Shown in pieces: positions 1-34,717 of a stretch of 34,717 bases of DNA (the first letter of the stretch is position 1; each line of letters opens with the position of its first letter). The stretch comes from a virus, in IMG/VR virus record IMGVR_UViG_3300032242_001198, positions 1 to 34,717 of that record; one strand, given 5' to 3'. The notes beneath the pieces were generated by a model. The model was given only the letters and a program-made list of their open reading frames with translations. It was not told the origin of the DNA and searched no databases. Both the position numbers and the translations under genes were made by a program.

Positions 1-279
1 AAAGTAAAACAATGTCAGTTTAGTTGGGTTTGTGAGGGTAAGGGTGATCCTAACAAAAACAATATAAAATATAAACAAGCTGAACAAATAGCATATGATG
101 TGTTAGCATATGACTCATATAATGAAGTAATACCCAAATCTGCATTATTCTTTCATAATTTGTCTGTTGATCCATTATGGCCATATAAACAAGTAGCAAA
201 GATAGGCAATCATATATTTTATAGTAGGGTTAAAAAGAGTACCCAAAAGTCTAGCAATAAAACAGAAAATAATACATAA
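1..279 (+). CDS. SleB-like cell wall hydrolase, C-terminal part (partial)
   Basis: The frame is open from the first base of the window to a TAA at 277-279 (92 codons), so the 5' end is cut off. The peptide has the look of the C-terminal half of the SleB/Hydrolase_2 family: a CQFSW start, then ALFFHN followed by a V-x-P-x-W segment and KIGNHIFY near the end, then a polar Lys/Asn/Ser tail. In bacteria SleB cleaves spore-cortex peptidoglycan. In phages the fold serves as a virion or lysis peptidoglycan hydrolase. The catalytic N-terminal half lies outside the window, so activity cannot be judged. Confidence 0.75.
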   Translation, partial: KVKQCQFSWVCEGKGDPNKNNIKYKQAEQIAYDVLAYDSYNEVIPKSALFFHNLSVDPLWPYKQVAKIGNHIFYSRVKKSTQKSSNKTENNT

Positions 280-285
280 TATCTA

Positions 286-759
286 ATGTCGGATAAACCA
301 AACTCAGCAAATGGCGTTAGTAGTTATGATTCTACTACTAGTGGATCATTAATACATTTCTTTAATCGTAATGTATCACCTTATGCTACCGAGACTAGTG
401 GACCTAAATTTGATTTAGTACCAGTTGAAAAGCATAAGGACATTATGCTTAACGTTGCAAGGTTGCATGCCAAGCAAGAATATGATAGAATTATGGAACT
501 TGTTAATGTATTACAGAAGCAAGCAGAACAGATTAAGCATAGACTTGATTTAACTGATATGGTTCATGCGGCTAAATATGATTTTCAGTTAGCGAATGGT
601 AATGTATATTGGTTGTTATATGACCACAGAAAACAGTTTACTAGATTAAGTATTCATGGTCCTAATGATTGGTCTAGTAGAGCACCAGAAGAATACGAAT
701 ATCTAGCAAAAGTTAAATGGTTAGGTGACCACACTTGGATAGAGGTAGAAGATGAATAG
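286..759 (+). CDS. DUF2452-like conserved protein
   Basis: 157 residues. The N-terminal ~50 residues look disordered. From about residue 55 there is a helical stretch (REYDRIMEL-like, with VLQKQAEQIKHRL), then a conserved-looking C-terminal half with YWLLYD, LSIHGPNDW, YEYLAKV and LGDHTWIEV. This order and these motifs match my memory of the DUF2452 family, found in bacteria and phages, whose function is unknown. It starts 6 nt after the hydrolase stop with no clear Shine-Dalgarno, which suggests translational coupling. It overlaps the next gene by 8 nt, so it is probably part of the same operon. Confidence 0.7.
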   Translation: MSDKPNSANGVSSYDSTTSGSLIHFFNRNVSPYATETSGPKFDLVPVEKHKDIMLNVARLHAKQEYDRIMELVNVLQKQAEQIKHRLDLTDMVHAAKYDFQLANGNVYWLLYDHRKQFTRLSIHGPNDWSSRAPEEYEYLAKVKWLGDHTWIEVEDE

Positions 760-1321
760 AAGCCCACAACGTGGAACATTTGGTATTAAAAAACTAGTTG
801 AAAAAGTTGAATTAGGCAAAACTACCGCGGAACATGCAGAGGAAATGATTGATTTCATTAAGTCTAGTACACAACAAAAATTAGAACTTGAAGAAACTGA
901 TGAGTGGAAAGTAGACAACATGGAGTACGACTTACGTAGTACTCAGTGGATACTTGATAAAGTAAAAAGTGATGATGTGTACGCACAACACCTTTATGCC
1001 GCTATGTGTAACAATGGTTTTACTAAGAATGATGTATGGCCCATATTAACTGAAAAGCGTTGGAGTTGTAGTTGGCGTAGCGCAGGAGGTATAATTGCTG
1101 ACATGCAAGAGAAGGGTGATTATATTGATTGGTACTGTTCAGGTATCAGAGATACTAAAATATTAGATGATGACGAATTTAGTGCCCTTACAAAAGAACA
1201 ACAAGAATACTATATACAGGGTAAAAAGTTTGTACCTGAAAGTTGCGTGACTGATGAGATACGAGAAGATTTGTTGAAATTGGGTTGGATAGTTGTAAAT
1301 GATGACAATGAAACATACTAA
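752..1321 (+). CDS. Hypothetical phage protein, 189 aa
   Basis: Overlaps the upstream gene by 8 nt and is read in a different frame, typical of a packed phage operon. The N-terminal half is helical and charged. The middle (about residues 75-135) is rich in Trp and Cys, with YAAMCNNGF, KRWSCSWRSAGG and DYIDWYCSG, and looks like the conserved core. The C-terminus ends with a short acidic segment after EDLLKLGWIV. I do not recognise a named family. No membrane segment or signal peptide is visible. The Cys residues are not spaced as a zinc finger. Confidence 0.75.
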   Translation: MNRSPQRGTFGIKKLVEKVELGKTTAEHAEEMIDFIKSSTQQKLELEETDEWKVDNMEYDLRSTQWILDKVKSDDVYAQHLYAAMCNNGFTKNDVWPILTEKRWSCSWRSAGGIIADMQEKGDYIDWYCSGIRDTKILDDDEFSALTKEQQEYYIQGKKFVPESCVTDEIREDLLKLGWIVVNDDNETY

Positions 1322-1325
1322 ATAC
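1318..1325 (+). promoter_or_regulatory. Late-promoter-like CTAAATAC before iscU
   Basis: CTAAATAC lies 16 nt upstream of the iscU ATG, at the 3' end of the preceding gene. It resembles the T4 late -10 element (TATAAATA). A transcript starting about 6 nt downstream would keep the AGGAG ribosome site at 1331-1335. In an AT-rich genome such 8-mers also occur by chance, so confidence is low. Confidence 0.3.
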
Positions 1326-1341
1326 ACTATAGGAGAATATC

Positions 1342-1728
1342 ATGTCTTACAGCGCACAAGTGATTGACCATTATGAAAACCCACGAAATGTTGGTAGTTT
1401 TAGTAAAGATGAAGAAGATGTGGGCGTAGGACTTGTAGGAGCCCCGTCGTGTGGGGACGTCCTTAAGTTGAGTATTAAAGTAGATAAAATAACAGGGATA
1501 ATAACAGATGCCAAATTTAAAACATATGGGTGCGGGTCGGCAATTGCTAGTTCAAGTCTTATCACAGACTGGGTCAGGGGTAAAACATTGGATGAAGCAA
1601 CCTCTATTAAAAACTCCCATATCGCAGAAGAACTCAGCCTTCCCCCAGTCAAAATCCACTGCAGTATCCTCGCCGAAGACGCCATCAAAGCCGCAGTAGA
1701 AGATTATAGAAAGAAATATAATGGCTAA
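1342..1728 (+). CDS. iscU: IscU-type Fe-S cluster scaffold protein
   Basis: 128 residues, the normal length of bacterial IscU, and collinear with it from MSYSAQVIDHYENPRNVGSF to the end. IscU is the scaffold on which IscS-derived sulfur and iron are built into [2Fe-2S] clusters before transfer to apo-proteins. All expected cluster residues are present: Cys37, Asp39, Cys64, His106 and Cys107. The LPPVK motif (100-104) that binds the HscA chaperone is intact, so the protein should plug into the host Isc machinery. No iscS, hscA or fdx accompanies it. A good AGGAG site lies 6 nt before the ATG. It overlaps the next gene by 8 nt and leads the iron-protein cassette. The 3' part (about 1596-1705) is clearly GC-richer than the neighbouring genes, which points to acquisition from a host. 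Confidence 0.95.
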   Translation: MSYSAQVIDHYENPRNVGSFSKDEEDVGVGLVGAPSCGDVLKLSIKVDKITGIITDAKFKTYGCGSAIASSSLITDWVRGKTLDEATSIKNSHIAEELSLPPVKIHCSILAEDAIKAAVEDYRKKYNG

Positions 1729-2023
1729 TGAATTAGCAAAATTCTTAAACTCACAACGCCGATATAGGGATGAAAATGCAGTTAAGAAACAAGTTAAGAT
1801 TGCAAAACAACATGGATTGTCTAATAAAGATAAATCAGTAAAAGAACCACATCGTTTAGTTAAACATCATGCTATGGATTGTGGTATACCGAGTTGTCCT
1901 TTATGTAGTAACCCTCGCAGAACTCATAAAGATACACTAACAGCACAAGAGAAAAGATTGTTTCAGGATACTGAAAAAATCACAGATAAACACAGTAATG
2001 GATTAAAACCAACTGAAGAATGA
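1721..2023 (+). CDS. Small Cys-containing conserved-type protein
   Basis: 100 residues, very basic in the first half (many Lys, Arg and His). The core at about 49-70 has HHAMDCGIPSCPLCSNPRRT, with three Cys in a C-x4-C-x2-C arrangement, followed by a TAQEKR segment that resembles small bacterial and phage proteins with a C..C..NPR motif before a TIQE/TAQE stretch. A metal-binding knuckle is plausible but a fourth ligand is not obvious. His residues just upstream could supply one. It overlaps iscU by 8 nt and is followed 21 nt later by rubrerythrin, so it belongs to the iron cassette. I cannot assign a function. Confidence 0.75.
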   Translation: MANELAKFLNSQRRYRDENAVKKQVKIAKQHGLSNKDKSVKEPHRLVKHHAMDCGIPSCPLCSNPRRTHKDTLTAQEKRLFQDTEKITDKHSNGLKPTEE

Positions 2024-2044
2024 CTTACACACAAAGGAGAAACT

Positions 2045-2509
2045 ATGTCAGAAACTATAACTAGCCTACAAGGGGCTTTAGCAGGCGAAAGCCAAGCACA
2101 CATTAAATATCGTTATTTTGCAAAGATTGCACGTGCAGAAGGATATGAAGATATTGCAAAACATTTTGAGCATACAGCAGACCAAGAACTACTACATGCT
2201 TGGGGTCATTTAGAATTGCTACTTAAGAAACCAGATACTAAACAATGTTTAGAAATGGCTATTGAGGGTGAGACTTATGAGTTTGAAGTTATGTATCCTG
2301 AATTCCGTGAGATTGCAGAATTTGAAGGCAATTTGAATGCGGCTAAAGAAGCAGAACATCAGATTGAAGAATCACAGCGCCATGCTAGTGAGTTTAAAGA
2401 AATACTAAAGAAAGCAGAGAAGCGTTTTGCGGCACTTGCTAAAGTTGAAAAACGTCATGCAGAAGCATATCAAGCTAAATTAGATGAATTAACAAAGGGA
2501 GCAGAATAA
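2045..2509 (+). CDS. Rubrerythrin (ferritin-like diiron protein)
   Basis: 154 residues forming the four-helix ferritin-like domain of rubrerythrin, which reduces hydrogen peroxide at a diiron site. The expected carboxylate and His ligands are visible in order: Glu in GESQAHIKY (helix 1), FEHTADQELLHAWGHL (ExxH type, helix 2), EGETYEFEVMYPEF, and EEAEHQ-like plus EEAEHQIEE-type repeats in helix 3-4, ending with KVEKRHAEAY. The classical C-terminal rubredoxin domain is missing here. It is encoded instead by the next gene, whose start overlaps this stop (TAATG). A strong AAAGGAG lies 5 nt before the ATG. Likely roles are peroxide defence in the infected cell or iron handling. Confidence 0.93.
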   Translation: MSETITSLQGALAGESQAHIKYRYFAKIARAEGYEDIAKHFEHTADQELLHAWGHLELLLKKPDTKQCLEMAIEGETYEFEVMYPEFREIAEFEGNLNAAKEAEHQIEESQRHASEFKEILKKAEKRFAALAKVEKRHAEAYQAKLDELTKGAE

Positions 2510-2637
2510 TGGAACACGTATGCGTAATTTGCGGTCATGTACATGATGAAGTGACTGAAGGTAAATGGGATGAATTGCCAGCTGATTTTCTATGTCCAGA
2601 ATGTGGATGTGGTAAAGATGAGTATGAACTAATTTAA
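2509..2637 (+). CDS. Rubredoxin-like protein, 42 aa
   Basis: A 42-residue gene whose ATG shares one base with the rubrerythrin stop (TAATG), so the two are translationally coupled. It reads MEHVCVICGHVHDE, then a W-x2-LP-x-D segment (WDELPADF) and LCPECG, and ends KDEYELI. The two CxxC knuckles (Cys5/Cys8 and Cys29/Cys32) form the rubredoxin Fe(Cys)4 site. The spacing between them is 20 residues, about nine fewer than in free-standing rubredoxins but longer than in rubrerythrin C-terminal domains. An additional Cys34 is present. It would pass single electrons to rubrerythrin and possibly to the desaturase downstream. Confidence 0.9.
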   Translation: MEHVCVICGHVHDEVTEGKWDELPADFLCPECGCGKDEYELI

Positions 2638-2639
2638 AT

Positions 2640-3179
2640 ATGGTAATACATGAAATTCATGATTTATCAAATGAATATGTAACTACTTTATTAAAGAAAG
2701 GTCTAAGTGAAATCACGGATGAGAATTTAAAAAACAACTATCATCCTGATTATATAGACACTCCGGGAAATTTGTTTTGCATATTGAAACAAGGTAGATA
2801 TGTTAATGGAAAGTACTATGTATTAGAAGTAGATGGACAATATATATGTAGTGCGGGATGGAATGAATACGAGCTAGATAGTAATATAGCATTATTGCTA
2901 ACAAGATTGTATATAGCACCAAAACATAGAACAAAGCAATATGCAGGCACATATATTTTACCTAAAGCTTTAGAAGAAGCAAAGAATTATAAACATATTT
3001 GGTTGACCGTCAATGAATACAACAAGGGATTATATTCATGGTTTGATAGGAGATTAAAGGGCAGAAGGACAGGACTATTTTGTGACTGGCCCGAAATATA
3101 TAAAAAGTTTACACCTATAGGTAAGAGACATATATATTATACTGAACAATATGTAGTGGAGTATCAACCAAATGCCTAA
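2640..3179 (+). CDS. GNAT-like acetyltransferase
   Basis: 179 residues. The central part has the strand-helix pattern of the GNAT fold: VLEVDGQYICSAGW (strands 2-3), LLLTRLYIAPKHRTKQYAGTYI (strand 4 and the acetyl-CoA loop, here R-x-K-x-Y-A-G), then IWLTVNEYNKGLYSWF, the usual strand 5/helix 4 'N..a..fy.r.GF' element. GNAT enzymes transfer acyl groups from CoA to amines. The substrate cannot be told. No clear Shine-Dalgarno is visible, so the start may depend on coupling to rubredoxin, whose stop is 2 nt upstream. It overlaps the desaturase by 8 nt. Confidence 0.65.
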   Translation: MVIHEIHDLSNEYVTTLLKKGLSEITDENLKNNYHPDYIDTPGNLFCILKQGRYVNGKYYVLEVDGQYICSAGWNEYELDSNIALLLTRLYIAPKHRTKQYAGTYILPKALEEAKNYKHIWLTVNEYNKGLYSWFDRRLKGRRTGLFCDWPEIYKKFTPIGKRHIYYTEQYVVEYQPNA

Positions 3180-3948
3180 TAACAAAAACATCCTTAGCAT
3201 ACCTTTTTTGATGTTTTTTCCTATGCACATAGGTGTACTTTTAATACCGTTCATATCAACTATTAGTTGGTTACATCTATGGTATTTTCTCATAGGGTAT
3301 ATATTGATATGTGGTCTAGGAAATAATGTAGGACTACATCGTTGGGCAAGTCACAAGTCAGTTGAATTAGGAACATATTCAAAATATATCGTATTGTTTT
3401 TTAGCATGATGGCAGCACAAGGTCACGCTATCTGGTGGGCGGCATTACATAGAGGTATGCACCATAGACATTCTGATACTGATAAAGATTTACATAGTCC
3501 TATGCATGGCAAATGGCATGCGTTTCACGGTTGGGAATGGAAGCACGATCCGGCTACAGTAAACTATAAGTATGTTATTGACTTGTTACGAGACCCATTA
3601 CTAGTCATTACCGGTAAGTATTATAAATTAATTGTTTTATCTACTTGGATTTTTGTAGGCTGTATCAATTTAGATTTGTTATTATGGATGTTCTTATTAC
3701 CTGCAGTATTAGGTTTACATCTTGAGGGTATGGTTAATTTGTTATGTCACACAAATATAGGTTACAGAAATTTTGAAACTAAAGACAATTCACATAATGT
3801 TCCCTTATTGGGTATATTAAACTGGGGTAACGGATGGCATAATAACCATCATTATAATCAAAGCTCATACGATTTTGGGTCTAGAATATCTAATAAATGG
3901 TATGAATTTGACCCGTGTAAGATGTTTTTACCTTTATTAAAATATTAA
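3172..3948 (+). CDS. Membrane fatty acid desaturase (delta-9 type)
   Basis: 258 residues with the three histidine boxes of the membrane diiron desaturase family: HRWASH (H-x4-H, about residue 57), HRGMHHRH (H-x2-HH type, about 94, followed by SDTDKDLHS) and GWHNNHHY (about 222). Hydrophobic segments at about 5-50, 67-85 and 150-185 give the usual two paired membrane spans. This family inserts a cis double bond into acyl chains using O2 and two electrons from a carrier protein. The order HRxxSH / HRxHHxxSD / HNNHH is that of stearoyl-CoA or acyl-lipid delta-9 desaturases. Its start overlaps the GNAT-like gene by 8 nt. A rubredoxin encoded 0.5 kb upstream is a possible electron donor. Confidence 0.93.
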   Translation: MPNNKNILSIPFLMFFPMHIGVLLIPFISTISWLHLWYFLIGYILICGLGNNVGLHRWASHKSVELGTYSKYIVLFFSMMAAQGHAIWWAALHRGMHHRHSDTDKDLHSPMHGKWHAFHGWEWKHDPATVNYKYVIDLLRDPLLVITGKYYKLIVLSTWIFVGCINLDLLLWMFLLPAVLGLHLEGMVNLLCHTNIGYRNFETKDNSHNVPLLGILNWGNGWHNNHHYNQSSYDFGSRISNKWYEFDPCKMFLPLLKY

Positions 3949-3969
3949 ACTGTTATTATATCAATTTAT

Positions 3970-3977
3970 GATAAATA
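3970..3977 (+). promoter_or_regulatory. GATAAATA, late-promoter-like
   Basis: GATAAATA 34 nt upstream of the ATG at 4012. It is the same octamer found before several endonuclease genes in this window and differs from T4 late TATAAATA by one base. Placement would leave the AGGAA ribosome site (about 4001-4005) in the leader. Confidence 0.3.
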
Positions 3978-4011
3978 TAAGATTGACACAACCATAATAT
4001 AGGAAAAATAT

Positions 4012-4512
4012 ATGTCTTACGTAATAGATTTTAAAATGGATAATTTAGTAGCAGCCAATACTGTATTATCTGAATGGGTATCCAATACCACATATGCAGA
4101 TTTAAATGGATTATTTCCCGAAATTTCAGAAGCAGATTGGCCTACTATAAGAGCATCTATATCAGACATGGTTGCATTACCAAGGGCAGAAGTAGGCGTT
4201 ACTCCCGGAGTACTTGACTATTCACAATCTGTTAATGAATATGGCGCACATATAGTAATTACATTTGATAGTAAAGACTCATATGATAATTACGAATTAA
4301 GTCACCGTAGAGTTATAAATTATGGATTAGTATTATATTTTCCTGAATCTGATAACTTTGTTGTAAAAGATTATATTACACTTGATGGTAGAAATATAAT
4401 TGATACACGTCCGGGATTTAGTGTTACTAATACACCTATTGGGTTGTGGTTAGTAAGAACATATCAATTATATCGTCAATCAATTATAACATGTACACAT
4501 ACAGAAACATAA
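4012..4512 (+). CDS. Hypothetical protein, 166 aa
   Basis: Preceded by AGGAAAAATAT, a fair ribosome site. The protein is mixed alpha/beta with no signal peptide or membrane helix. Noticeable segments are ISEADWPTIRASISDMVALP (about 38-58), HIVITFDSKDSYDNYELSHR (about 82-101), VINYGLVLYFPESDNF and YITLDGRNIIDTRPGF. I do not recognise a family. It follows the desaturase after 63 nt and is followed by a strong promoter, so it is probably the last gene of the first plus-strand operon. Confidence 0.7.
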   Translation: MSYVIDFKMDNLVAANTVLSEWVSNTTYADLNGLFPEISEADWPTIRASISDMVALPRAEVGVTPGVLDYSQSVNEYGAHIVITFDSKDSYDNYELSHRRVINYGLVLYFPESDNFVVKDYITLDGRNIIDTRPGFSVTNTPIGLWLVRTYQLYRQSIITCTHTET

Positions 4513-4540
4513 TTTTGGGTAAACTACTTAAAAAAAATTC

Positions 4541-4569
4541 TTGACATTAATTCAATTCAGTGCTATACT
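4541..4569 (+). promoter_or_regulatory. Sigma70 promoter TTGACA-17-TATACT
   Basis: TTGACA at 4541-4546, a 17-nt spacer, and TATACT at 4564-4569. It would start a transcript at about 4576 that meets an intrinsic terminator at 4767-4797. Confidence 0.85.
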
Positions 4570-4598
4570 TATTGAAATTCAGGACTAAATAAAAGACT

Positions 4599-4736
4599 AT
4601 GATGAATAAAACTTGTAACATGTTGAAGCATAACGGACAATGGCAGTCATTAGCCACTGTATCCTTTGTGCCAGCATATCCAACAAGTATTCGTGGCTTA
4701 AATGATTCAAAGGAACATGGCCCGGGGACTAGGTAA
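4599..4736 (+). CDS. Possible 45-aa leader peptide or small RNA
   Basis: Between a strong promoter (4541-4569) and an intrinsic terminator (4767-4797) the only sizeable reading frame is this one: 45 codons starting ATG ATG, with peptide features WQSLATVSFVPAYP and SKEHGPGTR. No good Shine-Dalgarno precedes it (a weak AGGA about 15 nt upstream). ACTTGT near 4611 can pair with ACAAGT near 4736, which would close the unit as one structured RNA. It may therefore be a small RNA, an attenuation leader or a small protein. I cannot choose between them from sequence. Confidence 0.3.
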   Translation: MMNKTCNMLKHNGQWQSLATVSFVPAYPTSIRGLNDSKEHGPGTR

Positions 4737-4766
4737 CAAGTTAACATCATAACAAAATTATCAAGA

Positions 4767-4797
4767 CCCTGGGACTCGCAAGACTCTCAGGGTTTTT
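4767..4797 (+). terminator. Intrinsic terminator
   Basis: CCCTGGGA (4767-4774) pairs with TCTCAGGG (4785-4792), 8 bp with one G-U, and is followed by TTTTT. It ends the short unit that starts at the 4541 promoter. Confidence 0.8.
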
Positions 4798-4814
4798 ACT
4801 TACATACAAAGGAT

Positions 4815-4843
4815 TTGACAATAAATGGACAAAGAGATACAAT
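4815..4843 (+). promoter_or_regulatory. Sigma70 promoter TTGACA-17-TACAAT
   Basis: TTGACA at 4815-4820 followed by ATAAATGG, a 17-nt spacer and TACAAT at 4838-4843. It belongs to the phage promoter family sharing TTGACAATAAAT. It would drive the structured region 4993-5281 and the first tRNAs. Confidence 0.8.
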
Positions 4844-4992
4844 ACACAACTTCTGAAACAAAACATGATTGGTTTAGCACTTATGTTTTGACGAAGGAGC
4901 AACTAGCACAGTTGATACAGAATAAGGTTGACCGTGCTAAAATCTATCATATGAACATTGAGAAGGTGAAATCACTAACCAACGATAGTTGA
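4825..4992 (+). CDS. Doubtful small ORF, 55 aa
   Basis: 55 codons from an ATG in the spacer of the 4815 promoter to TGA at 4990-4992. The composition looks codon-like (for example VLTKEQLAQLIQNKVDRAK) and an AAAGGA lies 11 nt upstream of the ATG. However, the terminator at 4767-4797 ends upstream transcripts and the 4815 promoter starts downstream of the ATG, so translation would need read-through. No family is recognised. Confidence 0.3.
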   Translation: MDKEIQYTTSETKHDWFSTYVLTKEQLAQLIQNKVDRAKIYHMNIEKVKSLTNDS

Positions 4993-5281
4993 TAGATAGC
5001 GTGAATAGGCAACGAGAGCCGTAATACAGCGTTAAATGTATAGAATGGGCGGACAGTACACATGAAATTTGTGGCGATAACACAAAAAGTAAGACTACTG
5101 GGTAGGGTAATAACCCTATCATGTCGTGTAGAGATACACGGCATTCTAAAACATACTATTGATTGTCATAGGGATATGTTAATATTGGGTGAAAAGCCCG
5201 ATAGATTCATAGTATGTTTTAGAATGCTTATTACGGAGAAACAGAAGCCCTGACCCCTGAAAGGTTGAGCCGTAATATCAT
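4993..5281 (+). ncRNA. Structured noncoding leader before the first tRNAs
   Basis: No convincing coding sequence. Several perfect stems occur in a row: GGTAGGGT (5101-5108) with ACCCTATC (5113-5120), CGTGTA-GAGA-TACACG (5125-5140) with a GNRA-type tetraloop, and a 19-bp stem 5141-5159/5209-5227 enclosing a 6-bp hairpin (ATTGGG/CCCGAT). The 11-mer GAGCCGTAATA is present at both ends (5016-5026 and 5267-5277). It is transcribed from the 4815 promoter and joined to tRNA-Arg. It may be a noncoding RNA or a processing leader; no known class is recognised. Confidence 0.4.
5141..5227 (+). repeat. 19-bp perfect inverted repeat
   Basis: GCATTCTAAAACATACTAT (5141-5159) is exactly complementary to 5209-5227. 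The 49-nt loop contains a second hairpin. There is no T-tract, so it is not a terminator. Confidence 0.85.
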
Positions 5282-5358
5282 GCGACCGTAACTCAGTGGA
5301 TTAGAGTACCTGTCTACGAAATAGGAAGCCGAAGGTTCAAGTCCTTCCGGTCGCACCA
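5282..5358 (+). tRNA. tRNA-Arg(ACG)
   Basis: Cloverleaf with acceptor GCGACCG/CGGTCGC, anticodon stem CCTGT/ATAGG around loop CTACGAA, T-arm GAAGG-TTCAAGT-CCTTC, discriminator A and encoded CCA. Anticodon ACG reads CGN codons if the host TadA converts A34 to inosine. Confidence 0.95.
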
Positions 5359-5364
5359 AAATAT

Positions 5365-5438
5365 GGGCTTGAAACTTTAAGGTGAAGTAACTGGCTTTTA
5401 ACCAGTAAAACTCGGATCGTTCCCGAGCAAGCCTACCA
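5365..5438 (+). tRNA. tRNA-Lys(TTT)
   Basis: Acceptor GGGCTTG/CAAGCCT (first pair G-U), anticodon stem ACTGG/CCAGT with loop CTTTTAA, T-stem CTCGG/CCGAG, discriminator A and encoded CCA. The T-loop is ATCGTTC instead of TTCGAAT-like, but the stems are complete. Confidence 0.93.
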
Positions 5439-5455
5439 TATAAACAATGAAAATA

Positions 5456-5498
5456 ATTGAACTATGATAAATACTTTTATAGTTAAAAAGAGTTCAAT
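5456..5498 (+). promoter_or_regulatory. Hairpin with late-like promoter in its loop (HNH gene control)
   Basis: ATTGAACT (5456-5463) pairs perfectly with AGTTCAAT (5491-5498), which sits between the ribosome site AAGAG and the ATG at 5499. The loop holds GATAAATA (5466-5473). Read-through RNA would fold and hide the start. RNA started from the loop element (about 5480) would lack the 5' arm and be free for translation. Confidence 0.55.
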
Positions 5499-6077
5499 AT
5501 GAAACAGTGTCCAAAATGCGGAGCACAACACAAAAAATTAGGAACATATTGTTCTAGGTCGTGTGCTAATAGTAGAATATTTTCTGATGAAGCTAAACTC
5601 AAAAAGAGCATAGCACTTAAAGGAAAACCAGCTTTTCGAAGCCATTATGATAAAGAGGCGCAAGCCGCTAAGTCTCGTCAGAGGTGGTTAGAAAAATATA
5701 ATGCTACCCCGTTTGTTGAGTTGGGTATAGAGAACAGACGCCGCAGAGTGTTTGAAGAACAAGATTACTGTTGTAACAAGTGTGGTATAAGTGAATGGCA
5801 GGGCTGTAAGATTCCACTTGAACTTGAACATAAAGACGGTAACTCAACCAATAATGTTAGAGAAAATTTAGAAGGCTTGTGTCCAAACTGTCACAGTATT
5901 ACTGATACTTGGCGAGGCAGAAATAAACCTTCAAAAAATGGTGTGAATATAGTTACTGATGAGTTTTTATTACAGTGCTTAACCGAAACTAATAATATTA
6001 GACAAGGATTACTTAAAGCAGGCTTATCAGCAAAAGGTAATAACTATGCAAGAGCAAAAAAACTTTTAGGTAGGTAA
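5499..6077 (+). CDS. HNH homing-type endonuclease with zinc fingers
   Basis: 192 residues. The N-terminal knuckle CPKCG...CSRSC (4-22) is a four-Cys zinc site. The HNH domain at about 90-135 has CNKCG, then LELEHKDGNSTNNVRENLEGLCPNCHS, with the His of the LEH segment, Asn residues of the middle strand and the second CxxC plus H of CPNCH. A C-terminal helix-rich part (about 150-192) may bind DNA. This layout is typical of free-standing phage HNH endonucleases that spread between tRNA or other genes. It lies between tRNA-Lys and tRNA-Ser, is flanked by a 9-bp direct repeat, and is preceded by a regulatory hairpin. Confidence 0.9.
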   Translation: MKQCPKCGAQHKKLGTYCSRSCANSRIFSDEAKLKKSIALKGKPAFRSHYDKEAQAAKSRQRWLEKYNATPFVELGIENRRRRVFEEQDYCCNKCGISEWQGCKIPLELEHKDGNSTNNVRENLEGLCPNCHSITDTWRGRNKPSKNGVNIVTDEFLLQCLTETNNIRQGLLKAGLSAKGNNYARAKKLLGR

Positions 6078-6102
6078 ATCTCCCTGGTCCTACCATAATA
6101 AA

Positions 6103-6192
6103 GGAAACGTGCATGAGCGGTTTATATGAACAGTCTTGAAAACTGTCGTGTCAGAGATGGCACCGTGAGTTCGAATCTCACCGTTTCCGCCA
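6103..6192 (+). tRNA. tRNA-Ser(TGA)
   Basis: Acceptor GGAAACG/CGTTTCC, anticodon stem ACAGT/ACTGT with loop CTTGAAA, long variable arm typical of tRNA-Ser, T-arm GTGAG-TTCGAAT-CTCAC, discriminator G and encoded CCA. Reads UCN. Confidence 0.95.
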
Positions 6193-6194
6193 AT

Positions 6195-6271
6195 GGTGCT
6201 TGTCGTCAAGCGGTTAAGACCTCGGATTGTGATTCCGATATGCGTGGGTTCAAATCCCATCAAGCACCCCA
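6195..6271 (+). tRNA. tRNA-His(GTG)
   Basis: Acceptor GTGCTTG/CAAGCAC with the extra G-1 opposite C73 that is the hallmark of tRNA-His. Anticodon stem TCGGA/TCCGA with loop TTGTGAT, T-arm GTGGG/CCCAT, encoded CCA. Confidence 0.95.
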
Positions 6272-6272
6272 T

Positions 6273-6347
6273 GGATGTATAGCACAAGGGTAGTGCAATT
6301 CCTTCATACGGAATAGGTTAGTAGTTCAAATCTACTTACATCCACCA
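6273..6347 (+). tRNA. tRNA-Met(CAT), probably elongator
   Basis: Acceptor GGATGTA/TACATCC, D-stem GCAC/GTGC, anticodon stem ATTCC/GGAAT with loop TTCATAC, T-stem AGTAG/CTACT, discriminator A and encoded CCA. It lacks initiator features. CAT could also be Ile2, but the copy at 10139 is the better Ile2 candidate. Confidence 0.9.
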
Positions 6348-6348
6348 A

Positions 6349-6422
6349 ACCCGGTTAGTTAAAAAGTATAACACACCCCTGATAAGGGTGAATCAGAGGA
6401 GCGTTACCTCTACTGGGTACCA
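6349..6422 (+). tRNA. tRNA-Ile(GAT)
   Basis: Acceptor ACCCGGT/ACTGGGT (one G-U), anticodon stem CACCC/GGGTG with loop CTGATAA, T-stem AGAGG/CCTCT with loop AGCGTTA, discriminator A and encoded CCA. Reads AUU and AUC. Confidence 0.93.
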
Positions 6423-6429
6423 AATTTAT

Positions 6430-6503
6430 TGGGGGTTAGTTAAATGGTATAACATCGGATTTTGATTCCGAGATCACAAGTTCGATTCTTGTACCCTCTG
6501 CCA
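6430..6503 (+). tRNA. tRNA-Gln(TTG)
   Basis: Acceptor TGGGGGT/ACCCTCT with an open U1-U72 pair (a weak first pair is a known identity feature of tRNA-Gln). Anticodon stem TCGGA/TCCGA with loop TTTTGAT, T-arm ACAAG/CTTGT, discriminator G and encoded CCA. Confidence 0.93.
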
Positions 6504-6662
6504 GTTATGGGATAGACGATAGTTTTGAGTCCCTGCCAATCTAGACATAGTGGGGTGAACTATGTTGACACTACAGTATGATTGAAGCCGGTGTTAAACT
6601 TGACTATACGAGACAATCTAATGAGTCCTCTCAGGAGGATAGTTAGGCGCCCAATTTTATAA
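6504..6662 (+). ncRNA. Structured gap between tRNA-Gln and tRNA-Phe
   Basis: 159 nt with no open reading frame worth calling and no tRNA. Perfect hairpins are CATAGT/ACTATG (6546-6551/6559-6564) and TCCTC-TCAG-GAGGA (6626-6639). The second is enclosed by ACTAT/ATAGT. It may be a small RNA or a tRNA-processing spacer. Confidence 0.3.
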
Positions 6663-6738
6663 GCCGATGTAGCTCAGTTGGTAGAGCGACAGACTGAAAA
6701 TCTGTGCGTCAATGGTTCAATTCCATTCATTGGCACCA
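6663..6738 (+). tRNA. tRNA-Phe(GAA)
   Basis: Acceptor GCCGATG/CATTGGC, D-arm GCTC/GAGC, anticodon stem ACAGA/TCTGT with loop CTGAAAA, T-arm AATGG-TTCAATT-CCATT, discriminator A and encoded CCA. Confidence 0.95.
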
Positions 6739-6741
6739 ATT

Positions 6742-6816
6742 GGGTCCTTAGTTCAATGGATAGAATACGATGCTTCGAACTTCGGGATGTGGGTTCAATT
6801 CCTACAGGACCCTCCA
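6742..6816 (+). tRNA. tRNA-Arg(TCG)
   Basis: Acceptor GGGTCCT/AGGACCC, anticodon loop CTTCGAA on a stem with one U-U mismatch (CGATG/CTTCG), T-arm TGTGG/CCTAC region, discriminator U (unusual for Arg) and encoded CCA. Reads CGA and CGG. Confidence 0.92.
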
Positions 6817-6841
6817 ACAGGCATTAAATAAATATAAACAG

Positions 6842-7507
6842 TCAGTTAATAAGTTTCCATCCGCAAACTGTTTTTTGCGTACCGGCGACAACCATACTTA
6901 CTGATGACTGTCTTAACTTGAACTTTGTTCTAAAATCGTACATAGTTCCGATAAATTGTGTATTTGTTTCATTATGCTCAAATGTGAAAATTGTGTGGTT
7001 GTAATTTGGATTTTTTGATTGTGTTTTGCTAGAAGCTAACATTCTGCCCTCAGCAGACTTCATAAACTCAGCACCCTTTTTACCCCATACAGAGCGCATT
7101 TTTTTGTTTTCAGGATCGAGTTTCCAAACAGTTTCATATTGTTCCTTCATCTTTTTTGATGATTTGATACGATTGTGTTCTTGTTTCTGCGGATTCTTGT
7201 TCCCGCAAAACTGATGTTCACCTGATTGTATTCGTTGTTGATTAACTTTTTTGGATAGAGATGACATTTCTTCAGGTGATAACTTCATTTTTCTGGCAAT
7301 TAAATAACATGCTCCCCAGTCAGCCTGGTTGAAATGTATGTTATAATGTTCTTGAATCGTTAGGCATTGTAGATTTGAAATGTCATTATTTTGGTGATTA
7401 CCATCTAGATGGTGTATTTCATAAGATCTACCTTGGTCGTCTTTTGGGATAGGCCCAAAATTTGACTCATAAATTTTTCTATAATTGTTACCTGTGTAAA
7501 TAGACAT
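6842..7507 (-). CDS. HNH homing endonuclease with C-terminal NUMOD-like DNA-binding repeat
   Basis: 221 residues. The N-terminal HNH motif is at about 28-57: YEIHHLDGNHQNNDISNLQC followed by LTIQEHYNIH, with the paired His, central Asn and final His. The middle is a basic, helical linker (about 85-165, with GNKNPQKQEHNRIK). The C-terminus (about 183-220) has MYDFRTKFKLRQSSVSMVV and a final VCGWKLIN, like the NUMOD1/IENR1 helix-turn-helix repeat of homing endonucleases. It is on the strand opposite to the flanking tRNAs. GATAAATA lies 23 nt upstream of its start (plus-strand 7530-7537). Confidence 0.9.
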   Translation of the reverse strand: MSIYTGNNYRKIYESNFGPIPKDDQGRSYEIHHLDGNHQNNDISNLQCLTIQEHYNIHFNQADWGACYLIARKMKLSPEEMSSLSKKVNQQRIQSGEHQFCGNKNPQKQEHNRIKSSKKMKEQYETVWKLDPENKKMRSVWGKKGAEFMKSAEGRMLASSKTQSKNPNYNHTIFTFEHNETNTQFIGTMYDFRTKFKLRQSSVSMVVAGTQKTVCGWKLIN

Positions 7508-7529
7508 AGTGTACCTTTTGTGATATACT
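7501..7529 (+). promoter_or_regulatory. Sigma70-like promoter TAGACA-17-TATACT
   Basis: TAGACA (7501-7506), 17-nt spacer and TATACT (7524-7529), 27 nt before the GTG start at 7557. It overlaps the 5' end of the divergent HNH gene. Confidence 0.6.
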
Positions 7530-7556
7530 TATTTATCTTTTTTTAAGGAGTTTGTC

Positions 7557-8114
7557 GTGTCAGTATTAGCACTAGATATCTCGGGAGTTCCCCGGCAATG
7601 GATCTCAAAAGATGACGCAATTACTTACAAAGCAAAAGATGCCATTGCTTGGAGTATGGGTGAAATTGTGGCTAGATATCGTGGTGGTATACAAAATGAC
7701 GGTACATTAAGTTACTTAGAAACTAGTAGCATTATCGCTATCAAAGGTCATGGATTCAATCCATACAAACATTCATGTGTTGCACTAACTAATAAAACAT
7801 TGTTCGGTCGTGATAGACATGTATGTGCATATTGCGGAAATCATTTCCCTAACTATCATCTACTAAGTCGTGACCATATTGTTCCACGTAGCAAAGGTGG
7901 CGAAAACACTTGGATGAATGTGATTACCAGTTGTAAAACTTGTAATTCAAAGAAAGGTCACATGACTTTGAAGGAAGCGAGGATGGATTTGTTGTACCTC
8001 CCATATGTACCAAATCATTGGGAAAACATGATTCTACAAAATAGAACTATTTTAGCAGATCAAATGGAATTTTTGATGGCTGGAATTCCAAAAAATTCAC
8101 GGCTTATTACCTAA
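7557..8114 (+). CDS. HNH endonuclease, bacterial stand-alone type
   Basis: 185 residues, GTG start with AAGGAG 8 nt upstream. The N-terminal ~85 residues (VLALDISGVPRQWIS, then DAITYKAKDAIAWSMGE) match the family of bacterial HNH proteins that begin with a short strand-rich domain. The HNH-zinc core is at about 90-145: CAYCG, then LLSRDHIVPRSKGGENTWMNVITSCKTCN, with DH, N and the CxxC pairs. The C-terminal ~40 residues include YLPYVPNHW. Such proteins are frequent in phages and plasmids. Whether this one is a homing enzyme or serves phage DNA metabolism is open. Confidence 0.88.
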   Translation: MSVLALDISGVPRQWISKDDAITYKAKDAIAWSMGEIVARYRGGIQNDGTLSYLETSSIIAIKGHGFNPYKHSCVALTNKTLFGRDRHVCAYCGNHFPNYHLLSRDHIVPRSKGGENTWMNVITSCKTCNSKKGHMTLKEARMDLLYLPYVPNHWENMILQNRTILADQMEFLMAGIPKNSRLIT

Positions 8115-8140
8115 AATGAATCCTGCTATTTTACCGGCAG

Positions 8141-8169
8141 TTGACATAAAAGTTTTCCTATGATACAAT
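8141..8169 (+). promoter_or_regulatory. Sigma70 promoter TTGACA-17-TACAAT
   Basis: TTGACA (8141-8146), 17-nt spacer and TACAAT (8164-8169) in the context CTATGATACAATAG shared with other promoters here. It lies 18 nt before tRNA-Thr. Confidence 0.85.
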
Positions 8170-8187
8170 AGCTGTTAAATAAAAGAT

Positions 8188-8262
8188 GCCCTTATAGCTC
8201 AGTGGTAGAGCAGCGCCCTTGTAAGGCGAAGGTCCCGTGTTCAAGTCATGGTGGGGGCACCA
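8188..8262 (+). tRNA. tRNA-Thr(TGT)
   Basis: Acceptor GCCCTTA/TGGGGGC with two G-U pairs, D-arm GCTC/GAGC, anticodon loop CTTGTAA on a 4-bp stem CGCC/GGCG, T-arm present, discriminator A and encoded CCA. Reads ACN. Confidence 0.92.
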
Positions 8263-8282
8263 AAGAAATATTGTCAGTTTAT

Positions 8283-8358
8283 TCCCCAGTAGCACAGCGG
8301 CAGTTGCACCTGACTGTTAATCAGGGTGTCGGTGGTTCGATCCCATCCTGGGGAGCCA
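8283..8358 (+). tRNA. tRNA-Asn(GTT)
   Basis: Acceptor TCCCCAG/CTGGGGA, anticodon stem CCTGA/TCAGG with loop CTGTTAA, T-arm around TTCGATC, discriminator G and encoded CCA, as in bacterial tRNA-Asn. Confidence 0.95.
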
Positions 8359-8369
8359 AATATATATTT

Positions 8370-8423
8370 CATACAGTAGAGTGATAAATAAAAGTATACT
8401 TTTAGAAAAGGCTCTACTGTATG
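8370..8423 (+). promoter_or_regulatory. Hairpin hiding the HNH start codon, late-like promoter in loop
   Basis: CATACAGTAGAG (8370-8381) is exactly complementary to CTCTACTGTATG (8412-8423), whose last three bases are the start codon of the HNH gene. The loop holds GATAAATA (8383-8390), a 14-nt palindrome AAAAGTATACTTTT (8390-8403) and the AAAAGG ribosome site. RNA from upstream tRNA promoters would fold and block initiation. RNA started in the loop would not contain the 5' arm. Confidence 0.65.
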
Positions 8424-8864
8424 AATTATAAAGGCACAAAAGACAAACTCTTTACATGTAAACATTGTAATACTGAGTTTAAATTCAAAGGCTATAGTTA
8501 TAACCACATTTTTTGTAGTTTAGATTGTTCCTACGCACATCAAACAAAACAAAAAAACATCTTATCAGAACAGCGATATCAAGATTGGTTGGCTGGGATT
8601 GACTTGGGTGTAAAAAACCTCAGAAAGTTAGTTAGAGATTTTTTAACTCGCAGAGACGGTTACAAATGTAGTTGCTGTGGAATAGATAGTTACAATGGTA
8701 AACCTATTACGTTGTGGATAGATCATATTGACGGTGATGCGTCAAACAATCACCAAACGAATTTTAGATTTATGTGTCCTAATTGCGATAGCCAATCAGA
8801 AACATTCGGTGGCAAAAATTACGGTAAGGGTAGAAAATCTCGTGGTATACCGCAATACGGTTGA
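8421..8864 (+). CDS. HNH homing-type endonuclease with zinc fingers
   Basis: 147 residues. The N-terminus has a Cys4 zinc site (CKHCN at 14-18 and CSLDC about 32-36). The HNH core follows at about 80-125: CSCCG, then LWIDHIDGDASNNHQTNFRF and MCPNCDSQ, with the DH pair, Asn residues and the second CxxC. It resembles the HNH gene at 5499 in layout and lies between tRNA-Asn and tRNA-Arg. Its start codon is locked in the hairpin 8370-8423, and its stop overlaps the -35 box of the next promoter. Confidence 0.9.
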   Translation: MNYKGTKDKLFTCKHCNTEFKFKGYSYNHIFCSLDCSYAHQTKQKNILSEQRYQDWLAGIDLGVKNLRKLVRDFLTRRDGYKCSCCGIDSYNGKPITLWIDHIDGDASNNHQTNFRFMCPNCDSQSETFGGKNYGKGRKSRGIPQYG

Positions 8865-8889
8865 CAACAACTCACCAATCTGCTATAAT
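8861..8889 (+). promoter_or_regulatory. Consensus sigma70 promoter TTGACA-17-TATAAT
   Basis: TTGACA (8861-8866) overlaps the stop codon of the HNH gene. A 17-nt spacer and TATAAT (8884-8889) follow, 21 nt before tRNA-Arg(TCT). Confidence 0.9.
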
Positions 8890-8910
8890 AGAGGCAAGTT
8901 AGACATTTAT

Positions 8911-8985
8911 CTGGGGTTAGTATAATGGATAATACAGCTGCCTTCTAAGCAGTCAATACAGGTTCGATTCCTGTACCCCGGACCA
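8911..8985 (+). tRNA. tRNA-Arg(TCT)
   Basis: Acceptor CTGGGGT/ACCCCGG (one U-G), anticodon stem GCTGC/GCAGT with loop CTTCTAA, T-arm ACAGG-TTCGATT-CCTGT, discriminator A and encoded CCA. Reads AGA and AGG. Confidence 0.94.
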
Positions 8986-8989
8986 AAAT

Positions 8990-9018
8990 TTGACAATAAA
9001 TCCTCAATCTGCTATACT
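8990..9018 (+). promoter_or_regulatory. Sigma70 promoter TTGACA-17-TATACT
   Basis: TTGACA (8990-8995) followed by ATAAAT, 17-nt spacer and TATACT (9013-9018). It is the first of two tandem promoters with no gene between them, leading into a noncoding region. Confidence 0.85.
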
Positions 9019-9070
9019 CTAGTTATAGATTGATTGAACAAGTTCTTGGGAAACAAAGATACAAAAGAAT

Positions 9071-9099
9071 TTGACAATAAATGGTAGCTATGATACAAT
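9071..9099 (+). promoter_or_regulatory. Sigma70 promoter TTGACA-17-TACAAT
   Basis: TTGACA (9071-9076) followed by ATAAATGG, 17-nt spacer and TACAAT (9094-9099). It is the second of the tandem pair and transcribes the structured region before tRNA-Glu. Confidence 0.88.
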
Positions 9100-9138
9100 C
9101 ATAGCATGAGTTGAGAAAGTCATCGTACTATTCAACAC

Positions 9139-9157
9139 AGTTCTTTAAAATTTAACT
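9139..9157 (+). promoter_or_regulatory. boxA-like antitermination site
   Basis: AGTTCTTTAAAATTTAACT lies about 45 nt after the second tandem promoter. It resembles the boxA element of bacterial rRNA leaders (core CTTTA, NusB/S10 binding). Such a site could help RNA polymerase pass the following hairpin-rich region. This is inferred from similarity alone. Confidence 0.4.
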
Positions 9158-9401
9158 ATCATATATCCCTGTTTAAGTTACAGGGCTCTATATGAAAATA
9201 CATTAAGGTCACCTAATCCGTTAGGCAGGTCTATGGGGTCAGCCAGTTGACGGACTGGGTCGCATAGGGTGCAAGAAGCGTATCGGCAATAGCAATATTG
9301 TTTAACGTGACGGGCAGTTAGGCAGTAATGACAGAAACAACGATCCAGTAGACGGTACTGGTGGATACAGTTTACGTTCCTTAATGTTTTTTCATATAGT
9401 G

Positions 9402-9529
9402 TGTTATTAGTTTTGCTGATGTAAGCCATGGGGGAAACGTCAACCCTGAGTAACTATGTATATAAACGGTACGTCCAGCTGGCAATTCCGTTGAGCATAG
9501 CAAATAGTGCGTCAGCAAAACTAATAACA
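9402..9529 (+). repeat. 18-bp perfect inverted repeat
   Basis: TGTTATTAGTTTTGCTGA (9402-9419) is exactly complementary to 9512-9529, and G-U and Watson-Crick pairs extend the stem inward by about four. The 92-nt interior contains AACGG/CCGTT and the palindrome CCAGCTGG. It ends 4 nt before tRNA-Glu. Confidence 0.85.
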
Positions 9530-9533
9530 TTTG

Positions 9534-9609
9534 GCTCGGTTCATCTAGCGGCCTAGGATAGTGCCCTTTCACGGCATTCACACGGGTTCGAATCCCGTAC
9601 CGAGCTCCA
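9534..9609 (+). tRNA. tRNA-Glu(TTC)
   Basis: Acceptor GCTCGGT/ACCGAGC, anticodon stem GTGCC/GGCAT with loop CTTTCAC, T-arm ACGGG-TTCGAAT-CCCGT, discriminator U (Glu normally has G) and encoded CCA. Confidence 0.94.
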
Positions 9610-9828
9610 GTATCCCGTTACTATTTTCGTTAAAATAGCGTTTGAATAGCGATAGAGTTCCGGTGGCAGAAGACCGTTAGCGTGAGGAATGGAAGTAACG
9701 CAGTTCCACTACCCTCGCAGGCTCTGATAGGCAGAATCTCACTGCACACAGACTTTGAATAAATGAGATGGACAGAGTAACCGCTCAATTAAGGGCTGGC
9801 GTGGAACCCAGTAGCTTATACTAATTTC
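9610..9828 (+). ncRNA. Structured gap between tRNA-Glu and tRNA-Tyr
   Basis: 219 nt with no coding frame. Stems include CTATTTT-CGTT-AAAATAG (9621-9638) and TGGAA/TTCCA near 9690-9706. GTTCCAC near 9700 can pair with GTGGAAC near 9801 over about 100 nt. It may be the 3' part of the same RNA as 9100-9533, with tRNA-Glu inserted in it. This is inference. Confidence 0.35.
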
Positions 9829-9914
9829 GGAGATGTAGGAAAATTGGTAACCCCAGGAGACTGTAAATCTTCCGCCTTATGGCACTACTGGTTCAACTCC
9901 AGTCGTCTCCACCA
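9829..9914 (+). tRNA. tRNA-Tyr(GTA)
   Basis: Acceptor GGAGATG/CGTCTCC (one U-G), anticodon stem GGAGA/TCTTC with loop CTGTAAA, long variable arm of bacterial tRNA-Tyr, T-arm CTGG/CCAG, discriminator A and encoded CCA. Confidence 0.94.
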
Positions 9915-9919
9915 ATATA

Positions 9920-9994
9920 GGTCTCAAAGTGTTCACGGACGCATACATGCCTGTCACGCATGAGGAGCGGGATCGTTACCCGCTGGGACCGCCA
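9920..9994 (+). tRNA. tRNA-Asp(GTC)
   Basis: Acceptor GGTCTCA/TGGGACC, anticodon stem CATGC/GCATG with loop CTGTCAC, T-stem GCGGG/CCCGC with loop ATCGTTA, discriminator G and encoded CCA. Confidence 0.94.
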
Positions 9995-10000
9995 AAATAT

Positions 10001-10029
10001 TTGACAACAATCATTATATGATATATAAT
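10001..10029 (+). promoter_or_regulatory. Consensus sigma70 promoter TTGACA-17-TATAAT
   Basis: TTGACA (10001-10006), 17-nt spacer and TATAAT (10024-10029), 13 nt before tRNA-Leu(TAA). Confidence 0.9.
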
Positions 10030-10042
10030 GATAACAAGTTTT

Positions 10043-10129
10043 GCGAGTGTGGCGAAATCGGTAGACGCCTCAGACTTAAAATCTGATATCAGTAATGGTG
10101 TGCCGGTTCGATTCCGGCCACTCGCACCA
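10043..10129 (+). tRNA. tRNA-Leu(TAA)
   Basis: Acceptor GCGAGTG/CACTCGC, anticodon stem TCAGA/TCTGA with loop CTTAAAA, normal long variable arm, T-arm GCCGG-TTCGATT-CCGGC, discriminator A and encoded CCA. Reads UUA and UUG. Confidence 0.95.
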
Positions 10130-10138
10130 AAGAATGAT

Positions 10139-10215
10139 GCCTCTATAGCGCAATTGGTTAGCGCAGTGGACTCATAATCCATTGGTTCCTGGTTCGAGTC
10201 CAGGTGGAGGCACCA
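10139..10215 (+). tRNA. tRNA(CAT), probably tRNA-Ile2 (AUA)
   Basis: Acceptor GCCTCTA/TGGAGGC, D-stem GCGC/GCGC, anticodon stem GTGGA/TCCAT with loop CTCATAA, variable TTGGT and T-arm CCTGG-TTCGAGT-CCAGG, encoded CCA. The anticodon-arm flank, variable loop and T-arm resemble E. coli tRNA-Ile2 more than tRNA-Met. With C34 changed to lysidine by host TilS it would read AUA, frequent in this AT-rich genome. Elongator Met is the alternative. Confidence 0.88.
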
Positions 10216-10234
10216 GTATTAGAAAGTTAAAATT

Positions 10235-10750
10235 ATGTTTATTTGGCAATATTTAGATCTTCCTCTAGGGGAAATAGAAAAGATACAGCAAGAGTTTAGA
10301 GACAACTTACCTAATAATGATTTTTTCTTTCAATATATGAATATTGATAGTACTACTTTTTTAGGTCTAGAGATAGACGGTGCCGCATTAATACAAGTTC
10401 CCCCAATGGGCTTTATTGACGATAGAGGTATTCATACAGATAGTACTGAACGACTTTCCTCGCTAGCGGTAAACATCCCTTTAGAAAATTGTGCTGAATC
10501 GTTTACTAAGTTTTGGAAAACAAATAAACCTATTACTGTATCATATACATCAAATAATTTACCTTATCATTCTTTTAATGTAGAAGATTGTGAAAAAATA
10601 TCAGAATTAAAGTTCATTCATCCTTTTATTTTTGATACCAAAATCCCACATAGTGTAAGTAATCCACAACATGTTTGGAGAAGAGGTATTAGTTTAAGAT
10701 TTAAAGATGACCCTAGTTTTTTAATAGAAAAATATCGGAGAGTTGGGTGA
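10235..10750 (+). CDS. 2OG-Fe(II) oxygenase-like protein
   Basis: 171 residues. The iron triad of the double-stranded beta-helix oxygenases is visible: HTD (His67, Asp69) in GIHTDSTERL, distal His139 in IPHSVSNP, and an Arg (149/150) about 10 residues later in WRRGISLRF that would hold 2-oxoglutarate. The substrate is unknown. It may hydroxylate a protein, nucleic acid base or small molecule. It lies between tRNA-Ile2 and tRNA-Ser, and its last five codons overlap the 5' end of that tRNA, so processing of the tRNA would cut the mRNA. The ribosome site is weak. Confidence 0.72.
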   Translation: MFIWQYLDLPLGEIEKIQQEFRDNLPNNDFFFQYMNIDSTTFLGLEIDGAALIQVPPMGFIDDRGIHTDSTERLSSLAVNIPLENCAESFTKFWKTNKPITVSYTSNNLPYHSFNVEDCEKISELKFIHPFIFDTKIPHSVSNPQHVWRRGISLRFKDDPSFLIEKYRRVG

Positions 10751-10825
10751 GTGGTTAAACCAGCAGATTGCTAATCTGTCACTGTGAATAACGGTGCGTG
10801 GGTTCGAATCCCACACTCTCCGCCA
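10737..10825 (+). tRNA. tRNA-Ser(GCT)
   Basis: Acceptor GGAGAGT/ACTCTCC, anticodon stem CAGA/TCTG with loop TTGCTAA, long variable arm, T-arm GTGGG-TTCGAAT-CCCAC, discriminator G and encoded CCA. Reads AGU and AGC. The first 14 nt overlap the end of the oxygenase-like gene. Confidence 0.95.
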
Positions 10826-10826
10826 A

Positions 10827-11009
10827 TCATTTATGTTTGGTTCGGTTAATGATATCATTACGAATCTGTGGATTCTCAATCATTAATTGAGCAAGCAAGC
10901 CAGTTAGATAACCACGATCATATAATAATTCAGCGTGGCTATCTACATGTGTTCGGTTGTTTTGACGCAACAACTTTTCAATAGTATCAATACAGTCTTG
11001 TAATGTCAT
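10827..11009 (-). CDS. Small helical protein, 60 aa
   Basis: A minus-strand frame in the plus-strand tRNA cluster. I start it at the Met of MTLQDCIDTIEKLLRQ. A longer frame to 11060 is possible but its extension runs into the structured region. The peptide is helical, with HAELLYDRGYLTGLLAQLMIE followed by NPQIRNDIINRTKH. No clear Shine-Dalgarno is present. The ending and length look like small conserved phage proteins, but I cannot name a family. Confidence 0.55.
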   Translation of the reverse strand: MTLQDCIDTIEKLLRQNNRTHVDSHAELLYDRGYLTGLLAQLMIENPQIRNDIINRTKHK

Positions 11010-11256
11010 ACTGTATTTATTAAAGAACGTTCCGAGTGTCGTCGGATAGTGTGGTCCCACACGATGAGAAGTACTGTGACAAGTACGGGCGGTTCTGGTC
11101 TAGCCTGACCAGCGTTGGCAATACGAGAACGATCCCTGTCGGGAAGCGGGTGGAAGGCATGTGTGATGTGTAGAATCGCTAACCTTAGTTGAGTTAGATT
11201 CCGGATTAATCTACATTGATGTGCTATAATTACCGCCGGGGGATGCAGAGCAATAT
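11010..11256 (+). ncRNA. Hairpin-rich gap before tRNA-Cys
   Basis: 247 nt without a convincing gene. Stems in order are GTGTGG/CCACAC (11049-11062), GTACT/AGTAC (11071-11086), CTGGTC/GACCAG (11095-11112), TCCC-TGTC-GGGA (11133-11144), and a longer bulged hairpin near 11171-11200 (GAAT..CTAAC with GTTAG..ATTC). An extended -10 TGCTATAAT at 11222-11230 without a good -35 may start tRNA-Cys. It could be a noncoding RNA on either strand. Confidence 0.3.
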
Positions 11257-11334
11257 GCAACGGTGGCAGAGTGGTCCAATGCAACGGATTGCAAATCCGT
11301 AAAACCGTCAGTTCAAATCTGACCCGTTGCTCCA
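11257..11334 (+). tRNA. tRNA-Cys(GCA)
   Basis: Acceptor GCAACGG/CCGTTGC, anticodon stem ACGGA/TCCGT with loop TTGCAAA, T-arm GTCAG-TTCAAAT-CTGAC, discriminator U (as normal for tRNA-Cys) and encoded CCA. Confidence 0.95.
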
Positions 11335-11342
11335 GAATATAT

Positions 11343-11416
11343 GCGGGGTTCGTATAGTGGTAATACCTCAGCCTTCCAAGCTGATGCGGAGAGTTCGATT
11401 CTCTTACCCCGCTCCA
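11343..11416 (+). tRNA. tRNA-Gly(TCC)
   Basis: Acceptor GCGGGGT/ACCCCGC, anticodon stem TCAGC/GCTGA with loop CTTCCAA, T-arm AGAG-TTCGATT-CTCT, discriminator U (as in bacterial tRNA-Gly) and encoded CCA. Confidence 0.95.
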
Positions 11417-11433
11417 TTTTAACTAAATAACAA

Positions 11434-11964
11434 ATGAACTTATTATTTGTACCATTAGATATAGAAATCACCGAAACTGATTTTATATTAGGTGAAAAAC
11501 AAAACTATCATTTAAAGCTTTGGGAAACATACAATATCATTGGTAAAGAAGATAATTATCAAAGATATAGAAGTTTATTAGACCAATTACCTATAACAGA
11601 TATAACCTTATTTACATATAAATTTCAAAAAAATAAAATTGTACCTCATGTTGATTTTCAAGGTAAGAAAGATGAAGAATATAATCACTATATAGAAAAT
11701 GAACCATCTGGTTATCATGTAGTTTTAAAAGGTCAATCCGACTCATTAGAAATTTTTAATGGTAAAGAATGGGTAACTACAATATTACCTAAAACACCTA
11801 TAGCTTATGTACTTAACTTAACTTCTTGTTTGCATAGAGTAAAAGAAGATATTAATAGAGAAACATTATATATACGAGGTTGGTTAGATATTGAAAAACA
11901 TAATAGTTTAATAGAACGTAGCTTGAAACGTTACGGTGATTTAGCAATATATAGTAAAGAGTAA
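11434..11964 (+). CDS. 2OG-Fe(II) oxygenase-like protein
   Basis: 176 residues and the second oxygenase-like gene of the tRNA cluster. The triad is His72 and Asp74 in VPHVDF, and His134 in CLHRVKED, followed by Arg142 or Arg148 (NRETLYIRGWLD) for 2-oxoglutarate. Strands flank these motifs as expected for the double-stranded beta-helix. It shares length and motif spacing with the gene at 10235 but little other sequence. CTAAATAA sits at 11423-11430, directly before the ATG. The stop is immediately followed by the convergent HNH gene. Substrate unknown. Confidence 0.7.
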   Translation: MNLLFVPLDIEITETDFILGEKQNYHLKLWETYNIIGKEDNYQRYRSLLDQLPITDITLFTYKFQKNKIVPHVDFQGKKDEEYNHYIENEPSGYHVVLKGQSDSLEIFNGKEWVTTILPKTPIAYVLNLTSCLHRVKEDINRETLYIRGWLDIEKHNSLIERSLKRYGDLAIYSKE

Positions 11965-12240
11965 TTATTTACCAATTCTATTTAAAATGTTTAATGCTCT
12001 GGTTCTTAACCTTTGAATAAATTCACTTTCGGTTAATACACCTTTAGCAAGATTACATTTTCTACAAGTTACTTGTAGATTGTTATATGTTGTTTGTCCA
12101 CCTTTACTTTCAGGAATAACATGATCCATGTGTATTTCTTTGTCGGACAAATCTTCATCACAATAGACACAATGTAGCCCATCACGATCCATAACCATAC
12201 GGCGTAATCTAATGGGAATATGTTGTTTCTTTTGTAACAT
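11965..12240 (-). CDS. Small HNH endonuclease (McrA-like core)
   Basis: 91 residues and almost only an HNH domain: VMDRDGLHCVYCDEDLS, then IHMDHVIPESKGGQTTYNNLQVTCRKCNLAKG, with both CxxC zinc pairs, the DH dyad and Asn. A short helical tail follows. This is the minimal bacterial and phage HNH nuclease type, lacking the DNA-binding repeats of larger homing enzymes. It is convergent with the oxygenase-like gene, the two stops being adjacent. No good Shine-Dalgarno is visible. Confidence 0.88.
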   Translation of the reverse strand: MLQKKQHIPIRLRRMVMDRDGLHCVYCDEDLSDKEIHMDHVIPESKGGQTTYNNLQVTCRKCNLAKGVLTESEFIQRLRTRALNILNRIGK

Positions 12241-12266
12241 AAATTTATTTAGCTACCCAAATATAG

Positions 12267-12295
12267 TAGACAGATAAATAGTTTTTTAGTATAAT
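12267..12295 (+). promoter_or_regulatory. Sigma70 promoter TAGACA-17-TATAAT
   Basis: TAGACA (12267-12272), 17-nt spacer and TATAAT (12290-12295), 8 nt before the first base of tRNA-Leu(TAG). The transcript would begin almost at the mature 5' end. Confidence 0.75.
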
Positions 12296-12303
12296 AATTA
12301 AAT

Positions 12304-12380
12304 GCCCAGGTGATGGAATTGGTATACATGCCGGTCTTAGAAGCCGTATTTTGAGAGTTCGAGTCTCTCCTTGGGCACCA
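12304..12380 (+). tRNA. tRNA-Leu(TAG), short variable arm
   Basis: Acceptor GCCCAGG/CTTGGGC, a D-loop of tRNA-Leu type (GGAATTGGTA), anticodon loop CTTAGAA on a stem CGGT/GCCG, T-arm GAGAG-TTCGAGT-CTCTC, discriminator A and encoded CCA. The variable region is only about five bases (ATTTT) where leucine tRNAs normally have a long arm. Reads CUN. Confidence 0.88.
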
Positions 12381-12455
12381 TATAGAAACACATTTGAATT
12401 CATAATACTTTGGTACGGGGAGGTAATGCGTCTCCGGGAGTGTGTTTCTATATGG
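12378..12455 (+). repeat. 15-bp inverted repeat joining two tRNAs
   Basis: CCATATAGAAACACA (12378-12392), which includes the CCA end of tRNA-Leu, is exactly complementary to TGTGTTTCTATATGG (12441-12455), which includes the first two bases of tRNA-Ala. A smaller GGGAG/CTCC hairpin lies inside. No T-tract follows. Confidence 0.85.
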
Positions 12456-12527
12456 GGGATTGATGTAATGGGAGCCTGGGGCCTTTGCAAGGCCTTCGTA
12501 ACAGTTCGATTCTGTTATCCTCCACCA
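12454..12527 (+). tRNA. tRNA-Ala(TGC)
   Basis: Acceptor GGGGGAT/ATCCTCC (one G-U), anticodon stem GGGCC/GGCCT with loop TTTGCAA, T-arm AACAG-TTCGATT-CTGTT, discriminator A and encoded CCA. The D-arm is weak. The G3-U70 pair, the main alanine identity element, is present. Confidence 0.93.
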
Positions 12528-12533
12528 ATATAG

Positions 12534-12608
12534 CGCGGGGTGGAGAAGTAGTAACTCACCAGGCTCATAACCTGAAGATCGGCGGTGCGAATCCGTCCCC
12601 CGCAACCA
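12534..12608 (+). tRNA. Initiator tRNA-fMet(CAT)
   Basis: Acceptor CGCGGGG/CCCCGCA with the unpaired C1-A72 that marks bacterial initiators, purine-pyrimidine A11-U24 in the D-stem, anticodon loop CTCATAA, discriminator A and encoded CCA. The anticodon stem has only two of the three conserved G-C pairs (A29-U41 replaces the outermost). Very close to E. coli tRNA-fMet elsewhere. Confidence 0.95.
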
Positions 12609-12611
12609 AAT

Positions 12612-12688
12612 CTCGGTGTAGTATAGCCTGGTTAGTACTCGTGGTTTGGGACCATGAAACGGGAGTTCGAATCTCTCCACCGAGACCA
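12612..12688 (+). tRNA. tRNA-Pro(TGG)
   Basis: Acceptor CTCGGTG/CACCGAG, anticodon stem CGTGG/CCATG with loop TTTGGGA, T-arm GGGAG-TTCGAAT-CTCTC, discriminator A and encoded CCA. Reads CCN. Confidence 0.94.
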
Positions 12689-12711
12689 AAGTTTTTTAAA
12701 AAGGAAATATT

Positions 12712-12876
12712 ATGACATGCAGAGGTTATGATGCGAAAGCAGTAAAAGTTTCAAAGACCGTTAAACGTGCCGCGGCAAAAATTATGGATAATCATAAGCG
12801 TGGTGCATTTATTCGTAGCTTTGTTGAAATTGAAAGAAGCAATTCACGTAGTTCATTACGTAAGGATAACAAATGA
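12712..12876 (+). CDS. Small basic protein, 54 aa
   Basis: Starts 23 nt after tRNA-Pro behind a good AAAAGGA site (spacing about 6). The peptide is strongly basic and helical: MTCRGYDAKAVKVSKTVKRAA, then KIMDNHKRGAFIRSFVEIERS and a Ser/Arg/Lys tail. No family is recognised. The composition would suit nucleic-acid binding. Its stop overlaps the next start (ATGA), so the two form an operon. Confidence 0.7.
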   Translation: MTCRGYDAKAVKVSKTVKRAAAKIMDNHKRGAFIRSFVEIERSNSRSSLRKDNK

Positions 12877-13049
12877 GCAAAGGTAGTTTACCAAGACCTT
12901 ATACTGTTGATTTAAAAACATTTGATAATAATTGGGATAACATCTTTCGCAAAGATCCAAAAGTATTAGAGGATCAAAAAATTGAAGATGAAGCATTTGA
13001 AAGTATTGCTAATCAAACAGAAGTAAAAGATAGTAACCAGGGTGGTTAA
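12873..13049 (+). CDS. Small conserved-type phage protein, 58 aa
   Basis: ATGA overlap with the preceding gene. The start MSKGSLPRPYTVDLKTFDNN with WDNIFRKD resembles very short phage proteins beginning with SxGSxPRP and a WDxIF motif. The function of that group is not known to me. The C-terminal half is acidic. It ends 5 nt before tRNA-Val. Confidence 0.72.
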   Translation: MSKGSLPRPYTVDLKTFDNNWDNIFRKDPKVLEDQKIEDEAFESIANQTEVKDSNQGG

Positions 13050-13054
13050 TTATT

Positions 13055-13130
13055 GGGTCGTTAACTCAGTTGGTAGAGTGTCTGCCCTACACGCAGAATG
13101 TCGGGAGTTCGAGCCTCTCACGACCCACCA
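13055..13130 (+). tRNA. tRNA-Val(TAC)
   Basis: Acceptor GGGTCGT/ACGACCC, D-arm ACTC/GAGT, anticodon stem TCTGC/GCAGA with loop CCTACAC, T-arm GGGAG-TTCGAGC-CTCTC, discriminator A and encoded CCA. Reads GUN. Confidence 0.95.
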
Positions 13131-13134
13131 AATT

Positions 13135-13210
13135 GCGGGAATAGCTCAGTTGGTAGAGCACTTGCTTGCCAAGCAAGATGTCGGGAGTTCAAACCTCCTT
13201 TCCCGCTCCA
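13135..13210 (+). tRNA. tRNA-Gly(GCC)
   Basis: Acceptor GCGGGAA/TTCCCGC, D-arm GCTC/GAGC, anticodon stem CTTGC/GCAAG with loop TTGCCAA, T-arm GGGAG-TTCAAAC-CTCCT, discriminator U and encoded CCA. It is the second glycine tRNA of the cluster. Confidence 0.95.
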
Positions 13211-13237
13211 AAGTTTTACAACAACAGAAAGAAAATT

Positions 13238-13459
13238 ATGTCACAAAGCAGAGCAAGATATTCAAGTGAAGAAGCCGCAAACGCTGTAGGTAATCGTTTT
13301 GATTTGGTTCTCATTGCCGCACAACGTGTAAGAGAATTGAAACGTGGTCATCGTTCACTACTTACTACTAAATCAGGACCAATGGTAACTGCATTGGAAG
13401 AAATTGAATTAGGTCTAGTAGGACGTGAATATCTAAAACGTATTAGAAAAAACGCATAA
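13238..13459 (+). CDS. rpoZ: RNA polymerase omega subunit homologue
   Basis: 73 residues from the ATG at 13238. A longer frame starting inside tRNA-Gly is rejected. The signature of bacterial omega is present: GNRFDLVLIAAQRVRELKRG at 18-37 and VTALEEIELGLV at 50-61, in the order and spacing of RpoZ (E. coli: NRFDLVLVAARRARQ, then VIALREIEEGL). Bacterial omega is about 80-90 residues. This one lacks most of the C-terminal tail. Omega wraps the C-terminus of beta-prime, aids core assembly and couples it to ppGpp. The phage protein could replace host omega in the polymerase. It sits between tRNA-Gly and tRNA-Trp. The ribosome site is weak (AGAAAG). Confidence 0.9.
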   Translation: MSQSRARYSSEEAANAVGNRFDLVLIAAQRVRELKRGHRSLLTTKSGPMVTALEEIELGLVGREYLKRIRKNA

Positions 13460-13463
13460 ACAA

Positions 13464-13538
13464 TGTCTCTCTGATGTAATGGCAGCATGTCGGTCTCCAA
13501 AACCGTTCGTGGGGGTTCGAGTCCCTCGGGGGATGCCA
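13464..13538 (+). tRNA. tRNA-Trp(CCA)
   Basis: Acceptor GTCTCTC/GGGGGAT pairs along its length through several G-U pairs. D-stem ATGT/GCAT, anticodon loop CTCCAAA on CGGT/ACCG, T-arm GGGGG-TTCGAGT-CCCTC, discriminator G and encoded CCA. It starts 5 nt after the rpoZ stop and is the last tRNA of the cluster. Confidence 0.92.
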
Positions 13539-13591
13539 AATAAGTAGTATAATTGATAATTTTTAAAAAATTATAGGTCCACTTATTTTTT
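13538..13591 (+). terminator. Terminator at the end of the tRNA cluster
   Basis: AAATAAGT (13538-13545) pairs with ACTTATTT (13581-13588), enclosing TATAATT/AATTATA (13548-13554/13569-13575), followed by T residues. It directly follows tRNA-Trp and overlaps the end of the convergent GIY-YIG gene. The stem is AT-rich, so efficiency may be modest. Confidence 0.5.
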
Positions 13592-14227
13592 ATTAATAGA
13601 AGAAACTTGTGCTGTTCTAATTATATGACCAACAGGATCAACAGATTTACACTTGTCTCCGTGCCATCTTTTAAGATTGCCATTTGATACTATAGATCCG
13701 CAATGTTGGCATGTGTATTTAGGGGGTGACATTCCTTTGTTAGTTGCTTTGCCTTTACGATAAGCAGATAGTTTTGCTCTTTTTTGATCCGATCCAATTT
13801 TGCCGGTATTTGATATAGCAATATTTTTTTTGTGTTCTTCTGATTTAGGACGACCTTTTCCTGCTATGGACATTTTATTTCTTGTTTTTTCAGTTAATAT
13901 ATTAACCCTACGAAATATTTCTACGTTTGAATTTGGGTCATGATATTTGCCATTTAATAACAACGGGTTCCCCCATTCTTGTTTAATTGTAATTTGTTCT
14001 TGTTGCCAGCACTTGACAGAATCTATATTTCTATATATAATCTCTATTATAAATGCCTCTTTTCCGTACTGTTTTATATCTTTCTTTATACGAGTAGAAG
14101 ATGTAAAATATATTATCCAAAGGTCATGTTCTGGAGTAATTCCAAGTGTTTGGTTTTTATAGCGGTACCCGTAGTAAAATTCGTTAGTAATTTTGTTAGT
14201 TATCTTGTAAACATAAGCGTCAATCAT
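13583..14227 (-). CDS. GIY-YIG homing endonuclease with NUMOD3 repeats
   Basis: 214 residues. The N-terminal GIY-YIG nuclease domain runs over about 1-95: VYKITNKITNEFYYGYR (the GIY and YIG strands, here VYK and YYGYR), FTSSTRIKKDIKQYGKEAF, and the catalytic Glu in CWQQEQITIKQEWGNP. NUMOD3-type helix repeats follow (about 115-170: MSIAGKGRPKSEEHKKNIA and further KIGSDQKRAKLS), then a C-terminal Cys/His knuckle (CQHCG...WHGDKC). This is the domain order of phage intron-type and free-standing homing nucleases. GATAAATA lies 19 nt upstream of the start (plus-strand 14246-14253). It is convergent with the tRNA cluster. Confidence 0.92.
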   Translation of the reverse strand: MIDAYVYKITNKITNEFYYGYRYKNQTLGITPEHDLWIIYFTSSTRIKKDIKQYGKEAFIIEIIYRNIDSVKCWQQEQITIKQEWGNPLLLNGKYHDPNSNVEIFRRVNILTEKTRNKMSIAGKGRPKSEEHKKNIAISNTGKIGSDQKRAKLSAYRKGKATNKGMSPPKYTCQHCGSIVSNGNLKRWHGDKCKSVDPVGHIIRTAQVSSINKK

Positions 14228-14269
14228 ATATTGTCCTTGTTTATCTATTTATCATTTAGGAGATGTTTT

Positions 14270-14872
14270 ATGCCAAAAGTTTTTCTTTATTCTGACCCAC
14301 ATTTTGGGCACGCCGGTGTTTGTAAATTTACACGTAATGACGGTATTACGAAATTAAGGCCATGGACTGATCCAGCTGAAATGGATGAAGAATTAGTCCG
14401 ACGATACAATGAAGTGGTGGGCCCTAAAGACAAGTGCTATTTTTTGGGCGATGTTGTCATTAACCGTAAACATTTAAAAACACTGGCTCGCTTAAACGGC
14501 GATAAGGTACTGATTCGTGGTAATCATGATATCTTCCCTGATACAGAGTATCGTGAATACTTCCGTGAATTACGTGCTTATCATGTGTTGAACGGCATGA
14601 TTCTTTCTCATATTCCAATTCATGAAGAATCATTGGGAAGATTTGGTGTTAACATTCACGGACATTTACATAGTAATCGTGTAATGAAAACTGTTGAAAC
14701 ATTACATGAATTTACAACACGTGGTAGTAGACGTTATATTGATGTTCGCTATCATTGTGTATGTGTTGAACATACAGACTATACTCCTATCTTATTTGAA
14801 GATGTTATTAAACGTATCAAAGATGAAGGTGGTACTGTAGGATTTAATAACGGTAATGGACCTGTAATGTAA
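14270..14872 (+). CDS. Calcineurin-like metallophosphoesterase
   Basis: 200 residues from the ATG at 14270, 7 nt after AGGAG. A longer in-frame start inside the antisense GIY-YIG gene is rejected. All metal-site motifs of the family are present: D9-x-H11 (SDPHFGH), GD (Gly60-Asp61), GNHD (84-87), His114 in ILSHIPIH, and GHLH (131-134). These enzymes hydrolyse phosphomono- or diesters at a dinuclear metal site. This short form is common in phages and plasmids. The nucleic-acid or nucleotide substrate is not known. A strong terminator follows directly. Confidence 0.92.
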   Translation: MPKVFLYSDPHFGHAGVCKFTRNDGITKLRPWTDPAEMDEELVRRYNEVVGPKDKCYFLGDVVINRKHLKTLARLNGDKVLIRGNHDIFPDTEYREYFRELRAYHVLNGMILSHIPIHEESLGRFGVNIHGHLHSNRVMKTVETLHEFTTRGSRRYIDVRYHCVCVEHTDYTPILFEDVIKRIKDEGGTVGFNNGNGPVM

Positions 14873-14900
14873 AAATAGACCCTTCGGGGTCTATTTTTTT
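14871..14900. terminator. Strong bidirectional intrinsic terminator
   Basis: AAAAATAGACCC (14871-14882), loop TTCG, then GGGTCTATTTTT (14887-14898): a 12-bp perfect stem with a stable tetraloop and flanking A- and T-tracts. It lies between convergent genes and can stop both. Confidence 0.93.
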
Positions 14901-14905
14901 GGCTA

Positions 14906-16117
14906 TCATCTAACTATTTGATTGTTAGAATAATCTTGCAGATACATACGACCTCTAGGTACTCTGTTCTTTAATGCATATTTTTCTAATTCTTGTTTAG
15001 CTTGTTCTTCTGTTTTATCTACCACTGTGCCAACTTGTCTTCCTGCATTGTATATTTTCCAATCACTTATACGTGGACCTGGATGTTCAGTTGGTTGCGT
15101 TGGCTGTAGCGCAGCCGGTTGATTTACAAATTCGTCATCATCGGGTATTGTATTTTGTTTTGCCATTCCCGGTACTGATTTGTAACTTTGTGGGAAACGT
15201 TTAACAATATCTTTAGCCGCTTCTTTAACATCATATCCATCTGGCGGACTAATTTCTTTACTACCGTCTTTAATTTCAGTTGCTTTAGTAAGCATACCCT
15301 TTATAATCTCTTTCATTAAACCAGGGAATCTTTCTGAAAATTCTTTATCAGCACCAATTCTATTATATCTTTGATCCTGCGTACTATTTACCAGTTGATT
15401 AGTAGGTGCATGTAATTGCCACTTACCATTTTTATTATCAATATTTTGTTTATCAACAATACTAATGATTGGACCATCAGGTGCATAATTATTAAACCAA
15501 TTTAACCCACTAGATCCACCTGTACAGAAATTACTCATGTGTCCTGTTTGATTGTTAAATGTATAGCAAGCACCATAATTTAATGGCATAATAACATGAA
15601 ATCTATCATTATCCAATAATACTACTTCTTTTCTAGTTCGTTTATGTTTTTCTAGTGCTTCGGCATCTTTAATTCTTCTTAGTGTATTACGATACTCATC
15701 TCTTTCCATAGCCTTTTGTAATGCACGTAAACTAGGAAACTTATTAAAGTCCTGATCTTGCGACTTTAATAAACCGCGTGTACTTAATGCTTTCCAAGCA
15801 CCTAATGCATCACCGCCTTCACCATTTAAATCTTCATAATCTAGTGCATGATTGAGGTATAGTTTTAATAACCAGTTATCAAATTTACCGTCACGACTTA
15901 AATCACCATACTCATTATTAGCTAATGTTTGATTAACTAATTTACCCCATGATTGAACATAATCTGCAACAGTAGGTCTTGGTCCCAAATCTGCAATTTC
16001 ATTTTTTGGGAATGTTCTATCATGTCTAACCGCAATAGCTAACATTTTTGCTAGCTTTGGGTCTTTCATTATATTAGTGCCTATATCAGCTTCTATTAAA
16101 AAATGTGTAGCTCTCAT
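14906..16117 (-). CDS. Hypothetical phage protein, 403 aa
   Basis: Start overlaps the upstream stop by one base (TAATG), with AAAAGGAG about 10 nt before. The central region (about 165-250) has VVLLDNDRFHVIMPLNYGAC, then SNFCTGGSSGLNWFNNY, PDGPIISIVDK and KWQLHAPTNQ. This resembles a phage domain with an 'AC..G....WCTA....N.F..Y...GPL' pattern seen in several large phages and of unknown function; the Trp of WCT is replaced here (NFCT). The C-terminal 60 residues after a Pro-rich stretch (AALQPTQPTEHPGP) form a separate small domain ending RGRMYLQDYSNNQIVR. No membrane or signal segments. It may be structural or an injected protein. Confidence 0.75.
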   Translation of the reverse strand: MRATHFLIEADIGTNIMKDPKLAKMLAIAVRHDRTFPKNEIADLGPRPTVADYVQSWGKLVNQTLANNEYGDLSRDGKFDNWLLKLYLNHALDYEDLNGEGGDALGAWKALSTRGLLKSQDQDFNKFPSLRALQKAMERDEYRNTLRRIKDAEALEKHKRTRKEVVLLDNDRFHVIMPLNYGACYTFNNQTGHMSNFCTGGSSGLNWFNNYAPDGPIISIVDKQNIDNKNGKWQLHAPTNQLVNSTQDQRYNRIGADKEFSERFPGLMKEIIKGMLTKATEIKDGSKEISPPDGYDVKEAAKDIVKRFPQSYKSVPGMAKQNTIPDDDEFVNQPAALQPTQPTEHPGPRISDWKIYNAGRQVGTVVDKTEEQAKQELEKYALKNRVPRGRMYLQDYSNNQIVR

Positions 16118-17004
16118 TATACTAAACTCCTTTTTAGATAAGCGAGAACAGCACTTAATTTCTCTCTATCTCCGTTGGCTATATCTGATAATATTTTAGT
16201 AGAACCGTCATTTTTATCTGATGATAAAGTACCGTCACGGTACCTATAACCACTAGTTACATTACCTGTTAGTTCTGGATAGTAATACCTTGCGGCTAGT
16301 ACGATACTGTTGTTTACTGCCATTGTAAGTAAGTCAGATACAACACCGTCATCTAAATCACGAATAGCACTATCAATTGCATGTACACGTGAAATTTTGC
16401 TATCCATTTTGTGATGAGCATCATTTTTTGCCATATTAGCAATAACACCATTAATATCAGCTTTAGAAGCAATTAATATCTTTTTAAAGAGTGGTTTAAA
16501 TCTATTAACTAATTTACTTGTTGTAGTGAAGCCAGCTGGCTCAGGCTTATTCACAGCACGTTGAGTACGTAATTCTGTAGAATATTGACTATCCATATAG
16601 TAGAATTTTTTAGCATCACCTACATATTGTTTTAAAAAACTATTTGCATCAGTAACATTGGGTGATTCAGTTGAATATATCATATTGCCTTCTTCAGGAT
16701 CAGGTTTCCCAGTACTGGCGAATACTTGATATGATCCAGTATTTCTCCAACTACCTTTTACAAACTTTACTGCTCCAAAACCTTTATTGCCGGCTATCAA
16801 TAACCATGTTCCGGGGTGATCTTTTAAGTCAGTCCACTTAGGCCTAGCTACAGGTTCAGGAACTACATCATGTCCAAGTGCCTCTCCGGAATGTAACTTT
16901 TTTAATATTTCCTGTGCGCCCGGCCCAGTAAATTGAGCCATACTTGTACTGGCTTCTGTAACTATACCTTCGCATAGTTGTGAAAAATACTTATAATTAT
17001 CCAT
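16117..17004 (-). CDS. Hypothetical phage protein, 295 aa
   Basis: Upstream partner of the 403-aa gene. The N-terminal region (about 1-135) carries PKWTDLKDHPGTWLLIAGNKGFGAV-type strands and SYQVFASTG. The C-terminal half (about 165-290) is helical with KPLFKKILIASKADINGVI and HAIDSAIRDLDDGVVSDLLT, ending REKLSAVLAYLKRSLV. I do not recognise a family. AATAAATA lies on the coding strand just before the ATG. The one-base overlap with the next gene suggests that the two are made together and may work together. Confidence 0.75.
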   Translation of the reverse strand: MDNYKYFSQLCEGIVTEASTSMAQFTGPGAQEILKKLHSGEALGHDVVPEPVARPKWTDLKDHPGTWLLIAGNKGFGAVKFVKGSWRNTGSYQVFASTGKPDPEEGNMIYSTESPNVTDANSFLKQYVGDAKKFYYMDSQYSTELRTQRAVNKPEPAGFTTTSKLVNRFKPLFKKILIASKADINGVIANMAKNDAHHKMDSKISRVHAIDSAIRDLDDGVVSDLLTMAVNNSIVLAARYYYPELTGNVTSGYRYRDGTLSSDKNDGSTKILSDIANGDREKLSAVLAYLKRSLV

Positions 17005-17026
17005 ATATGTATTTATTCATAATAGA

Positions 17027-17653
17027 TTATTTGGTCCCTATTATCATATAGCGTTTATATCCTTCACTTAGATATTGAATATGTTTTTCTCCGGAATATA
17101 ATAATTGATTAAAGTTAAATCTATCTATTAATTCATACAAACTATCAGTTGTTTGTTTAATAAACCATGGAAATTGGTTATCTTTCATATTAGTAGTCTG
17201 GATACATACTAAACTACCTTTAGGTATTGAATTATACCAATTATTATTATCCATTTGGTCTATACTACAATTAACAAAAATACTATTAGTATGCATACTG
17301 TAATCATAGTTATTCACATCCTGTACATAATTATATACTTTAGGTGATTCATAATGCCACATATCACATATTTTATTAGCTTTGTCTATCGCTTCTGGAT
17401 TTATATCATAACCATATACGGTACTATAATATTCAGGTTTACGTGTAAGTAACATAAATGCTAATAGATTATCCCAACATCCTAATATATGTAATTTGGG
17501 ATTTTTAAGCATTTCACTATACATGGTTATTTCTAATTCTTCACATAACCATAACTTACTTTTAACTAATCCATGATAAAAGGATTCATATGTATCAAAT
17601 GTATTTTCCATGAGATTATTTAGTTTGTTAAAAATATCGCTAAATAATAGCAT
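17027..17653 (-). CDS. SAM-dependent methyltransferase-like protein
   Basis: 208 residues with a class I Rossmann methyltransferase pattern. Motif I is non-canonical (LHILGCWDNLLAFML, about 53-67), the acidic motif II strand is VYGYDINPEAIDKA (about 80-93), motif III is near YVQDVNNYDY, and motif IV is SIFVNCSIDQM (about 124-134), followed by a strand SLVCIQTTNM. It would transfer a methyl group from SAM. The substrate is unknown, and no DNA-methylase (D/N)PPY or Cys catalytic motif is present. The glycine-poor motif I leaves some doubt about activity. The start could also be Met15. It is divergent from the gene at 17700. Confidence 0.6.
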   Translation of the reverse strand: MLLFSDIFNKLNNLMENTFDTYESFYHGLVKSKLWLCEELEITMYSEMLKNPKLHILGCWDNLLAFMLLTRKPEYYSTVYGYDINPEAIDKANKICDMWHYESPKVYNYVQDVNNYDYSMHTNSIFVNCSIDQMDNNNWYNSIPKGSLVCIQTTNMKDNQFPWFIKQTTDSLYELIDRFNFNQLLYSGEKHIQYLSEGYKRYMIIGTK

Positions 17654-17699
17654 ATTTTAAATTTATGCTAAATACGAATAACACTACCTTGAGGCTAAA

Positions 17700-18197
17700 A
17701 TGCTACACTTCATTAAAGACATTACACACAAACTATTAGAATTTATTAAAGATGATCCAGTAAGACCGGAAATATCAACCGATTTTCGTGTTAGTAATGG
17801 ACGATTAGTTGCCGCATTAACTGATGAATCACCAGATAATCCAGATGCTATGGTATGTGTTAGTTTTCATGATTTTGTTCCAGCCGATGTTAAAGATTTA
17901 GATAATACCACACAAGTACCAACTACGGCAGTATTTTACACAATATGGAGTTATAAAGCCGGTAAAGGTGCTGAATTATTATATCAAGCGGTAAAAGGTA
18001 TTCAGGAACAATATCCAAGTGTTAATAGATTTGTAACATTAAGTCCTAAGACTAATATGGCAAGAAGATTCCATTTACGTAATGGTGCAATTGTTTTTAG
18101 AGAGAATATAGAAACAATTAATTATGAATATACACAAGCATTAAATACAGATAACTCGGAGAATAATGATGAGCAAAGAGAATCTATTACTAGTTAA
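17700..18197 (+). CDS. GNAT-like protein
   Basis: 165 residues, with TTGAGGC about 6 nt before the ATG. The pattern MVCVSFHDFVP, AVFYTIWSYKAGKGAELLYQAVKGIQ and VNRFVTLSPKTNMARRFHLRNGA resembles strands 3-5 and the CoA loop (KAGKGAELL) of GNAT acetyltransferases. A phage-typical small acetyltransferase is likely; the substrate is unknown. CTAAATAC (17668-17675) could be a late promoter. The C-terminal 30 residues are polar. It overlaps the next gene by about 30 nt. Confidence 0.55.
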   Translation: MLHFIKDITHKLLEFIKDDPVRPEISTDFRVSNGRLVAALTDESPDNPDAMVCVSFHDFVPADVKDLDNTTQVPTTAVFYTIWSYKAGKGAELLYQAVKGIQEQYPSVNRFVTLSPKTNMARRFHLRNGAIVFRENIETINYEYTQALNTDNSENNDEQRESITS

Positions 18198-18462
18198 AGA
18201 ATTTGAAGATGAAGATCCTGAAATGTGGCAATATGAGCATAGTGCTATTATTGCATCAGAGTTTATTAATGATGTATTAATGGACCAATTAGATAAATTT
18301 GAGCTTGATAATGATGATGATGAATATATATATGGTATTGCTACTCATGGATTATTTGTTTCATTAATAGCACGATTAGGTGAAATGGGATATACTGAAA
18401 AAGAATTACGTAAAGAAATTAAAACTTGGCTTAATACAAGTGTAGGACAGGTAATACATTAG
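18166..18462 (+). CDS. Small acidic helical protein, 97-98 aa
   Basis: GGAG at 18158-18161 precedes two consecutive ATGs (18166 and 18169). The spacing favours the second. The protein is very acidic (EFEDEDPEMWQYEH, LDKFELDNDDDEYI) and helical, with a C-terminal LGEMGYTEKELRKEIKTWL. No family is recognised. An acidic small phage protein could be a protein inhibitor or a DNA mimic, but nothing in the sequence proves it. Confidence 0.72.
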   Translation: MMSKENLLLVKEFEDEDPEMWQYEHSAIIASEFINDVLMDQLDKFELDNDDDEYIYGIATHGLFVSLIARLGEMGYTEKELRKEIKTWLNTSVGQVIH

Positions 18463-18513
18463 TATTACATTTTTCACAAACAAAAGTACTACTTTTTGCA
18501 CCTCAGGTGCTTC

Positions 18514-18565
18514 AAAATCGCTAGAATATTCAGGAATAGCTACTGATACAGTTCTAGCGGTTTTT
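18514..18565. terminator. Terminator hairpin
   Basis: AAAATCGCTAGAA (18514-18526) pairs with TTCTAGCGGTTTT (18552-18564), 13 bp with one G-U, followed by T. The 25-nt loop is longer than usual. Just upstream is a short GCACC-TCA-GGTGC hairpin. It separates the 17700 operon from the early promoter at 18574. Confidence 0.65.
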
Positions 18566-18573
18566 GCCAATAT

Positions 18574-18602
18574 TTGACAATAAATGGGCACTATGCTATA
18601 CT
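18574..18602 (+). promoter_or_regulatory. Sigma70 promoter TTGACA-17-TATACT
   Basis: TTGACA (18574-18579) followed by ATAAATGGG, 17-nt spacer and TATACT (18597-18602) in ATGCTATACT (TG at the extended -10). It drives the gene at 18632. Confidence 0.9.
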
Positions 18603-18631
18603 GTCTATACAGTAGAAGAAAGGAAAATGAT

Positions 18632-18802
18632 ATGTCAAAATATACTTTCATTGACAATCCCAAAGTCAAAGAGATTTTGGAACTTGCTGACAGTCTCCGT
18701 GAATGTTTGGAATATCCCAATAGTGAAACATCATTGGACGAACGTAGGTATTCGGAGCATTTTGAACAGAAGATCCTAGAAGTTATCAAACGTAAGAAGT
18801 AA
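18632..18802 (+). CDS. Small hypothetical protein, 56 aa
   Basis: The ATG at 18632 follows AAAGGAAAATGAT; a longer in-frame start at 18584 lies in the promoter and is rejected. The peptide MSKYTFIDNPKVKEILELAD is followed by SLRECLEYPNSETSLDERRY and a basic tail. It is mostly helical and shares no motif I recognise. It is the single gene between two early-type promoters. Confidence 0.75.
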   Translation: MSKYTFIDNPKVKEILELADSLRECLEYPNSETSLDERRYSEHFEQKILEVIKRKK

Positions 18803-18819
18803 GTACTATACGCCTAAAT

Positions 18820-18848
18820 TTGACAAATAATCAATTTGGGCGTATAAT
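18820..18848 (+). promoter_or_regulatory. Consensus sigma70 promoter TTGACA-17-TATAAT
   Basis: TTGACA (18820-18825), 17-nt spacer and TATAAT (18843-18848). The -10 box ends only 6 nt before the ATG at 18855, so the message is expected to be leaderless. Confidence 0.92.
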
Positions 18849-18854
18849 TCATCT

Positions 18855-19193
18855 ATGAACTCAAAAATCGTCCGCAAACGTAGAACAGATAGAAATCAAG
18901 TGATATACTATATCCGTGATACAGTAACACTTGAGTATTACATTGGTTTGACCGCACTTTGTTTCAATGGCAATGTTCGTAAGACATTAGTCCGTCGTAT
19001 GCAAAAACATATGCAACGTGCTATGACTGAAAACAAAGATTGGGGTTTGAGTCGTGCATTGCGTGAACGTGGTGCCGAGCGTTTTGTATTCGGTGTCATT
19101 GAGGTAGTTCGTGGCAAGCGTCCTGCTCATGCACGTGAGACCGAATTGATTAATAGTTTACAACCTGCACTTAACACAGTTGGAGTAAAATGA
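18855..19193 (+). CDS. GIY-YIG nuclease domain protein
   Basis: 112 residues, essentially one GIY-YIG domain: VIYYIRDTVTLEYYIGLTA (12-ish to 33; the two Tyr strands and YIG), Arg/His helix VRRMQKHMQRAM, WGLSRALRERGAERFVFGVIE, then the catalytic Glu in RETELINSLQPALNT. Unlike the gene at 13583 it has no DNA-binding repeats. It could be a small free-standing homing nuclease or a nuclease for host DNA. It is apparently expressed early from a leaderless message, and it overlaps the next gene by up to 4 nt. Confidence 0.85.
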   Translation: MNSKIVRKRRTDRNQVIYYIRDTVTLEYYIGLTALCFNGNVRKTLVRRMQKHMQRAMTENKDWGLSRALRERGAERFVFGVIEVVRGKRPAHARETELINSLQPALNTVGVK

Positions 19194-19501
19194 TGAACAA
19201 GTTAGTTAGAGATGGAATGGTTGCTGTATTGTATAGTCCTGATTACGGATCAGGTTGGTATACATGGAATGCCGACCATCCTGAAATATTATTTGATCCT
19301 GCTATTGTTCAGTTGATAGAGGAAGATAAATGGGATGAATTGCAAACATATGTAATCTTAAAATATCCCAAGTTAAACCTCGGTGGCTTGGGAGAATTGA
19401 GAATAGCATGGATACCGGTAGGTACAGTGTTTAGAGTAAACGAATATGACGGTGCCGAATCTATTGAATTGAAAGATGATGTAGATTGGTTTACGGCATA
19501 A
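19190..19501 (+). CDS. Conserved-type hypothetical protein, 103 aa
   Basis: GGAG at 19182-19185 precedes ATG ATG. The second ATG (19193) has the better spacing. The N-terminus KLVRDGMVAVLYSPDYGSGWYTWN, followed by ILFDPAIVQLIEE, matches a pattern I recall from small uncharacterised bacterial and phage proteins beginning 'LVRDG.VAVLYSPGYGAGW'. The C-terminal half is strand-rich (LRIAWIPVGTVFRVNEYDG). Function unknown. It is the second gene of the leaderless early operon. Confidence 0.78.
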   Translation: MMNKLVRDGMVAVLYSPDYGSGWYTWNADHPEILFDPAIVQLIEEDKWDELQTYVILKYPKLNLGGLGELRIAWIPVGTVFRVNEYDGAESIELKDDVDWFTA

Positions 19502-19550
19502 GTAATGTATTATTTAGGCTATACAATGAATAAAAAGTTAAAGTTGATAT

Positions 19551-19844
19551 ATGAGAAGTAAAGAAGAAATTATACATGATATGTGCATGACCTATAGGCA
19601 CGACTATGGGCTACGTAAAGAGCCAAATGAACCACCATGGACTGCTGGCATGACTGAAGAAGATGCCAAAATGCTTTACAAAACAATGGCACAAATTTAC
19701 ACTAACAATATTGAACCACTACTCAAGGAGTTCAATGATTTGAAAGAAGGCCATGCAGTTCAGGTTCCGCAGAGTAAAGAACATGCGGCATTGATGTATA
19801 AATTATCATCTATGTATTTAGGGGAAAATAATGGACAAAGTTGA
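19551..19844 (+). CDS. Hypothetical helical protein, 97 aa
   Basis: Helical throughout, with RKEPNEPPWTAGMTEEDAKM (about 23-42) and KMLYKTMAQIYTNNIEPLLKEF. The ribosome site is poor (GAGAAGT region before it). It overlaps the next gene by 14 nt. No recognised family, signal or membrane segment. Confidence 0.7.
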   Translation: MRSKEEIIHDMCMTYRHDYGLRKEPNEPPWTAGMTEEDAKMLYKTMAQIYTNNIEPLLKEFNDLKEGHAVQVPQSKEHAALMYKLSSMYLGENNGQS

Positions 19845-19995
19845 TAATCGTGAAGAAGTTGAACTAGACCTAGATGATGCAACCATTCTAAAACTAGCAT
19901 TAGAAGCACACAAACGTGATATTACGCTAAATAATATGATTGAGATTATTTTACAAGAGTTTATTGACCAACATCGTGTCAACGGAACACTATAG
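19831..19995 (+). CDS. Small ribbon-helix-helix-like protein, 54 aa
   Basis: ATG at 19831, preceded by AGGGGAAAATA, within the end of the upstream gene. The sequence ELDLDDATILKLALEAHKRD followed by ITLNNMIEIILQEFI has the strand then helix-helix pattern of Arc/CopG-like ribbon-helix-helix proteins, in which the last helix starts with S/T-LN-x-(M/L)-I. Such proteins are DNA-binding dimers, often repressors. It is short of the N-terminal basic strand residues, so DNA binding is uncertain. Confidence 0.7.
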   Translation: MDKVDNREEVELDLDDATILKLALEAHKRDITLNNMIEIILQEFIDQHRVNGTL

Positions 19996-20025
19996 TAAAA
20001 CGTTATATAGTTATAGGAGATAGTT

Positions 20026-20331
20026 ATGAAAAAAGTTCTATTAGCATTATCATTATTAGCTGTTACCGGTACAGCAATGGCACAACACTATCATGGTCAT
20101 GGATTACGTCCATACGGATATTATCGTGGTCCTGGATATGGTTGGTGGGTAGCACCAGTAGTTACTGGGGTAATTGGTTATGAAATTGCACGTAGCCAGC
20201 AACCAGTTGTTGTACAGCAACAACCTGTGATTGTTCAACAACAACCAGTACAAACACAAACATGTACTGAATGGAAAGAAATTCAAGGATCAGATGGCAA
20301 AGTGTATAGAGAACGCACTTGTAGTCAGTGA
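20026..20331 (+). CDS. Secreted or periplasmic small protein
   Basis: 101 residues with a classical Sec signal peptide: MKK, a hydrophobic core VLLALSLLAVTG, and an AMA cleavage site before Gln20. AGGAG lies 6 nt before the ATG. The mature part has a His/Gly/Tyr-rich segment (HYHGHGLRPYGYYRGPGYGWW), a short hydrophobic stretch (VAPVVTGVIGYEIA), two QQQPV(V/I)VQQQPV repeats and a C-terminal CTEWKEIQGSDGKVYRERTC segment whose two Cys could form a disulfide. The C-terminus resembles the last motif of some bacterial surface antigens. Export into the periplasm of the infected cell is expected. Function is not known. Confidence 0.8.
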   Translation: MKKVLLALSLLAVTGTAMAQHYHGHGLRPYGYYRGPGYGWWVAPVVTGVIGYEIARSQQPVVVQQQPVIVQQQPVQTQTCTEWKEIQGSDGKVYRERTCSQ

Positions 20332-20341
20332 CCGAAATAGC

Positions 20342-20370
20342 TTGTGTATTATCGTTCATCGTGTTATAAT
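20342..20370 (+). promoter_or_regulatory. Sigma70 promoter TTGTGT-17-TATAAT
   Basis: TTGTGT (20342-20347), 17-nt spacer and perfect TATAAT (20365-20370). The -10 box ends 6 nt before the ATG at 20377, so the message is expected to be leaderless. Confidence 0.7.
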
Positions 20371-20376
20371 AGATAG

Positions 20377-20664
20377 ATGAACGATATTTTTTATGGAATT
20401 TTTAATTGGATCAAAGATGATTACCGTACTAATCCTTTTAGGTTTGTCATTGAGTTGCTTGCTTGGGGCATTTCAATTGGGTGTTCAATCACCATGGCTA
20501 TTACAGTACCCAACCCGCCTTTACTTACTATGTATCCTATATGGATCTTCGGCTGTGGTCTCTATGCTTGGGCTAGTTTTACTAGGAAATCTTTTGGGAT
20601 GTTGGCTAACTACATGTTACTTGTAACAATAGATAGCATTGGATTAATTAGGATGTTAATGTGA
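20377..20664 (+). CDS. Small inner-membrane protein
   Basis: 95 residues with three hydrophobic segments: FRFVIELLAWGISIGCSITMAI (about 22-43), LLTMYPIWIFGCGLYAWASF (about 49-68) and MLANYMLLVTIDSIGLIRML (about 74-94). It resembles short membrane proteins with a 'SIGCSITMA.TVPNPPLL..YPIW' core that I recall from large aquatic phages, of unknown function. It appears to be translated from a leaderless message and overlaps the next start by 4 nt. Confidence 0.8.
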   Translation: MNDIFYGIFNWIKDDYRTNPFRFVIELLAWGISIGCSITMAITVPNPPLLTMYPIWIFGCGLYAWASFTRKSFGMLANYMLLVTIDSIGLIRMLM

Positions 20665-21035
20665 TAAACAAATTAGAACAATATAAAAAATACTTTAGTT
20701 TTACTGGTACTGCTACTCGCAGTGAATACTGGGGAATCTACTTAATTAGTTGGACCTTACTAGGAGTTACTAGTACATTAGCCTTTATATTATTTGTATT
20801 AAGTTTGCCCTTTACTATTGTACTATTGGGACTACTTGGTTGGATCACTTCACTTGCAATAATTTGTGCAGGTAGTATATTATCATGTTGGTTATGGATT
20901 GCAACTACTGTTAGACGTTGTAACGATGCCGGTATAAATCCTTGGTTTGCAATAACAATATTATTACCTCCACCATTCTGCACTATTCCTGTCATTGTAT
21001 TCGGTTGTTTAAAATCAGATATCATTGATAAATAA
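20661..21035 (+). CDS. DUF805-like membrane protein
   Basis: 124 residues, GTG start that overlaps the previous stop (ATGTGA). The N-terminal KYFSFTGTATRSEYWGIYLIS and the R-R-C-N-D-A-G element (VRRCNDAGINPWFA) with a final segment PPFCTIPVIVFGCLKSD are the marks of DUF805, an inner-membrane family of unknown role. Three or four hydrophobic segments (about 28-50, 55-80 and 92-112) are visible. It is coupled to the small membrane protein upstream. Confidence 0.82.
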   Translation: MINKLEQYKKYFSFTGTATRSEYWGIYLISWTLLGVTSTLAFILFVLSLPFTIVLLGLLGWITSLAIICAGSILSCWLWIATTVRRCNDAGINPWFAITILLPPPFCTIPVIVFGCLKSDIIDK

Positions 21036-21038
21036 GTG

Positions 21039-22136
21039 ATGCGTATTGATGAAGTGATTGACAAACAAGACCAAAAGTTATTAAAAGCTGAATGGAAAAT
21101 GCTACAACAAAGCGATCCATTGGGCAATAAGTATATGGATGCCAGAGGCCCTGCAAAATATAACCCAAGTAGGTTAGCATCTATTGCAGGGATGAACAAT
21201 CCACAAAACTATCCAACTACTACAAACAGCAAGCCTGAAGTTAAAGCAATGGTTGCCGATAAGGCTAACAGTAGTTTGAAACTATTATTCTATATCATGG
21301 CTTGGGGTGGTATGGTCAATCGTGCTAACAATCCTAAACTGTTATATAGAAAACTAAAAACAGATAAACAAGCCAGACGTACGGTTAATGATGCACTAAA
21401 TGAAATTCGTTTTGGTAACATATCAAATGCACAGGCATTTGACCTAATGCAAAATCTACGTAAACAGGGTATATTGCCTGGACTAGGTGTAAGCTTTTTT
21501 ACAAAAGTATTATACTTTTTACGCCCGAATAAAAATGCATTTATCTTGGATCAATTTACTGCTAAAGGTATGAATTACTTACATAGCAAAGATCCACAAA
21601 ATTATCCACAAATTGATATGGATAATGATTTCCCTGCTAATAATTTAACAGGTGCAGATTATGATGCGTATAACAAAGGGTTACGTCAACTATCTATGGA
21701 CTTGAAAAAGACTGTAGGTAATCTAAGTGATGAAGATGCTGAATTCTTATTGTTCAATCCGTTTGGTGGACAATTTAGACCTATAGCAGATAAGTATCAT
21801 GCCAGTCGTACTGATTTAAAGAAAAAAGATCCAAATCGTTTTAAATATATACAACGTGCAAATAAAACAAAACAGGATAAAGAACAACAGGCTCAGCAAC
21901 AGCAACAACAAAACAAACTTTCACAAAGTAGTGGTCAAGCGCAAGATTTGTGGAATAAGCATATGACTGGTAATAGTGCTGTGGCTGCAAAGTTCCGTAG
22001 CTTAAGTCCTGATACTAAACAAGATTTTCAAACAGAATTTATTGATGATGTAGCAGAGGCATTACGTAATGGCACTGATGCTAATCAAGCAATACAACAA
22101 CTATTAAGAAACTATCAGGATATTTCCGAAAGTTGA
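21039..22136 (+). CDS. 8-oxoguanine DNA glycosylase-like (OGG-like) protein
   Basis: 365 residues from the ATG at 21039 (an in-frame GTG is 3 nt upstream). The region about 85-175 has the helix pattern LLFYIMAWGGMVNRANN, then LRKQGILPGLGVSFFTKVLYFL and NAFILDQFTAKGMNYL. This G-x-G-x-S-F-F-T-K-x-L-Y-F-L element followed by ILDQ matches the helix-hairpin-helix and catalytic-Asp neighbourhood of OGG-like proteins in bacteria and phages. DNA-base excision is the expected role. The C-terminal third (about 275-365) is low-complexity, with a Gln tract (EQQAQQQQQQNK), then a helical tail. The catalytic Lys/Asp pair is inferred, not proven. Confidence 0.6.
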   Translation: MRIDEVIDKQDQKLLKAEWKMLQQSDPLGNKYMDARGPAKYNPSRLASIAGMNNPQNYPTTTNSKPEVKAMVADKANSSLKLLFYIMAWGGMVNRANNPKLLYRKLKTDKQARRTVNDALNEIRFGNISNAQAFDLMQNLRKQGILPGLGVSFFTKVLYFLRPNKNAFILDQFTAKGMNYLHSKDPQNYPQIDMDNDFPANNLTGADYDAYNKGLRQLSMDLKKTVGNLSDEDAEFLLFNPFGGQFRPIADKYHASRTDLKKKDPNRFKYIQRANKTKQDKEQQAQQQQQQNKLSQSSGQAQDLWNKHMTGNSAVAAKFRSLSPDTKQDFQTEFIDDVAEALRNGTDANQAIQQLLRNYQDISES

Positions 22137-22162
22137 CATAAATACGTTTCCTATGTTATAAT
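22133..22162 (+). promoter_or_regulatory. Sigma70 promoter TTGACA-18-TATAAT
   Basis: TTGACA (22133-22138) overlaps the stop codon of the OGG-like gene. An 18-nt spacer and TATAAT (22157-22162) follow. The ATG at 22170 is 7 nt after the -10 box, so the message is expected to be leaderless. Confidence 0.85.
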
Positions 22163-22169
22163 AGACATT

Positions 22170-22328
22170 ATGAAACGAAAAATCCTATCATTCACAGTTG
22201 AACAGCCCAAACATCGGGCACATAGAGTGTTGTTTTCTTGCAACACTCCGTTCAAACCTAAGGTCGTACCATCCAAAAAAGGTGTGTATATTCGTAAACC
22301 CAAGCATTCAAAAAACACCGAAATTTGA
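22170..22328 (+). CDS. Small basic protein, 52 aa (ArfA-like C-terminus?)
   Basis: No ribosome site. The -10 box of a strong promoter ends 7 nt before the ATG. The peptide is very basic (MKRKILSFTVEQPKHRAHRV), with a C-terminal PFKPKVVPSKKGVYIRKPKH. The K-K-G-x-Y-x-R-K-x-K-H stretch recalls both ArfA (ribosome rescue) and a group of tiny phage proteins with FxxKVVxxKK. The resemblance is short, so function is open. The coding region holds an 8-bp perfect hairpin GAGTGTTG/CAACACTC (22225-22248). The stop overlaps the next -35 box. Confidence 0.68.
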   Translation: MKRKILSFTVEQPKHRAHRVLFSCNTPFKPKVVPSKKGVYIRKPKHSKNTEI

Positions 22329-22353
22329 CAATAAATCGTTTTGGGTCTATAAT
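22325..22353 (+). promoter_or_regulatory. Consensus sigma70 promoter TTGACA-17-TATAAT
   Basis: TTGACA (22325-22330) followed by ATAAAT, 17-nt spacer and TATAAT (22348-22353). The leader to 22383 contains AAAAGGAG, a strong ribosome site. Confidence 0.92.
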
Positions 22354-22382
22354 AGAGTCTTATTCAGTCAAAAGGAGTTCAT

Positions 22383-22658
22383 ATGAACATCAAAGAAATT
22401 AATAGTGCTATTATGCACGGTAACGTTACTAATGAAGAATTGAATAGTATCGTTGACGCTGTCCGTTTTGCCCGTGCCCAACTAGTGATACGAAATAAAA
22501 GGTCACTAGTAGTTGGATGTAGGGTCAAATTCACCGGTACTAGAGCTGGGACAGTTGTAGGTGTTGTAAGAAAAATCAACCGTAAACTTATTGTAGTAGA
22601 TGATCCAGTTAAGTTCAGTAGTTGGAAAGTGCCTGCTAACATGTTGGAGATTGTATGA
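22383..22658 (+). CDS. Conserved-type phage protein with SH3/KOW-like core
   Basis: 91 residues. The N-terminal helices (MNIKEINSAIMHGNVTNEEL, then VDAVRFARAQLV) precede a strand-rich C-terminal half: RVKFTGTRAGTVVGVVRKIN, KLIVVDDP and KVPANMLEIV. That half has the five-strand look of small SH3 or KOW-like barrels (the G-x-V-V-G-V-V-x-K turn). It may bind nucleic acid or ribosomal proteins; this is inference. It starts a three-gene overlapping operon. Confidence 0.78.
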   Translation: MNIKEINSAIMHGNVTNEELNSIVDAVRFARAQLVIRNKRSLVVGCRVKFTGTRAGTVVGVVRKINRKLIVVDDPVKFSSWKVPANMLEIV

Positions 22659-22828
22659 CATATTTTATTGGAATTATAATTGTTATTGCTATTGTTGCAA
22701 TTGGTCCTTTTCTGACTATTTGGTCTTTGAATGTATTGTTCCCAGCTTTAGCAATAAAGTATTCAATTGAGACATGGGCGGCGGTAGTTATTCTTGGTGG
22801 TTTGTTTAGTGCGAGGAACAAAAAATGA
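22655..22828 (+). CDS. Small membrane protein, 57 aa
   Basis: ATGA overlap with the preceding gene and, at its end, with the following one. Two hydrophobic segments: FIGIIIVIAIVAIGPFLTIW (about 4-23) and TWAAVVILGGLFSA (about 41-54), joined by LNVLFPALAIKYSIE. The pattern resembles small phage membrane proteins with 'LTIW.LN.LFPALAI....ETW.A'. Role unknown; the short loop and tight packing suggest a small membrane modulator. Confidence 0.78.
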   Translation: MTYFIGIIIVIAIVAIGPFLTIWSLNVLFPALAIKYSIETWAAVVILGGLFSARNKK

Positions 22829-22980
22829 GTGATTTGGAAATTGATATTTTAGAAATGTTAGGTGATGGAACACATCCTGCAACTATTTCCGCGGTATTAC
22901 AGGTTCCTGTAAGTTGGGTTTATGAGGTGTCCGATTCACTACATGAAGTGTATAGTCCATTCAAAACAGTCAACTCCTAA
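22825..22980 (+). CDS. Small HTH-like protein, 51 aa
   Basis: ATGA overlap with the small membrane protein. The peptide LEIDILEMLGDGTHPATISA followed by VLQVPVSWVYEVSDSL has the spacing of a helix-turn-helix: ILEMLGDG, then T-I-S-A-V-L and V-P-V-S-W-V-Y. It is too short for more than one DNA-binding unit, so it would act as a dimer or as a protein-binding piece. It resembles short phage proteins with a HPATI....I..SWVYE motif. Confidence 0.7.
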   Translation: MSDLEIDILEMLGDGTHPATISAVLQVPVSWVYEVSDSLHEVYSPFKTVNS

Positions 22981-22982
22981 AT

Positions 22983-23011
22983 TTGACAATAAATGGACCC
23001 TGTGATACAAT
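22983..23011 (+). promoter_or_regulatory. Sigma70 promoter TTGACA-17-TACAAT
   Basis: TTGACA (22983-22988) followed by ATAAATGG, 17-nt spacer and TACAAT (23006-23011). The leader contains AAAAGGAAACGAA before the ATG at 23044. Confidence 0.9.
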
Positions 23012-23043
23012 AGAATCTTAGACAGTAAAGAAAAGGAAACGAA

Positions 23044-23460
23044 ATGGCTTACATGAATCAAGAACGCAAACAAAAGATTAATCAAGCACTTAAGCCAATC
23101 TTGGCTAAGTACAAGGTTAAAGGTTCTTTGTCAGTTCGCAATCATATGACAATTGTGTTAACATTGAAATCCGGTAGTATTGATTTTATTGGTAACAGCA
23201 ATCGTGTTTGTGGCAATGACTTTTATCAAGTGTCACGTGGTTTCAAAACTAATGATACTGGATACGATCAGGTTAACCCTTATCACTATCAAAATCATTA
23301 TGATGGTGATGCTAAGGACTTTTTAACCGAGGCACTTACTGCATTGAAAGCAGCCGATTGGTATGACGAATCGGATATAATGACAGACTATTTTAACACA
23401 GCATATTATGTTGATGTTAACATTGGCAAATGGGACAAACCTTACATTTTGGAGAAATAA
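23044..23460 (+). CDS. Conserved-type hypothetical protein, 138 aa
   Basis: Strong AAAAGGA site. The protein begins with a helix (QERKQKINQALKPILAKYKV), then KGSLSVRNHMTIVLTLKSGS, IDFIGN, and a Tyr/His-rich middle with VNPYHYQNHYDGDAKDF. It ends with WYDESDIMTDYFNTAYYVDV and NIGKWDKPYILEK. I recall this pattern (KG.LSVRNH..(L/V)VLT...G.IDF and DYF.(T/V)AYYVD..IGKW.KPY) from uncharacterised phage and plasmid proteins. No catalytic motif is apparent. Confidence 0.82.
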   Translation: MAYMNQERKQKINQALKPILAKYKVKGSLSVRNHMTIVLTLKSGSIDFIGNSNRVCGNDFYQVSRGFKTNDTGYDQVNPYHYQNHYDGDAKDFLTEALTALKAADWYDESDIMTDYFNTAYYVDVNIGKWDKPYILEK

Positions 23461-23463
23461 ACT

Positions 23464-23937
23464 ATGGCTAAAATTGAAATGAAACCAATCAAGGGTTTTA
23501 AAGATTATCATATCACAAAAACCGGTGAACTATATTCTACTAAGCGAGGCACACCTGTCAAGCTTAAGCCGAATGTCTTTCAGGGATATGAACGTGTTAA
23601 GCTATCAACAGTTGAAGGTGGTATACATAATACCACTATTCATAGGTTAGTAGCAGAAACATTTTTAAGAAAACCTAAAAATAAAAACATTGTCAATCAT
23701 ATTGATGGTGTTAAGAACAACAACAATGTCTCTAATTTAGAATGGACTGACCATCGTGGTAATATGAAGCACTATGGCGAGAAACTAGAAAAGGGATATC
23801 GTGTTAAACGAGTCAAGGTTAAACAGGACCTTGAAAAAGCCAAACAGACTATTCTGAATTTGGCTTATGATTTGTATTCTAAAACACAAACTCCTGATGA
23901 GTTTGTAAAGTTGTATGGTGCTACCTACAACTTGTAA
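23464..23937 (+). CDS. HNH homing endonuclease with NUMOD4 domain
   Basis: 157 residues. The N-terminus is NUMOD4-like: MKPIKGFKDYHITKTGELYS, where W is replaced by F (usual 'W..I.GY..Y.IS..G.V.S'). The HNH_3-type core at about 60-95 has TTIHRLVAETFL, then NIVNHIDGVKNNNNVSNLEW with the catalytic His-Asp pair (NHIDG) and Asn. The C-terminal region is a long basic helix (RVKRVKVKQDLEKAKQTI), where NUMOD or IENR1 repeats would be in longer relatives. It is 3 nt after the previous gene, so transcribed with it. Typical free-standing phage homing nuclease. Confidence 0.9.
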   Translation: MAKIEMKPIKGFKDYHITKTGELYSTKRGTPVKLKPNVFQGYERVKLSTVEGGIHNTTIHRLVAETFLRKPKNKNIVNHIDGVKNNNNVSNLEWTDHRGNMKHYGEKLEKGYRVKRVKVKQDLEKAKQTILNLAYDLYSKTQTPDEFVKLYGATYNL

Positions 23938-23957
23938 AATAATGGGTAACACAATGG

Positions 23958-23986
23958 TTGACAATAATGTCCTTTTGTGTTATCAT
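23958..23986 (+). promoter_or_regulatory. Sigma70 promoter TTGACA-17-TATCAT
   Basis: TTGACA (23958-23963), 17-nt spacer and TATCAT (23981-23986). It leads to the gene at 24049 with a leader of about 55 nt. Confidence 0.78.
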
Positions 23987-24048
23987 TATATCAGTGCTGA
24001 GTGATATCAGTACATTTTTTAAACTTAGCTTTTTTTAAAGGAAACATA

Positions 24049-24438
24049 ATGGCTAATTCTAATCAAACTTTCAAAGTCGCTGGTATTACTATTCACAATG
24101 GTAACGCTAAAGTTCGTTTCACCGATGACATGGTCCGTCGTATTAAGCAATTCACTAAAGGTGGTGCTAGTCGTGTAGACTTTGTTGAGCTGCCTTCAGA
24201 GATGACTAAGGTAGAAGCATTGAAGTATCTTGCAACACTTCCTGAATTCGCTAGTGCATCAGATCAGGCAACTATTAGTGATACACTTGCTGATAAAACT
24301 AAAGAAGCAAGTAAAGGTGAAGTTAAAGTTAAAGCTTCTAAAACAAAGCCAAGCATTGATGCAATTAAAGCACGTGCTAAAAAATCACAAGTGTCCGCAG
24401 AAGATATTCTTGCGGCAGTTGAAGACGCTCCATTCTAA
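24049..24438 (+). CDS. Hypothetical Lys-rich protein, 129 aa
   Basis: The ATG at 24049 follows AAAGGAAACATA. A longer start at 24001 lies in the leader and is rejected. The N-terminal half is a compact domain: FKVAGITIHNGNAKVRFTDD, MVRRIKQFTKGGASRVDFVE and LPSEMTKVEALKYLATL. The rest is a Lys/Ala-rich tail (KASKTKPSIDAIKARAKKSQ) ending with an acidic helix (EDILAAVEDAPF). The order of domain, basic linker and acidic tip recalls phage single-strand DNA-binding proteins, but the core is not one I recognise. Its own promoter and strong ribosome site suggest high expression. Confidence 0.75.
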   Translation: MANSNQTFKVAGITIHNGNAKVRFTDDMVRRIKQFTKGGASRVDFVELPSEMTKVEALKYLATLPEFASASDQATISDTLADKTKEASKGEVKVKASKTKPSIDAIKARAKKSQVSAEDILAAVEDAPF

Positions 24439-24443
24439 ACAAC

Positions 24444-24460
24444 AGGGCTACGGCCCTTTA
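24444..24460 (+). terminator. Weak terminator-like hairpin
   Basis: AGGGC (24444-24448), loop TACG, GCCCT (24453-24457), then TTTA. The stem is short but GC-rich. The T-tract is poor, so it may attenuate and not stop transcription into the next gene. Confidence 0.4.
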
Positions 24461-24464
24461 TATT

Positions 24465-24677
24465 ATGAACATGAATCTATCTACTTTTCGCCGATCATTT
24501 AATCCACGTAGAGAATTTAATCCTGCAGATAAAAAAGATTTGCTAGAGTTCAAGTTCTACAAACAGAAAGGTAAATGGAGTAATGGTTGTCCATTCTATC
24601 TTGAGGACCCGTTCGTTGATATTCCGGCAATGTGTGAAAGTAAGTTCACTAGATATATGTTAGATGCAATGAAATAA
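24465..24677 (+). CDS. Small hypothetical protein, 70 aa
   Basis: Last plus-strand gene before the convergent virion operon. Start at 24465 or the Met two codons later; no strong ribosome site. Features are FNPADKKDLLEFKFYKQKGK (about 18-37), WSNGCPFYLEDPFVDIPAMC and a helical end. The GCPF.LE.P...VP.MC pattern resembles small conserved phage proteins. The function is unknown. Confidence 0.7.
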   Translation: MNMNLSTFRRSFNPRREFNPADKKDLLEFKFYKQKGKWSNGCPFYLEDPFVDIPAMCESKFTRYMLDAMK

Positions 24678-24681
24678 AAAT

Positions 24682-24703
24682 GCCCCTTAATTGGGGCTTT
24701 TTT
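24682..24703. terminator. Bidirectional intrinsic terminator
   Basis: GCCCC (24682-24686), loop TTAATT, GGGGC (24693-24697) and TTTTTT, with AAAAA before the stem. It separates the plus-strand early genes from the convergent minus-strand virion operon. Confidence 0.9.
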
Positions 24704-25439
24704 ATAAACTAAATCTTGATTTATTTATATTCCAACTAGCAGTAACACCGGCTTGACCAATATCACTATTATATAAATTAAGTATAGCTAATCGTCCTCC
24801 CCACAAACCACCTGGATCCCAACGTGTCATTAATCCATATCCAATTGAAGGATTGGCAGCACCACCGGGTGATTCACCAGTTTTAGTTCGTACTAACGTA
24901 TTATTCACATATAGCTTGAGAGTATCTCCGTCAAATGTACCTACAATTTGATACCATGCTCCCGATGTTAATGAATATGAAGGAGTACCGTGAAAACCAC
25001 CACCGTACCACCAAGCATTCAATTCATCATCACTACCGCTACCGCCACCCCATCCTAGACCAAGATTGATTGTACCACCACCATATGAATATTCTGTGAA
25101 TATATTAGGTGCAGAAGATGAATTAGTTCCATCATAGTAATGCCATGCTTCAATACTCCAGTTGGCTAATGTGCCTAAGTTTCTAGTGCTATATCCATAC
25201 TGAGTATTGACAGGATTAAATTGTAGATATCCACCGTTAGCACTATTATATGTTGGATTGTTAACTAAAGTGAATGGTATTGATCCAACGGTATCAGTCC
25301 ACGTAGAGCCTGATCCGGGATAACTTGCAGGATTACCCGCATCTAAACTTAATACTGGATTGAGTGTAGGTGCGGGAGTAGTATTACCGATGCCAATACC
25401 GTACTCAATAGTTATCCCGCGCTCTACTACTATACCCAT
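24702..25439 (-). CDS. LamG/concanavalin-like adhesin, 245 aa
   Basis: Final gene of the virion operon. After a short N-terminal segment (MGIVVERGITIEYGIGIGN) comes a jelly-roll lectin domain: VLSLDAGNPASYPGSGSTWT (about 28-48), FTLVNNPTYNSANGGYLQFN, NWSIEAWHYYDG, GAWYQIVGTFDGDTLKLYVN (about 172-191) and GGRLAILNLYNSDI (about 218-232). This matches LamG-like domains found in phage fibres and bacterial surface proteins, which bind glycans. The two others of this kind in the window (33533 and the N-terminus of 30390) share the DA-x-N-x(2)-SY-x-G-x-G start. A tail-tip receptor-binding role is inferred. Confidence 0.82.
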   Translation of the reverse strand: MGIVVERGITIEYGIGIGNTTPAPTLNPVLSLDAGNPASYPGSGSTWTDTVGSIPFTLVNNPTYNSANGGYLQFNPVNTQYGYSTRNLGTLANWSIEAWHYYDGTNSSSAPNIFTEYSYGGGTINLGLGWGGGSGSDDELNAWWYGGGFHGTPSYSLTSGAWYQIVGTFDGDTLKLYVNNTLVRTKTGESPGGAANPSIGYGLMTRWDPGGLWGGRLAILNLYNSDIGQAGVTASWNINKSRFSL

Positions 25440-25442
25440 TTA

Positions 25443-28400
25443 TTAACCTATTCTCCATGCAGTACCGTCACTGTATACAGGAACTGTATTGCCACCACTA
25501 CCACCTACTGCTACTCCAAAGTTGCCGGCTGCTACTAAGTTAGCATCTGTTGCAAATGCTCTTGCACCTGCACCTGCTGTTGCCGCACTACCGAGTAAAG
25601 ATAGTGTAGTAGCTATTGTTTTAACTGGACCACTTACGGATAGTTTTTGTGAAGCATCAAGAACCATACCCAGTGATTGATTATTTGCACCGGATACTGT
25701 GTTGTAGAATTCAATCTTACTTGGATTATTAGTACCACTGACAACACCATCAACACGAATAGCAATCTCACCGCCACCGTTGTTGTTAGTACCATCAAAT
25801 GCTGTAGCACCAAACTCCATTAACCAATCACCGTTCTTAACGGGTAATGGACTATTGATAGTTCCGCGATATCTACTACCGTATAAGTATGAACCCCATT
25901 CATCATTTGCTATGACTGTACCAGTACCACGATATGTAGGTAATGCAATACCGCCTGGGCTAGATTGATTGTTAGCGGCCGCGCCTAAGATACTACCAAC
26001 TTCTAATGGTGCGCCAAAGATGCTAGAGTTAGTGTTATCACCGATACGCAAGCCAGTTGGTATAAGTGCTTCACCACCGTTGACCAACTTCATACCATAT
26101 CCAGTAGTAGCACTATCACCGCCAACTCTGATTAATGTATTAGCAGAATTGCCACTACCTAATATTACTTGATCGGCTGCATCTACTTTAGCAACAGCCA
26201 TGTATGTACCAGGATTCAGATTACTATCAACTTTGTATTCTTTATTGTTATTTAATGTAACACCATTTGTGTTAATACTACCAATTAATATACTAGCATC
26301 AGCTTCTGCAATTCCAATTAAGTTGTCATACAAATTAGGATCATGTGCATCTCTGACATAGATACCATGGTCGGCTGCTAGTTTAACGTCACCGTCTAGA
26401 TACAATGAATTGACGCTCATTGACTCAGCACTAACAGTTTGTGATTGATTCAACCGATATGTTCCGTTACCACCTGGGTTAGCTGAACTAAATGTTATTT
26501 GACTAGTGATTACTGTCTCTGCAAGAACTGAATTACCGTATAGTGTTTGTCCCCAAGCAATAGTTCCATCTACTGCATTAGTAACAGTTAACACATTACC
26601 CGTAATAGAACCTGTGAATATTGTATTAGTACCATCAAGCCAACCAGAAACAGTAACATTACCTGTAGTAGAAATATTTCCACCACTTATATTACCTGCT
26701 ACTGACAAACTAGCACCGGTACGTGATAGTTCTAGTGCATTGTTGGCATTACTTATTCTACCAAATATATTACCTGTTAAGAATCCACCAGTGCCAAATA
26801 TAATATCATTTACCGTACCGTTTACACCTGTAGCTAATACTAGATTACCACCGCGACCACCGGGCGATTGTCCATTATAGAATGATTGTGTAAATACGTA
26901 TCCATCACCCTGACCTGTAATAGTATAATTAGCATCACCAAATCCAGAACTAGTAAAGCCCATGTCTACCCAACCACCATCATCGTTACCGCGATGACCT
27001 GTAGCTACCCAATCAGCACTACCATTATCTGAAACATTGTTAATTACAGCCTGTATATAAGCTTGACTATTACTACTTGCTACAAATACAGGATTTGATA
27101 AACCAGACAATGTATTAGCACCTGGACCAATATAGATACTGTTACCGCCTAATACAACATCATCTGGTGCATAGAAAGTACCATCATCACCGAATGTGAA
27201 ACTATGAACACCTGCATTTGCAAATATAGTAAAGTTAGCACTTGCTGGCCCTACTAGATTGCCTGGAGTTATTAAATTGCCGGTTGTGCTAAAACTCCAT
27301 GTGTTACCATTTGATACAATATTAACGTTGCCGGTTGACTCTACGTTACCGTCAGTGCCAGTATCAATTATAATATTTCCGGGAGTAGTTAAATTACCAT
27401 CATTAGTAAAATCCCAATTATATGTTCCGGAAGTAATTCTTGTGTTACCGGGTGAAGTAATGTCTACGTTAATTGCACCACTGACTACCAAATCATTATC
27501 TTCATAAATCTGTGAATTACCGGGCCAAGAAATTGATTGTGATGTATTAATACCATAAAGATTTGCGACATTACCTATGATATCACCAAAACTTACGCTA
27601 CCAGTAGTAGTAATTGTGTTACTACCATATGCGGCTAAGAATGTTGCCACATTACTGTTACCATAACTTCCACCACCCCCGCCACCATATGGTTGACCGT
27701 TGGCATAGTTGATACTTGGGTTAGGTATGTCAGGTAATGTTAAGTTACCGGTAGAATCAAAAATCCAATCATTGTCCTCAAATGTTCTTATTCTAACACC
27801 GATATTAGCATCATATGTATCAATGTATGCCATATTATCAACAGAACCAATGTAAACTTTACCGTCGCTACTATGCAAATCCCATTCCGAGCTGGCTGGA
27901 TACTGTATACCGCCGCCGTTCTGAAGAATAGTACCATCGGGTAATGTTAAGTTACCTTCATTATCAAACACCCATTGTTGTGCCGTACTAATACCAGTAT
28001 TAATAACTTCAATATATATAGGGTTATTGTTTTGTGAACTAAAAGATAATACACTTGAATTCAATGCACCAAATGAGCCATCATTTGGTATCGTCATGTA
28101 TCCTTGATTATTGAAAATCCATCTGTTATTGTTAACAGCAATATCTGCCTCACCATCTTCAACCCACATATAAGTATTGTTACTTTGTAATTCTGCGTAA
28201 TTGTTACCTACAATATTTACAATGTCATTAGTGGATAGTATATTATCTCCATCAAATATAATATTACCTGTATTAGCATTACCACCTGAAATATTTGTAA
28301 CTTTATATGTATTAAGTGTTTGGTTAATTGCACTTACAGTAACTGTTTTAGGGCTAGTATATATTGTTACTACATCAGCCGGAGGAATATTTGTTGATGA

Positions 28401-28631
28401 AGTAACAGTAACTGAATTACCTGAGGTAGATTGTATGGCTTGGTTATAAACTACTGTATTTTCTGAAACTTGTGGTGCTAAACTTCTGGATACTTGACCT
28501 CCAGATGATGTTTCTGTACCGGTTACTGAACTAACAGTAGCAGGAGAGGTTCTTGCAATTGCCTGAGCAGGCGTTGCTAATGATTTTGATATTACAGGAT
28601 CAGCAGATCCGATTGTTGGAGATGATGCCAT
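25443..28631 (-). CDS. Tail fibre or tailspike-like protein with GNLTLP repeats
   Basis: 1062 residues, AAAGGA before the ATG. The N-terminal 120 residues (low charge, Ser/Thr rich) probably join it to the tail. Then six repeats of a W/F-x-F-x(3)-GNLTLP type motif occur at about 171-182, 220-232, 289-301, 406-419, 445-458 and 477-490 (for example WVFDNEGNLTLPDG and WDFTNDGNLTTPG), with Gly/Asn-rich spacers, one a run of Gly (about 316-321). The C-terminal ~400 residues are beta-rich and end with NTVPVYSDGTAWRIG, a phrase common at the end of phage head-fibre or tail-fibre proteins. Base composition follows the Gly/Asn/Thr bias of fibre genes. Expected to be virion-attached and to contact the host. 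Confidence 0.85.
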   Translation of the reverse strand: MASSPTIGSADPVISKSLATPAQAIARTSPATVSSVTGTETSSGGQVSRSLAPQVSENTVVYNQAIQSTSGNSVTVTSSTNIPPADVVTIYTSPKTVTVSAINQTLNTYKVTNISGGNANTGNIIFDGDNILSTNDIVNIVGNNYAELQSNNTYMWVEDGEADIAVNNNRWIFNNQGYMTIPNDGSFGALNSSVLSFSSQNNNPIYIEVINTGISTAQQWVFDNEGNLTLPDGTILQNGGGIQYPASSEWDLHSSDGKVYIGSVDNMAYIDTYDANIGVRIRTFEDNDWIFDSTGNLTLPDIPNPSINYANGQPYGGGGGGSYGNSNVATFLAAYGSNTITTTGSVSFGDIIGNVANLYGINTSQSISWPGNSQIYEDNDLVVSGAINVDITSPGNTRITSGTYNWDFTNDGNLTTPGNIIIDTGTDGNVESTGNVNIVSNGNTWSFSTTGNLITPGNLVGPASANFTIFANAGVHSFTFGDDGTFYAPDDVVLGGNSIYIGPGANTLSGLSNPVFVASSNSQAYIQAVINNVSDNGSADWVATGHRGNDDGGWVDMGFTSSGFGDANYTITGQGDGYVFTQSFYNGQSPGGRGGNLVLATGVNGTVNDIIFGTGGFLTGNIFGRISNANNALELSRTGASLSVAGNISGGNISTTGNVTVSGWLDGTNTIFTGSITGNVLTVTNAVDGTIAWGQTLYGNSVLAETVITSQITFSSANPGGNGTYRLNQSQTVSAESMSVNSLYLDGDVKLAADHGIYVRDAHDPNLYDNLIGIAEADASILIGSINTNGVTLNNNKEYKVDSNLNPGTYMAVAKVDAADQVILGSGNSANTLIRVGGDSATTGYGMKLVNGGEALIPTGLRIGDNTNSSIFGAPLEVGSILGAAANNQSSPGGIALPTYRGTGTVIANDEWGSYLYGSRYRGTINSPLPVKNGDWLMEFGATAFDGTNNNGGGEIAIRVDGVVSGTNNPSKIEFYNTVSGANNQSLGMVLDASQKLSVSGPVKTIATTLSLLGSAATAGAGARAFATDANLVAAGNFGVAVGGSGGNTVPVYSDGTAWRIG
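27162..28121 (-). repeat. GNLT(L/T)P protein repeats in the fibre gene
   Basis: Six degenerate copies of a ~13-residue unit, aromatic-x-F-x(3)-GNLT-x-P, spaced 30-115 residues apart. They fall in the N-terminal half of the fibre and may form coil turns or beta-strand stacks. Confidence 0.7.
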
Positions 28632-28680
28632 TTTAATGGTCCTTTTATTGTTATATTACTATTTAGTCTAAAAATTGCAA

Positions 28681-29526
28681 TTACGGGTTGTTAACAGACT
28701 TAATAATCCAAAAGTCACTACTCATATTTGTATTTTGAATTACTTGGAATGGCATATAGAAGTAACCTCGGTCTCCCCAGCCAGTTCCCCAACTATTTCT
28801 CACAATGTAAACTTGTCTGGTTTTATCATATCCCACAAGTAATACAGCATGACCGCCAAGCAATCGTTCTCTACCAGTGTTAGGATAAGGCATAATACCT
28901 GTTCGTGCCACTGTAGCACTTTCAAAACTACTATAAACACTAAATCCAATCACTACTGGATATCCACTAGCTATTGCATCTAAACAACCTTGGTGGTTTG
29001 CTACAGCTTGATATAGTGTTACTTTGCGTCTTGCACCATCAGTCGTAGCTAATGTATTAGGTGCTACTTTAAACTTACTTATATCATATGGCCATAGACT
29101 TTCTAATGGGGCACCATAGTTATATACGGCTCGCATACCATCACGAATATAAGCACCATTGTCATAGTTTACAGTTCCCTCTATTAATCTCTCGTAGTAA
29201 TAGATATACAAACGACTTACATCAAGATTTTTACCTGCACGTTTGTCTAGTAATTCAATCGCTCCTGCAATCGCATTACCTGTACAGCTACCCAAGTTAC
29301 CCTGATCTTCAATCGGTGAACAGTATGGGCGTAAGTCAACTATATTTGGTTGTGCTACAGCAGACAATGTATAGGGTCTATCGCGTGGATCAACCGGTTG
29401 TTTAGCCCAATGATATTTGGCAATCTTAAAAGGTGGTATCGGTTTAGTGATTGTTTGATAGAATGGTCTACGATGTAATCCCGGATCTTGTTCTATATCT
29501 ATTATTGTTCTTGGATCTTGTCTCAT
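28681..29526 (-). CDS. Papain-family (C1) cysteine peptidase
   Basis: 281 residues, AAGGAA about 7 nt before the ATG. All four catalytic elements are present: oxyanion Gln75 (DQGNLGSC), Cys81, His226 in GGHAVLLVGYD, and Asn244 in VRNSWGTGWGDRGYF. The N-terminal ~65 residues may be a propeptide or a virion-binding tail and include DLRPYCSPI just before the active site. No signal peptide is present. This family hydrolyses peptide bonds. Within a tail-fibre operon it could mature structural proteins, degrade host surface proteins, or be injected. It lies between the fibre gene and the pirin-like gene, all with small gaps. Confidence 0.93.
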   Translation of the reverse strand: MRQDPRTIIDIEQDPGLHRRPFYQTITKPIPPFKIAKYHWAKQPVDPRDRPYTLSAVAQPNIVDLRPYCSPIEDQGNLGSCTGNAIAGAIELLDKRAGKNLDVSRLYIYYYERLIEGTVNYDNGAYIRDGMRAVYNYGAPLESLWPYDISKFKVAPNTLATTDGARRKVTLYQAVANHQGCLDAIASGYPVVIGFSVYSSFESATVARTGIMPYPNTGRERLLGGHAVLLVGYDKTRQVYIVRNSWGTGWGDRGYFYMPFQVIQNTNMSSDFWIIKSVNNP

Positions 29527-29537
29527 ACTTTTCCTTA

Positions 29538-30209
29538 TTATTTTAAATCAAATAGTATTATTTCTGATTCGTTTGGATTTATTATTGATATAAAAGGTTC
29601 ATTACTAAAACTTAATCCATCACCTTCTATCAGTTCTAAGTTATTTATTGTAGCAGTACCCGTTATAACATACAGATAGTATTTTCGCAAAGTGTCCAGG
29701 TTGTATACATAATCATCTGTAAAGATACCGGCTAGTAGTTTAGCATCTTGTTTGATGGGTAGTTTTTCTGTTATGTTACAGAAATTGTTTAGTTTATCTT
29801 GTCTAGTAAACTGATGCCAATCATGTCTAGGTTCTGTGTCAAACACATTAGGTTTAATCCAAAGTTGTAGATAACGGTTTGGTGTATTACTGGTATTGCC
29901 CTCAGTATGACTTATACCACTCCCACTACTCATTCGTTGTACTGCACCAGCGGGTACTTCAACGTCATTACCTAAACTGTCTACATGATGACTAGAGCCT
30001 TCAACTACATAGCCAAATATTTCCATGTTTTTATGTTCATGCCATGGCACTTGCCAATTATATTGAACACGGTCATCATTGATAGTTTCTAGATCGCCAT
30101 AGTTCATATAGCGACTATCGTAATAACTTGGAAAACTAAAAGTTCTATAACTGTTTATAAAACTTGCGCTGCGATTTCCTCTTGAGCTAGCAGGTCTATG
30201 TATTATCAA
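29538..30209 (-). CDS. Pirin-like (YhhW/quercetinase-type) cupin
   Basis: 223 residues, read here from a TTG start with AGGG upstream. The bicupin pirin signature is present: PWHEHKNMEIFGYVVEG (metal ligands His57 and His59), then DSLGNDVEVPAGAVQRMSSG and GISHTEGN with His101 and Glu103, the four ligands of human pirin and YhhW. The C-terminal cupin (about 145-223) is shorter and degenerate. Bacterial relatives cleave quercetin in vitro or regulate metabolism. The role of a phage copy in the virion operon is unknown. It precedes the protease, with 11 nt between them. Confidence 0.9.
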   Translation of the reverse strand: MIIHRPASSRGNRSASFINSYRTFSFPSYYDSRYMNYGDLETINDDRVQYNWQVPWHEHKNMEIFGYVVEGSSHHVDSLGNDVEVPAGAVQRMSSGSGISHTEGNTSNTPNRYLQLWIKPNVFDTEPRHDWHQFTRQDKLNNFCNITEKLPIKQDAKLLAGIFTDDYVYNLDTLRKYYLYVITGTATINNLELIEGDGLSFSNEPFISIINPNESEIILFDLK

Positions 30210-30236
30210 ATTAATACCCTGTAATTATTATACAGT

Positions 30237-30374
30237 TTAGTTCTTTTCTTTTTTAGGCTTTGTTAACTTAGGAGCATTTTTAAGTGCTAATCTATTTGCT
30301 TGTGCTTGTTGCTTGAACTGCTCTTTAGCAGCCTGTACCTCTGCTGTATTAAAATTTGATGTATTGAATGTCAT
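30237..30374 (-). CDS. Small basic helical protein, 45 aa
   Basis: A short reading frame between the pirin-like and the 1039-residue adhesin genes. AAAGGA sits 6-7 nt before the ATG at 30374, which supports translation. The peptide is MTFNTSNFNTAEVQAAKEQF followed by KQQAQANRLALKNAP and a Lys-rich C-terminus (KLTKPKKEKN). It is helical and strongly basic. No family is known to me; it may be a small virion or chaperone-like component. Confidence 0.65.
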   Translation of the reverse strand: MTFNTSNFNTAEVQAAKEQFKQQAQANRLALKNAPKLTKPKKEKN

Positions 30375-30389
30375 ATTTTTATCCTTTGT

Positions 30390-33300
30390 TTAGCACCATG
30401 CATCACCGCTTGATTCAATCAATGGTGTATATGGAGTGAATGTTGCAGGGAAACTAAATGTTCCGCCTAATACTGGGTTAGGGTTACCACTGTTTCTTGC
30501 CGGGTTCGCTGTTTGCCAATCAGTATAACTAGTATCTACTATAGATAAGATTATCTCACCATACTGCGAGTTCCAACTCATTCTGACTTTACCTGTACTG
30601 TTATCAGCCCATGTAACATTGAAGATGTATGCGTTGAATTGATATGGATAAGGTGTAGCACCGTTATATTGTAGTGTACCAAAAGTAGTCATACCTGCTT
30701 GTCTGAACACAGCAGTAATATCTTGAGCTAGTGTGTTATTAACCAATCCATTCAGATTGACATATCTATCTATAATATTACTACCACTATTAGTGGTTAA
30801 ACTAACTACATAACCGCCACTGTAGTTTGCAGTCATACCGGTAGTGCTGGCATTATTGAAATCATTTACTGCGATAGTAAATGAACTTGGACCTGCTGGA
30901 TCAATGCCTGCATTAGTACTAGGGAACTGACGAGTACTTCCTGGCCAAATGACACGAACTGCACCATTAGCACCATTACCACCGTTGTCTTGACCATAGC
31001 CGCCTTGACCAACATATACACTATAAGTATGTCCGGGTGTTACTGATATGTTGTTACTAAATGCTAATGCACCACCCATACCTGAATCATAGTAACCAGT
31101 AGCACTGCCACCACCGCCACCTGGCCAGCCACCGTAGCCACCGTTCCATGCTGTAGCTTGACCACCACGTGTTCCTGATTGTCCTCTGCGTGAACCACCG
31201 CGACCACCTGTACCAATTGAGCCTGTATAGTTGGCTTGTAAGTCATTATCACTAGCCCAGTTACCTGAACTACCTGCACTGCCACTACCGTAAAGACCTA
31301 CACCGCCGCCGCCCGCACCACTGTCATCATATCTTCCAGAGCCTCCTCCACCTGAACCAGCAATACCTTGCCCGTCTTTTGCGGTAGATAGCTCGTCCAT
31401 ACTACCATCACCACCTGTACTACCTGCGTCAGCACTACCTGCTATGAATGTATATCCGGCCGGGAGTGAATATGTGTGACTTGTGTTGATACTCCACTGA
31501 CCTAAGCCGTTAATATCACCTTGACTTGTCATCAAGTATAACGGATTGTATAATGTAGTCGGCACACCATTTGTTGCAGTAGCAGGGTTTGCTATATTAC
31601 TACCGTTCCAGTCACCACCGTTAACTCTAATCCATACTAATTGGTCATTGACACTGGGGTAAGCATTATCAAGTGCTATATCAACAATATCTCCTGTAGT
31701 GAATGTCGGGTATCCATTGTATGGTACACTACTATTAAATTCAAACTCACCACTGTTATAAAATCCTGCACTATTCACATCACTACCTAAGAAACTCTCT
31801 ATATTAGCATTGTAATTACCAAAGCCTACAGCCATATTGTTATTATTGGTATAAAGGTCTACTGTTAAACTAAACATTACTCTTTGACCACGTTGAATTT
31901 CGTATGTACCTGTAGCAATGCCTAAGTTACCATTTAAATTCTCAACCGTTGAAGCAACTGTTAAATTGTTATTACTTAATTGATTTACTACATTTGCATA
32001 ACCGGTATTAGTATCACCATCACCATCATTGATACGTGTTTGGTTAGGATCAAATGCTACAATATCATCATTAACTCCATAACCACCTGCACCACCACCG
32101 CCTAAGCCCCAGCTTTGAATGTAGTCAACAACACCACCTCTGCCACCGCCACCATTGTATACTAATGGTAATGCTCTTGGTCCTGGACCACTGTTGCTGT
32201 TGTTGTAGTAGTGACTATTGTTATTTTCATAACCACCATCAGCCGCGACTATTGCTTTGGTAAATGTAAACTCATCACCTATAGTAGTAGCATTGATTGA
32301 TTTGTTAAGAGTAATTAACACATTACCAACATCAGTTTTGTCAATACTTGATACCACTAATAATGCCGCCGGTTGTAAATTAGGATAAGTATTGTTTATG
32401 TCAGTTCCTGCTACCATATAGTCTGTCGTTACATTTAGTATACCAGGATATGTGTTACCGTTAACTTGAATTTGTGTAGTACTGACCAATGTTGTTTGAG
32501 CAGTATATGATGTGCTAGGATCAAACAATCCCGACAATTGTCCAGGATAACTAAACGCATCTTGTGTACCGCTACCACCAGCACCTACTGCCACAATACT
32601 GATATTTGTTACACCAACTGGTACTATGAAGTCATGTTGTCCTGGACTATCAAATAACTGACTGTATGTTTGTAATGGTATACTTTGATATGGATCACTG
32701 ACACTACTAGTATATGAAACAATTTCACTATCTGTCAACGCACGATCCCACGCACTCATTACAGCCATCTTACCATTCATCCAGTTACTACCTTCCCAAG
32801 TGCCCCAGTACAATGGTTCAGGGTTACTAAATGGTTGCACATTTGTAAATGTCTGAGTATTGACACCGTCAACATATAATTTCATTACTTTACTATCAGC
32901 ACTATATGTAACTGCTATTGCATACCAGGTGTCAGGTTGAAATTGTGTATCTAAATCATATGCACCAAATTGACCAAGACCATCATTACCTGCTACTAAT
33001 ATAGGATAGTAACTAGGTCCGGTGCCAGGTGGAAGAAAGCCAAATATAGTTTGGTCGCCACCTACAATACCACCAGTCCATGTGCCGGGATTGTCAGGTG
33101 GACCAAAGTTTGATACATTGACCATAGCAAATAATGTATAACTACTATTTGCTGGGATTACGGTTCCGTTTAATGCGTTACTATCAATGTATGTTGCATT
33201 ACCATCAAAATTAAAATAACTTGAACTACCTTGACTGACCCAAGGCACACCTTGACTACCTAAGAACGTACCATAGTTTCCTAGTGTAGCAGTTGTAAGG

Positions 33301-33509
33301 TCACTATTTAAATCATACAAGTAATTTATATTGTAATTTCCTGGACCGTTATTGAAACCAGCATCATTAAATCCACAGCCTGATCCACTGTAGCACATAC
33401 TGTTACCGGCATTATATTCAAATAACACGCCAACACTAGGATTTGGTATCGTTGTGGAAACTGTAACCTGTCCACCTATGTTAATTTTGCCGCTTATTAT
33501 TAATGCCAT
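30390..33509 (-). CDS. Large adhesin: LamG-like lectin plus glycine-rich domain
   Basis: 1039 residues, AAAGGATT before the ATG. The N-terminal ~280 residues form a LamG-like domain, starting VGVLFEYNAGNSMCYSGSG and including TWYAIAVTYSADSKVMKLYV and GKMAVMSAWDRALTDSEIVS. Next comes a beta-domain (QTYSQLFDSPGQHDFIVPVG, about 285-305), common in phage adhesins at the start of glycine-rich regions. Two strongly Gly-rich stretches follow (around DNA 32090-32260 and 30940-31460; for example GAGGGGVGLYGSG). The C-terminal 150 residues (from about 890) include SFTIAVNDFNN and YTDWQTANPARN, and end with a Cys. The Gly-rich part resembles the polyglycine-helix tips of tail adhesins. It is very likely a receptor-binding protein. 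Confidence 0.85.
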   Translation of the reverse strand: MALIISGKINIGGQVTVSTTIPNPSVGVLFEYNAGNSMCYSGSGCGFNDAGFNNGPGNYNINYLYDLNSDLTTATLGNYGTFLGSQGVPWVSQGSSSYFNFDGNATYIDSNALNGTVIPANSSYTLFAMVNVSNFGPPDNPGTWTGGIVGGDQTIFGFLPPGTGPSYYPILVAGNDGLGQFGAYDLDTQFQPDTWYAIAVTYSADSKVMKLYVDGVNTQTFTNVQPFSNPEPLYWGTWEGSNWMNGKMAVMSAWDRALTDSEIVSYTSSVSDPYQSIPLQTYSQLFDSPGQHDFIVPVGVTNISIVAVGAGGSGTQDAFSYPGQLSGLFDPSTSYTAQTTLVSTTQIQVNGNTYPGILNVTTDYMVAGTDINNTYPNLQPAALLVVSSIDKTDVGNVLITLNKSINATTIGDEFTFTKAIVAADGGYENNNSHYYNNSNSGPGPRALPLVYNGGGGRGGVVDYIQSWGLGGGGAGGYGVNDDIVAFDPNQTRINDGDGDTNTGYANVVNQLSNNNLTVASTVENLNGNLGIATGTYEIQRGQRVMFSLTVDLYTNNNNMAVGFGNYNANIESFLGSDVNSAGFYNSGEFEFNSSVPYNGYPTFTTGDIVDIALDNAYPSVNDQLVWIRVNGGDWNGSNIANPATATNGVPTTLYNPLYLMTSQGDINGLGQWSINTSHTYSLPAGYTFIAGSADAGSTGGDGSMDELSTAKDGQGIAGSGGGGSGRYDDSGAGGGGVGLYGSGSAGSSGNWASDNDLQANYTGSIGTGGRGGSRRGQSGTRGGQATAWNGGYGGWPGGGGGSATGYYDSGMGGALAFSNNISVTPGHTYSVYVGQGGYGQDNGGNGANGAVRVIWPGSTRQFPSTNAGIDPAGPSSFTIAVNDFNNASTTGMTANYSGGYVVSLTTNSGSNIIDRYVNLNGLVNNTLAQDITAVFRQAGMTTFGTLQYNGATPYPYQFNAYIFNVTWADNSTGKVRMSWNSQYGEIILSIVDTSYTDWQTANPARNSGNPNPVLGGTFSFPATFTPYTPLIESSGDAWC

Positions 33510-33532
33510 TTTTTTAATCCTTTATAATATTT

Positions 33533-34237
33533 TTATACACCAAAACTTCCCTTGTAGTAGTAGAAATTTTGTTGTATTTGTTCTTGTGTTAGTTTAGTTG
33601 TATATAATAACATGTTAGCAATATATCCAAATGGTTGTGTAGAACCGGGCACACCGCCGACATTGCCTGTAACATTATGACTGTTGCCTGCTGAAGTTTG
33701 TGCTGTAACTACCCCTACATTTTGTCCATTGATGTAAAATGTTTGTCCACTACTGTCACCTGTTATTGACCATTGTACCCAAGTATCAGCTAAGCCGGCT
33801 ACCGAAAATCCAGAAGGGTAAAATGTACTAACACTATTATCCCACATGCCTAGATTATTAGTTCCTACGTTGATAAGAATCGGATGATCGTTGGGACTGG
33901 TTCTAAATAGTGTCCTGAAGCCGGCTGTGCTAGCAATCATTCTGGCCCAAGAGATATATGTAAATCCTGAAGTAGGTAGAGTGGGTCCAATAGAGGCAGC
34001 CACAATACCCAGGCCCGAAATTGAACAGTTAAAACATTTAACTCCACTCAAATTAACAAACTGACTAGCGTTAACTAAATTTTGTGTACGACTGTTACCA
34101 CTTAAATCAGTAATACTAGTGCCAGTACCACCGTAACTACTATTGTTGTTGGCATCTATCCAGATGGCAAGGTTCTGCGTGATGACAGTAGCATCAACCA
34201 CTCTTGTTCCGTTAAGTGTTACACCTTGTATTATCAT
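33533..34237 (-). CDS. LamG/concanavalin-like adhesin, 234 aa
   Basis: The start is preceded by AGGATAAAC; the upstream gene ends 2 nt before. A lectin-type jelly roll begins at about residue 20: LAIWIDANNNSSYGGTGTSI and TDLSGNSRTQNLVN, then GFTYISWARM, DTWVQWSITGDSSGQTFYIN and FGYIANMLLYTTKLTQEQIQ, ending with FYYYKGSFGV. This is the pattern of LamG-like domains with the final 'N....K.RF' strand. Second of three such proteins in the operon. Confidence 0.82.
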   Translation of the reverse strand: MIIQGVTLNGTRVVDATVITQNLAIWIDANNNSSYGGTGTSITDLSGNSRTQNLVNASQFVNLSGVKCFNCSISGLGIVAASIGPTLPTSGFTYISWARMIASTAGFRTLFRTSPNDHPILINVGTNNLGMWDNSVSTFYPSGFSVAGLADTWVQWSITGDSSGQTFYINGQNVGVVTAQTSAGNSHNVTGNVGGVPGSTQPFGYIANMLLYTTKLTQEQIQQNFYYYKGSFGV

Positions 34238-34239
34238 GT

Positions 34240-34717
34240 TTATCCTAACTCAGTATAACCATAACTTACAACTTGACTAGTTCCACTATTATTGGTAATA
34301 CCAAATGTAAACACATTAGCAGTTGTTGTACTAACTACCGCATTACTAATATTGTTCACATTTCCAACAATCTGCGTAGGTATTGCTGTCAATACTAATG
34401 CGTTGCCGGCTGCATAATACCAACCATAACTACTACCTAATACCGGCACATTTGTATTAGTAACAACCACAGTAGCAGTATATGTAACAATACCATTTGG
34501 AATATTTCCTCTAACCCATATTGAGTAAGTACCGTTTATTGGTACTGTAAGACTTACTGTGTTAGTACCAGCGGCTAGTGTCCAACTACCTGTTGTAGTG
34601 GTAGCAACGTTTGAAAGTTGACTACCATCACCTACAAATTGAACTGTTGATGAAGTCTGTTTAATATTACCTATACTGTTGCCTGCGGCATTAAGGAACT
34701 GTATGGCAGTGGTGTTA
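34240..34717 (-). CDS. Tail protein, C-terminal part (partial)
   Basis: The frame is open to the window edge, with at least 158 residues visible, so the start lies outside. It contains SLTVPINGTYSIWVRGNIPN, followed by GIVTYTATVVVTNTNVPVLG and GWYYAAGNALVLTAIPTQIVG, and ends VSYGYTELG. The Tyr-x-x-Trp-V-R-G-x-I-P-x-G pattern appears in fibre or tail-appendage proteins of large aquatic phages. A GTG at 34468-34470 inside is Val, not a start. Confidence 0.75.
   Translation of the reverse strand, partial: NTTAIQFLNAAGNSIGNIKQTSSTVQFVGDGSQLSNVATTTTGSWTLAAGTNTVSLTVPINGTYSIWVRGNIPNGIVTYTATVVVTNTNVPVLGSSYGWYYAAGNALVLTAIPTQIVGNVNNISNAVVSTTTANVFTFGITNNSGTSQVVSYGYTELG

Follow-up and report, generated by a model that had tools for sequence, protein, structure and literature searches.

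We consider it likely, with considerable confidence, that the window (the whole 34,717-nt stretch of viral DNA analysed here) carries a free-standing HNH homing endonuclease gene under the control of a translational lock in the style of phage T4, and that this control is inherited along with the cassette in which the gene lies. The stem, its conservation by compensatory change, the fixed place of a promoter motif, an empty site in a relative and gp55-type genes in other relatives can all be read from the sequences; that the late promoter is used, that translation is blocked on read-through RNA and that the enzyme is active in homing are predictions drawn from them.

The lock occupies positions 8370-8423 of the plus strand, starting 11 nt past the end of tRNA-Asn. 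Its 5' arm, CATACAGTAGAG (8370-8381; identified from sequence, RNA folding and covariation), is a perfect 12-bp complement of its 3' arm, CTCTACTGTATG (8412-8423), the last three bases of which are the HNH start codon (ATG, 8421-8423). Between the arms are a T4-late-promoter-like octamer, GATAAATA (8383-8390), an inner palindrome, AAAAGTATACTTTT (8390-8403), that forms an inner hairpin in the folded read-through RNA, and a Shine-Dalgarno-like sequence, AGAAAAGG (8404-8411). In all of these respects the first-pass annotation, which had described a perfect 12-bp stem including the start codon and a loop containing a late-promoter-like element, a palindrome and a ribosome site, was correct. When the RNA is folded the stem is prolonged on its loop side by two T-A pairs and one T.G pair, with more pairs past a T/T mismatch, and reaches at least 14 continuous pairs; inner hairpins are seen again in the close relatives of this lock. 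The fold of 8359-8460 has an energy of -31.1 kcal/mol versus -11.7 for dinucleotide shuffles (z = -6.8), and none of 200 shuffles equalled it. The lock is the top inverted repeat with arms no more than 60 nt apart in the window, and it ranks about fourth by stem score among the 3,348 distinct ORFs scanned across the compared loci. A search of Rfam over the window returned no family at the lock, matching only tRNAs and sub-threshold plastid families antisense to tRNA genes, and a near-DNA search of GenBank phages gave no match. An intrinsic terminator at this position was ruled out, because the terminator scan called none there and no T-run follows the stem.

Read-through RNA was modelled as starting either at the promoter of the upstream tRNA operon (8141-8169) or just after tRNA-Asn, and by folding alone the HNH start codon in such RNA has an unpaired probability of 0.001. 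Opening the region from the Shine-Dalgarno sequence to +10 of the gene would cost 24.8 kcal/mol on the read-through RNA versus 4.7 kcal/mol on RNA starting at 8396, removal of the 5' arm lowering the predicted cost by 20 kcal/mol. Across 24 other window genes the median is 6.1 kcal/mol, and a like calculation gave 19.0 (read-through) versus 7.2 kcal/mol (late RNA) for T4 segB and 15.9 versus 4.4 kcal/mol for T4 gene e. The folding thus supports the earlier proposals that read-through RNA would bury the start and that RNA begun in the loop, lacking the 5' arm, would not. We conclude that on read-through RNA the modelled helix hides the HNH Shine-Dalgarno sequence and/or start codon.

A wider HNH search, in which relatives were gathered by HNH similarity, gave 80 loci, and a non-redundant set of 67 HNH genes (that of the window and its relatives) was compared with 241 other ORFs from the same loci. 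The motif [AC]TAAATA was present at -48 to -16 from the start in 44 of the 67 HNH genes versus 18 of the 241 controls, with 1.8 expected from shuffled leaders, and in the motif-bearing HNH genes it typically lies between the arms. The other 23 HNH genes are without it, and for some of these, as for distant relatives, the start codon is uncertain. A stem over the start codon and around the motif was found for 33 of the 3,348 ORFs, 24 of them being HNH endonucleases as judged by sequence. The lock was also seen in cultured phages, among them Synechococcus phages DSL-LC03 and RN05-S, which have the complete TATAAATA (enclosed in DSL-LC03 by a 10-bp stem that adjoins the start codon), and Cronobacter phage GAP32, which has CTAAATA. 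It is absent, together with the promoter motif, from one close relative whose protein is 65% identical (L193). When the pattern GGTAGAG-N0-3-ATAAATA was run alone over IMG/VR it proved too common; with the 3' arm and ATG added it returned 20 stretches, the real ones being those that encode HNH proteins and the others looking like chance.

The two arms of each lock pair better with one another than with the arms of other locks. Scored for pairing, own arms gave 21.35 versus 14.91 (sd 0.57) for permuted arms, and the own-arm score was reached in none of 20,000 permutations for family A and in 39 of 20,000 for family B, all of these figures being uncorrected for relatedness. It can be seen in the alignments that compensatory changes have occurred on both sides at three pairs in family A and four pairs in family B, and the covariation scores of both families, likewise uncorrected for relatedness, are higher than those of every slid structure and of each of the 500 shuffles. 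Close relatives of the HNH protein have, at the corresponding position, a stem made of other letters, such as ATGGTAGAGC/GCTCTACCAT in L004 and ATACGGTAGA/TCTACCGTAT in L006, and relatives of the second HNH family of the window (gene at 5499-6077) have a different stem, ATATCGAAC/GTTCGATAT, around TAAATA. Counts of G.U versus A.C in the stems were set aside as main evidence, the pairing program being biased. We conclude from the alignments that the helix is kept by selection through compensatory changes.

In another reading the hairpin is a by-product, the endonuclease binding the two arms as a DNA operator and so repressing its own promoter, as known for I-TevI. The arms do flank the promoter, those of family A resemble a tRNA D-arm and so offer a plausible target sequence, and operators resembling homing sites lie over the promoter of I-TevI and, going by sequence, over those of I-TevII and I-TevIII (PMC2988022). 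However, among the relatives the arms differ in sequence, in length (about 6 to 21 pairs) and in spacing and yet stay complementary, which an operator alone would not need, and nor would it need a 3' arm that reaches or covers the start codon. Several of the stems also contain G.U pairs inside, although the pairing program favours these. We regard the operator as an improbable substitute for the RNA lock.

The octamer within the lock agrees with the T4 consensus TATAAATA at 7/8 positions, the first base being the one that differs. GATAAATA occurs seven times in the window, counting both strands, and four of the seven are 26-38 bp upstream of homing-endonuclease-like genes. Going by sequence alone, the octamer at 8383-8390 falls after the 5' arm, which would leave this arm out of the late RNA. 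The start had been proposed near 8397; we take the T4 octamer-to-start spacing to apply, which gives about 8396, so that the proposal stands with a small shift and within a predicted range of about 8396-8398. A gp55-like sigma gene, for which the first-pass annotation had suggested a search, was not found within the window, which is a fragment of a genome and in which gp23 was likewise not found, but among 21 relative contigs, most of them perhaps incomplete, nine carry a gp55-type late sigma factor (PHROG 234/12791). Gp23 scored over the curated cut-off in eight of the 21, including the 110-kb relative G009, where the match is cut by the contig end. Because a clear TATAAATA was seen upstream of gp23 in only one contig (L267), this gene gave no general check of the promoter. 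We consider it likely that the late promoter is used, since gp55-type genes are present in relatives and four of the seven octamers precede endonuclease-like genes.

The lock could also be real and the octamer unused as a late promoter, release coming from RNase cleavage in the loop, from a protein or from upstream translation. That the fragment yielded no late sigma gene and that the first base of the octamer departs from T4 would both fit such a release, and T4 is annotated as encoding RegB, which cuts mRNAs at GGAG. Against this stand the occurrence of [AC]TAAATA upstream of the start codon, and as a rule within the loop, in 44 of the 67 HNH genes and the full T4 consensus in the two cultured Synechococcus phages, and we give release by such routes somewhat less credence than the operator.

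The HNH gene (8421-8864, plus strand) encodes a protein of 147 aa with N-terminal Cys pairs and was identified through PHROG, where HNH families were matched with a best E of 3.5e-23, and through IMG/VR, where it has 11 relatives, the close ones 55-77% identical. The His, Asn and Cys columns of the HNH alignment are invariant; a Pfam search of the protein gave no match at 0.001. The gene lies in a cluster of 27 tRNA genes. Upstream of it on the plus strand are a sigma-70-type promoter, TTGACA-17-TACAAT (8141-8169; 11/12 match, 91% conserved in G009), and the operon of tRNA-Thr (8188-8262) and tRNA-Asn (8283-8358; both from tRNA calls) to which it belongs. G009 shares this operon with its promoter and both tRNA genes, but in it tRNA-Arg comes 14 nt after tRNA-Asn; its DNA identity to the window is roughly 73-97% in the matched parts of the tRNA region. 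Where the window has an inserted cassette of 548 bp (8360-8907, plus strand) G009 has 10 bp, and tRNA-Arg(tct) (8911-8985, plus strand), on the far side of this empty site, is identical in the two. The otherwise conserved tRNA-Asn/tRNA-Arg site is thus polymorphic for the presence of the cassette, which holds, besides the lock and the HNH gene, a perfect sigma-70-type promoter, TTGACA-17-TATAAT (8861-8889, plus strand), that overlaps the HNH stop codon and faces tRNA-Arg, whose transcription it probably restores.

As judged from these sequences, the lock, late promoter, gene and downstream sigma-70-type promoter move together as one cassette, and because of the empty site in G009 we take the regulation of the HNH gene to travel with it. 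The lock had been said apparently to have arisen in this phage, a claim that finds no support, because the lock is family-wide and came with a cassette that is absent from the same locus in G009. No terminator-like site was called between the 8141 promoter and the HNH gene, and read-through into the gene is expected because the empty form has the tRNAs adjacent, with no room for a terminator; the 8141 promoter is the likely source of this RNA.

As the stem begins only 11 nt after tRNA-Asn, it might instead mainly protect the 5' end of the mRNA or aid 3' processing of the tRNA, with no role in timing. We think this very unlikely, as the locks of relatives are found at the start codon whether a different tRNA, a tRNA fragment or no nearby tRNA precedes them, and at varying distances. 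The region is AT-rich, but a chance inverted repeat is hardly credible given the z-score of the fold and covariation in two families.

The reading that we favour, the T4-style lock, draws support from compensatory changes in both families, the fixed place of the motif, the gp55-type sigma genes of relatives and the folding energies, and would operate as follows. The HNH gene and the leader that regulates it lie within a tRNA operon. RNA of the early and middle periods that reads through from 8141, or the RNA left after excision of tRNA-Asn, would contain both arms, so that the start codon would be buried and little endonuclease made. Late in infection RNA polymerase with a gp55-type sigma factor would start just after GATAAATA in the loop, at about 8396, and on this RNA, without the 5' arm, the ribosome site would be open and the endonuclease could be produced.

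The arms themselves have a likeness to tRNA genes. In family A the D-arm sequence that they resemble is GGTAGAGC, 8-mers of the 5' arm mapping to tRNA position ~17-18, and GTTCGA, the core of the T-arm, is present in the family B arms. Some of the locks, furthermore, have a tRNA 5' half before them, and several family B genes have tRNA 3' fragments after them. GGTAGAG was found in the D-arm of tRNA-Asn in none of 15 cases beside a family A gene versus 10 of 32 elsewhere (p = 0.012, uncorrected for relatedness), and T6 SegB prefers RAWTSGAAC, a T-arm-like motif (PMC13096335). The arms could be copies of a conserved tRNA-gene sequence that the endonuclease attacks, the D-arm of the linked tRNA-Asn having been recoded so that it escapes cutting. 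We hold this as a tentative and rather doubtful proposal, because common descent could explain part of the evidence. If it were true, one element would serve at once as the RNA lock, as an operator or decoy target and as a stretch of homology for recombination with many tRNA genes. By analogy with I-TevI the stem may, besides forming the lock, be a target-like operator.

A number of other features were noted in the tRNA cluster. Compared with G009, its tRNAs are either near-identical or strongly diverged, as if swapped piecewise: tRNA-Thr and tRNA-Asn (8188-8358) are only 72-76% identical, and tRNA-Arg(tct) and tRNA-Glu are 100% identical. Two relatives (L202 and L190) have near-identical, unusual tRNA-Asn genes on opposite sides of the HNH gene, after it in one phage and before it in the other, as if tRNA-Asn and HNH gene travel together, and in seven (L217, L219, L220, L224, L226, L227 and L233) lock-bearing HNH genes end 2-6 nt before tRNA-Ile(gat). 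The tRNA-Arg/tRNA-Glu spacer (9185-9533) is predicted to form two long helices (-119.6 kcal/mol, z = -5.9) and has no Rfam match, and is possibly, to judge from the fold, a stable RNA like T4 RNAC/RNAD. An inverted repeat (5141-5227) whose 19-bp arms match perfectly across a 49-nt loop lies just before a tRNA-Arg (5282), in a region (5120-5281) that folds with z = -6.3, and a perfect 15-bp inverted repeat (12378-12455) spans the entire tRNA-Leu/tRNA-Ala spacer. Elsewhere, the phage carries a NifU-like Fe-S assembly gene (in 1342-3948) and, by reading of the sequence, rubrerythrin-like (2045-2509) and fatty-acid-desaturase-like (3172-3948) genes.

The window also contains other endonuclease genes. 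Before the HNH gene at 5499-6077 there is a second, weaker lock on the plus strand, ATTGAAC..GATAAATA..GTTCAAT-ATG, with its octamer at 5466-5473 and the region after the octamer at 5476-5501. This type of lock is strong in relatives L155-L159; in the window its opening energies, 6.1 versus 5.7, show almost no difference, and by modelling it looks decayed in this copy. An HNH/intron-type endonuclease gene on the minus strand (6842-7507) has GATAAATA 30 bp upstream and is absent from the same place in G009. A GIY-YIG gene (18855) has, by eye, a sigma-70-type promoter, TTGACA-17-TATAAT, within 18795-18880, the elements of which overlap a 14-bp inverted repeat (18807-18846) in a different hairpin arrangement.

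Control by a lock and a late promoter was previously known from a few T4-type examples, and is seen here to be conserved, with covariation, as a component of the mobile HNH cassettes that lie in the tRNA clusters of many uncultured and several cultured phages, which suggests that delayed expression is common for such HNH elements. How self-damage is avoided early in infection has been called open for SegB (PMC13096335), and the lock offers a possible answer as to how an endonuclease that possibly cuts tRNA genes could spare its own phage at that stage.

The nearest known system is T4 segB, a free-standing endonuclease gene between the tRNA genes of the T4 tRNA cluster that has CATAAATA 30 bp before its start and a hairpin over its start codon, and that is likewise predicted, by the energies given above, to be locked on read-through RNA and more open late. 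It differs in encoding a GIY-YIG rather than an HNH nuclease and in that the octamer itself is in the 5' arm, whereas here the arm is upstream of the octamer. For T4 I-TevI, I-TevII and I-TevIII, the ribosome site is hidden in transcripts begun at promoters further upstream, and the late promoter of I-TevI is positioned such that no hairpin can form in the late RNA (PMC2988022, PMC3014915). These genes are, however, intron-encoded, and the block on I-TevI protects splicing; no intron was seen at the HNH locus of the window. By its description, mobE of Aeromonas phage Aeh1 is also alike, being a free-standing HNH gene with a hairpin over its ribosome site (PMC2988022, PMC3014915), although it is found at a ribonucleotide reductase locus and the HNH gene of the window in a tRNA cluster. 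Finally, T4 gene e (lysozyme), the proven case of a lock where segB is an implicated one, follows the same logic, its late promoters lying within the region of the hairpin (PMC3014915), but is a host-lysis gene and not mobile.
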